The translations under genes were made by a program, and so were the position numbers. From contig JACPIA010000001.1 in assembly GCA_016188295.1 (NCBI GenBank), positions 1-47,834 on the forward strand: a DNA stretch of 47,834 nt, in the 5' to 3' direction. The notes under the pieces were generated by a model. That model had not been told where the DNA came from, searched no databases, and saw nothing but the letters and a program-made list of their open reading frames with translations. How positions within the stretch are numbered: the stretch's first letter is position 1; each line of letters opens with the position of its first letter. Source of the DNA: Candidatus Vogelbacteria bacterium. GTDB lineage: Bacteria > Patescibacteriota > Minisyncoccia > Phycocordibacterales > XYD1-FULL-46-19. Shown here in pieces: positions 1 through 47,834 of the stretch.

Positions 1-1051
1 ACTAGATTAGCACTCTAATTGCATCACTTCACTTCTTCAGAAAGAGCTGCTTAGGACTTTTGAATTTCAATCGTTTTCGTTCTCGATCGTTGAGTCGCCT
101 GACGACATCCGCCAATTCTTTTGGAGTAATCACATTGAAGTCGATGGACCTCGGGAAATACTGACGTAAGAGTCCGTTGGTATTCTCGTTCGTGCCTCGC
201 TCCCAAAAATGATATGGATATGCAAAATACACGGTCATGCCGGACTTCTTTTCAAGATGTTCCCAGTCAGAGAATTCAGGCCCATTGTCGAGAGTGGCCG
301 TCTTCCGTTTCTTCTTTGGAATGCGCTTGAATCTCTCGATTGCAAGTTTCGTCAGAAGCTCCGCATTCATCTTCGGCAAGAGAAATGCGATGAGGTATCC
401 CGTTCTGCGATCGACAAACGAAACGATGCGCACCCTCCTGTCTCTTCCCATCAAGGTATCACCTTCAAAATCTCCGAGCCTCCCTCGGCGTTCAACGATC
501 TTCGGCCGCTCGTCAATGCGTCGTTTCTTGGCTTGTTCCCTTATTGTTTCTCTCTTCTTGGTGCCATGTCTCCTCCGATACTTTCCTTTTTGTGATCGTA
601 GATATTGCTTGAGATGCGGTGTCCGCTCCTTGATGTATCGGTAGATGGTGCTTGGGGCAAGCGTCTTTCCTTTTCTTTTCAGGACACCGGAGATTTGTTC
701 GGGTGACTTGTGAAGCTTCAATTCTTTCTTGACGAAGCGAAGCAGCGTTCCTTTGATGACCCGAATACTTTCCATGGCAGCAATGCGCTTCATGCGTTTT
801 CCGCGTCTTGCCTCGTGCGGATCGTATCCATTCCTTCCCCCGTATTCCTTGACGTGCCTTGAAACCGAACTGATGTCCTTGCTGATGGCGTGGGCAATGT
901 CCCGGAGCGAATATCCAGCCTTCAGCATCCGCGAAATGCAGGATCGGTCGCCCGAACCTATGTGTGTATGTGACATCCTTCCAGTGTGAGGCCCCGAAAG
1001 GGTGTTGCAATTAGCCTGCAAACTTTGTTGCGTTTAGAGTGAGAATTCACT
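1..1051 (-). mobile_element. Complete IS30-family insertion sequence
   Basis: Transposase ORF flanked by imperfect terminal inverted repeats (CACTCTAAttGCAtCA near 11-26; rc of 1023-1051 reads GTGAATTCTCACTCTAAACGCAACAAAGTT). The left end is repeated in inverted orientation at 47699-47834. Confidence 0.9.
29..976 (-). CDS. IS30-family transposase (ORF open to 1021; start probably at MSHTHIG)
   Basis: N-terminal HTH (YSLRDIAHAISKDISSVSRHV) and IS30 DDE motifs GDFEGDT, TLDNGPEF, PYHFWERGTNENTNGLLRQYFP. Confidence 0.93.
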   Translation of the reverse strand: MSHTHIGSGDRSCISRMLKAGYSLRDIAHAISKDISSVSRHVKEYGGRNGYDPHEARRGKRMKRIAAMESIRVIKGTLLRFVKKELKLHKSPEQISGVLKRKGKTLAPSTIYRYIKERTPHLKQYLRSQKGKYRRRHGTKKRETIREQAKKRRIDERPKIVERRGRLGDFEGDTLMGRDRRVRIVSFVDRRTGYLIAFLLPKMNAELLTKLAIERFKRIPKKKRKTATLDNGPEFSDWEHLEKKSGMTVYFAYPYHFWERGTNENTNGLLRQYFPRSIDFNVITPKELADVVRRLNDRERKRLKFKSPKQLFLKK

Positions 1052-1060
1052 AACGACAAA

Positions 1061-1089
1061 TTGACAGATTAATATGTATTTGCTCTACT
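1061..1089 (+). promoter_or_regulatory. Putative sigma70 promoter (TTGACA-17-TCTACT) abutting the IS30 end
   Basis: TTGACA at 1061-1066, 17-nt spacer ending TGC, then TCTACT. Confidence 0.5.
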
Positions 1090-1150
1090 TAGAATTAGAT
1101 TAGAATCTGGCATTGGACCTAGTTTGACAACAAAGGAAAGGAAGCTGACC

Positions 1151-1906
1151 ATGCCAACTATGCTCGGCACAATGCAAGGCGACGCTCTAGGGGTAATTCA
1201 ATACCTTGGACCGTTGATGAAGCATCTGATCGGTGAGGAAATGACCAAGACCTTGCTCGACTTTTTTCAAAAATTGTCGGGCGAGGGCGGCGAGGCCTGG
1301 TGGATGGCGTTTAAGCGCTTTCTCCGCAAAGAGAATCCCTGGATTTTGCTGTTGGACGGAGGTAGTCAACTCGAGCGCTGGTCCCTGATCTACAAAGAGG
1401 TTTTTGGATTGGAGATCAACGTTACGTCGATCAAAATTCCCGCTCAACGACTAGGCTTTGAATGTCTGCTGGTTATACCAAAAGGGCTAACCCTCGGTCA
1501 GATTGTTACGGTCCTGCGGCAGAAGTTTGACGTCTCGTTGTATGTCGAAGATCTGAATCAAGACGTGACGGTCAACTATCGAGTAAATACGGAAACGTAT
1601 GCGATCTGGATCCGTGATGTGGTTGAAGCCGATGAGGATAATAAAAACCTCTCGGCCAACCAGTTGAAAAAGCAAGGGATTGAAGGGGTGACGTTGATGG
1701 AGCGTTTGCTTTACGAGCTTATCTACTTTACGGAGACCGGCAAACATCTAGATGTGGAAAACTGGACGCTTTGCTCCGGCTCCCTTAACTCGGGCGGTGG
1801 CGTGCCGGGCGTGTACTGGGATGCCGACCGCCGCGGGTTGCGCGTCGGCTGGTTCGATCCGGACCGCCGGAGTGACCGCCTACGGGCTCGTGCAGTAGTT
1901 TCCTAA
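1151..1906 (+). CDS. Hypothetical protein with C-type-lectin-like C-terminus; candidate DGR variable protein (ORF open from 1124)
   Basis: Complete ORF, purine-rich AAGGAAAGGAAG upstream of ATG 1151. C-terminus CSGSLNSGGGVPGVYWDADRRGLRVGWFDPDRRSDRLRARAVVS. Confidence 0.75.
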   Translation: MPTMLGTMQGDALGVIQYLGPLMKHLIGEEMTKTLLDFFQKLSGEGGEAWWMAFKRFLRKENPWILLLDGGSQLERWSLIYKEVFGLEINVTSIKIPAQRLGFECLLVIPKGLTLGQIVTVLRQKFDVSLYVEDLNQDVTVNYRVNTETYAIWIRDVVEADEDNKNLSANQLKKQGIEGVTLMERLLYELIYFTETGKHLDVENWTLCSGSLNSGGGVPGVYWDADRRGLRVGWFDPDRRSDRLRARAVVS

Positions 1907-1932
1907 ATCTTATACCTTTTTACTTTAACTCT

Positions 1933-1968
1933 TGCCCCGACAACTTGTTTGTCGGGGCATCTCTTTTT
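1933..1968 (+). terminator. Rho-independent terminator
   Basis: TGCCCCGACAA / TTGTCGGGGCA 11-bp stem followed by TCTCTTTTT. Confidence 0.85.
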
Positions 1969-1980
1969 AGCTCAATTTTC

Positions 1981-2568
1981 CTAACGGCCGGATTTTTCTT
2001 TAATGATTTGATCGACGATGCCGTATTTTTTGGCCTCGTCCGCGGACATAAAAAAGTCACGGTCGGTATCTTTTTCGATCTGGGAGAGCGATTGGCCGGT
2101 GTTAGTGGCTAACATTTTATTTAAACTGTCTTTGGTCTTAAGAATGTGTTTGGCAGTAATGGCAATGTCGGAGGCTTGGCCCTCGGTACCGCCAAGTGGC
2201 TGATGGACCATCACTTCAGCATTAGGGAGAATAAAACGCTTGCCTTTTTTACCCGCCGCGAGGACGATTGCGCCACCTGAGGCGGCCATACCCACGCATA
2301 CTGTCGAGATATCCGGCTTAACATGGTTCATAGTATCGACAATCGCTAAAGTTGAGGTTACTGATCCACCAGGGGAATTAACATAAAGGGTAATATCTTT
2401 TTTAGGATCCTCTGCTTCTAAAAATAACAGTTGGGCGATAATTAAATTAGCGCTGTAGTCGTCAATGGGGCCACCTAAAAACACAATCCGCTCTTTAAGT
2501 AAGCGTGAGTAAATATCATAGGCGCGCTCGCCTTGAGGGGATTTTTCGATTACTGTCGGAATCAACAT
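1981..2568 (-). CDS. clpP: ATP-dependent Clp protease proteolytic subunit
   Basis: [17 protein letters not shown] around the catalytic Ser, VMVHQPLGG with catalytic His. Confidence 0.95.
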
Positions 2569-2582
2569 AAGCCAGCAGTATA

Positions 2583-3464
2583 TCAGTTTGAGGCTAAGGT
2601 TTCAAGCGCCTGATAAACCTGCTCATGAGCTAAATAACCAGTTACATAAGTGCGTAATCTATTCTCGTCTGCTCTCGGGTAATGAGTCTTTAACTGACCA
2701 ATTTCTTTAGTGATCTCCTCCTCATTTGGTTTAATTTTTAAATCGAGCGTTAAAGCATCTAAAATTAAGCCTAAGCGGACGCGTTTGTCGGCATCAGGTT
2801 GCCAATCGGTCTTTAATTCTTCAACCGTTTTTTTAAGATGAGTCAAATAATCAGTAAAATTTAACTGCATACTCTCAATACTGGCGCGTAATTCCGCCAA
2901 CATTTTGTCGAGTTCGTAGTCAATTAACACCATTGGCAAGGTGAGACCTTGACAATGGGCGCTGATCGCTTCCAGCATCGCTACCCGTTGCTTGTTTTTA
3001 TGCTTTAATTTCTCTTCTTCTTTTTCTGTCTCGGTCGCCTCGGCTTTTTCTGGTCCAGTTTCGATTGGCTTTAATTCTTTAATTATTTTTTTATAATCGG
3101 GCAAAATAATAGTTGGTACAATGGCGGTCGTAATTTCTAGCTCCAACGAATTACCTGCCGCTAACTTAGTCACCTTAACACTCGGCTCACCGACGGCATC
3201 TAATTTTTCTTGCTTAATTATCATTGGATAATGCTCGCGGATCGCCTCGTTGGCCATTTGCCATAAAATTTTACCCTCACCGACCTCGCGGGCCACTAAG
3301 TCGCTCGGAGCGTGACCCTTGCGGAAGCCGGGCAACTCCACCTCCTTAACTAATGCTCTAATAACCTTAGGCCGATAAGCATCAAAAACCTCACTCGGTA
3401 AAGTGAGATTTAGGGTGACGGTAGCGTCACTGGCATTTTCTGTTTTAGTAACAACAGTAAACAT
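2583..3464 (-). CDS. tig: Trigger factor, short form apparently lacking the PPIase domain
   Basis: N-terminal ribosome-binding signature [12 protein letters not shown] followed by a C-terminal helical region; 293 aa. Confidence 0.85.
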
Positions 3465-3478
3465 CTAACAATGTCGGT

Positions 3479-3748
3479 TTAGAGTTTTAACTCCGCTTCG
3501 ATCTGCTCCAATTCGGCGTCTAAATTATCGATATTAGTATCTTCAATATCGGCTTTAATATCTTCTAGCTTAGTTGAAGTACCTTGCGTTTTCAGCTCCT
3601 CCGCAGTCGGTGGCGTCGTGTTGGCCGGTTTAATCCAATTTTGCTTAAAAATGTAAACACCGCCAATTATCAAGATGATGATAATGAGGATTGAGCCGAT
3701 TAACGGACCAGGACTGTTTTCTTGAGTCGGATTTAGATTTGTTTCCAT
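3479..3748 (-). CDS. Small single-TM hypothetical protein
   Basis: Hydrophobic segment PLIGSILIIIILIIGGVYIF and acidic C-terminus; in line with neighbouring minus-strand genes. Confidence 0.65.
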   Translation of the reverse strand: METNLNPTQENSPGPLIGSILIIIILIIGGVYIFKQNWIKPANTTPPTAEELKTQGTSTKLEDIKADIEDTNIDNLDAELEQIEAELKL

Positions 3749-3753
3749 ATAAT

Positions 3754-4467
3754 TTATTGATTAGTGGTAGTGGTAGTGGCGGTGGAAGTGGCCGTGTTCC
3801 TGTCATTGACCGGGCCGACACCTTCAATTAAGCGAATTACTTCGATTAACTTGGCATGAGCGGTCTTAATGCTGTCGCGGACCTGACTGACTGCTTGTCG
3901 GATATCTCCAAAAGCGGTTTTAGGAGTCGAGCTGGCTAAAATATTGTCAATTTCCGTTGGCAAAGTCGCTAATTTATCCCGACTGTCTTTAATCAGGTTT
4001 TTAGTCTCATCTAATTTTGGTTTGGCTTCGTCAGTGAGCCGGCCGCTGTCTTCTAGACGTTCAATAAATCTATCAATCCGCGTTAAAACGGCCGCAAAGC
4101 GCTGAATCATAATAGCGCCAAAACGGCGGATATTCTCTTGGCGTTTCTCGTCAATCCAATTTTTTATCGCGACGGTAGTGCTGGCAATCACCACTCGGCG
4201 TTCGTCACGCAATTCTTCACGCGCTTCTTTAAAATCGGCGCTGGAGCTGGTGGCCAGTGTTAGACGTTCCTCAAGCAACCGGCGCCGCCGTTCTTCAATC
4301 TCCCGAAAAGCTTCTCTCCGTTCGTCACGGATACTCTCTCGGATAGTACGAATTTTATTTAAGTAATCAAGTTGTTCCGTGGTGGTACTGCCGGTTTCAG
4401 CCAGGGCGCTTAGGCTACCACCAAAGATAGCCATCAGGGTTACCAAGCCGATAATTAGTGATTTCAT
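3754..4467 (-). CDS. Exported coiled-coil hypothetical protein
   Basis: Signal peptide MKSLIIGLVTLMAIFGGSLSALA followed by a highly charged helical region. Confidence 0.7.
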   Translation of the reverse strand: MKSLIIGLVTLMAIFGGSLSALAETGSTTTEQLDYLNKIRTIRESIRDERREAFREIEERRRRLLEERLTLATSSSADFKEAREELRDERRVVIASTTVAIKNWIDEKRQENIRRFGAIMIQRFAAVLTRIDRFIERLEDSGRLTDEAKPKLDETKNLIKDSRDKLATLPTEIDNILASSTPKTAFGDIRQAVSQVRDSIKTAHAKLIEVIRLIEGVGPVNDRNTATSTATTTTTNQ

Positions 4468-4494
4468 ATTAGTTTTAAAGAGAAATTAACTATT

Positions 4495-4522
4495 AAACCA
4501 CCTCTAAATAAAGAGGTGGTTT
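4495..4522 (-). terminator. Intrinsic terminator after ppa
   Basis: AAACCACCTCT / AGAGGTGGTTT 11-bp stem with AAATAA loop. Confidence 0.75.
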
Positions 4523-4542
4523 AATGATAGCACAAAATCAGT

Positions 4543-5067
4543 TTATTTTGAATACCGGTCTTGGTATTGCTTGCGGGAACACTCAAAGTCCGCTTGGGCT
4601 TTGCTTTTAGGCTCCCAATTGCCGACTAGCACTTCTTTACGCTGTAAATCCTTGTAAACGCGGAAAAAGTGATGAATCTCTTCTAGAGTGTGCGGTTCTA
4701 AATCAATCAAATCTTGAATACTATTAAAGCGCGGGTCGTTTTTAGGGACGCCGAGCACCTTGGTATCGCTGTCGCCACCGTCAGTCATGGAGAGGACGCC
4801 AATGGGTCGCGTGGCCACTAAACAGCCAGGTACAAACGGTTCATGTGAGAGCACGAGCACATCTAAAGGATCGCCATCATCCCACAAAGTTTGAGGGACA
4901 AAGCCATAATTGGCCGGATAATGCATTGGCGAGTAAAGCACCCGATCGACGTGGATTAAACCGGTTTTTTTGTCTAACTCGTATTTGACGCGCGAAAGTT
5001 TAGGGATTTCAACAATCACATTAAACACTTCTTTAGTTCCGGGCGGGATATCATGCCACAAATTCAT
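4543..5067 (-). CDS. ppa: Inorganic pyrophosphatase
   Basis: Family I PPase: YPANYGFVPQTLWDDGDPLDVLVLS. Confidence 0.95.
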   Translation of the reverse strand: MNLWHDIPPGTKEVFNVIVEIPKLSRVKYELDKKTGLIHVDRVLYSPMHYPANYGFVPQTLWDDGDPLDVLVLSHEPFVPGCLVATRPIGVLSMTDGGDSDTKVLGVPKNDPRFNSIQDLIDLEPHTLEEIHHFFRVYKDLQRKEVLVGNWEPKSKAQADFECSRKQYQDRYSK

Positions 5068-5078
5068 AGATTTAGAGG

Positions 5079-6269
5079 TTAGATATTAGAGGTTGGAGGT
5101 TCGATTATTTCTGGAATTTCGTTTAAGTTAGGGGCGACAATATCAATCTTCCAGCCGGTTAATTTGGCGGCTAATCGCGCATTTTGACCACCTTTGCCCA
5201 CCGCGAGGGAGAATTGGTCCGCCGGCACCTCAATGGTGGCTTGGTGTAGCTCCTCATCTAAGTTCACTTTATTAATTTTAGCGGGAGAGAGGGCGTGTTG
5301 GATAAAGCTCTCGGCATTCTCCGACCAGCCAATAATGTCAATCTTTTCCCCGCCTAACTCGGCAATTACCGTCGAGACGCGGGAGCCTTTTTGACCGACA
5401 CAGGCGCCGACCGGATCAATGCCATTATCGCCCGACCAGACGGCAATTTTGGTTCGAGCGCCGGCCTCGCGAGCAATGGCTTTAATCTCGACGGCGCCAT
5501 TAGCGATCTCCGGCGCTTCAATCTCGAATAATTTTTTAATGAATTGCGGGTGGGCGCGGGAGAGACGAAGAGTAATTCCTCGCGGGGTCTCCTCCACTAA
5601 CATTAAATAAGCTCGTAAACGCTCACCTTGGCGGTAAAACTCGCCTGGGATTTGCTCATCATAAGGCAAAATAGCGGTCGCGCGGCCTAAATCGACTAAG
5701 ACATTACCGCGCTCGATCTTTTGGACTTTACCGTTAATAATTTCCCCTTGGCGGTGGGAATACTCGTCTAAAATAGAACCCTTTTCGGCTTCGCGAATAC
5801 GTTGGATAATCACTTGTTTGGCGGTTTGGGCGGCAATCCGGCCATAATCTTCTTTAGCCTCAAGGGGAAAGGTCAACTCATCACCTAGATTGGCCTCCCG
5901 TTTTATTTTACGGGCATCGGCCAACATAATATGATGTTCCGCATTAAAGCGGGGTTTTTCCACTGTTTCATCGGTGTCAGTCCCGCCGGTTATCGGCGCT
6001 AAACCAGCAAACTCCTCTGGCTCAATTTCCTCATCGCCGTCCGGTATCCGGACCGTGCTCTCATCCACCACGATTTTAACTTGGTAAAACTCGGCGGCGC
6101 CAGTGTCTAAATCTAAATTAGCTCTAATAATCTGGCCTTTTTTGCCATAATCTTTTTTGTAAGCGGCGGTTAAGGCATCAACAATCGCCTCGATGATTTT
6201 ATCCTTCGAGATATGACGCTCCTCCTCTAATTGTTCCAAGGCCCCCTTAAGGGCTTTTAAATCCATCAT
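5079..6269 (-). CDS. nusA: Transcription termination/antitermination factor NusA
   Basis: NusA N-terminus, S1-like region, KH motifs (DPVGACVGQKGSRV, VGKGGQNARLAAKLTGWKIDI). Confidence 0.95.
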   Translation of the reverse strand: MMDLKALKGALEQLEEERHISKDKIIEAIVDALTAAYKKDYGKKGQIIRANLDLDTGAAEFYQVKIVVDESTVRIPDGDEEIEPEEFAGLAPITGGTDTDETVEKPRFNAEHHIMLADARKIKREANLGDELTFPLEAKEDYGRIAAQTAKQVIIQRIREAEKGSILDEYSHRQGEIINGKVQKIERGNVLVDLGRATAILPYDEQIPGEFYRQGERLRAYLMLVEETPRGITLRLSRAHPQFIKKLFEIEAPEIANGAVEIKAIAREAGARTKIAVWSGDNGIDPVGACVGQKGSRVSTVIAELGGEKIDIIGWSENAESFIQHALSPAKINKVNLDEELHQATIEVPADQFSLAVGKGGQNARLAAKLTGWKIDIVAPNLNEIPEIIEPPTSNI

Positions 6270-6296
6270 ATTTTCTTATTTAAGGCTATTTTGAGT

Positions 6297-6361
6297 AAAA
6301 AAAGTGCCCGTGGGCACGGACATCACCACTACATCTTATCCACATCATTGCTTAAAGTCAA
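6297..6361 (-). promoter_or_regulatory. nusA promoter with promoter-proximal hairpin/U-tract leader
   Basis: Minus strand: TTGACT (6361-6356), 17-nt spacer, TAAGAT (6338-6333), then GTGCCCACGGGCAC (6317-6304) and T7 (6303-6297), all upstream of the nusA start. Confidence 0.7.
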
Positions 6362-6426
6362 TCTATCTTCTGGGGAGTCGTGTTATGCTATAAAGCATAT
6401 TATCCTAACCGATTTACATCATCATT

Positions 6427-8427
6427 ATGTCTAAATTATTATCTGCGATTCTGTTGGTGCTCGCTTTTGTTGTTGCTATGCCAATTGCTTTAGCTGATTG
6501 GACTGCGCCAATCGCGACTCCGCCGACTTGTGCCACTGGCAGTCCCGGTTGTGATGCGCCGATCAATGTTTCGGCTAATGATCAAATTAAAGCCGGTAGT
6601 CTAAAAGCCGGTGTCCTAGGCGTGGGTAACAATTTATCATCTTGGATTTTGCAAAATCGGACTGATGCCGGCTTGGGCGGTGCTTTTAATATCGCCAAGA
6701 TTAATAATGCCGTCTCCTTAGGTAATTTTTTCACTATTGCCGCCACTAGTAGTTCTTTAGGTAATATCGGTATTGGAACAATCTGGCCGGTTTATAAACT
6801 GCATCTTTATGGCTCTAATCCAACCATTGCTCTCCAGGCTCTAGGTGGTAATGCTTGGGGTTTACGTAGTTGGAGTGATGGTAATTTCTATATCAATGAT
6901 CTTACTAATAATAATGCCGCTGGTGCCGGCACTCGGATGAGAATCGAGACAGCTACCGGTAATGTTGTCCTTGGTTTAGGTAGTAAACCCAACGCCGCAT
7001 TGGAGTTGGGTGGTAGTATCTCTGGCAAAGAGCCTAATGCTGGAAAACTGGGGTATAATTTATTTACTGGTCAAGGCGAGGGTATTGATATTGTTGGTGG
7101 CGGTCCTTCGGTTGGCGCCCGTGAAGTTCGCATTTGGGACAATCTTCAAGTCTGTAATCCAACTAACAGTATTTGTACTGATGTCGTGGGCGGTGGCGGT
7201 GGTAGCTCCAATTGGGAGGCAATCAGCGGAGTAGCTAATAGTCTCCAAAACAAAAATACTGGCATTGTCCGCGTCAAAGGCGGCCGTTTGCAGGTAACGG
7301 GGAATGCTAACACATTACCTCCAACTGCAACTGGCAGTAAAGGATTGGAGCTTGGTTTTGATTTGGATGCAGATACTCCAACTGGTGGTCAAGCAAACGA
7401 GGGAGTATTGACTAGTATGGACCGCAGTTCTGGAGCAGTATTACAATCAATGCGTTATAACGCCTCTCAACATCGGTTTTTAGTTAATGATAAAAATACG
7501 TTACAAATTAGTCCAAATAATAATGGTAATGCGGGTTTTGTCAGAAGCACTGGCCGTATTCAAGTAACCGGTAATGCTATTCCCGCAAATGGTAAGGGTC
7601 TGGAATTAGGCTTTCTTGATAATGAGGGAGTGATAACAACTCGTGATATTGATGCTAATCCAACGTTTCCGTCTTTATTAGGTACTAGATACAATGGAAC
7701 ATATCATACATTCCAAATTGGTGGTGTTGATGCGTTTAAGATTAATTCAGCTGGAAATATCGGTGTTGGTACTAGTGTCAACAACCCTTCCGCTAAATTG
7801 GATATTGGTGGCAATATAAGAATTGCGGATGGTACTCAAGGTGCTGGTAAAGTCTTAACCTCTAATGCTAATGGTGTAGCTAGTTGGCAAGACCCAACAG
7901 GAGGAGGATTACCAACTGGGACTACCGATCAAACTTTGCGCCACAATGGTACTAGTTGGGTGGCCAATAACTTTTTAAAGAGTTCTGCTAATCAGGTAAA
8001 TATCGGTATGGGTGTTGACACAGCTTCCACTGTTATATTGGGAATTAATGGTAAAGTACAAATCCTTGGCGGTGATCCTGGATCAGGTAAAGTCTTAACT
8101 TCTGATGCTAGTGGTGTGGCCTCTTGGCAGACACCAACAGGAGGAACACCTCTCCCTCCTCCAGGTCCTAATGGTGATGTGCTTACGGTTGTTAATAATA
8201 TCTGGACCAGTCAGGCCCCAGGTTACATCCGAGGCGGTCATTATGGATATGGTAGGACAACTACTGCATCTTACTGGCCTGGTTGTTACGATAGAGTAAA
8301 TCCAATGTCAACATCTTGTAGTTGTCCTGATGGATTTACTAGATACAAGATGGGAAAAGAGACAATAAATCCGAATTTCCCTGCATCTTCATATGATAAT
8401 GAATTCTACACTTGTATTAAAAACTAA
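6427..8427 (+). CDS. Large secreted surface protein with tail-fibre-like repeats
   Basis: Signal peptide MSKLLSAILLVLAFVVAMPIALA; Gly/Asn/Ser-rich body; repeats GAGKVLTSNANGVASWQDPTGG and GSGKVLTSDASGVASWQTPTGG. Confidence 0.8.
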   Translation: MSKLLSAILLVLAFVVAMPIALADWTAPIATPPTCATGSPGCDAPINVSANDQIKAGSLKAGVLGVGNNLSSWILQNRTDAGLGGAFNIAKINNAVSLGNFFTIAATSSSLGNIGIGTIWPVYKLHLYGSNPTIALQALGGNAWGLRSWSDGNFYINDLTNNNAAGAGTRMRIETATGNVVLGLGSKPNAALELGGSISGKEPNAGKLGYNLFTGQGEGIDIVGGGPSVGAREVRIWDNLQVCNPTNSICTDVVGGGGGSSNWEAISGVANSLQNKNTGIVRVKGGRLQVTGNANTLPPTATGSKGLELGFDLDADTPTGGQANEGVLTSMDRSSGAVLQSMRYNASQHRFLVNDKNTLQISPNNNGNAGFVRSTGRIQVTGNAIPANGKGLELGFLDNEGVITTRDIDANPTFPSLLGTRYNGTYHTFQIGGVDAFKINSAGNIGVGTSVNNPSAKLDIGGNIRIADGTQGAGKVLTSNANGVASWQDPTGGGLPTGTTDQTLRHNGTSWVANNFLKSSANQVNIGMGVDTASTVILGINGKVQILGGDPGSGKVLTSDASGVASWQTPTGGTPLPPPGPNGDVLTVVNNIWTSQAPGYIRGGHYGYGRTTTASYWPGCYDRVNPMSTSCSCPDGFTRYKMGKETINPNFPASSYDNEFYTCIKN

Positions 8428-8438
8428 GTAGCCTCCGG

Positions 8439-8456
8439 CAAGGCGAGGCCTTGACA
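8439..8456. repeat. Palindromic repeat family A, copy 1
   Basis: CAAGGC-GAG-GCCTTG-ACA; exact reverse complement of part of copy 2. Confidence 0.85.
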
Positions 8457-8458
8457 CC

Positions 8459-8491
8459 AAAGAAACAGCCCTGAATAAGGGTTTTTTCTTT
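8459..8491 (+). terminator. Terminator-like hairpin between palindrome copies 1 and 2
   Basis: AAAGAAA..CCCT-GAATA-AGGG-TTTTTTCTTT. Confidence 0.55.
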
Positions 8492-8500
8492 GTTCTCCAT

Positions 8501-8521
8501 TGTCAAGGCCTCGCCTTGACA
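8501..8521. repeat. Palindromic repeat family A, copy 2
   Basis: TGTCAAGGC-CTC-GCCTTGACA, 9-bp perfect stem. Confidence 0.85.
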
Positions 8522-8571
8522 ATACCAAAGTTCTCACGATCGTAAATATTTTGGTATGGTATAATAAAAAC

Positions 8572-8862
8572 ATGAGTGAAGACAATCTACTTACTATCAA
8601 AAAGGCAATTACGCCGGTTTTGCTAAAATACGGCATAAAGTCGGCTGGGGTGTTTGGTTCGCGGGCCAGAGGTGATAGTCGGCCGGACAGTGATATTGAT
8701 ATTTTGATTGAACTCGGTCAGCCAATGGTTTTTTTTGCTTTTGGTAACTTAGAGGATGAGCTTGAAAAAATTCTTAAATACAAAGTAGATTTAGTGACCA
8801 AAGATGCTTTACATAATAAAATAAAATCCCGAGTGATTAAGGATTTACACCTAATCTTATGA
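8572..8862 (+). CDS. MNT-type minimal nucleotidyltransferase (MntA-like antitoxin)
   Basis: GVFGSRARGDSRPDSDIDILIELG nucleotidyltransferase motif; ATG 8572 preceded by a TATAAT-like box. Confidence 0.85.
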   Translation: MSEDNLLTIKKAITPVLLKYGIKSAGVFGSRARGDSRPDSDIDILIELGQPMVFFAFGNLEDELEKILKYKVDLVTKDALHNKIKSRVIKDLHLIL

Positions 8863-8879
8863 AAGATAATGAACTATAA
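8859..8879 (+). pseudogene. Six-codon remnant ORF (MKDNEL*) overlapping the MNT stop; possible remains of a HEPN toxin gene
   Basis: ATGA overlap with MNT stop; ATG AAA GAT AAT GAA CTA TAA, with a palindrome starting at 8888. Confidence 0.4.
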
Positions 8880-8887
8880 TTCTCCGG

Positions 8888-8905
8888 CAAGGCCTCGCCT
8901 TGACA
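8888..8905. repeat. Palindromic repeat family A, copy 3
   Basis: CAAGGC-CTC-GCCTTG-ACA; shares upstream CTCCGG with copy 1. Confidence 0.85.
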
Positions 8906-8974
8906 TACAACAATTCAGAAAACTGTGTACAAAAATCCGCTATCTGGCGGGTTTTTTGTTATAATAAAGTTGAT

Positions 8975-10705
8975 ATGCATCTTGATCCTCAAGAATTAAA
9001 AAAGTTTTTAGTTGACTCTGGTCTAGTCAGCAAGCGCGACGTCGAGGCGGCGATGGCCGAGTCCGCCACCAGTCACAAAGAGCTGTCGGAAGTTTTAATT
9101 AGTCAGGGTAAAATCCATGAGGACGACTTTCGTAAAGTGACGTCTTATTTGTTAGGTATTCCGTTTGTGGACTTAGCTAAAGAGCGGGTACCTAAAGAGA
9201 CGCTTGGTCTGATTCCCGAGCCAATTGCCCGCAAACACAATATCGTTGCCTATAAAAAAACCGACTCCGGTCTTGAGGTCGCGATGCTTGATCCGCTTGA
9301 CCTCGAGGCGATCGATTTTGTGCGCAAAGGTTTGGGGATCAAAATTTTACCGCGTTTAACTAATGTCGCTTCGATCAAGCAAGTTTTACTTCAATACCAA
9401 AAAAGTCTCAAGGCCGAATTTGGCGATTTGATCCGTGAGGATGCCGCTAAAATGGTCCGGACTGACGACACCCCGGAGGCGGAGAAAAAGTTAGCCGAGG
9501 ATGTGCCAGTGGTGCGGATGGTGGATACTTTAATTTCTCACGCCATCATCCAAAAAGCGTCCGACATTCACCTTGAGCCGTTTGAACAAGAGTTGGTAGT
9601 ACGCTATCGCATTGACGGTCTACTCCACGATGCGATGATTTTACCTAAAACGGTGACTCAAGCGATTGTTGCCCGGATCAAAGTGTTGGCCGGTCTCCGT
9701 TTGGATGAAAAGCGCTTACCGCAAGATGGTCGGTTTAAATTAGAATTGGCGGGGCAAAATGTGTCTTTCCGCGTCTCCTTACTCCCGACTTATTACGGAG
9801 AGAAAGTGGTCATGCGTTTACTGCCTGACTCGGTTCGCGGTTTTACTTTAGAGTCTCTGGGCTTTCATGGCGATAATTTGGAGCGGATTCACAAAGCGGC
9901 GCGCGCGGCGACAGGAATGATCTTAGTCACCGGCCCGACTGGTTCCGGCAAAACCACGACCTTGTATACGGTGTTAGAATTATTAAACACTCCCGATGTC
10001 AATATCTCGACAGTGGAAGATCCAATTGAATACCAAATCTCACGGATTAATCAAACTCAAGTTAAGCCCGACATTGGTCTCACCTTTGCTAATGGTTTAC
10101 GTTCACTGGTGCGCCAAGATCCGGATATTATTATGGTCGGCGAAATCCGCGATGAGGAAACGGCTAATTTGGCGGTTAATGCCTCTTTGACTGGTCATTT
10201 AGTGCTGTCCACTTTACACACCAACTCGGCGGCCGGAGCAATACCGCGCTTACTTGATATGAAGGTCGAACCATTTTTACTGGTTTCCACGATCAATGTG
10301 GTGATTGCCCAGCGTCTAGTTAGGCGGTTGGTGGCTAAAAAACCCTACAAACTGTCCCAAACCGAATTAACCGAATTATCCGAATACGTTGATTTGCCTC
10401 GATTACTTGATTGGCTCAAGAAAGAAAAAATAGTGCCGGCGACCGCTACTTGGTCGACGATCGACTTTTTTAAACCCGAACCAACTAGCGAGTCGATTGA
10501 TGGTTATGCTGATCGGATTGGTATCCATGAGGTCTTACCGATGTCTAATACCATCAAAGAATTGGTGATCAAAAGCGCTACGGCCGATGAGATCGAGCGT
10601 CAGGCTAAAAGTGAGGGGATGATGACGATGCTTGAGGACGGTCTGTTTAAAGCGGTCCAAGGTCTTACCACTATTGAGGAGGTCTTGCGCGTAGTCACTG
10701 AATAA
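8975..10705 (+). CDS. pilB: Type IV pilus assembly / type II secretion ATPase PilB/GspE (ORF open from 8900)
   Basis: Walker A GPTGSGKTTTLY, Walker B DPDIIMVGEIRDEETA, N-terminal MshEN-like domain. Confidence 0.92.
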   Translation: MHLDPQELKKFLVDSGLVSKRDVEAAMAESATSHKELSEVLISQGKIHEDDFRKVTSYLLGIPFVDLAKERVPKETLGLIPEPIARKHNIVAYKKTDSGLEVAMLDPLDLEAIDFVRKGLGIKILPRLTNVASIKQVLLQYQKSLKAEFGDLIREDAAKMVRTDDTPEAEKKLAEDVPVVRMVDTLISHAIIQKASDIHLEPFEQELVVRYRIDGLLHDAMILPKTVTQAIVARIKVLAGLRLDEKRLPQDGRFKLELAGQNVSFRVSLLPTYYGEKVVMRLLPDSVRGFTLESLGFHGDNLERIHKAARAATGMILVTGPTGSGKTTTLYTVLELLNTPDVNISTVEDPIEYQISRINQTQVKPDIGLTFANGLRSLVRQDPDIIMVGEIRDEETANLAVNASLTGHLVLSTLHTNSAAGAIPRLLDMKVEPFLLVSTINVVIAQRLVRRLVAKKPYKLSQTELTELSEYVDLPRLLDWLKKEKIVPATATWSTIDFFKPEPTSESIDGYADRIGIHEVLPMSNTIKELVIKSATADEIERQAKSEGMMTMLEDGLFKAVQGLTTIEEVLRVVTE

Positions 10706-10706
10706 T

Positions 10707-11909
10707 ATGCAATTTAACTACAAAACCCAGACGGCCGATGGCCAAATTAATACCGGTGTTTTGGAGGCGGCTGATCGTTTTGGCGTCGCTCGAGTTTTAC
10801 GGGAGCGAGGCGAAGCTGTAATTCAAGTGAGCGAGGTTAATACCAGACGCTCTTGGTTTAAGTCGTTTAATTTACCAATTAGGATGCGCGAGCGGATTTT
10901 GTTTGCTACTAATTTAAGTGCCATGCTTAGTGCGGGGTTGCCCCTGGCTCGCGCCTTGCGAGTCTTGGGGCGTCAGCCATCCTCTCAGCAATTTAAGACT
11001 ATTATCGAGTCAGTGGCGCAAAGGATTGATGCTGGTAGTTTGTTAAGTAAAGCTTTGGGCGAGTTTCCTAAGGCTTTTTCACCAATTTTTATTGCCATGG
11101 TTAAAGCGGCCGAGAGCTCGGGGACCGTGCCGCAGACCTTACTTACTTTAGGTGACCAATTGCAAAAAAGTTATGATCTGAGGCGTAAAATCCGTGGAGC
11201 AATGATTTACCCGGCGATTATTATCTTGTTAATTATCGCCATTGCTATTTTAATGATTATGTTTGTGATCCCAACCTTGATCACCACCTTTACCGAGTTG
11301 CACGTGGACTTGCCACTTTCGACTAGGATTGTGATTGGGATCAGCTCCCTTATCATCAATCATTATTTGTTTTTAATTTTTGTAGTGGCCCTAGTCTTGT
11401 TGGGTATTTTTAGCGCTTTGAACAGCAGACTGGGTCGCCGTCTTTTTTGCATCGGTCTGCTTCGCTTGCCAGTGATTGGTAACTTGAGTCGGGAGACCAA
11501 TGCCGCTTTAATTATGCGGACCACCGCCTCCTTATTGATCGCTGGAGTAAGTATGGTCGAAGCGGTGGAGATTGCGGCAACAGTCAGTCAGAATGTATTG
11601 TATCAAGAGGCGTTAATCGAGGCGGCTCAAAAAATTGAGAAGGGCATCAGTTTGTCGGCTATTTTTGCCGCCCGGCCTTATTTATATTTGCCACTCGTTC
11701 CGGAATTGACCGAGGTGGGGGAAGAGACCGGAGCTTTGTCCGATATGTTAATTCGTGGTGCCACCTTTTTTGAAACGGAGGTTGATCAGGCCATTAAAAA
11801 TATTTCAACCATTATTGAGCCACTCTTAATGATTGTAGTGGGTAGTGCCGTTGGCTTTTTTGCCTTAGCTTTACTCTCGCCGATTTACTCTTTGTCTAAT
11901 GTTTTTTAA
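10707..11909 (+). CDS. pilC: Type IV pilus inner membrane protein PilC/GspF
   Basis: T2SSF domains, FATNLSAMLSAGLPLARAL, RKIRGAMIYPAIIIL. Confidence 0.9.
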   Translation: MQFNYKTQTADGQINTGVLEAADRFGVARVLRERGEAVIQVSEVNTRRSWFKSFNLPIRMRERILFATNLSAMLSAGLPLARALRVLGRQPSSQQFKTIIESVAQRIDAGSLLSKALGEFPKAFSPIFIAMVKAAESSGTVPQTLLTLGDQLQKSYDLRRKIRGAMIYPAIIILLIIAIAILMIMFVIPTLITTFTELHVDLPLSTRIVIGISSLIINHYLFLIFVVALVLLGIFSALNSRLGRRLFCIGLLRLPVIGNLSRETNAALIMRTTASLLIAGVSMVEAVEIAATVSQNVLYQEALIEAAQKIEKGISLSAIFAARPYLYLPLVPELTEVGEETGALSDMLIRGATFFETEVDQAIKNISTIIEPLLMIVVGSAVGFFALALLSPIYSLSNVF

Positions 11910-11915
11910 ATAATA

Positions 11916-12353
11916 ATGAAACGTGGTTTTACTATTTTAGAATTACTGATAACCGTAGTAATTATGGCGCTGTTAAGTAGTTTAGTGTTGTGGTCTGGTG
12001 GCCGGTTGCGCGAGCGGGCCGTAGTCAAAGCCACTACTCAAGAGATTGCTAGTGATATTAGTAAAGCCCAAAGCCAAGCGCAGTCCGGCTTAAATGGCAA
12101 TGCTTACGGTATTAGGGTATTGGCTACTAGTACCGTTTTGTTTTTGGGAGCCAGTTTCAGTCCAGTCAATGTGATTAAGACTTACGTCACACCAGCTAAT
12201 ATTAGTTTAAGTATTTCACCAACTGGCGATTTAGTCTTTAGTCGCTTAACCGGCCAATTAGTTAGTGCCACTACTGTCGTCATTACGGTTACCGGTACCG
12301 CGACCATCAAGCAAATTAGCATTAATCCTAATGGAGCGATCAGTGTACAATAA
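11916..12353 (+). CDS. Prepilin-like protein (GspH/pseudopilin type)
   Basis: N-terminal class III signal MKRGFTILELLITVVIMALLSS. Confidence 0.85.
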   Translation: MKRGFTILELLITVVIMALLSSLVLWSGGRLRERAVVKATTQEIASDISKAQSQAQSGLNGNAYGIRVLATSTVLFLGASFSPVNVIKTYVTPANISLSISPTGDLVFSRLTGQLVSATTVVITVTGTATIKQISINPNGAISVQ

Positions 12354-12360
12354 CAAAGAT

Positions 12361-12831
12361 ATGGCTTCTCGTGGCTTTAGTTTAGTTGAAGTGTTGATTA
12401 GTGTCAGTATTATTTTAATTTTAGCCATTAGTGTGGTGGGAGTATTCCAATTTTCCGGTACCTTAGCTCGTCGCAGTTTAGATCGGACTATTGCCACTAA
12501 TTTGGCCGAAGAGACTTTAGAAGTGGCTAAATTGTGGCGCGACCAAAGTTGGACCACGCAAATTAGCCCTAAAACCAATAGCACTAATTATTATTTAGCT
12601 TTTGCCACTAGTACCTGGCAGGCCACCACTACCGCAGTATGGCCTTTTGGACGCTTTGAGCGCAAATTAGTTTTTACTCCAGTGTACCGCGATAGTAATG
12701 ACAATATCGCTTCAGGTGGGACCTTAGATGTTGGTAGCCGTATTGTAACCGCTACTATTGCTTGGCGGGAACGTAATGCAACTAGTACTTATCAGCTTTC
12801 GGTCTTAATTACTAATCAATTTAGTAATTAA
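12361..12831 (+). CDS. Prepilin-like protein (PilV type; ORF open from 12265)
   Basis: MASRGFSLVEVLISVSIILILAISVVGVF. Confidence 0.8.
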   Translation: MASRGFSLVEVLISVSIILILAISVVGVFQFSGTLARRSLDRTIATNLAEETLEVAKLWRDQSWTTQISPKTNSTNYYLAFATSTWQATTTAVWPFGRFERKLVFTPVYRDSNDNIASGGTLDVGSRIVTATIAWRERNATSTYQLSVLITNQFSN

Positions 12832-12832
12832 T

Positions 12833-13354
12833 ATGACTAAATTTAATTTACAGCGCGGGGTGACTTTGGTGGAAATGCTCATTGTCAGTGCTTTTGTAAT
12901 TGTTATTTTGTTATTGATTGTAGTTTTATCCACCGCTTTGTACAAAGCGGTGCCTCACTACCAAGTGACTCGCGAATTGGCTCGGGACAGTGGTAATGCT
13001 CTCAATCGTTTGGGTTATGAAGTTAGAGGAGCTTCGGCGATAGTGTTAGGGAGTAGTACTTTAGGTGCCACCTCAAGTGTTTTAATGTTGTCGGGTCATT
13101 TAGCTGATGATACGGCTTATACTACCACCTTTAAGCTGGATCATGGCCAGCTAATGATCGCGCGAGATAATGCTCCTTTCCAAGCGCTCACTTCATCTCA
13201 AATTACAGTCAATAGTTTTATGGTTTATCGGCTAGTTACACTCCATTCGGAAGCAGTTTATGTTACGCTAGATGTAGTAGCGAGCACCACTGGTTTGACT
13301 CTGGGTCGCACTTTTGAAAATACAATCATTTTACGGGGCAGTTATGTGGAATAA
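12833..13354 (+). CDS. Prepilin-like protein (PilW/GspJ type)
   Basis: QRGVTLVEMLIVSAFVIVILLLIVVL. Confidence 0.8.
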   Translation: MTKFNLQRGVTLVEMLIVSAFVIVILLLIVVLSTALYKAVPHYQVTRELARDSGNALNRLGYEVRGASAIVLGSSTLGATSSVLMLSGHLADDTAYTTTFKLDHGQLMIARDNAPFQALTSSQITVNSFMVYRLVTLHSEAVYVTLDVVASTTGLTLGRTFENTIILRGSYVE

Positions 13355-14627
13355 ATATCCTTACAATCAAGGCCAGGCGCTGATTACGACGGTGGTTATT
13401 TTAATTTCTCTCGCCAGCGCTACCATCGCCGGGATTGTCAATCCGATTATTAATGATTATCGTTCGGTTAAAGGTAATGCCTTGTCGCATCAAAGTTTTT
13501 TTACTGCCGAATCGGGCACTGAGGACGGTATTTATCGCTTAAAAACCAATAAAAAGACCAGCGCGATACAAACGCTTTCGCTCGGCAATGCTTGGGCTAC
13601 CACCACTATTAGCACCTCTGGTCAGAATAAAGTGGTTACCGCTACCGGCAATGCCAGTCAATATCTTCGCTCGTTGCGTTCGGTTTTAAGTTTAGGTACC
13701 GGTGCCAGCTTTAATTTTGGAGTACAGAGTGATCAGGGAGGTTTTGTAATGGAGAACAACTCTTCCGTCAGTGGTAATCTATACTCCAACGGTTCGATTA
13801 TTGGTTCCGGCTCCAGTATTATCCGAGGTGATGTGATCTCAGCTGGGCCCGCCGGTTTAGTTGATGGGATTCATGCGACTGGCACCGTCTATGCTCACAC
13901 TATCCGCAATGTCTTAATTGATGGCGATGCTTATTATCAGGTCATAAGCAATTCCACTGTGAGAGGCGCTTCTCATCCCAATAGTGCGGACCAAGCCACT
14001 AGCTCTCTGCCGATTAGTGATGACATGATTACCGAGTGGGAAAATGATGCCACAGCTGGGATCACGATTACTACTCCCTGTCCTTACGTGCTTAATAGTA
14101 ATGCCACCATTGGGCCGGCTAAAATTGATTGTAATTTAGAAATATCAGGTAACCCTACCATCACTATTGCCGGACCTATTTGGGTCAAGGGCAATATTAC
14201 AATCAGAAATAATCCGATTATTAAGGTGGCTAGTGCTATTGGCAACCAAAGCGTGGCGATAGTGGCCGATAATCCGACTAATCGCTTAACCTCCAGTAAA
14301 ATTATTTTAGATAATGGCGCCGAATTCCGGGGTTCCGGCACCGCCGGTTCTTACGTTTTATTGGTGTCGCAAAATAATAGTGCCGAGATGGTCGGCATAG
14401 AGCAGGCGATCAATGTCGATAATTCAGTCAATGGTGCCTTATTGCTTTATGCGGGTCATGGCGAGATTCGTTTAGACAATAGTGATGAGTTAAAACAAAT
14501 CACGGCCTATCGTATTCGTTTACGTAATAGTGCCGAAGTAAAATATGAATTGGGTATTGCCTCACTCTTATTTACCTCGGGACCTGGTGGGACGTGGAAG
14601 CTCTCCGATTGGTTTGAGACGGAATAG
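13344..14627 (+). CDS. PilX-like pilus-associated protein (ORF open from 13314)
   Basis: Hydrophobic N-terminus NQGQALITTVVILISLASATIAGIV; last gene of the prepilin run; overlaps previous stop. Confidence 0.65.
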   Translation: MWNKYPYNQGQALITTVVILISLASATIAGIVNPIINDYRSVKGNALSHQSFFTAESGTEDGIYRLKTNKKTSAIQTLSLGNAWATTTISTSGQNKVVTATGNASQYLRSLRSVLSLGTGASFNFGVQSDQGGFVMENNSSVSGNLYSNGSIIGSGSSIIRGDVISAGPAGLVDGIHATGTVYAHTIRNVLIDGDAYYQVISNSTVRGASHPNSADQATSSLPISDDMITEWENDATAGITITTPCPYVLNSNATIGPAKIDCNLEISGNPTITIAGPIWVKGNITIRNNPIIKVASAIGNQSVAIVADNPTNRLTSSKIILDNGAEFRGSGTAGSYVLLVSQNNSAEMVGIEQAINVDNSVNGALLLYAGHGEIRLDNSDELKQITAYRIRLRNSAEVKYELGIASLLFTSGPGGTWKLSDWFETE

Positions 14628-14650
14628 TCGGTTATACTGTAAGGGTTATT

Positions 14651-15415
14651 ATGGCTAGATCCAGATTAATTGTCGCTAATTGGAAGTTAAATCCCACCAC
14701 TTTAGCTGAAGCTAAACGGCTCGCCTTAGCCGCTAAGGCTGCCAGCGCTAAAGCTAAAAAAGTCCAAGTAGTGCTTTGTCCGCCGGCGGTTTACTTGGCC
14801 ACTCTTTTAACGGCTCCGGGTAAATTACTCTTTGGTGCTCAAGATACCTTTACCGAGTTTGAAGGGGCTTTTACTGGCGAGATATCGCCGCTTCAGCTCC
14901 GTGATTTGGGAGTCAAATATGTCATCGTCGGCCATTCAGAAAGAAGAAAAAGAGGAGATACTTTAGAGGTGATTGCCGCCAAGACTCGCGCGGTGTTAAA
15001 GACTAATCTGGCGCCGATTATTTGCATTGGTGAGGATAAACGCGATGGGGACGGTGATTATTTAGAAGGATTAGTGCGTGAATTGGAATTTATCTTAGAT
15101 AAAGTACCACGTCAGGCCGCTAAACGGATTGTTTTGGCTTATGAGCCACGTTGGGCCATTGGGGCATTAGCTACTGGCGCGGACACACCGGAGCAATTTT
15201 TACATCATGCGATTTTCTTGCGTAAAACTCTTGTTAATTTATTTGGTAAAGAAATTGGTATGAGTCTGCCAATTTTATATGGAGGCTCGGTTAATGTTAA
15301 AAATGCCGACAGTTTTTTAACTGTCGGCCAAGCGGATGGCTTATTGATTGGGCGAGAATCACTCCAAATTAAAAATTTAGTGGAGATTATCAAATTAGCG
15401 GCCAAAGCGGTATGA
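14651..15415 (+). CDS. tpiA: Triosephosphate isomerase
   Basis: VANWKLNP, IVGHSERR, LAYEPRWAIG, LYGGSVN. Confidence 0.95.
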   Translation: MARSRLIVANWKLNPTTLAEAKRLALAAKAASAKAKKVQVVLCPPAVYLATLLTAPGKLLFGAQDTFTEFEGAFTGEISPLQLRDLGVKYVIVGHSERRKRGDTLEVIAAKTRAVLKTNLAPIICIGEDKRDGDGDYLEGLVRELEFILDKVPRQAAKRIVLAYEPRWAIGALATGADTPEQFLHHAIFLRKTLVNLFGKEIGMSLPILYGGSVNVKNADSFLTVGQADGLLIGRESLQIKNLVEIIKLAAKAV

Positions 15416-16536
15416 AAATGCCTTTTCAGTCAGTAGATCAATTAACCAGGCGTGAGCTTAGGGGTAAAAAAGTATTGGTCCGGCTTGATACCAATGTCTC
15501 TTTTGTTGATGGAGCGGTGGCTGATCCGAGTAGATTGATCGCTTCAGTGCCAACGATTGATTTTTTAATTAAGGCCGGCGTCAAGCAAATTTTCATTATT
15601 GGTCATGTCGAGCATAAGGCCTCGCTCCGGCCGGTGGCCGGGTGGTTACGCAAAAAATACGCTTTAGATTTTGTGGCTGATAGCGAGGAAGCTCGCGTAG
15701 CTAGGAATCAAATAGTATTACTGGAGAATTTGCGCCATGATCCGCGGGAGGAGAAAAATGATTTAGCATTAGCTTATGACTTGGCTAATTTGGCTGATCA
15801 TTACATTAATGATGCTTTCTCCGTCTCACATCGTACTCACACTTCGATTATCTCGGTGCCTAAATTATTACCGACTTATGCCGGACTGCGTTTTGTGACT
15901 GAGTATGAAGCCTTGGTTCCTCTCCTTAGTGCTGACGAACCGACTTTGCTTATTTTAGGTGGAGCTAAATTTAAGACTAAATTACCAGTGATCGAAGCCT
16001 TTTTACCCAAAGCCAAAAATATTTTTATTGGCGGGGCACTAGCGCATGTGTTTTTTCGGAAAAAAAAATGGGAGATCGGTCGGTCACTTATTGATGATCA
16101 GGCTAAGTTGTCTACTACTATCTTAAAGAGTAAAAAAAATATTTTACCACTTGATGTGGTGGTGATTGATCGAACTAGTCCACGAGTCAAATTAGCCAGT
16201 GCGGTGGAGTCTAATGAGACGATTGTAGATGCCGGACCGGAAACAATTAAACTATTAACCGAACAATTAAAAAATGTTAAACGAGTAATTTGGAATGGGC
16301 CGATTGGTAATTATGAAGCTAATTTTATTAAAGGGACGCGCGATTTAGCTCAAGCGATTATCAGCAGTGGTGTTTATTCAGTAGTGGGTGGGGGGGATAC
16401 TTTAGCCGCTTTGGCTGGCACTCCTTATTTAAACCAATTCTCCTTTGTTTCCTTAGCGGGTGGCGCGATGCTTGAGTTTTTAGCCACCGGCACCTTGCCC
16501 GGGATTAAGGCATTAACTTTAAAGCGTCGCCGTTAA
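15412..16536 (+). CDS. pgk: Phosphoglycerate kinase (divergent)
   Basis: KVLVRLDTNVSF, ENLRHDPREEKND, GGAKFKTKLPVI, WNGPIGNYE, VVGGGDTLAAL; ATGA overlap with tpiA. Confidence 0.9.
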   Translation: MKMPFQSVDQLTRRELRGKKVLVRLDTNVSFVDGAVADPSRLIASVPTIDFLIKAGVKQIFIIGHVEHKASLRPVAGWLRKKYALDFVADSEEARVARNQIVLLENLRHDPREEKNDLALAYDLANLADHYINDAFSVSHRTHTSIISVPKLLPTYAGLRFVTEYEALVPLLSADEPTLLILGGAKFKTKLPVIEAFLPKAKNIFIGGALAHVFFRKKKWEIGRSLIDDQAKLSTTILKSKKNILPLDVVVIDRTSPRVKLASAVESNETIVDAGPETIKLLTEQLKNVKRVIWNGPIGNYEANFIKGTRDLAQAIISSGVYSVVGGGDTLAALAGTPYLNQFSFVSLAGGAMLEFLATGTLPGIKALTLKRRR

Positions 16537-16855
16537 AACGAGGAATTAAATGAATATGGGTGTGGTCTATAATTTGACCAGCGGTTCGGCCATTATTAAT
16601 GGCAATATTGAGACCATCAGCCTGATTGTTTAATTTTACTTCTTGGCCGAGTTTTTGGAGCACGGGACCCAGTTTGGCGAGCAAGTCTTCTGGTAGATCT
16701 AATAAATTAAGATAATGAGCTTTAGGCATTAGTAAGGTGTGACCAGAACTGATCGGTTTAATATCCAAGATAGCGATAAAATCAGTATCCTCGTAAACTC
16801 TTTGAGAAGATATTTGGCCGTTAATGATTTGGCAAAACAAACAGTCATTGGTCAT
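16505..16855 (-). CDS. HIT family protein
   Basis: HIT motif HTHIHLIPRF; N-terminal CLFCQIINGQI; overlaps the pgk 3' end convergently. Confidence 0.9.
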   Translation of the reverse strand: MTNDCLFCQIINGQISSQRVYEDTDFIAILDIKPISSGHTLLMPKAHYLNLLDLPEDLLAKLGPVLQKLGQEVKLNNQADGLNIAINNGRTAGQIIDHTHIHLIPRFNGDALKLMP

Positions 16856-16878
16856 AATGATGTTATAATCATAATCCT

Positions 16879-18489
16879 ATGGAGTGGAAAAAGAAAGACT
16901 TAACTCTGCCACCAAGCCCACTCGTACCGGATTATGAGCGCGATTTGCTCGATCCGTTTTTATTTAAGGGGATGGATAAAGCGGTTGAGCGGATTTTGAC
17001 GGCACTGACCAATAAAGAAAAAATTATTATTTTTGGCGACTATGACGCTGACGGAGTGCCGGCTACGGCGCTCTTGGCTTCTTTTTTTAATCAAATCGGT
17101 TTTACTTTTTATGATATTTTTATTCCTGATCGACATCTCGAATCGTACGGTTTGTCGTTGGAGCGAGTTAAGGAGTTTGCCGCTGATGACGTTAAATTAA
17201 TCATTACCGTTGATTGTGGTATTACTGATATAGCCGAAGTCGATTTAGCTAATAAACAAGGTATTGATGTTATTATCACCGATCATCACTTGCCGCCGGC
17301 CGTACGGCCGGCGGCTGAGGTCATTATTAATGCTAAACAAGCTGATGATCGCTATCCGTTTAAAGAATTATGTGGCAGTGGTGTTGCTTTTAAATTAGTC
17401 CAGGCGCTCATTACCCGGGGTAATTTTAATTTACCCAAAGGATGGGAAAAATGGTTGCTTGATCTAGTGGCGGTAGCGACAATTAGTGATATGGTGCCAC
17501 TGACGGGAGAAAATCGAGTTTTGACCCACTTTGGCCTGATCGTACTTCGTAAGACTAAACGAGTGGGGCTTAAAGCCTTATTGGCGGCCCTTAAGCTAAA
17601 TCCGCGTTTTGTGACCGAAGATGATATTGGTTTTATGGTTGGGCCGCGGATTAACTCGGCCTCGCGGATGGGTCACGCTTCCGAAGCTTACAACTTATTA
17701 ATGACTGAAGATGTCGAAACGGCGGCGACTATCGCCAAAAATCTGGATACTAAAAATACCGCTCGCAAAGGAGCAGTCGAGAACATTTTAAAAGCGGTCG
17801 AGGGTCTGGTTGGTACTAAAGAACCATTGCCAGTGTTGGTGGTGGGACAAAATGATTTTTCCCCCGGCATCCTTGGGTTGGTCGCTAGTCGATTAGTGGA
17901 AAAATATCGGCGGCCGGCGTTTGTGTGGGGTAAAACCGAGTTCGGTGAGATCAAAGGCTCGGGGCGCTCTGATGGCTCGGTTAACTTGGTGGAGTTGATG
18001 CGAGCGGCCGGCGATAATTTATTCAGTGATTTGGGCGGCCATGTGATGGCGGCTGGGTTTACCTTGTTGCCTGGGAAAGAGGGGGAATTAAACGACAAGT
18101 TAAATGCCGTCTATAATCAGGTTAAACAAGCGACCATGTCGAGTGTTATTTTTTACGATCGGGAGCTGACACTTGATGGATGTACGGAAGCTACTTGGCG
18201 GGTAATCGAACAGTGGGCGCCTTTTGGTGTAGGTAATACCAAGCCGGTGTTTCTATTTAACAAACTTAAAGTGTTTCAAGTTAAAATGTTTGGTAATGGC
18301 GGTATCCATCTGGAGTTAACTTTTAAAACCAATCAAAGTAAAAATATTTGCGCCATCGGCTTTTTTTATACCAAAGATCTAAAAGTGACAGCAGGGGAGA
18401 CTATTGATCTCTTAGCCACAATGGAAAAATCCTACTTCCGCGGTATCCCCGAGCTCCGCCTCCGTATTGTTGATTTGAAGAAGGCCTAA
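16879..18489 (+). CDS. recJ: Single-stranded-DNA-specific exonuclease RecJ
   Basis: DHH phosphoesterase motifs IIFGDYDADGVPATALL, ITDHHLPP, GPRINSASRMGHA, GGHVMAAGFTL. Confidence 0.93.
   Translation: MEWKKKDLTLPPSPLVPDYERDLLDPFLFKGMDKAVERILTALTNKEKIIIFGDYDADGVPATALLASFFNQIGFTFYDIFIPDRHLESYGLSLERVKEFAADDVKLIITVDCGITDIAEVDLANKQGIDVIITDHHLPPAVRPAAEVIINAKQADDRYPFKELCGSGVAFKLVQALITRGNFNLPKGWEKWLLDLVAVATISDMVPLTGENRVLTHFGLIVLRKTKRVGLKALLAALKLNPRFVTEDDIGFMVGPRINSASRMGHASEAYNLLMTEDVETAATIAKNLDTKNTARKGAVENILKAVEGLVGTKEPLPVLVVGQNDFSPGILGLVASRLVEKYRRPAFVWGKTEFGEIKGSGRSDGSVNLVELMRAAGDNLFSDLGGHVMAAGFTLLPGKEGELNDKLNAVYNQVKQATMSSVIFYDRELTLDGCTEATWRVIEQWAPFGVGNTKPVFLFNKLKVFQVKMFGNGGIHLELTFKTNQSKNICAIGFFYTKDLKVTAGETIDLLATMEKSYFRGIPELRLRIVDLKKA
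17292..17315. repeat. 24-bp perfect GC-only-armed palindrome inside recJ
   Basis: GCCGCCGGCCGTACGGCCGGCGGC equals its own reverse complement. Confidence 0.9.
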
Positions 18490-18503
18490 AAATCAGTCTA
18501 GCC

Positions 18504-18528
18504 ATTATCAAGGCCTTGCCTTGATAAT
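18504..18528. repeat. Palindromic repeat family A, copy 4
   Basis: ATTATCAAGGC-CTT-GCCTTGATAAT, 11-bp stem, directly downstream of recJ. Confidence 0.85.
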
Positions 18529-18673
18529 CCGTGAGACGGAAAGGAGATGCCCCGTATTCCGAAAGGAAGGCGGGGTTTTATTATTCCAAAAAATACGCTA
18601 TAGCATATATTTTGGTGTAATCTAAAATTCTCAAATCTGCACGTAGGCGTGAATTTGATATACTTGACGCTAT

Positions 18674-19108
18674 ATGGCTCTTAAATTAATCGTCAATACC
18701 GATGGTGGTGCTAGAGGTAATCCCGGTCCAGCCGGAGTGGGGGTGGTGATTACCAGTGAGAATGGCCAGGTCCTTAAAACTATCTCCCAAGGCATTGGTG
18801 TTGCTACTAACAACGAGGCTGAGTATAAAGCGGTTATTTTAGCTCTCGAGACATTAAAAAATATGTATGGCTCAAAAGTACATAATTATGATATTGAACT
18901 CCGCTTGGATAGTGAGTTGGTCCAAAAGCAATTAACCAGAGAATATAAAGTTAAAGAAGAGCGATTAAAGGTATTTTTTACGCAAATTGTCACATTACAA
19001 CTTAAAGATGTGCCCAAAGTGCATTTTGTCCATATTCCTCGCACCCAAAATAAAATAGCTGATCGATTAGCTAATGAAGCGATGGATGCCCAGTGTTACT
19101 TAATTTAA
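18674..19108 (+). CDS. Ribonuclease HI family protein
   Basis: VNTDGGARGNPGPAGVG, TNNEAEYKAVILALE, LRLDSELVQKQL. Confidence 0.9.
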   Translation: MALKLIVNTDGGARGNPGPAGVGVVITSENGQVLKTISQGIGVATNNEAEYKAVILALETLKNMYGSKVHNYDIELRLDSELVQKQLTREYKVKEERLKVFFTQIVTLQLKDVPKVHFVHIPRTQNKIADRLANEAMDAQCYLI

Positions 19109-19115
19109 GTCCAGT

Positions 19116-19496
19116 CTATACCCGGAAGTAGTGGGTAACCTTAGAGGAGGAAGCACTCAAAAATTCACGACAAAATTTTTCCGCTTCTTGCGGATTAAAA
19201 TATTTACAACTAAAAATATCAATAAAAGACCGATCTTGTTCCTCATCAAAATGCATAGTAACACTTGAGGTTTCAATAAATTGCATCGCGGAGTAGCCTT
19301 CCATGGCTCCTTCGGCGAAGCGCTCAATGAGTGGCTCACCGTGACGGACCATTTTAATATGGTCACAAAGCTCATAAATAAAACGCTTAATCTCCTCAGG
19401 GTTGGTAATCTTGGTTCGATCACAATGATAACAATCGACCGAGGCCACCATGCCCCAGCAATTTTGCGACTGATACGATTCTTCTAAAGCATCCAT
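19116..19496 (-). CDS. S-adenosylmethionine decarboxylase-related protein
   Basis: Pattern GYSAMQFIETSSVTMHFDEEQDRSFIDIFSCKYF resembles the AdoMetDC core (ESHxxxHxxPE..xxxDxFxC), but the cleavage motif differs. Confidence 0.55.
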   Translation of the reverse strand: MDALEESYQSQNCWGMVASVDCYHCDRTKITNPEEIKRFIYELCDHIKMVRHGEPLIERFAEGAMEGYSAMQFIETSSVTMHFDEEQDRSFIDIFSCKYFNPQEAEKFCREFLSASSSKVTHYFRV

Positions 19497-19558
19497 CTCA
19501 TTGAGTATTCCTATTTGAGCTATAGTATAGAGAATGTCGCCGGGATTACAAGGGTCTA

Positions 19559-20965
19559 GTGACCAAGCATGTGCATAACTTACGAGTAATTTTAAGCTGT
19601 CTGACTTTCGGTTTTATTTTGACGGTTTTACTGGCCGAATATTTTAAACCTGATTTGGCGCGGGTCGGTTTACTAATCTTGATCGGCATCGGTTTTGTAA
19701 TGTTGATTAGCTATCACTATGCAAAGACAAAACAGTGGTCAAGGGTTTACATTTTTATTTTAGTTTTAATCTTAGGTAGTTTGTTAGGTACCGGACGATT
19801 AGCCTTACTGGCCCAACCAGATCCTCATCTATTAACCCAAGTCGGCCAAAAAATTAGTTTAGCGGGCAAAGTTGTCGCTGAGCCGGAGAATAAGAGCTTT
19901 TACCAACAAGTGATTTTAAGATTAAATCATTCGCGTAATAAAGTTTTGGTCCAAGCACCGGCGTTTAGTGGTGTGCGTCCGGGTGATGAGTTGGTGGTAG
20001 CGGGGACACTGGCTTTACCCGAAGCGTTTTACACTGACACTGGTCGTCAATTTGATTACCCCACTTTTTTAGCTAAAGATAATATTTTTTTCACTCTACC
20101 TTACGCTCAAATCAGATCCGTAGTTACACCCAAGTTTTCCCTAGCGCGGATAGTCAGTAATGTTCGTCATTTGTTTACTGGCGCTCTTAGTCGCTCTTTG
20201 CCCGAGCCTGAGAATGCTCTAGCTGCCGGGATTGTGCTCGGTGTGCGCTCGGTGTTACCTAAAGAGGTCAGTGATGCTTTTCGCACAGTGAGCTTGTCTC
20301 ATATTATTGTGCTGTCCGGTTTTAATTTAGCCGTAGTGGCCGCATTTATTGCCTTTATTTTGAAACCTTTTCCCAGACGAGTAGTTTTGGGAGCTGGGGC
20401 TAGTGGGATTATTTTATTGGCGATGTTAGCTGGTGGTGGGGCGGCGGTAATCCGAGCGATGTTAATGGGCTTGTTGGCGTTGTGGGCGCAAAGTGCCGGT
20501 CGGACTTATCGCGCGTTACAGGCTTTGGGGATAGTCGCGGTGGTGATGATTATTTGGAGTCCGTTGGTGTTACTTCATGATTTAGGCTTTCAATTATCCG
20601 TTGTCGCTACCGCGGGAGTGATTATTGGTCCGGCACTATTAACTCCTAAATTAAAATTTATTACCGAGCGTCTGGCTCTCCGTGATTTAGTGAGTACTAC
20701 CATCTCGGCTCAAATCGCGGTGGCACCACTAATTGCTTACAGTATCGGCGCTATATCTTTAATTGCTTTACCGGCTAATTTATTAGTATTGCCTATTGTG
20801 CCATTAGCGATGGGACTGTCTTTTGTAGTTTCCTTATTTGGTCTAATTTCACCTGTTCTCGCTTTGCCGGTGGCGGCGCCGGCTTATTTATTGCTCCATT
20901 ATATTATTTTTACAGCTACGCATCTGGCCATTTTACCTAAAGCCTCCATCATTTTGCCTTTATGA
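19559..20965 (+). CDS. comEC: ComEC/Rec2 family competence protein, membrane channel part (GTG start)
   Basis: Polytopic membrane protein with LSHIIVLSGFNLAVVAAF and GGGAAVIRAMLMGLLAL motifs. Confidence 0.88.
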   Translation: MTKHVHNLRVILSCLTFGFILTVLLAEYFKPDLARVGLLILIGIGFVMLISYHYAKTKQWSRVYIFILVLILGSLLGTGRLALLAQPDPHLLTQVGQKISLAGKVVAEPENKSFYQQVILRLNHSRNKVLVQAPAFSGVRPGDELVVAGTLALPEAFYTDTGRQFDYPTFLAKDNIFFTLPYAQIRSVVTPKFSLARIVSNVRHLFTGALSRSLPEPENALAAGIVLGVRSVLPKEVSDAFRTVSLSHIIVLSGFNLAVVAAFIAFILKPFPRRVVLGAGASGIILLAMLAGGGAAVIRAMLMGLLALWAQSAGRTYRALQALGIVAVVMIIWSPLVLLHDLGFQLSVVATAGVIIGPALLTPKLKFITERLALRDLVSTTISAQIAVAPLIAYSIGAISLIALPANLLVLPIVPLAMGLSFVVSLFGLISPVLALPVAAPAYLLLHYIIFTATHLAILPKASIILPL

Positions 20966-21834
20966 TTATTTTTTGTCAGACTAAACGGCGTTGGCGGTAT
21001 CTCAGTTTTGTTTTGGGGTTGGTGATATTACTTTGGTGGGTAGTTTATTTATCTTTACCGTCAGGAGTATTAACGGTTTTCTTTTTAGATATCGGTCAAG
21101 GAGATGCTATTTTGATCGAGGCTCCTAATGGGAATCAGATGTTAATTGATGGTGGCCGTGGCGGTCAGATTCTAAGCCGTTTATCTCAAATAATGCCTTG
21201 GTTTGATCGCTCGCTTGATCTAGTAATAGCCACTCATCCTGATGCTGATCATATTGGCGGTTTGGCCGCAGTGTTTAATAGTTATCAAGTAAGTCAGACC
21301 ATAGATCCGGGCAAAGACAGTTCCACTCAGACGTATAACACTTACCAGCGTTTGATCGCTAGTAAAGATATTCCCAACATAGTTGCTTGTCGCGGTCTAA
21401 AAATAATTTTAGATTATGGGGTCGAATTTACAATCTTAAGTCCGATTAGGGAGGTGGCGGCGCTGGAGACCAATGAGGCTTCGATTGTGGGACGTTTACA
21501 ATATGGTCATAATACCTTACTTTTAACTGGTGATATGCCTAATAATATTGAGCAAGATCTCATTTACCGAGGTCTCACCTCGGATTTGCGGGCCGATATA
21601 TTAAAAGTCGGTCATCATGGATCTAAAAATTCATCTTCTCTACCTTTTCTTCAGGCGGTTAGACCGCATTATGCTGTTATCTCCGTGGGAGCGACTAATT
21701 CTTATGGTCATCCTAGCCCGATAGTTTTAGAGCGATTAAAGGGACTCAATATCCCCACCTTAAGGACCGATCAGCTCGGTACGGTTGTATTTACCAGTGA
21801 TGGTGTAACATTTAGACTACACCAAGCGTTGTAA
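20962..21834 (+). CDS. ComEC-type metallo-beta-lactamase domain protein
   Basis: VFFLDIGQGDAILIEAPNGNQMLIDGG, THPDADHIGGL, LKVGHHGSKNSSS; ATGA overlap with upstream comEC part. Confidence 0.9.
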   Translation: MIIFCQTKRRWRYLSFVLGLVILLWWVVYLSLPSGVLTVFFLDIGQGDAILIEAPNGNQMLIDGGRGGQILSRLSQIMPWFDRSLDLVIATHPDADHIGGLAAVFNSYQVSQTIDPGKDSSTQTYNTYQRLIASKDIPNIVACRGLKIILDYGVEFTILSPIREVAALETNEASIVGRLQYGHNTLLLTGDMPNNIEQDLIYRGLTSDLRADILKVGHHGSKNSSSLPFLQAVRPHYAVISVGATNSYGHPSPIVLERLKGLNIPTLRTDQLGTVVFTSDGVTFRLHQAL

Positions 21835-21850
21835 TAAGTAAGAAGGTCGA

Positions 21851-21936
21851 TATAATTATCAGAACCAAGGCAATGGGGCGAGGGTGCGATAGGGCTTTGG
21901 CTCGGCACCCTTTTCGCCTCACCAGTCCACTGTAAG
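21851..21936 (+). promoter_or_regulatory. Structured leader upstream of sigma factor gene
   Basis: TATAAT at 21851-21856, then GGCGAgGGTGC ... GGCACCCttttCGCC complementary arms before ATG 21940. Confidence 0.4.
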
Positions 21937-21939
21937 TTT

Positions 21940-22491
21940 ATGTCTGACGAACAAATTTTACTTAAATCAATCAAGTGTCCTAAGGCCTTTGGTCTGCTAG
22001 TTGATCGGTATCAGGGGCCATTAATGGCCAGAGCGACCCGTTTACTCGGCTCACGGGAGGCCGCCGAGGACGCTGTCCAAGAGACTTTTATTAAAATTTA
22101 CACTAAGGCTCATCAATTTGTTAAAAATGAGGGTAAAGATGATTCGTTTAGAGCGTGGGCTTATACTATTTTAGTGCGACACTGCTTCTCCATGTTGCGT
22201 GAGGAGGAACGTGAACGGGTTCAGTTTGCTCCACTAGAGCCGGGCTTGGAGGGCGTTATTGCCGATCCCAAGGCCGATGTTTGGGAGCGGGTCAGTTTGC
22301 AAGACGAGGTGAGCTCGGTGCTCTCCCGTTTGCCGGCCACTTTCCGTCGTGTCCTTGAAGCCTACTTTTTTAATGGGGCTAGTGAGCAGGAGATTGCTGC
22401 GGAGGAGGGAGTCTCGATAGGAGCGATTAGAGTGCGCATGCATCGGGCTAAAAAAGAGTTTAAAAAGATCAAGTTACTACTTACACCTTAA
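21940..22491 (+). CDS. RNA polymerase sigma-70 family (ECF-like) factor
   Basis: Region 2 (ATRLLGSREAAEDAVQETFIKIY) and region 4 HTH (GASEQEIAAEEGVSIGAIRVRMHRAKKEF). Confidence 0.9.
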   Translation: MSDEQILLKSIKCPKAFGLLVDRYQGPLMARATRLLGSREAAEDAVQETFIKIYTKAHQFVKNEGKDDSFRAWAYTILVRHCFSMLREEERERVQFAPLEPGLEGVIADPKADVWERVSLQDEVSSVLSRLPATFRRVLEAYFFNGASEQEIAAEEGVSIGAIRVRMHRAKKEFKKIKLLLTP

Positions 22492-22504
22492 ACTTTTAAT
22501 ATTC

Positions 22505-22861
22505 ATGTATCAAACAACACCAGAACAATTACGTTCTATTATCATGACCCGGGTCTGGACGGTGTATTTTTTGCGTCGGATTACCGATCCGGTAGTGGTG
22601 CGCGTCAGTTTATTGGTTTTGGCTTGTGGTCTAGTACTGTTTAAAGTCTCGCTTATTAACGTGATGGCCAATATGCCCCGCTTAAACGATCCCGAAGCAG
22701 TTACCGCGTTTTATTGGGAAGCTTTTAATCATACCGAGTGGTTGATTAAAAGCTTAGTCTTGGCTTTAATCGGACTTGGTCTATGGTTAATTAAAGACAG
22801 CCGTGCGCTAGTTTTGCCAATGGCTAGTCGTTTTAATCCTTATCACTTGATTCGAGGATAA
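22505..22861 (+). CDS. Small membrane hypothetical protein, next to sigma factor
   Basis: Two hydrophobic segments; ORF directly follows the sigma factor. Confidence 0.6.
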   Translation: MYQTTPEQLRSIIMTRVWTVYFLRRITDPVVVRVSLLVLACGLVLFKVSLINVMANMPRLNDPEAVTAFYWEAFNHTEWLIKSLVLALIGLGLWLIKDSRALVLPMASRFNPYHLIRG

Positions 22862-22901
22862 TGTTTTTCGGTAAAAAATAAAACTCCGATCAATCGGGGT
22901 T

Positions 22902-23111
22902 TTATTTTGTCTTGGTTACCACAGTGAGATGTCTGCCTTTTTTGAGGCAGTTGGTGCAGATTTTGAGGCGGCCACCGGTTGGTAAAGAAGCCCATTGGAG
23001 ATTAGGTTGTTTACGGGTAACGCCGGTCGGGTTATATTTGGTGGCTCGGACGCGGTTGGAGTAACCACCGACGAGCCGACTACCCTTATCGCAAATAGCA
23101 CATAATTTCAT
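22902..23111 (-). CDS. rpmB: Ribosomal protein bL28 (ORF open to 23135)
   Basis: MKLCAICDKGSRLVGGYSNRVRATKY...NLQWA...RLKICTNCLKKG. Confidence 0.9.
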   Translation of the reverse strand: MKLCAICDKGSRLVGGYSNRVRATKYNPTGVTRKQPNLQWASLPTGGRLKICTNCLKKGRHLTVVTKTK

Positions 23112-23157
23112 ATAAGTACTGTCGCATGGTATCATATTTTAACCAGTTAGCAAGTAT

Positions 23158-23769
23158 ATGGCTCTAGATACTATTTTTCAAATAATCATTCTGATCTTTT
23201 CGGTGGTGATCCACGAGGTGGCTCATGGCGCGGTGGCTAATAGCTTGGGCGATCCAACAGCTCGTCTAGCTGGACGCTTAACCCTCAATCCGCTTAAACA
23301 TTTAGATCCGATTGGCTCGGTGTTGGTGCCAGCGGCCCTGGCTTTGGCTGGCGGCCCCGTCTTTGGTTGGGCTAGACCCGTCCCGTTTAATCCCTATAAT
23401 CTTAAAACTGGCCATCGGGGCCCGGCTTGGGTGGCTTTAGCTGGTCCAGCTTCCAACTTAATTATTGCCGTCTTTTTTGGTTTACTAATTCGTTTTGGAG
23501 GCACTCTGTTCAATCAAGCCGGGCTCCAATTAGCGGCGGCCATTGTACTTATTAATGTCGTTTTAGCTGTCTTTAATCTTATCCCGGTACCGCCCCTGGA
23601 TGGCTCTAAGATTTTATTTGCCTTTTTACCCCGTAAATATGAGTGGCTGGAGCAGTTACTCGAGCGCTATCAATTGATGATGATTTTGCTTGTCATTTTA
23701 GTATTGTGGAGCTTGTCTACGCCCTTAGTTTTTCTCTTATTCTATCTCCTGACTGGGCTTAGTTTTTAA
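23158..23769 (+). CDS. Site-2 protease-like M50 family metalloprotease
   Basis: [17 protein letters not shown] zinc motif, [14 protein letters not shown]. Confidence 0.9.
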
Positions 23770-23818
23770 GAGTTTGCATTTTGCTTTGTGCTATAGTACA
23801 GTGTGAGACGTTTAGGAT

Positions 23819-24241
23819 ATGCCGACAATCAATCAATTAATTCGTAAAAACCGCCGTCAGGTAGTCAGACGCTCTAAAGTGGTGGCTTTGGCGCGTAGTT
23901 TTAATACCCTCAAAAATCGACCGGTGTATCACCCCTCACCCTTTAAGCGCGGTGTCTGTTTAATTGTTAAAACGACGACACCTAAAAAGCCTAACTCGGC
24001 TCTCCGCAAAATTGCTCGGGTTCGTCTCACTAATGGGATGGAAGTAACTGCCTATATCCCAGGTATTGGTCACAACTTGCAGGAGCACTCGGTGGTGGTG
24101 ATCCGTGGTGGTCGGGTCAAAGATTTGCCGGGTGTGCGTTATCACATTGTCCGCGGTGTGCTTGATGCCTCCGGTGTAGAGACTCGTCGCAAGGGTCGCA
24201 GTTTGTATGGTAATAAAAAGCCTAAAGTGGCTAAAAAGTAA
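23819..24241 (+). CDS. rpsL: Ribosomal protein uS12
   Basis: [30 protein letters not shown]. Confidence 0.97.
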
Positions 24242-24243
24242 TT

Positions 24244-24732
24244 ATGCGCCGTCCCGTCAAAAAACGTCCGCCAGTTTCACCTGATTTAGTTTATCAATCA
24301 GTCGTGGTCCAAAAGTTTATCAATCGCGTCATGGAGCGTGGTAAAAAAAATACCGCTCGAGCGATTGTCTATGGGGCGCTAGATAAAATAAAAGTCTCAG
24401 GGCTTGAGCCGCTAGAGACGTTTGAAACGGCACTCCGTAATGTGGGTCCCACTGTCGAGGTGCGCTCGCGTCGCGTTGGAGGTGCTAACTATCAAGTACC
24501 TCACGAGGTCCGACCGGAGCGTCGCTTAGCCCTCTCGCTCCGTTGGTTGTTGGAGGCGGCTAAATCTAAAACTGGTCGGCCAATGGTAGATCGTTTAACC
24601 GACGAGTTACTCGCCGCCGCTAAAAATGAGGGGGAGGCTATTCGCAAACGGGAGAATGTCCATAAAATGGCCGAGGCTAACCGGGCCTTCGCGCACTTTG
24701 CTTGGTCTGGCCGTAACACTAGTAAAAAATAA
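24244..24732 (+). CDS. rpsG: Ribosomal protein uS7
   Basis: VQKFINRVMERGKKNTA, ALRNVGPTVEVRSRRVGGANYQVPHEV. Confidence 0.97.
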   Translation: MRRPVKKRPPVSPDLVYQSVVVQKFINRVMERGKKNTARAIVYGALDKIKVSGLEPLETFETALRNVGPTVEVRSRRVGGANYQVPHEVRPERRLALSLRWLLEAAKSKTGRPMVDRLTDELLAAAKNEGEAIRKRENVHKMAEANRAFAHFAWSGRNTSKK

Positions 24733-24737
24733 TCTAA

Positions 24738-24772
24738 CCTCTAACCTCTAATTTCTAACTTCTAAACTATAA
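24738..24772 (+). repeat. Heptad repeat immediately upstream of fusA
   Basis: CTAACCT CTAACCT CTAATTT CTAACTT CTAAACT, then ATA-ATG. Confidence 0.75.
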
Positions 24773-26913
24773 TGTCTCGCGACTATCCGTTAGCTAAAGT
24801 TCGCAATATCGGTATTATTGCCCATATCGATGCTGGTAAAACTACCACTACTGAGCGTATTTTATATTACACCGGTGTCTCACATAAAATCGGTGAGGTC
24901 CACGAAGGTGAGGCTACTATGGACTGGATGGAGCAAGAGCAAGAACGCGGTATTACCATTACTAGTGCCGCTACTACCGCTTTTTGGGTACCTACTTACA
25001 CTACTGGTGATGAGTCTAAAAAACATCGGTTTAATATTATTGATACGCCGGGGCACGTGGACTTTACCGCTGAGGTGGAGCGCTCGCTTAAGGTGCTGGA
25101 TGGTGGGGTTGTGGTGTTTGATGGTGTGGCTGGAGTGGAGCCACAATCGGAGACGGTATGGCGCCAAGCCGACAAGTACAAAGTGCCGCGCATTTGCTTT
25201 GTTAACAAAATGGATCGAATGGGGGCCTCGTTCGATCATTGTTTTAAAACGATTTTAGAACGTTTAACTAAAAAAGCAGTCCGGGTCCAATTACCGTGGG
25301 GCGAGGACAGCGCCCACGAGGGCGTAATCGATTTATTACGAATGAAGGCCTATCACTTTGAGGGTGATATGGGTAATAAAATTATTGAGCTGGAAGTGCC
25401 GGCCGAATCTTTAGCTCGGGCTAAAGAGTTACGCGCCGAGTTGGTGGAAAAAATTGTCGAGCGTGATGAGGCGGCGATGAATGCTTATTTGGAAGGTAAA
25501 GAGCCTGGTATTGATGAGCTTAAAGTCATTTTGCGGAAAGCGGTGCTGGCCAATGAGTTGGTGCCGGTATTTTGTGGCACGGCGCTCCGTAACAAGGGGG
25601 TGCAATTAGTGTTGGACGGAGTGGTAGATTATTTACCGGCGCCCACCGATGTGCCACCAATTAAAGGTCATGATCCAGTTACTGATGAGGAGGTCGAACG
25701 GTCATCGTCTGACGAGATTCCTTTTGCCGCTCTCGCTTTTAAATTACAAACGGACCCATTTATTGGTCAACTCACTTACATCCGCGTATATTCTGGGACT
25801 TTGGAAGCTGGTTCTTATGTCTACAATGCCACTCGCGGCGAGAAGGAACGAGTTGGTCGTGTCGTACGCATGCACGCTAATCATCGTGAGGAGGTCAAAA
25901 AAGTTTATGCCGGTGAAATTGCCGCCATTGTGGGTTTAAAAAATACTCGTACCTCTGATACGTTGTGTGACGAGAATCATCCGATTATTTTAGAAAAAAT
26001 TGACTTCCCTGAGCCGGTCGTTTCCTTGCGGATTGAGCCTAAAACTAAAGCTGATCAAGAGAAAATGGGTATGGCCCTCAAAAAACTCTCCGACGAAGAT
26101 CCTACTTTCCGCGTCAAATCGGATCAAGAGACGATGGAGACGATTATTGCTGGTATGGGTGAACTCCACTTGGATATTATTGTTGATCGAATGAGGCGCG
26201 AGTTTGGCGTGGAGGCTAATGTGGGTAAACCACAAGTGGCTTATAAGGAAACGATCACTGCCGCCGCCGAAGCCGAAGGTAAATATATTAAACAATCTGG
26301 CGGTAAGGGTCAGTACGGTCATGTTCGAATCCGCATTAAACCGCTTGAGCCAGTGGTGGAGGGCGCTAAAATGGCTAAAAATGTGAGCCGCGAGGATCAC
26401 TTTGAGTTTATTAACTCGGTTAAAGGTGGTGCCATCCCGCAAGAATTTATTGCGCCAGTCGAAAAGGGAATCCGAGAGACGCTTGATCGTGGTATCTTAG
26501 CCGATTTTGAGATGGTTGATGTGTCTTGTGAGCTTTATGATGGCTCGTATCACGATGTCGACTCTTCAGAATTGGCTTTTAAACTAGCTGGATCAATGGC
26601 TTTCCAAGACGCCGCCAAGCGAGCTAAACCAGTATTATTGGAACCAATTATGAAAGTAGAGGTGGTGGTGCCGGAGAAATTTATGGGCGATATTACTGGT
26701 CAGTTAAGTTCCAAGCGTGGTCAGATTGAGGCGATGGAAGACCGTTTTAACTTAAAAGTGGTGCGCGCTAAGGTGCCACTCTCGGAAATGTTTGGTTATG
26801 TCACCACACTCCGCTCAATGACCGAAGGCCGTGGTACTTTTACGATGGAATTTTCCGAGTACGCTATTATCCCAGTTAACGTCGCTCAAACCATTATCGA
26901 AGCGCGCAAGTAA
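24772..26913 (+). CDS. fusA: Elongation factor G
   Basis: [43 protein letters not shown]. Confidence 0.97.
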
Positions 26914-26920
26914 TCATTAT

Positions 26921-26938
26921 CAAGGCCTTGCCTTGACA
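26921..26938. repeat. Palindromic repeat family A, copy 5
   Basis: CAAGGC-CTT-GCCTTG-ACA directly downstream of fusA. Confidence 0.85.
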
Positions 26939-26962
26939 TGAAGTAATACCCTTATTTTTCAA

Positions 26963-26983
26963 CAACGAGGCTAAGCCTCGTTG
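26963..26983. repeat. Palindromic repeat family B
   Basis: CAACGAGGC-TAA-GCCTCGTTG; core CGAGGCTAAGCCTCG shared with 31722-31748. Confidence 0.85.
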
Positions 26984-27033
26984 GATTGATGAGATTGTTT
27001 TTTTGATGATTATGAGGTAAGATAGGTTTAATT

Positions 27034-27318
27034 ATGATTCGAAATTTGGTGATTGGAGCGATTATTCTGATAATGATTAGTCTGTTGATTTGGTGGTTTA
27101 CGCCGATCAGTATGGCACCAGTTCCAGTATCAACAACAGAGGGCACAGAGAATAAACTAGTACTGCCGACGCCGTCAGAAAGACCAGAAAGGGATAATAC
27201 GACTAATAATGTGGGGGGAGGTATTGCCTGTACAATGGAGGCTAAATTGTGTCCCGATGGCACTTATGTCAGTCGTATCGCCCCAAATTGTGAATTTGCC
27301 ATTTGTCCAGCTCCTTGA
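27034..27318 (+). CDS. Small single-TM hypothetical protein
   Basis: N-terminal hydrophobic segment; Cys-containing C-terminus CTMEAKLCPDGTYVSRIAPNCEFAICPAP. Confidence 0.6.
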   Translation: MIRNLVIGAIILIMISLLIWWFTPISMAPVPVSTTEGTENKLVLPTPSERPERDNTTNNVGGGIACTMEAKLCPDGTYVSRIAPNCEFAICPAP

Positions 27319-27361
27319 TCAATGATTATCCCGAGGCTCCCCGAGGTTAAGCCTTGAGGTG

Positions 27362-27453
27362 ATTTACCACAGAGACGGTCCTATGTGGTAAATACTTGAC
27401 GAGAGTGTAGTTGTTGCGATATGATAGATCCACGCTTAATCTGCGTGCTTTTT
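27362..27453 (+). promoter_or_regulatory. tuf promoter with upstream inverted repeat and promoter-proximal hairpin
   Basis: ATTTACCACA-N12-TGTGGTAAAT (27362-27393), TTGACG (27396), 18-nt spacer, TATGAT (27420), CACGC-N7-GCGTG (27431-27447), TTTTT. Confidence 0.7.
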
Positions 27454-27488
27454 GTTTATAAACATTAATAATTAGTAAAAATATACAT

Positions 27489-28691
27489 ATGGCTGAAGCA
27501 TTTGATCGTTCCAAGCCGCACGTCAACATCGGGACCATTGGTCACGTGGACCACGGCAAAACAACTTTGACGGCATCGATTTTGCACGTTTTGGATCTTA
27601 ATAAAGACAAGGGTTATGGGGCCCGGGTTGAGGCTGTTGATGGTATCGACAATGCCCCAGAGGAGAAAGCACGCGGTATTACTATCGCTCTCCACCACTC
27701 CGAGTATTGGACACCTAAGCGTCACTACGCCCACATTGATGCTCCAGGTCACGCCGACTATATTAAAAACATGATCACCGGTGCCGCTCAAATGGACGGT
27801 GCGATCTTGGTGGTCGCCGCCACGGACGGCTTGATGCCTCAAACTAGAGAACACGTTTTACTCGCTCGCCAAGTGGGTGTGCCAAAGCTTATTGTCTTCC
27901 TCAATAAAGTGGACATGGTGGATGATGCCGAATTGATTGACTTGGTGGAGGAGGAAGTGCGTGAGTTGTTAGAGAAAAATGGTTTTGATGGTAAAAACAC
28001 ACCAATTATTCGCGGTTCTGGCCTTAAGGCTTTAAGTGCCACCAGTGCCGACGATGAGTGGGCCCAAAAAGTATTTCAATTAATTAACACGGTGGATGAG
28101 TTTTTACCGGACCCGGTGCGTGAGGTAGACAAGCCATTCCTAATGCCTGTTGAGGATATTTTTACCATTGAAGGCCGTGGCACGGTGGTGACTGGTCGGA
28201 TTGAGCGCGGCAAAGTAAAAGTGGGTGAGGAAATTGAAATCATTGGTCTCAAGGCTGCCGCTAAAACCACGGTCACCGGTATTGAGATGTTTAATAAGCA
28301 ACTCGAGGAGGGTATTGCGGGCGACAATGCCGGTATCTTACTCCGGGGTCTTAAAAAAGAGGATGTTACTCGCGGTCAAGTGTTAGCTAAGACGAGTTCT
28401 GTAACTCCCCACGCTGATTTTGAGGCTGAGGTTTATATTCTCTCTAAAGAGGAGGGTGGTCGTCATACTCCCTTCTTTACTGGTTACAAACCTCAATTTT
28501 ACGTCCGGACTACTGACGTCACTGGTGAAGTTACCTTGGATGAAAATGTCAAAATGGTAATGCCGGGCGATACGGTTACCTTTAAGGTTAAATTGGTTGC
28601 CCCGGTAGCTTTGGAGGAGAAGCAACGCTTTGCCATCCGTGAGGGTGGTAAGACAGTAGGCGCCGGTGTGGTTACTAAAATTATTGCTTAA
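27489..28691 (+). CDS. tuf: Elongation factor Tu
   Basis: [51 protein letters not shown]. Confidence 0.97.
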
Positions 28692-28716
28692 CTAAATTAT
28701 CGCCATCTTAATCTCT

Positions 28717-29085
28717 ATGGCCACTGCTACTGCCAAAACTAAAAAGGCCAAAGTGCTGGCTCCGAGTAAAGACAAGGAGGTGGCTAAGTTACGTATTCGG
28801 GTCTCGGCTTATGAGAATAAGATTTTAGATGCCAGTGTTAAACAAATTGTGGACACGGCTAATCGTTATGATGCTGTTATTGAAGGCCCAATTCCATTAC
28901 CAACCGAAATCAAAAAGTACACGGTTAATCGGGGGGCGTTTATCGATAAAAACTCGCGCGAGCAATTTGAGATGCGAGTGCATAAGCGCTTGATTGATAT
29001 CTTAAATCCATCGTCAAAAATTATTGAGAGTTTAACCAACTTAAGTCTGCCATCTGGCGTTAATATTGATGTGAAGATGCTCTAA
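28717..29085 (+). CDS. rpsJ: Ribosomal protein uS10
   Basis: GPIPLPTEIKKYTVNRGAFIDKNSREQFEMRVHKRLIDI, with N-terminal extension. Confidence 0.95.
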   Translation: MATATAKTKKAKVLAPSKDKEVAKLRIRVSAYENKILDASVKQIVDTANRYDAVIEGPIPLPTEIKKYTVNRGAFIDKNSREQFEMRVHKRLIDILNPSSKIIESLTNLSLPSGVNIDVKML

Positions 29086-29108
29086 TTGGGTCAATTTACT
29101 GCACGTTT

Positions 29109-29663
29109 ATGAAAATCCTGCTTGGTACTAAAAAATATATGACTCAAGTGTTTGATGAGTCCGGTAAGGTCAAACCCGTAACTATTGTGTCGGTGGCTCC
29201 TTTAATCGTGACCGCTAAACAAAGTTACAAACGCCAATCTAAAGCTGAAATGGTTCAAATCGGAACCGATAAAACTAGGCGCGAATTCCCGGCTATTGGT
29301 AATTTGGCGGAGCTCGCAGTGGGCACCACCTTAGCGGTGGACTTATTTGCTGATGGTGACGAGGTGGCAGTTAGCGGTATTACTAAAGGTAAGGGTTTTC
29401 AAGGAGTGGTTAAGCGTCACCGTTTTAGCGGTGGACCACGCTCTCATGGTCAAAAGCACTCTGAACGCGAAGCCGGCTCGATCGGGGCCACGGGTCCACA
29501 GCGTGTTTTTAAAGGAGTGCGGATGCCCGGCCGGATGGGTGGCGATCGAATAACCATCAAAAGACTCAAGATCATCAAAGTTGATAAAGATAATAATTTA
29601 CTATACATTGGCGGAGCAATTCCTGGTCGCCAAGGTACTCTTCTTGAGATCAAAGGAATCTAA
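29109..29663 (+). CDS. rplC: Ribosomal protein uL3
   Basis: GITKGKGFQGVVKRHRFSGGPRSHGQKHSEREAGSIG. Confidence 0.96.
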   Translation: MKILLGTKKYMTQVFDESGKVKPVTIVSVAPLIVTAKQSYKRQSKAEMVQIGTDKTRREFPAIGNLAELAVGTTLAVDLFADGDEVAVSGITKGKGFQGVVKRHRFSGGPRSHGQKHSEREAGSIGATGPQRVFKGVRMPGRMGGDRITIKRLKIIKVDKDNNLLYIGGAIPGRQGTLLEIKGI

Positions 29664-29668
29664 AAATT

Positions 29669-30340
29669 ATGGAAGCACCAATTTACAATCAAAATGGTCA
29701 ATCCGCTGGCACCATGGAGTTGCCTAAGGGCGTCTTTGGGATGAAGTGGAATGGTGATTTAGTCCATCAAGTGATTACTGGCTTGGCCGCTAATGCTCGC
29801 CAAACTTTAGCCGATACTAAAGGTCGAGGAGCAGTGAGGGGTGGTGGTAAAAAGCCTTGGCAACAAAAAGGGACTGGTCGAGCGCGTCATGGTTCGATTC
29901 GCTCGCCGATCTGGGTGGGTGGTGGTGTGACTCATGGCCCGGTTAAAGAAAAGAATTACACTCAAAAAATCAATAAAAAGATGAAGGCTAAGGCTTTGGC
30001 TGTTCTACTCTCGGCCAAGTTGGCTGACCGAGAGGTGTTGTTGTTAGATACGACTCCAGTTACTCCTAAGACTAAAGAGGCGATCACTTTTCTTAAGCAA
30101 CTGTCTGGTGGAGCTAAATTACCACATTTACTTTATCTTAAGGGTCATCGGGCATTAATTGTGGTACCAAACGAAGCTAAAACCTTACGTCAGGGCTTCC
30201 GTAATATTTCTACAGTCCGCGTTGAGGCGGCCGATACTATCAGTCCGACTGATGTCGCTAAGTATCAATACGTGGTGATCACTGATCCTAAATTATCTGT
30301 GCCAGTACTGGAACGCCGGACTAAAGTCAGTAATAAATAA
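29669..30340 (+). CDS. rplD: Ribosomal protein uL4
   Basis: RGGGKKPWQQKGTGRARHGSIRSPIWVGGGVTHGP. Confidence 0.96.
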   Translation: MEAPIYNQNGQSAGTMELPKGVFGMKWNGDLVHQVITGLAANARQTLADTKGRGAVRGGGKKPWQQKGTGRARHGSIRSPIWVGGGVTHGPVKEKNYTQKINKKMKAKALAVLLSAKLADREVLLLDTTPVTPKTKEAITFLKQLSGGAKLPHLLYLKGHRALIVVPNEAKTLRQGFRNISTVRVEAADTISPTDVAKYQYVVITDPKLSVPVLERRTKVSNK

Positions 30341-30346
30341 TTTTTT

Positions 30347-30652
30347 ATGTCACGCATTTCTAAGATCAATACTACTAATCGTGAGGTGATTATCCGTCCC
30401 CATGTGACGGAGAAGGCCAATCTGTTTGCTACCGCTAAGGCGCCGGCTTACATTTTTAATGTGAGTATCGTAGCTACTAAGACGGAGGTCGCGGCAGCGA
30501 TTAAGCGTCAATACAAAGTGACGCCGGTTAAAATCGCGATGATTACCAAGCCGCGTAAAAAAATGCAGGCCCGGGGGCGCAAAGGTTTTACGCCGATTGG
30601 TAAAAAGGCGGTTGTTTATTTAAAAGTGGGAGATAGTATTACCATTGCTTAA
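30347..30652 (+). CDS. rplW: Ribosomal protein uL23
   Basis: IIRPHVTEKANLFA..., operon position. Confidence 0.95.
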   Translation: MSRISKINTTNREVIIRPHVTEKANLFATAKAPAYIFNVSIVATKTEVAAAIKRQYKVTPVKIAMITKPRKKMQARGRKGFTPIGKKAVVYLKVGDSITIA

Positions 30653-30660
30653 ATATTTTT

Positions 30661-31500
30661 ATGAAAAAGTATCGCCCAGTCACCCCTAGTCGTCGTGGTA
30701 TGTCCACGATCAATTACCGTGATCTTTTAACTAATGTTAAACCGGCTAAAAATTTAACCTCTGGTTTCAAGCGTAGTGTCGGTCGCAATAATGCTGGTCG
30801 TATTACCGTGCGTCATCAGGGTGGTGGACATAAGCGTTTGTATCGCGAAATTGATTTTGATCTTAATAAATACAATATCCCAGCCACAATCGAAACATTA
30901 GAGTATGATCCGAATCGCTCGGCTTTTATTGCGTTAGTTAGTTACGCCGATGGTGAAAAGCGCTACATCTTAATGCCCGACAGTCTAAAAATCGGAGACA
31001 CTTTCCTCATCTCCGAGCAAGCGCCGATTGCGCCGGGTAATCGTTTACCACTCTCTAAAATCCCGATTGGTACTTTTATTTATAACTTGGAGATTAAACC
31101 CAAAGGTGGGGCCAAGTTGGTACGTTCGGCTGGTGTTTTTGCCGAAGTGTTGGCTAATGATGCTGGTTACACGGCGGTAAAGTTACCATCTACTGAAATT
31201 CGCCGAGTCAATCAAACCGCTTGGGCTTCGATTGGTGTAGTCGCTAATAGCGAGCATAAATTAGAGAACTCAGGTAAAGCTGGCCGTTCGCGCTGGCTCG
31301 GTATCCGGCCAACCGTACGCGGTAGCGCCATGAATCCAGTTGATCACCCTTATGGTGGTGGTGAAGGTCGCCAACCGCGTGGTACTCGTCGACCCAAGAC
31401 GGCTTGGGGTAAAGTGACTGGTGGTCGCAAAACGCGCCGAACTAAAAAATACTCCAACAAGTTTATCGTCTCCCGTCGCAAAAAAGCCAAACGCAGCTAA
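30661..31500 (+). CDS. rplB: Ribosomal protein uL2
   Basis: GRITVRHQGGGHKRLYREIDF, RGSAMNPVDHPYGGGEGRQPRGTRRPKTAWGK. Confidence 0.97.
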   Translation: MKKYRPVTPSRRGMSTINYRDLLTNVKPAKNLTSGFKRSVGRNNAGRITVRHQGGGHKRLYREIDFDLNKYNIPATIETLEYDPNRSAFIALVSYADGEKRYILMPDSLKIGDTFLISEQAPIAPGNRLPLSKIPIGTFIYNLEIKPKGGAKLVRSAGVFAEVLANDAGYTAVKLPSTEIRRVNQTAWASIGVVANSEHKLENSGKAGRSRWLGIRPTVRGSAMNPVDHPYGGGEGRQPRGTRRPKTAWGKVTGGRKTRRTKKYSNKFIVSRRKKAKRS

Positions 31501-31516
31501 TCCGAGGCAATTTGCC

Positions 31517-31548
31517 GCGCGGGAGAGTACTCCCGCGCTTCTGTTTCT
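31517..31548 (+). terminator. Terminator-like hairpin after rplB
   Basis: GCGCGGGAG-AGTA-CTCCCGCGC 9-bp stem followed by TTCTGTTTCT. Confidence 0.75.
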
Positions 31549-31633
31549 ATAATTAAATAATCGGGCAAGTATACCAAAACTACGCATATGAGGAAAAGTG
31601 GTACACTTGTTGTAATGGGTAAAAATTATTCCC

Positions 31634-31652
31634 CCGAGGCCTCACCTCGGAA
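31634..31652. repeat. Palindromic repeat family B-like
   Basis: CCGAGG-CCTCA-CCTCGG. Confidence 0.6.
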
Positions 31653-31721
31653 AGCTTAATGACAACAAAACCACGATCGTAATAATGTGGTATAGGAAGG
31701 TAAATTTAGACCAAAAAATTA

Positions 31722-31748
31722 CTCCCCCGAGGCTAAGCCTCGGGGGAG
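31722..31748. repeat. Palindromic repeat family B
   Basis: CTCCCCCGAGGC-TAA-GCCTCGGGGGAG, 12-bp perfect stem. Confidence 0.9.
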
Positions 31749-31832
31749 TTGCGTTAACTAGGATTAGGATTTTCCATCTGCATCCCAACCTTCTTTTGTC
31801 GCTAAATATTGGAGTTCTTCATAAGTGTTAAT

Positions 31833-31891
31833 TTGACATCCCGGCTTTATTTGTATAGGATAAAGCACACGAGTCGAACGATTCGTTTTTT
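31833..31891 (+). promoter_or_regulatory. rpsS promoter with promoter-proximal hairpin/U-tract leader
   Basis: TTGACA (31833), 17-nt spacer, TAGGAT (31856), ACGAGTC-GAAC-GATTCGT (31869-31886), TTTTTT, ATG 31898. Confidence 0.75.
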
Positions 31892-31897
31892 ATTTGT

Positions 31898-32254
31898 ATG
31901 GCCCGATCTCTAGCTAAAGGTCCCTATGTGGATGCCAAGTTGATCAAAAAGATCACCGGAAAAAAGCCCCAAGATATGGGGATTGTTAAAACGTGGGCTC
32001 GTCGCAGTCAAATCGCTCCCGAAATGGTCGGTTTTACTTTTGGTGTTCATAACGGCAAAAATCATATTGAGGTGTTTGTCACCGAGGACATGGTCGGCCA
32101 CCGTTTGGGTGAGTTTTCACCGACTCGCAAGTTCACTAAGCACGGCGGTAAAATGCAAAAGGAGATGGAGCAAAAGAAAAAGGAGGCTGAAATTGCCGCC
32201 GCTAAAGCCGCTTCAGCCCCAGCTGTTGGTGCTCCCGTTACGCCTAAAAAATAA
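31898..32254 (+). CDS. rpsS: Ribosomal protein uS19
   Basis: [52 protein letters not shown]. Confidence 0.96.
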
Positions 32255-32257
32255 GTT

Positions 32258-32596
32258 ATGAAGGCGCGCTTATCTAATTATCGTCAAGCTCCCCGCAAAG
32301 TCCGGTTACTGGCCGACTTAGTGCGTGGTAAAACGGTACCCGAGGCTTTAACCACTTTAGCTTTTGCCGCTAAGCGAGCCTCTCGTCCAATGGCTAAGCT
32401 TATTGCTTCGGCGGCGGCTAATGCCAATATCAAAAGCTCATTAGCGCCCGAGCAATTACAGGTTAAGACCATCACTGTTAATAAGGGCCAAGTGCTTAAG
32501 CGTTCGATGCCACGGGCCCGAGGTTCTGCTTTTCCGATCCACAAACACTCGAGTCATATTGAGGTCGAGTTAACTCCTAAAGTAAATAAAGTCTAA
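32258..32596 (+). CDS. rplV: Ribosomal protein uL22
   Basis: YRQAPRKVRLLADLVRGKTVPEAL. Confidence 0.95.
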   Translation: MKARLSNYRQAPRKVRLLADLVRGKTVPEALTTLAFAAKRASRPMAKLIASAAANANIKSSLAPEQLQVKTITVNKGQVLKRSMPRARGSAFPIHKHSSHIEVELTPKVNKV

Positions 32597-32600
32597 TTTT

Positions 32601-33260
32601 ATGACCCACAGCGTCCATCCATACTCCCACCGACTTGGTATTATCCGCGACTGGCGCTCGCGCTGGTTTGGCAAGCGTGGTCAATACCAACAATTTTTAA
32701 AAATGGACATTTTGCTCCGGGAGTTTTTAACTAAGCGTTTGCGGGGAATGTATGTCGACTCGGTAGATATGGAGCGCAGTGTTAATACTTACCGCATTAT
32801 TATCCGGACCTCGCGCCCGGGTATGATTATTGGTCGCAATGGTGAGGGTGCCGCTAAACTCAAAAACGATATTATTAAAATCGTTAAGCGGATTGGTTCG
32901 GAGTTACCTAAAGAACTTAAAGTAGATATTGAGGAGGTTAAAAATCCCGACGCGCGCGCCGCGATTGTGGCGGCGATGGTCGCCGAGGGCTTGGAGAAGC
33001 GCTTACCCTTCCGTCGCGTACTCAAACAAACAGTAGAGAAGGTGATGGGTCAACGCGAGGTTAAGGGTGTTAAAATCGCCTTGTCGGGTCGTTTAGGTGG
33101 GGCCGATATGAGTCGGGCTGAGAGTTTAAAACAAGGTCAAATTCCACTCCAAACTTTACGCGCCGATATCGATTTTGCTCGTGAGCAAGCCTATCTCTCT
33201 TATGGCGTCATCGGGATTAAAGTCTGGATCTACCGGGGCGAGATCTTTGCTGACAAATAA
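32601..33260 (+). CDS. rpsC: Ribosomal protein uS3
   Basis: RIIIRTSRPGMIIGRNGEGAAKLKNDI (KH), GVKIALSGRLGGADMSRAE. Confidence 0.96.
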   Translation: MTHSVHPYSHRLGIIRDWRSRWFGKRGQYQQFLKMDILLREFLTKRLRGMYVDSVDMERSVNTYRIIIRTSRPGMIIGRNGEGAAKLKNDIIKIVKRIGSELPKELKVDIEEVKNPDARAAIVAAMVAEGLEKRLPFRRVLKQTVEKVMGQREVKGVKIALSGRLGGADMSRAESLKQGQIPLQTLRADIDFAREQAYLSYGVIGIKVWIYRGEIFADK

Positions 33261-33264
33261 TAAT

Positions 33265-33690
33265 ATGGCGCTCATTCCTAAAAAAGTTAAACATCGCAAA
33301 TGGCAAACTGATCGGACTAATCCTAAGAAAGTCCGCTTAGAGACGCGTGGCACTATTATTGCTTTTGGTTCTCATGGTCTTAAAGCCGAAACAGTGGGTC
33401 GGATCAACAGTAATCAAATTGAAGCGGCGCGTAAAACGATTGCTCGCCAAATGCATAAGACTGGTAAATTGTGGATCCGAGTTTTTCCTGACCGTCCTTA
33501 CACCGCTAAAGGATCCGAAACTCCGATGGGTAAGGGTAAGGGCGATCCGCAAGGTTATGAAGTGGAGATTAAGCCGGGACGCCTTATTTTTGAAGTGGAC
33601 GGTCTGACGCCGGCCGTTGCTCGCGAGGCTTTGCGCAAAGCAGGTGCTAAATTACCAATCAAAAGTCGAGTAGTCAGTCGAATTATTTAA
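33265..33690 (+). CDS. rplP: Ribosomal protein uL16 (ORF open from 33175)
   Basis: MALIPKKVKHRKWQTDR, WIRVFPDRPYTAKGSETPMGKGKGDPQGYEVEIKPG. Confidence 0.95.
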   Translation: MALIPKKVKHRKWQTDRTNPKKVRLETRGTIIAFGSHGLKAETVGRINSNQIEAARKTIARQMHKTGKLWIRVFPDRPYTAKGSETPMGKGKGDPQGYEVEIKPGRLIFEVDGLTPAVAREALRKAGAKLPIKSRVVSRII

Positions 33691-33694
33691 TAAT

Positions 33695-33853
33695 ATGTCT
33701 GATTTATTGAAGCAATTAGCGGAGAAGCGAGAAGCCTTAAAGGTGTTCCGTTTTGGCAGTACTGGTGCTAAGATCACTAATGTTAAAACTGGTCGAGGTT
33801 TACGCCGCGATATTGCTCGAATTTTAACTAACCTTAGACAGGGTAAAAAATAA
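33695..33853 (+). CDS. rpmC: Ribosomal protein uL29 (52 aa; below ORF-track cutoff)
   Basis: Read directly: [52 protein letters not shown] between rplP and rpsQ. Confidence 0.88.
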
Positions 33854-33855
33854 TT

Positions 33856-34113
33856 ATGTCTATTACTCCTACAACTAAGACTGGCAAAGAACTACAAGGT
33901 ATCGTGGTGTCCGACAAAATGGACAAAACGGTGGTTGTTCGAGTGGACCGTTTTTTTAAGGCGCCTAAGTATGGCAAGTATATTACCCGTAGTAAGCGAC
34001 TTAAGGCTCATGATCCGGAAAATCGTTGTCAGGAGGGTGATAAAGTGACTATCCGTGAGACTAAACCTTGGTCCAAAGATAAGACTTTTGCTGTGGTTTA
34101 CGACGCTAAATAA
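33856..34113 (+). CDS. rpsQ: Ribosomal protein uS17
   Basis: [62 protein letters not shown]. Confidence 0.96.
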
Positions 34114-34116
34114 TTT

Positions 34117-34488
34117 ATGATTCAACCTCGCTCAATTGTAAAGATTGCCGATAACACTGGCGCCAAAATCGGCCGGATCTTTAAGATCCCGGGTGGTTCT
34201 AAAAAGCGCTATGCTCAAATTGGCGAAGTGGTTATTTTATCAGTCCAAGTGGCGGAGCCTCGCAAAGCGGTTAAAAAGAAGGAAGTACTCCAAGCAGTAG
34301 TGGTCCGTCAACGCAATCCCTTTCGGCGGACTGACGGCTCTTATCTCCGCTTTGATGAAAATGCAGTGGTGATTTTGGAGAAAGATAAGTTAGAACCAAA
34401 AGGTGGTCGTATTTTTGGGCCAATCCCTCGCGAGTTGGCTGAGCGCGGTTATCAAAAAATTGTTTCTTTAGCTCCCGAAGTGGTCTAA
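34117..34488 (+). CDS. rplN: Ribosomal protein uL14
   Basis: IQPRSIVKIADNTGAKIGRIFKI, GPIPRELAERGYQKIVSLAPEVV. Confidence 0.96.
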   Translation: MIQPRSIVKIADNTGAKIGRIFKIPGGSKKRYAQIGEVVILSVQVAEPRKAVKKKEVLQAVVVRQRNPFRRTDGSYLRFDENAVVILEKDKLEPKGGRIFGPIPRELAERGYQKIVSLAPEVV

Positions 34489-34516
34489 TTTATAACTTCC
34501 AATTTCCAAAATCTAT

Positions 34517-34828
34517 ATGTCTTTAAATATTAAACAAGGTGATACGGTGGTAGTCCGCACTGGCTCAAGTAAAAGTAAACAGGGTAAAGTTTTACGTGTC
34601 GAGATAGCTAATGGGAGTATTTTGATTGAGGGGGTTAATTTGAAAAAACGCCGCCAGTGTCCGCGTAAAGCCGGTAGTAAAGGTCAAATAATTGAGAAGC
34701 CGGCGCCGCTTAATTACTCTAATGTACTTATTTGGTGTGCTAGTTGTAAACAGGGTGTGAGAATTAAGGCTAAAATGAGTGGTACGACTAAAACTCGTAT
34801 TTGCGCTAAATGCGGTAAAACAATTTAA
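34517..34828 (+). CDS. rplX: Ribosomal protein uL24
   Basis: KOW motif KQGDTVVVRTGSSKSKQGKVLRV; C-terminal CASC/CAKC. Confidence 0.93.
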   Translation: MSLNIKQGDTVVVRTGSSKSKQGKVLRVEIANGSILIEGVNLKKRRQCPRKAGSKGQIIEKPAPLNYSNVLIWCASCKQGVRIKAKMSGTTKTRICAKCGKTI

Positions 34829-34830
34829 TT

Positions 34831-35364
34831 ATGGATACTATTCAACAAAAAATTAAAAAGGCGATCCCAGCGCTTAAAAAAGAGCTTAAGACCGACAATA
34901 CTTTAGCGATTCCTCGTTTAGTTAAGGTAGTGATTAATGTTGGTACTGGTCGTATTCGCGATAAAAAGCGCAATGAGTTAATTATCGATCGCTTGGCTCG
35001 ATTGAGTGGTCAACGGCCATCACTCCGTCAGGCTAAAAAATCAATCGCGACTTTTAAACTCCGTCAAGGCGAGGTGGTTGGAGTGGCCGTCACTTTGCGT
35101 GGTGCTCGTCGTGATGCCTTTTTAGATCGGTTTATCAATATTGCCATCCCGCGTATGCGTGATTTTAAAGGTTATGACGAAAAGAGCGTGGATGAAATGG
35201 GCAACTTAACGGTGGCCGTCAAAGAGCATAACGTCTTCCCCGAGACCAGTGAGGAGGATATCAAAGATATTTTTGGAATGTCAGTTACGATTGTCACTAC
35301 CGCTAAAGATCGCGAACAAGCACTAACCTTCTTCCGCGCCATCGGCTTCCCGTTTAAGAAGTAG
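34831..35364 (+). CDS. rplE: Ribosomal protein uL5
   Basis: IPRLVKVVINVGTG, LRQGEVVGVAVTLRG, IAIPRMRDFKG. Confidence 0.96.
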   Translation: MDTIQQKIKKAIPALKKELKTDNTLAIPRLVKVVINVGTGRIRDKKRNELIIDRLARLSGQRPSLRQAKKSIATFKLRQGEVVGVAVTLRGARRDAFLDRFINIAIPRMRDFKGYDEKSVDEMGNLTVAVKEHNVFPETSEEDIKDIFGMSVTIVTTAKDREQALTFFRAIGFPFKK

Positions 35365-35369
35365 ATAAA

Positions 35370-35425
35370 TTGACATCATAGCCTTTAGCCTGCTAGGATA
35401 GAGCGTGGCTCGTTGAGCCTTTTTT
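35370..35425 (+). promoter_or_regulatory. rpsZ (uS14) promoter with promoter-proximal hairpin/U-tract leader
   Basis: TTGACA (35370), 18-nt spacer, TAGGAT (35394), GGCTC-GTT-GAGCC (35407-35419), TTTTTT (35420-35425), ATG 35435. Confidence 0.75.
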
Positions 35426-35434
35426 GTATCAGCT

Positions 35435-35620
35435 ATGGCTAAAACTTCTACTAAAGCTCGGGCGCTTAAGACGCCTAAATTTAAGTCCCGCGTTGTTAGA
35501 CGCTGTTTTCGCTGTGGGCGCAAACGGGCTTTTATGCGCGATTTTAATTTATGCCGGATCTGCTTCCGTGAGTTTGCTAATGAGGGTAAAATTCCGGGTA
35601 TTAAAAAATCATCTTGGTAA
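35435..35620 (+). CDS. rpsZ: Ribosomal protein uS14, zinc-binding type
   Basis: CFRCGRKRAFMRDFNLCRICFREFANEGKIPGIKKSSW. Confidence 0.94.
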   Translation: MAKTSTKARALKTPKFKSRVVRRCFRCGRKRAFMRDFNLCRICFREFANEGKIPGIKKSSW

Positions 35621-35629
35621 TTTATATTT

Positions 35630-36016
35630 ATGGACCCTATTGCTCAAATGCTTACCAGTCTAAAAAATGCCGCCATGGCCCGTAAAACGGAGGTGGTTAT
35701 TCCCTTTTCTAAAGTTAAAATGGCGATGGCCGAGATCTTAGAGCGCGAGGGCTATTTAGTTTCCGCGGTTAAAAAAGGTAAAAAGATGCGTCATTTTATC
35801 TATTGTGAGTTGGCGTATCAAACCGATAATCCTAGACTCCAAGAGGTTAAACGTGTATCTAAATTATCTAAGCGGGTTTACGCCGGCTACCAGGAGTTGC
35901 ATCCAGTGCGTCAAGGTCGCGGATTGACTATTGTATCTACTCCCCACGGTCTATTAACTGACAAGCAAGCCCGTATCGCTAAAGTCGGCGGTGAGGTGCT
36001 CTGTCAAATTTGGTAA
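35630..36016 (+). CDS. rpsH: Ribosomal protein uS8
   Basis: DPIAQMLTSLKNA, VYAGYQELHPVRQGRGLTIVSTPHGLLT. Confidence 0.95.
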   Translation: MDPIAQMLTSLKNAAMARKTEVVIPFSKVKMAMAEILEREGYLVSAVKKGKKMRHFIYCELAYQTDNPRLQEVKRVSKLSKRVYAGYQELHPVRQGRGLTIVSTPHGLLTDKQARIAKVGGEVLCQIW

Positions 36017-36020
36017 TTTT

Positions 36021-36560
36021 ATGTCACGCCTAGGTAAACAACCAATTACAATTCCGGCTGGCGCTAAAGTCACTTACACTGATGGGGTTTTTAGTGCTAC
36101 TGGCCCTAAGGGGGCAGTGAGTATGATTTTAAATCATCCAGCAGTGGCGCTCAGTTTAAGTCCCGAGGCGGTGACAGTAACACCAACGAATGATAATGTC
36201 GAGGGTCGCACCTTGTGGGGGACTTATGCTTCACATATTAAAAATATTTTAGAGGGGGTAACCACCGGGTTTGAAAAAAAGATGATCATCGAGGGTGTCG
36301 GTTTTAAATTTAATGTCGTCGGTACCACCGTCGTACTCGATATTGGCTTTTCCCATCAAGTTAAAGTGGCGATTCCAGCTGAAGTTAAAGTGGTGGTCGA
36401 AAAAAATATAATGACGGTTTCTGGTGCCAGCAAAGAGGCGGTTGGCCAATTTGCCGCTCGTATTCGGGGTTATAAGCCGGTCGAGCCATATAAGGGTAAG
36501 GGTATTCGTTATGAAGGCGAGTATGTTCTCCGTAAACAAGGTAAAAAGTCTACTGCTTAG
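36021..36560 (+). CDS. rplF: Ribosomal protein uL6 (ORF open from 35991)
   Basis: MSRLGKQPITIPAGAKV, EPYKGKGIRYEGEYVLRKQGK. Confidence 0.95.
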   Translation: MSRLGKQPITIPAGAKVTYTDGVFSATGPKGAVSMILNHPAVALSLSPEAVTVTPTNDNVEGRTLWGTYASHIKNILEGVTTGFEKKMIIEGVGFKFNVVGTTVVLDIGFSHQVKVAIPAEVKVVVEKNIMTVSGASKEAVGQFAARIRGYKPVEPYKGKGIRYEGEYVLRKQGKKSTA

Positions 36561-36573
36561 ATAAAAAATTTAT

Positions 36574-36966
36574 ATGCCTAAAGTTACTAATTTAATGTTA
36601 CGTAATCGTCGTCGGGCTCGGGTTCGGTCTAAAGTGATGGGCACCAGCGAACGTCCGCGCTTAGCTGTTTTTCGTTCCAACAAATATGTCTACGCCCAAC
36701 TAATTGATGATATTAAGGGTGTGACTTTAGTGTCGGCTGGTGGACACGCTGTTGGTGGAGTTAGTCTTAAAACTAAAAAGACTAAAGTAAAAGTTGATTC
36801 GCCATTTACTAAAGTCTTGTCTGCTCAAGTAGTGGGTGAAACCATTGGTGCTTTGGCTCGTGACCGAAAAATTACTAAAGTAGTGTTTGATCGTGGTGGT
36901 TATCGGTACACTGGTCGAGTTAAGGCAGTAGCCGATGGGGCTCGTCAGGCGGGTTTAATTTTTTAA
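36574..36966 (+). CDS. rplR: Ribosomal protein uL18
   Basis: GTSERPRLAVFRSNKYVYAQLIDD, VFDRGGYRYTGRVKAVADGARQAGLIF. Confidence 0.96.
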   Translation: MPKVTNLMLRNRRRARVRSKVMGTSERPRLAVFRSNKYVYAQLIDDIKGVTLVSAGGHAVGGVSLKTKKTKVKVDSPFTKVLSAQVVGETIGALARDRKITKVVFDRGGYRYTGRVKAVADGARQAGLIF

Positions 36967-36971
36967 TCTTT

Positions 36972-37499
36972 ATGGATATTCCCAATCAAACAACTAATAA
37001 AGCTTCTGGTCGCGGTAGTCGTCCAGCTGGTCGCCGTGGTGGTAATCGCGGTCAGATGGAAAAACCGCGCTCTGAATTTGATCACAAAGTGATTTCTGTT
37101 CGTCGGGTGGCGCGGGTGGTCGCGGGTGGACGACGCTTCTCTTTCTCAGTGGTGGTGGTGATTGGTAATCGTAAAGGTAAAGTGGGTGTTGGTTTAGGTA
37201 AAGCTGGCGATACTACCTTAGCGATTGATAAAGCGATGAATGCCGCTAAAAAAGCGTTACTGACTTTACCTTTAACTGATGTCAATTCGATCCCGCACCA
37301 GACGGAGGCGAAGTTTGGCAGTTCGACAGTGGAAATCCGCCCTGCCCCGGGTAAAGGTTTGGTGGCTGGCAGTGCGGTGCGTACCGTGCTTGATCTGGCT
37401 GGTATCCGCGACATCACCGCCAAGGTCCATTCGCGTAGCAAGAACAAATTAAATATTGCCCGGGCGACGATTATTGCTCTGCGGGCGCTAAAGGTTTAA
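36972..37499 (+). CDS. rpsE: Ribosomal protein uS5
   Basis: VISVRRVARVVAGGRRFSFSVVVVIGNRKGKVGVGLGKA. Confidence 0.96.
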   Translation: MDIPNQTTNKASGRGSRPAGRRGGNRGQMEKPRSEFDHKVISVRRVARVVAGGRRFSFSVVVVIGNRKGKVGVGLGKAGDTTLAIDKAMNAAKKALLTLPLTDVNSIPHQTEAKFGSSTVEIRPAPGKGLVAGSAVRTVLDLAGIRDITAKVHSRSKNKLNIARATIIALRALKV

Positions 37500-37507
37500 A
37501 TAATTTT

Positions 37508-37936
37508 ATGCAATTACATACTATCAAACGAAATAGTTCCCATAAAAAAGCCAAGTACATTGGTCGGGGTGGTAAACGTGGTAAGACCTCTGGTAAAGGC
37601 CATAAGGGCCAAAGTGCTCGGGCGGGACGCAAAATGCGACCAGAATGGCGCGATTTAATTAAAAAGTTACCAAAACGTCGTGGTTATGGTAAAAATCGTT
37701 TTGTTCCATTGGTAATTAAACCAGAAGTGGTTAACTTGTCAGCAATCGAGGATACTTTTATGTCGGGAGATATCGTCACACCAACCACTCTGGTGGCTAA
37801 AAAATTAATTAAACCTAAACAAGCTGTCAAAATTTTAGGTAGCGGCAGTTTGACCAAAAAATTAGCAGTGAGCGGTTGCACACTTAGTGCTACGGCCCGT
37901 AAGGCAATACTGGCGGCTGGCGGTTCTGTCCGTTAA
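37508..37936 (+). CDS. rplO: Ribosomal protein uL15
   Basis: YIGRGGKRGKTSGKGHKGQSARAG. Confidence 0.94.
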   Translation: MQLHTIKRNSSHKKAKYIGRGGKRGKTSGKGHKGQSARAGRKMRPEWRDLIKKLPKRRGYGKNRFVPLVIKPEVVNLSAIEDTFMSGDIVTPTTLVAKKLIKPKQAVKILGSGSLTKKLAVSGCTLSATARKAILAAGGSVR

Positions 37937-37944
37937 ACTAAATT

Positions 37945-39216
37945 ATGAATACTTTTTTTACTAAAGTCCGGCTACTCTTTGAGGATACCTCACTCCGCTG
38001 GCGGATTTTTACCACCTTAGGGATTTTAGCTTTGTTTCGCCTGGGCGCGGCGGTGCCGATACCGAATGTTGACGTATTGGCGTTAGAGCGTTTTTTCTCC
38101 GATAATCAATTTTTTGGTTTGCTTAATATCTTTTCGGGTGGCGGTTTGTCTAATCTCTCGATTATGATGTTGGGTGTTGGCCCGTTTATTACCGGCTCGA
38201 TTATCATGCAATTATTGACTCTCATCTTTCCTCAATTTAAAGAGATGTATCAGGAGGAAGGGGAGGCTGGGCGGCGCAAAATGGCTCAATACTCACGCTT
38301 ATTGGCGGTACCCTTGGCCGCGGTGCAGGGCTTCAGCTTATTGGTGTTACTCTCCCGTCAAGGTATTTTATTGCCCCAAAGTTTGTTTGAGCAATTAGTG
38401 GGTATTGTGGTGGTAGTCACAGGCTCTATTGTGCTGATGTGGCTCGGTGAGCTTATTAGTGAGTATGGAGTAGGTAATGGCGTGTCACTGTTAATTTTTG
38501 CCGGTATCGTCTCGAGACTACCCAGTGATATTTTTCAACTGTACACCAACTTTGAGGTATCACAGGTGCCACTGTATTTAGCTTTTGTGGTGGTGGCAGT
38601 GGTGATTGTGGCCGCGGTAGTGGTGATTACCGAGGCTGAGCGGCCGATCCCGATTACTTATGCTAAACAAGTGCGAGGTAATCGGGTGTACGGCGGTATT
38701 TCTACCTACTTACCGATCCGATTAAATAATGCCGGAGTAATGCCGATTATTTTTGCTCTCTCAATCCTTCTCTTTCCGCAAATGATCGCTAATTTTATGG
38801 CTCAATCATCAGTGGCTATTTTACAAATGATCTCTGGTTTTATCTTGCCACTGTTTAGTAATTCTTGGCTCTATGGTGCGGTCTATACTATTTTAGTTTT
38901 TGTCTTTACTTATTTTTACTCGGCGGTGACCTTTGACCCGCAGATGATTTCCACTAACTTACAAAAATCAGGTGCCTTTATTCCGGGGGTCCGGCCCGGT
39001 CAACCGACCACTGCCCATCTAGGCACTATTGTCAGTCGTTTGACTTTAGTGGGCGCCTTCTTTCTCGCGGTAGTAGCACTCTTGCCTCTGGTGATGCAAG
39101 GAGTGACTGGTATGGCGGCACTGGCAATTGGCGGTACTTCGCTCCTTATTGTTGTTTCTGTTATTTTAGAGTTGGTTAAGCAGTTAAGCGCTCAGCTCTC
39201 GATGCGGGAATACTAA
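37945..39216 (+). CDS. secY: Protein translocase subunit SecY
   Basis: Multi-TM; ITEAERPIPITYAKQVRGNRVYGG, YLPIRLNNAGVMPIIFA. Confidence 0.96.
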   Translation: MNTFFTKVRLLFEDTSLRWRIFTTLGILALFRLGAAVPIPNVDVLALERFFSDNQFFGLLNIFSGGGLSNLSIMMLGVGPFITGSIIMQLLTLIFPQFKEMYQEEGEAGRRKMAQYSRLLAVPLAAVQGFSLLVLLSRQGILLPQSLFEQLVGIVVVVTGSIVLMWLGELISEYGVGNGVSLLIFAGIVSRLPSDIFQLYTNFEVSQVPLYLAFVVVAVVIVAAVVVITEAERPIPITYAKQVRGNRVYGGISTYLPIRLNNAGVMPIIFALSILLFPQMIANFMAQSSVAILQMISGFILPLFSNSWLYGAVYTILVFVFTYFYSAVTFDPQMISTNLQKSGAFIPGVRPGQPTTAHLGTIVSRLTLVGAFFLAVVALLPLVMQGVTGMAALAIGGTSLLIVVSVILELVKQLSAQLSMREY

Positions 39217-39236
39217 TTTTCGGCTATACTGGACGT

Positions 39237-39827
39237 ATGTTATTACCACGTACGCTTATTTTGATTGGTCGCTCTGGGGCGGGTAAGGGGACCCAAGCTG
39301 TTAAGTTGATCGAGTGGCTTAAGGAGCAATACCCTGATCAGCATACTTTTTACGTTAAAACAGGCGAGCAATTCCGTCAGTTGATAGCTGGTAATACCTA
39401 TACTGGCCAGTTGACTAAAAAATTATTGGAAGAGAGTAAATTATTACCCTCTTTCTTGCCGGTCTGGGTCTGGTCGCATTTATTGATTGAGAATTTAAAA
39501 GGTGGCGAGCATTTAATTTTTGATGGTACGCCGCGGATGGTGGCTGAGGCCGTGGTTTTGGACTCGGTGATGGATTTTTACAATCGTGGTAAGGCGACGG
39601 TGATTAATTTAGAAATCAGTCGCGAGACGGCATTAAAGCGCCTAACCGCGCGCGGTCGTTTTGATGATAATAGTCAGGACTCGATCAATCGGCGTTTGGA
39701 TTGGTTTGAGACCGAGGTGGTGCCGGTGATCGAGTATTTTAGGCGGTCGCCACTTTACGGGGTTTTGGATATTGATGGTGAACAAATGATTGAGGATATC
39801 CACACTGATATTGTGTCTCATTTATGA
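39237..39827 (+). CDS. adk: Adenylate kinase (divergent)
   Basis: P-loop LIGRSGAGKGTQA, DGTPRMVAEA, LTARGRFDD; secY-adk-map order. Confidence 0.88.
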   Translation: MLLPRTLILIGRSGAGKGTQAVKLIEWLKEQYPDQHTFYVKTGEQFRQLIAGNTYTGQLTKKLLEESKLLPSFLPVWVWSHLLIENLKGGEHLIFDGTPRMVAEAVVLDSVMDFYNRGKATVINLEISRETALKRLTARGRFDDNSQDSINRRLDWFETEVVPVIEYFRRSPLYGVLDIDGEQMIEDIHTDIVSHL

Positions 39828-40591
39828 TTAAACTAAAATCTAAACAAGATATTGAATTATTAAAAATCGCAGGCAAACATCTGGGCAGTATTCTAAGTGA
39901 GCTTGTTAAATTAGTGGGGCTAGGTGTCAGGACAACTGATTTAGATCACCAAGCGCGCGAATTATTAAAAAATTGTGGTGATGAGTCCTCGTTTTTAAAT
40001 TATACGCCCAGTGGCTCTAAACTAGCTTATCCAGCGGCGTTATGTGTCTCGATTAACGAGGAGATCGTCCATGGTATTCCCAACAAACGGCTAATTAAAG
40101 CTGGCGATGTGGTAACGATTGATCTTGGTTTAAAACATCAAAATAAATATTTTGTCGACGCCGCTCGGACCATTTTGGTACCACCGGTTGATCCGGCTGT
40201 TAAAAAATTAAGTGAGGCCGCTCGGCTTGGCCTCGCGGCCGGTCTCCAAGCGGCTAAAATCGGTAATACAATTGGTGACATTGGCGCGGCAGTACAAGTT
40301 TATGCTGAGCGGGGGGGATTCGGGATTATTCGGGATTTAAGTGGTCACGGAGTGGGCTTCGCCGTGCACGAGGAGCCCTATGTCCCTAATTATGGCCAAA
40401 AAGGTAAGGGGGAAAAATTAAAGGTCGGTATGGTGTTGGCGATTGAGCCGATGTTCACTTTGGGGGGCGAAAAGACTAAACTTTTAAGTGACGGTTTTAC
40501 TTTTAGTACTAAAGATCAGAGTTTAGCGGTACACTGGGAGGATACAGTGGCGATTACGGAGGACGGGCCAATAATTTTAACTCAAAAGTAA
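39824..40591 (+). CDS. map: Methionine aminopeptidase type I
   Basis: INEEIVHGIPNKR, DLGLKHQNKYFVDAART, GHGVGFAVHEEPYVPN, MVLAIEPMF. Confidence 0.95.
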   Translation: MIKLKSKQDIELLKIAGKHLGSILSELVKLVGLGVRTTDLDHQARELLKNCGDESSFLNYTPSGSKLAYPAALCVSINEEIVHGIPNKRLIKAGDVVTIDLGLKHQNKYFVDAARTILVPPVDPAVKKLSEAARLGLAAGLQAAKIGNTIGDIGAAVQVYAERGGFGIIRDLSGHGVGFAVHEEPYVPNYGQKGKGEKLKVGMVLAIEPMFTLGGEKTKLLSDGFTFSTKDQSLAVHWEDTVAITEDGPIILTQK

Positions 40592-40592
40592 T

Positions 40593-41144
40593 ATGAAAGA
40601 ACGCACTTTATTTTTAATTAAACCGGATGGAGTTAGTCGTGGTTTGGTCGGTGAAATTATTGCTCGTCTAGAAAAAACAGGTCTTAAATTAGTCGGTTTA
40701 AAGTTTGTTCAAGTGCCAGAAGAGTTGGCGCGAGCGCATTATGGTACCGCCGATGATGGTTGGTATCGCAAGATCGGCGAAAAAATGAAAAAGTTTTACG
40801 AGCAAAATGGTTTCGATTTAGGGGAACAAATTAGTCAACTGAGTCCCGAAGCAATTGGCCAATTAGTTCATAAATTAAATGTTGATTATCTGGTGGCTGG
40901 ACCAGTGGTGGCAACCGTGTGGCAGGGAGTCGGAGCGGTCGCTACAGTGCGCAAACTGGTGGGTACGACCTATCCGTTTGATTCGCCGATGGGGACGATC
41001 CGTGGCGACTTTTCTCACGATACGCCAGTGGTGGCTAATAACGAGAATCGCTCGGTCTACAATCTGGTCCACGCTTCCGGTAACCCCGACGAAGCCAAAA
41101 CCGAAATCGAATTGTGGTTTAAAGAAGGGGAGTTACTTGCTTAA
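40593..41144 (+). CDS. ndk: Nucleoside diphosphate kinase (extended)
   Basis: ERTLFLIKPDGVSRGLVGEII, VRKLVGTTYPFDSPMGTIRGDF, NLVHASGNPDEA. Confidence 0.9.
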   Translation: MKERTLFLIKPDGVSRGLVGEIIARLEKTGLKLVGLKFVQVPEELARAHYGTADDGWYRKIGEKMKKFYEQNGFDLGEQISQLSPEAIGQLVHKLNVDYLVAGPVVATVWQGVGAVATVRKLVGTTYPFDSPMGTIRGDFSHDTPVVANNENRSVYNLVHASGNPDEAKTEIELWFKEGELLA

Positions 41145-41395
41145 TAATTCCGAAGACTCTCCTCGGAAAGATTAGCTAGTCTACAAAGTCTGACGAGATT
41201 TATGTCATGACATGCTAAGTGGTTAGGTAATGAGAAAGATAATTATTTCACTCATATGGGCGACATAATACGTGTCAAACTGGACCTTGACAATGAGGTG
41301 GGGATAAATAATATGGTATTTTACCCCCCCGTGATATCTTGTGATTAGTCGGATTGACTTTTATTATTGGCTTTTAGTTATTCATTATCATTCTT

Positions 41396-43057
41396 ATGAA
41401 GAAATATTTGGCTACTTTAGGTTTAGTGATGGTGGTTGGTGTTATCCCGCTCGCCAGACCAACGCCAGTTATGGCTCAAACAGTTGATGTGACAGCCCTT
41501 TACGCTTTGATTCAAAGCTTGCAAAACCAACTCCAAGCTTTATTAAATCAACTTAATCAGCCATCAGTCCCTAGAGGTCCATCAGTAGTGATCAATAATG
41601 TTTCTGGTCCTAATTCATTGTCGGTTGATGAAACGGGAACCTGGCGTGTTAATGTCGATGCGCCGGCCGGCACTAATTTGAATTACTCGGTGGATTGGGG
41701 TGATCAAAAGGTTATCGTCGCTGGGGCGGTCAAGAGCGAGAATAAGATTCAAACTTCTGCTACGTTCACTCACGCTTATACTAGTCCCGGAACTTACACC
41801 GCTAAATTTATCGTTGATAATGGTATTGTCTGTATTCAAGCACCTTGCTCTACTCATTCTTCAGCTCAAGCTAGTGTAACGGTAGTAGTGGGTAATACTA
41901 GTATCCCAGTTCCTCTTACTGTGAGAACACCAAACGGTGGTGAGCGATGGGTGTTAAAATCAAACCATGTCATTAGCTGGTCCCCTAATCCACATTCTGA
42001 TACTGTTGAAGCTTATCTAGAGAAAATGATTGATGGGCAATTTTATACTGTTGGTAAGGTCGTGCCTTCAGCGAAGGGATCTATTCGTTGGGAAGGAGAT
42101 GTTGATCGATACGGCGATTTATCAGCCCCTGGTAACGGCTATTACATAAGATTAGTCGATACTAAAACCGGACAACAAGATCGAAGCGACAGATCTTTTA
42201 CGCTTTTACCACAGGATTATATTAAGGTGGATTTGAAAGTTAACGGATCCGATGGTCCGATTGAGATACCAGCTGGTGGCACTACAGTTAAATTATCTTG
42301 GACATCATCAAATGTCGACAGTTGTAGTTATGAGGTTGCCGATCAGGGAGGGAGAGGTGGTTTTGAACCTAACCGTAGCGATTTTGAAATCTTTATCAAA
42401 GATCCGATGAATCGTGATGGTATGGCTGTATATATGGATTGTAAAGGAGAGTTGGGACACAGAGGTGATGCTGTATCAATAAAATCTATGACGACCAGAC
42501 AGACAAGGATCAACTCCTTTACCGCTTCGCCAAATCCGCGCGTGGTTAAAAGTGCTGATAACAGTTCATCTCTAAATGTCAACACGATCCTAAGTTGGTC
42601 GGCCAGCGGTGCTGGCAGTTGTAAGTTAGTTGGTGGCCGCTTTACCGGCGAAAAAGATCAAACTACCACTGGATCGGTTACTATTACACCGTTATATCCG
42701 ACCACTTACACTTTGACCTGTTATGCCGGTGCGAACCGGAGTGGACAAGCAACTAGCGCTACCTACACTGTCCGGACCACTTCTGATGTTAACAATGACG
42801 GCCAAGTCAATGCGATTGACCTGCAAATCGTCTCTAACTGCATCAGCAACACTAACTGTACGGCTGCTCAAAGAGTGGGTGCCGACATCAATAAAGACGC
42901 TTCAGTCAATGCTAGCGACTTGGAGATTATCCAATTATTGATAATGCCGCCGCAGCTCGGCGCTGATTCGACCAACAATCAAAATCAAACAGCGACCGTA
43001 TTGACCAGTTTGCGATCACTGTTGACCTCAATTAGCGACTGGTTGGGTGCTCGTTAG
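41396..43057 (+). CDS. Secreted surface protein with PKD-like and dockerin-like domains
   Basis: Signal peptide ending PVMAQ; SVDWGDQ...FTHAYTSPGTYTAKF (PKD-like); DVNNDGQVNAIDLQIVSNCI and DINKDASVNASDLEIIQLLI (duplicated Ca-binding dockerin motif). Confidence 0.82.
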   Translation: MKKYLATLGLVMVVGVIPLARPTPVMAQTVDVTALYALIQSLQNQLQALLNQLNQPSVPRGPSVVINNVSGPNSLSVDETGTWRVNVDAPAGTNLNYSVDWGDQKVIVAGAVKSENKIQTSATFTHAYTSPGTYTAKFIVDNGIVCIQAPCSTHSSAQASVTVVVGNTSIPVPLTVRTPNGGERWVLKSNHVISWSPNPHSDTVEAYLEKMIDGQFYTVGKVVPSAKGSIRWEGDVDRYGDLSAPGNGYYIRLVDTKTGQQDRSDRSFTLLPQDYIKVDLKVNGSDGPIEIPAGGTTVKLSWTSSNVDSCSYEVADQGGRGGFEPNRSDFEIFIKDPMNRDGMAVYMDCKGELGHRGDAVSIKSMTTRQTRINSFTASPNPRVVKSADNSSSLNVNTILSWSASGAGSCKLVGGRFTGEKDQTTTGSVTITPLYPTTYTLTCYAGANRSGQATSATYTVRTTSDVNNDGQVNAIDLQIVSNCISNTNCTAAQRVGADINKDASVNASDLEIIQLLIMPPQLGADSTNNQNQTATVLTSLRSLLTSISDWLGAR

Positions 43058-43087
43058 TTGATGTACTGGATTGTCAGGGTGTATAAT
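43058..43087 (+). promoter_or_regulatory. Promoter of intergenic RNA
   Basis: TTGATG (43058-43063), 18-nt spacer, TATAAT (43082-43087). Confidence 0.6.
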
Positions 43088-43093
43088 TAAAGT

Positions 43094-43260
43094 AGGTTAT
43101 TTGAAGGCGATATCTAGATCATAATAAATTTTTAGGGAGCCACTAAATAATAATTACTTTGGTACTTGTTTGCGGGCACCCACCTAGCTTTAGCTAGGTA
43201 GCAGTCTTCAAATAACCGACAGTTACCCCGCCCTTCGACTAGCTCAGGGCGGGGTTTGTG
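43094..43260 (+). ncRNA. Structured intergenic RNA, possibly 6S RNA (ssrS)-like
   Basis: Closing stem GGTTATTTGAAG (43095-43106) / CTTCAAATAACC (43206-43217), inner hairpin ACCTAGC-TTTA-GCTAGGT (43182-43199), own promoter and terminator, no ORF. Confidence 0.5.
43226..43260 (+). terminator. Rho-independent terminator
   Basis: CCCCGCCCT / AGGGCGGGG 9-bp stem followed by TTTGTG. Confidence 0.8.
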
Positions 43261-43288
43261 TATCTGGATCTTCGGGTATAATAAGTTA

Positions 43289-43705
43289 GTGAAATCAAAT
43301 TTCCAGTTAGCTTGGTTGGGGGTAATTGGTCTAGCGTTAGTGGTAATGGTTAATACTCTGGCTTATCGATTTGCCTGGTATTGGCAATTTAGTTGGTTGG
43401 ATTTGGTCATGCACACCATTGGTGGATTAACCATCGTCTTGCTGTCAATCAGCCTCACTTCGCTAATTAGCGAGTCAGTTAAAACAGTTTTTCTCGCTGC
43501 GCTTCTCACTACTCTCATTGCTGGAGTGCTGTGGGAATTACTCCAATATGGCAGTTACGCCATTGGTTGGCATACCTTTAACGCTTTACAGTTGGGTTGG
43601 TCTGACACCTTATCTGATTTAGCGAGCGATGTAGTTGGTGGTGTATTGGCTTGGCTGTTGTGGCTTGATATTAAAGATCGTAAAAATTATGGAACAACAA
43701 CTTAA
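43289..43705 (+). CDS. Small polytopic membrane protein (VanZ/DUF2238-like appearance; GTG start)
   Basis: WLDLVMHTIGGL, WELLQYG, DTLSDLASDVVGG motif order; TATAAT upstream at ~43276. Confidence 0.6.
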   Translation: MKSNFQLAWLGVIGLALVVMVNTLAYRFAWYWQFSWLDLVMHTIGGLTIVLLSISLTSLISESVKTVFLAALLTTLIAGVLWELLQYGSYAIGWHTFNALQLGWSDTLSDLASDVVGGVLAWLLWLDIKDRKNYGTTT

Positions 43706-45074
43706 ATTGACTTTTTATGGTGGCACTGGTACGGTTACCGGCGCTAATTTTTTGGTCGAGGTTGCAGGGGAAACGCCGGTCCGTTTTTTAATTGACTGTG
43801 GTTTATTTCAAGGTAATAAATCTGATGATGCTCGTAATTTTGAATCTTTTCCTTATGATCCGGCTACTATTGATGCTTTGATTATTACTCACGCTCATCT
43901 TGATCACATTGGGCGAGTGCCACGCTTGGTTAAAGAAGGCTTTCAAGGTCCGATTTACTCGACCGGAGCCACTAAAGAGATTGCAGCTCTCTCGCTTGAT
44001 GACACTGTCTCTTTGCTTTCGCGCCATCATAACGACGCTAACAACCAAGATGAGGCCGAACCACTTTATACTTTGGAAGATGTGGCGCAAGCTCTTAGTC
44101 AGTGGCAAATAGTAGATTATCATCAACCATTTACCTTAGGACCACTCGATATTGTTTTTCGCGATGCCGGGCACATTTTAGGTTCGGCGCTGGTGGAGTG
44201 TACTCGTGGCAATAAAAAATTAGTCTTTACTGGCGATTTGGGTAATTCGCCCTCACCACTACTTAAAGATACTGAGGCGATTAAAGATGCGACCTACTTG
44301 GTGATGGAGAGTGTTTATGGCGATCGCGATCATGAGGACCGTTCCCGTCGCGCCGAGCAATTTGAGGATGTGATTGAAGACACTTTGCGCCGCGATGGCA
44401 CTTTATTAATTCCAGTCTTTTCCATTGAGCGGGCCCAGGAGATTATGTTTGAGATTGAACAAATGATGGAAGCGTCGCGAATCCCCTTAGTGCCGGTATT
44501 TATCGATTCGCCGTTGGCGATCCGGGTGACTGATGTTTATAAAAAATATCGGCATTATCTGAATAATCAAGTTAAAGAAGGTGGTCCGGCTCGAGATGGT
44601 ATTTTCCGTTTTCCGCAATTACATCTGACCTTGTCGACCGAAGAATCTAAAGCGATTTTGCGAGCCAATCCGCGTAAAATTATTTTGGCCGGCTCCGGGA
44701 TGTCGACCGGCGGACGGATTTTGCATCATGAAAAAAATTATCTATCCGATTCGCGCAACACTTTATTATTGGTGGGTTATCAAGGAGTGGGTACTTTTGG
44801 GCGTATTCTTCAAGATGGCGCTAAAATAGTGCGGATTTTAGGTGAAGAAGTAACTGTGTCTGCCAGAATCGCCAGTATTTTTGGTTACTCCGGCCACAAA
44901 GATGGTTCCGGCTTGCTTAATTTTGTCCGGGGTACTGGTGATACCGTCAAAAAAGTATTTGTGGTGATGGGCGAGCCTAAATCAGCTTTATTTTTAGTTC
45001 AGCGCATTAGAGATTATTTAGGAATTGAGGCGATTGCGCCAGCAGTCGGTGAATCAGTGGAGCTCGAGCTTTAA
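43689..45074 (+). CDS. MBL-fold / beta-CASP RNA-metabolising hydrolase (ORF open from 43635)
   Basis: THAHLDHIGRVPRLV, FTGDLGNSPSPLL, AGSGMSTGGRILHH, FGYSGHKDGSG. Confidence 0.92.
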   Translation: MEQQLKLTFYGGTGTVTGANFLVEVAGETPVRFLIDCGLFQGNKSDDARNFESFPYDPATIDALIITHAHLDHIGRVPRLVKEGFQGPIYSTGATKEIAALSLDDTVSLLSRHHNDANNQDEAEPLYTLEDVAQALSQWQIVDYHQPFTLGPLDIVFRDAGHILGSALVECTRGNKKLVFTGDLGNSPSPLLKDTEAIKDATYLVMESVYGDRDHEDRSRRAEQFEDVIEDTLRRDGTLLIPVFSIERAQEIMFEIEQMMEASRIPLVPVFIDSPLAIRVTDVYKKYRHYLNNQVKEGGPARDGIFRFPQLHLTLSTEESKAILRANPRKIILAGSGMSTGGRILHHEKNYLSDSRNTLLLVGYQGVGTFGRILQDGAKIVRILGEEVTVSARIASIFGYSGHKDGSGLLNFVRGTGDTVKKVFVVMGEPKSALFLVQRIRDYLGIEAIAPAVGESVELEL

Positions 45075-45095
45075 GTTTGGTACAATAAACTTAGT

Positions 45096-45674
45096 ATGGA
45101 GGATCAGTTATTAGAAAAACACAATCATCGTCGCTTAAAATTAGCGGTGTCAGGTGCTGCCGAGACCGGACATTGCGGTGAGGGAGCAATGGACTTGGCT
45201 AAAGAACTGGGTCGCGAGATTATTCGTCAAGACGGAATCTTAATCTCCGGCGCTACGACCGGTTTTCCGCTATGGACTTGTATTGGCGCCAAAGAGGCTG
45301 GTGGGATCTCGATTGGTTTGTCGCCAGCTTATTCCGAGCATGAACATGTGGATTATTATAAATTACCACTGGAGTATTTGGATTTGATTATTTATACCGG
45401 TTTTGGCTACTCTGGACGCGACTTATTAATGACGCGAACTTCGGATGCGATTTTTTTAGGCTGTGGGCGGGTAGGTACTATCCACGAGTTTACGATTGCT
45501 TTTGAAGATCAAAAGCCGATTGGTGTACTGGAGGGCCCATGGAAGACGCATGAGGTCATCAAGGATATAATGGATAAGGGATATCGCCACAGTGATTTAG
45601 TTTTGTTTGATAAAGATCCTAAAAAATTAGTTGAGCGCGTGATCGAGTTAGTCAAAAAAACCAAAATTAAATAA
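45096..45674 (+). CDS. LOG / TIGR00725-like Rossmann-fold protein
   Basis: AVSGAAETGH, ISGATTGFPLWTCIGAKEAGG, GCGRVGTIHEFTIAFE. Confidence 0.7.
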   Translation: MEDQLLEKHNHRRLKLAVSGAAETGHCGEGAMDLAKELGREIIRQDGILISGATTGFPLWTCIGAKEAGGISIGLSPAYSEHEHVDYYKLPLEYLDLIIYTGFGYSGRDLLMTRTSDAIFLGCGRVGTIHEFTIAFEDQKPIGVLEGPWKTHEVIKDIMDKGYRHSDLVLFDKDPKKLVERVIELVKKTKIK

Positions 45675-45683
45675 AATCAAAAA

Positions 45684-45703
45684 CTCCCTCGGCGACGAGG
45701 GAG
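45684..45703. terminator. Hairpin between convergent genes
   Basis: CTCCCTCG-GCGA-CGAGGGAG. Confidence 0.6.
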
Positions 45704-45709
45704 CGGGGA

Positions 45710-46177
45710 TTACACAGAGACTAGTCTAAGTGCTCTAGTAGTTCGGCTATGGTGCCGTAATCGTGTCATTAAATCAATGGGAGTACTAGTATTATCTAAT
45801 TCACAACATAAATTAATTAGACTCTCAAATGAGATATCACGATGATTATTAAGATAAAGATCAGCCTCACTTCCAATATCAAGCTGGCGCGACCAGTTAA
45901 TTATGACGCAACGGCCAGCGGTCAGAGCTCTTATCGTTCTAACTAAGTTGATTTGTCTATCGGGATGATCGTCTGGTAGCCATGTTTTTGATTCAAAAAA
46001 AATGATTGGCACTGACTCACAGTGAACCAGATCCAGCCCTTTCTGAATATCATCGGTGGCGACGATGGGTATTAGAATTTCGGTTGGAACTTGGGCAATA
46101 AATTCACGAACGGCCCAGCACAAACTTCCGGGTAGAAAGAATAATATCTGACCGATTTTTTTATCGCTGGTAGGCAC
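45710..46177 (-). CDS. Hypothetical protein (ORF open to 46231; GTG start after AAAGGAGGG)
   Basis: Minus strand AAAGGAGGGTTAGTT-GTG; TACAAT-like box upstream. Confidence 0.6.
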   Translation of the reverse strand: MPTSDKKIGQILFFLPGSLCWAVREFIAQVPTEILIPIVATDDIQKGLDLVHCESVPIIFFESKTWLPDDHPDRQINLVRTIRALTAGRCVIINWSRQLDIGSEADLYLNNHRDISFESLINLCCELDNTSTPIDLMTRLRHHSRTTRALRLVSV

Positions 46178-46314
46178 AACTAACCCTCCTTTAGTTAATC
46201 CAAGAACAATTTCTAGTTTGGATTGTAGCACAAATAAACCTAAAAATCACATGACTCGGTGGTTGTCTAGGTGAGATATATGGAAGAAGTTAGAACCTGG
46301 TAGTTTTGTATGAG

Positions 46315-46350
46315 AAAAAAGAAGCCCCACGGTGTGAAGCACAGGGCTTC
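46315..46350 (-). terminator. Rho-independent terminator (minus)
   Basis: GAAGCCC / GGGCTTC stem with T6 on the minus strand. Confidence 0.8.
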
Positions 46351-46382
46351 TTCCGTAGGGCTTTTGCCGTAGACGCTGAGCG

Positions 46383-46646
46383 TCAGTCCTCCTTCATCTT
46401 GGCGAGGTAGACATGTGTCTCGTGGCCGTTGATCCTGAACTCGGTCTGGATGCGGAACACGACCCAGCCGGCCCCGATCAGCTCCTTGAGCTTTGGTGCC
46501 CAGTAGTCGTTGATATAGCAGCTGGCGTACTCGGCCACCTGGTCGTGGTCGATGTTGCGGTCCATCAGAATCGCGGGTTGCAATCCTGGCTCCGCCGTCC
46601 CGGCAGACCACAAAGCCTCATGAATTCTTTCTTGCGTGGGTGTCAT
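46383..46646 (-). CDS. Small hypothetical protein, strong SD
   Basis: GGAGG 8 nt before ATG; promoter TTGACA-17-TAGCAT upstream (46726-46698); terminator downstream. Confidence 0.75.
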   Translation of the reverse strand: MTPTQERIHEALWSAGTAEPGLQPAILMDRNIDHDQVAEYASCYINDYWAPKLKELIGAGWVVFRIQTEFRINGHETHVYLAKMKED

Positions 46647-46697
46647 CTTTCAGTCCTCCAGTCGGTTGGGTGTTACTGAACGTACTTACCTTTAAAG

Positions 46698-46726
46698 ATG
46701 CTAGCATATTCTCACGCAGATGTCAA
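46698..46726 (-). promoter_or_regulatory. sigma70-type promoter for 46383-46646
   Basis: Minus strand TTGACA, 17-nt spacer ending TGC, TAGCAT. Confidence 0.7.
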
Positions 46727-46776
46727 GTACATGTAGGTATCATGACCTTGGCAACGCCAAGGGGTAAAATAGGAAA

Positions 46777-46986
46777 ATGTCATACACAACCAATCCAAAC
46801 ATGGGAAAAGTGAGGAAAGTGAGGAGAGACGCGGTCAATTTAGTGAAGTATCGTCATTGGTCGATGTGTAAGGTGGCGCTTCGTCTTGGAGTGGAGTCCA
46901 GCACCATTTCGAGATGGTGCAAGCGCCCTTTTGCTACAGGATGGCATGAATTGCCGACTCAATCATTCGGCCAAAGACTAGCCTAA
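46777..46986 (+). CDS. Short HTH protein resembling the N-terminus of an IS481-like transposase
   Basis: MSYTTNPNMGKVRKVRRDAVNLVKYRHWSMCKVALRLGVESSTISRWCKRP. Confidence 0.6.
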   Translation: MSYTTNPNMGKVRKVRRDAVNLVKYRHWSMCKVALRLGVESSTISRWCKRPFATGWHELPTQSFGQRLA

Positions 46987-46994
46987 GCGCTTTG

Positions 46995-47043
46995 AAAAAA
47001 GAAAACCGCCCAATCAATTGCCGAGCGGCTTCTTGGTGGGCGG
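46995..47043 (-). terminator. Rho-independent terminator (minus)
   Basis: CCGCCC / GGGCGG arms with minus-strand TTTTCTTTTTT. Confidence 0.65.
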
Positions 47044-47068
47044 GTTACTGCTGAAGGTTCGAGTTGGA

Positions 47069-47266
47069 TCAGACCAACTCGGCCCTTTCCATCTCGTTGC
47101 GAGCACAACTGTTGGCTGGAAAGATGCCCCATTCCTCGGGCATCTCGTCACCGACGTTCAGTCCAGGACAGTCCGGCTTCTCGACGAAGATGTAGGTGCC
47201 GTTGACCTCCCGCACGAGCCCACCGCCCTGCGTTCCCCAAACGGGGTACTTGTACATACGCTCCAT
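47069..47266 (-). CDS. Small hypothetical protein, perfect SD
   Basis: AAGGAGGTATCCG-ATG on minus strand. Confidence 0.7.
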   Translation of the reverse strand: MERMYKYPVWGTQGGGLVREVNGTYIFVEKPDCPGLNVGDEMPEEWGIFPANSCARNEMERAELV

Positions 47267-47302
47267 CGGATACCTCCTTCTTTGTGGTTAGTTGGGCTTT
47301 GT

Positions 47303-47587
47303 TCACGACCAGTCGGTCTTGGGGTCTTCGCCCATGACCTCGATGACGGCCTGTCGGAAGCACTCGCGACGCAGCTTCTGTTCGTCCTCGATGATTGGCT
47401 TCAGAAGCCATCTCTCGAAGCGGTTGAGCGGCTTGAGCTTACGCTCCTTGGCGACACTCTTGTCGAGCATCGAGACATGACCGGATAAACCGATCGCGGT
47501 GTATTCTGCCCGCTCGAAGAGCGGACCGAGCCGACCCGTGATCCTGAACAGGAACAGAAACGGATAACGGATTGCTATCGTCGTCAT
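47303..47587 (-). CDS. Small hypothetical protein, perfect SD (ORF open to 47629)
   Basis: GAGGAGGTTGCGAAACC-ATG; MTTIAIRYPFLFLFRITGRLGPLFERAEYTA... Confidence 0.7.
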   Translation of the reverse strand: MTTIAIRYPFLFLFRITGRLGPLFERAEYTAIGLSGHVSMLDKSVAKERKLKPLNRFERWLLKPIIEDEQKLRRECFRQAVIEVMGEDPKTDWS

Positions 47588-47660
47588 GGTTTCGCAACCT
47601 CCTCGTTTGTTGAAATGTGCTGTAATCAAGCCACGATGGCTCGATTATTTTTCTATTACA

Positions 47661-47689
47661 AGTATAGCATATACGATCTAGTTAGTCAA
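47661..47689 (-). promoter_or_regulatory. sigma70-type promoter abutting the right IS30 copy
   Basis: Minus strand TTGACT, 17-nt spacer ending TGC, TATACT. Confidence 0.7.
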
Positions 47690-47698
47690 GCACAAATA

Positions 47699-47834
47699 AG
47701 TGAATTCTCACTCTAAACGCAACAAAGTTTGCAGGCTAATTGCAACACCCTTTCGGGGCCTCACACTGGAAGGATGTCACATACACACATAGGTTCGGGC
47801 GACCGATCCTGCATTTCGCGGATGCTGAAGGCTG
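47699..47834 (+). mobile_element. Second IS30 copy, inverted relative to the left one and cut by window end
   Basis: Identical to reverse complement of ~916-1051; transposase start ATG at 47774. Confidence 0.93.

Follow-up and report, generated by a model that had tools for sequence, protein, structure and literature searches.

An orphan diversity-generating retroelement target in a Candidatus Vogelbacteria genome

The window, the 47,834-nucleotide stretch of Candidatus Vogelbacteria DNA analysed here, has near its left end a gene with an adenine-poor 3′-terminus, and the question it raises is whether this gene is the target of a diversity-generating retroelement (DGR) and, if so, from where its variable region (VR) was written. 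Contig C1 of the host assembly (573.8 kb in 11 contigs, 95% complete) begins with the window, which makes up its first 47.8 kb. The ORF of the variable-protein gene and the C-terminus quoted for it in the initial annotation were both correct, and translation likely starts at the ATG at 1151, as the ...LTM... start is common to relatives. The features of the target itself are:

1151..1906, forward strand: DGR variable-protein gene, a remote or orphan target of 251 amino acids plus stop (ORF call, family membership)
1778..1903, forward strand: VR (profile of the family template repeats, and codon pattern compared with 23 template repeats)
1886..1903, forward strand: invariant 3′-end, GCTCGTGCAGTAGTTTCC, a candidate initiation of mutagenic homing (IMH) site (template/VR comparison in cassettes)

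The adenine counts first given for this gene were exact on recounting, 10 A at 1801-1903 and 23 A at 1621-1680. A count of 10 or fewer is not found in any of the 1,369 sense 103-nt windows of the neighbouring genes (mean 29.8, minimum 15), and when every 103-mer of either strand is counted, with those that overlap the site included, 0.15% have so few. The G+C content of the A-poor stretch is 71%, versus 45% for the window. Such a tail might be an ordinary G+C-rich, lectin-like terminus that results from normal selection or recent transfer and is not a DGR product, and the absence of a Pfam or PHROGs match for the protein, and of a template repeat (TR) for its VR in the genome, is in keeping with that origin. 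Homologues of the window gene, however, occupy complete DGR cassettes, and an ordinary tail explains neither the codon pattern nor the inversion of third-position identity between VR and gene body that are documented below.

The 98 other genomes compared, nearly all from the same order as the host, include 15 with homologues. The 80 homologous loci kept from GTDB contigs are likewise nearly all from CPR/Patescibacteria or unnamed bacteria, with three that stem from Nitrospinota/Nitrospinae records; named plasmids and phages yielded no homologue. Intact loci have the target followed by a TR on the same strand and then by an Avd gene on the opposite strand and a reverse transcriptase (RT) gene. 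In 24 pairs of a VR and a nearby repeat, 430 of the 479 mismatches are at TR adenines, with A to G the most common change, and in five cassettes the corresponding values are 12/12, 22/22, 22/23, 23/24 and 17/18. One locus (L038, G059:C31, ~2000-2584) encodes a protein with the N-terminal segment of the window protein (71% identity over 28 amino acids, ...AFKRFLRKENPW...) and a C-terminus that is lectin-like but different from that of the window protein; judged from this protein, target modules appear to be swapped. Six IMG/VR contigs classified as viral (L142-L147) also encode family members, with no RT in the stretch examined; they represent CPR DNA classified wrongly or else remote targets carried by phages.

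An alignment of 69 VRs and 23 TRs allowed the window VR to be evaluated codon by codon, and the family TR profile matches the window gene at 1778-1899 with 30.8 bits. At the 11 columns in which the TRs encode Asn, the window codons are AAC GGC GGC TAC GAT CGC GGC GAT CGC AGT CGC: all 11 end in C or T, versus 47% of codons in the gene body, and their first two bases are scrambled. An A is retained at 7 of 28 TR-adenine positions, the 25% predicted for full randomisation, and is present at 1 of 81 positions where the TR has no adenine. The proposal that the variable codons originated by adenine mutagenesis of AAY codons is thus borne out. The same pattern holds for VRs with and without an adjacent cassette: codons at TR-Asn columns end in C or T in 94.9% and 92.7% of cases, respectively, and the AAY share is 6.7% and 6.5%, with 1/16 expected if both adenines are randomised. 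Among the orphan VRs, mean entropy is 2.87 bits at TR-adenine columns versus 1.01 elsewhere, and the family VR alignment excludes an invariant C-terminus in orthologues. With homologues in complete cassettes and a VR that obeys the TR pattern at each codon, the reading of this gene as a DGR target is supported; it is a true DGR variable-protein gene and 1778-1903 is its VR. Together with the 430 of 479 mismatches at TR adenines, the window codon pattern effectively refutes an ordinary lectin-like tail, which we regard as having next to no chance of being correct.

The VR has an IMH-like invariant 3′-end, the conserved GCAGTAGTTTC, and orphan VRs share (G/C)CAGTAGTTTC at this location. At the 3′-end site of five cassettes, a GAA in the TR corresponds to a GCA in the VR (GAAGTTT to GCAGTTT; in L033, GAAAT to GCAAT). 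As this fixed TR/VR difference resembles that between IMH* and IMH, the 3′-end of the VR is a candidate IMH.

The window locus is not a complete DGR; an RT, an Avd and another TR are all on contig C4. RVT_1 has a single match in this genome, the one DGR-type RT encoded there, consistent with the initial observation that the window has no RT:

G000:C4:20789-23791 (L001), DGR of contig C4: RT, 1339-2316, reverse strand; Avd, 2305-2700, forward strand; TR, ~2720-2850, reverse strand

The C4 bAvd gene is divergent, with 49.8 bits to Pfam bAvd and a match to PHROG Avd, but a score below the cut-off of NCBIfam DivGenRetAVD. The TR is A-rich and located ~150 nt from the contig end and, as no VR for it is present in the assembly, the target gene of this DGR is probably in the gap. 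The C4 DGR, which belongs to RT clade A, could itself have written the window VR with its own TR, as no other DGR was found in this genome and the C4 TR is distantly related to the family TRs (23.3 bits with the family TR profile). Its TR and the window VR, however, share only 15-16-nt pieces that fall on different diagonals, with no continuous alignment, and in a tree of 61 RTs the C4 RT is a member of a clade of 26 (support 99/91), none of which has a family gene nearby. All 30 RTs that are near family genes fall in the other main group, clade B, of 33 RTs; support for this group as a whole is only 87/64, and for its main part 96/87. No clade-B RT was found in the host assembly. The machinery expected for the window VR is, by this grouping, not that on C4, and we consider it very improbable that the C4 DGR wrote the window VR. 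The suggestion that an RT acts from elsewhere therefore stands insofar as an RT, Avd and TR do exist on C4, but the TR there is not the template and the RT is of the other clade.

A near-identical, A-rich template was sought throughout the 95%-complete assembly and none was found. A BLASTN search of the genome with the VR as query returned only the VR itself, and two TR patterns relaxed at adenines added only a 3-mismatch, low-complexity match on contig C5, where a control pattern also matched. The family TR profile, applied genome-wide, detected only the window VR and the C4 TR. The template of the window VR is absent from the assembly, and none of the DNA examined, within or outside this genome, is an allowed template for it. 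The best candidate, the TR of L065, has 10 incompatible positions of 90, as compared with 24 for the best unrelated site in the window. A pattern search of viral contigs identified no TR, and RT-bearing viral contigs were rejected as a source as their TR-like matches score at most 49.7 bits versus 83-94 for true family TRs. Almost none of the TRs adjacent to RTs in other genomes with orphan targets match the orphans.

Separation of target and cassette is common in this family. The VR is readable in 68 family genes, which were classified by RT distance and flanking sequence: 24 had an RT within 3 kb, 22 were orphans whose flanks extend for 3 kb or more on either side with no RT, and 22, at contig ends, were undecidable. 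Orphans therefore make up about half of the members that are informative. A single TR of genome G008, located next to an RT fragment on a third contig, is matched by two orphan VRs, with 18 of 19 and 19 of 23 mismatches at TR adenines, and the TR/VR match in trans is thus directly documented there. At third codon positions, some unlinked pairs resemble each other more closely in the VR than in the rest of the gene (VR and gene-body identities of 0.95 and 0.36 in G050, 0.92 and 0.35 in G008, and 1.0 and 0.77 in G102, a genome with no RT match). The G050 pair also has nearly identical downstream DNA, including the hairpin, with gene bodies that are 37% identical in protein sequence. Given this inversion and the G008 match, the likeness of unlinked VRs is best interpreted by a shared template from which they were written in trans. 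A concerted pattern is not clear in the same-genome pairs L115/L129 and L064/L119. Two further genomes have multiple VRs. G104 (L208-L213) has six or more full-length, unlinked VRs of the family; a search of this genome for a clade-B RT found none, and it has one weak RVT_1 match. The paralogous VRs of G105 (L090, L095, L096, L097) differ chiefly in the first two positions of their codons, and their TR was not found beside the three RTs tested in that genome.

Very probably, then, the window gene is a remote DGR target that encodes a variable binding protein and has a VR written in trans by a clade-B cassette located elsewhere. The last ~126 bp were replaced by cDNA from an A-rich TR with the template adenines randomised, as the family comparison demonstrates, and the cognate clade-B cassette (TR, Avd and RT) would have acted in trans, for which relatives provide documented matches in trans. 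That cassette may have been lost, may be carried by an unbinned replicon or may lie in the portion of the genome that the assembly lacks. The invariant codons presumably maintain the scaffold, with some dozen randomised codons altering the surface that binds; the protein would bind a variable ligand. Against this explanation are the lack of a VR-compatible TR and of a clade-B RT in the assembly, the same-genome orphan pairs without a concerted pattern, and a C-type lectin fold match that is non-significant. The absence of TR and clade-B RT, here and in the assemblies of many relatives, would also fit a relic, namely a genuine VR that is now a fixed variant in a lineage that has since lost its clade-B DGR, and G005, 99% complete and with no RT, has a family member with a degraded, A-rich tail. 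In the window VR, however, the randomised pattern is retained and A is nearly absent from positions that are not adenine in the TR, which argues for little decay since the last writing. Contigs also break beside TRs, as on G000:C4, ~150 nt from the TR, and on G008:C9, so the missing cassettes may be losses of assembly. We give the relic somewhat less than an even chance; it competes only with the idea of continuing rewriting, and writing by a clade-B DGR is common to both. It is unlikely, but conceivable, that a TR and RT belonging to a phage, to a relative in the same habitat or to a mobile replicon left unbinned keep orphan VRs freshly randomised, in which case a resident gene would be diversified by visiting, non-chromosomal machinery.

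Downstream and upstream of the gene, the window has three additional features:

1933..1959, forward strand: hairpin with an 11-bp stem and 5-nt loop, then a T-run; an apparent intrinsic terminator, possibly also a DGR target hairpin
1..1022, reverse strand: IS30-family-like transposase element (ORF 29-1021; inverted repeats 7-27/1002-1022)
47729..47834, forward strand: start of a second IS30-like copy, which runs to the end of the window

The hairpin noted originally is confirmed, with a perfect 11-bp stem (arms 1933-1943 and 1949-1959) followed by TCTCTTTTT. It is located 26 nt past the stop codon, and half of the family has a perfect stem of at least 7 bp at a median distance of 27 nt, often with a T-run after the stem. 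With this family-conserved spacing it looks like a terminator, although a role in DGR target recognition is possible by analogy with the hairpins of related DGRs, positioned 4-34 bp after the VR (PMC3240598). The left IS30-like copy forms the contig end ~130 bp upstream of the variable-protein gene and, with the second copy, bounds the first 47 kb of the window; the element is possibly an agent of gene dispersal and not part of the DGR. The C-terminal domain was modelled with a pLDDT of 96.5, and its best Foldseek matches in the PDB are Mtd variants and C-type lectins, with E-values of ~0.9-7 for Mtd, CTLD, TvpA and FGE. With E-values near 1, a C-type lectin fold is suggested but not established for the variable domain. 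A fold search with the full-length model was uninformative, and a viral fold library gave no match.

The window gene belongs to a kind of element already known, as both the abundance of DGRs in CPR genomes and the existence of remote targets have been reported (PMC8144416, PMC10907252, PMC7517822). The cellular DGRs of CPR/Patescibacteria (DGR clade 2, Roux et al. 2021, PMC8144416) have the same hosts, C-terminal VRs, bAvd and RT, adenine-specific TR/VR mismatches and targets without recognised domains, whereas the window target is alone, away from a TR and RT, and its own TR is missing from the assembly. The remote variable proteins of cyanobacteria (PMC7517822) and the trans-diversified targets of Thiohalocapsa PB-PSB1 (PMC10907252) are, as here, distant from the DGR locus, with a 3′-end VR and transposases nearby. 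The window protein is of a different family, and most remote VRs in those genomes can be assigned to a TR that the genome itself encodes, whereas none was found for the window VR. The DGR of Bordetella phage BPP-1 (mtd; PMC3240598) resembles the window gene in its C-terminal VR, in its IMH end, for which the window VR has a candidate, and in a GC-rich downstream hairpin, and variants of its Mtd are the top, albeit non-significant, fold matches of the window protein. The BPP-1 components, however, are all in one locus whereas the window target is separate, and the BPP-1 hairpin has a 4-nt GRNA loop whereas the window hairpin has a 5-nt loop (CTTGT) and a T-run after the stem.

Contig-based DGR surveys miss remote targets as the search is confined to the neighbourhood of the RT; by its own statement, the survey of PMC8144416 could not detect them. 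In this family, free targets are about as numerous as those in cassettes (22 versus 24). This raises the question of how unlinked VRs stay in step, and undecayed, in genomes whose assemblies lack the template. The free targets are recognisable from the codon pattern alone, so that such genes can be found without an RT.
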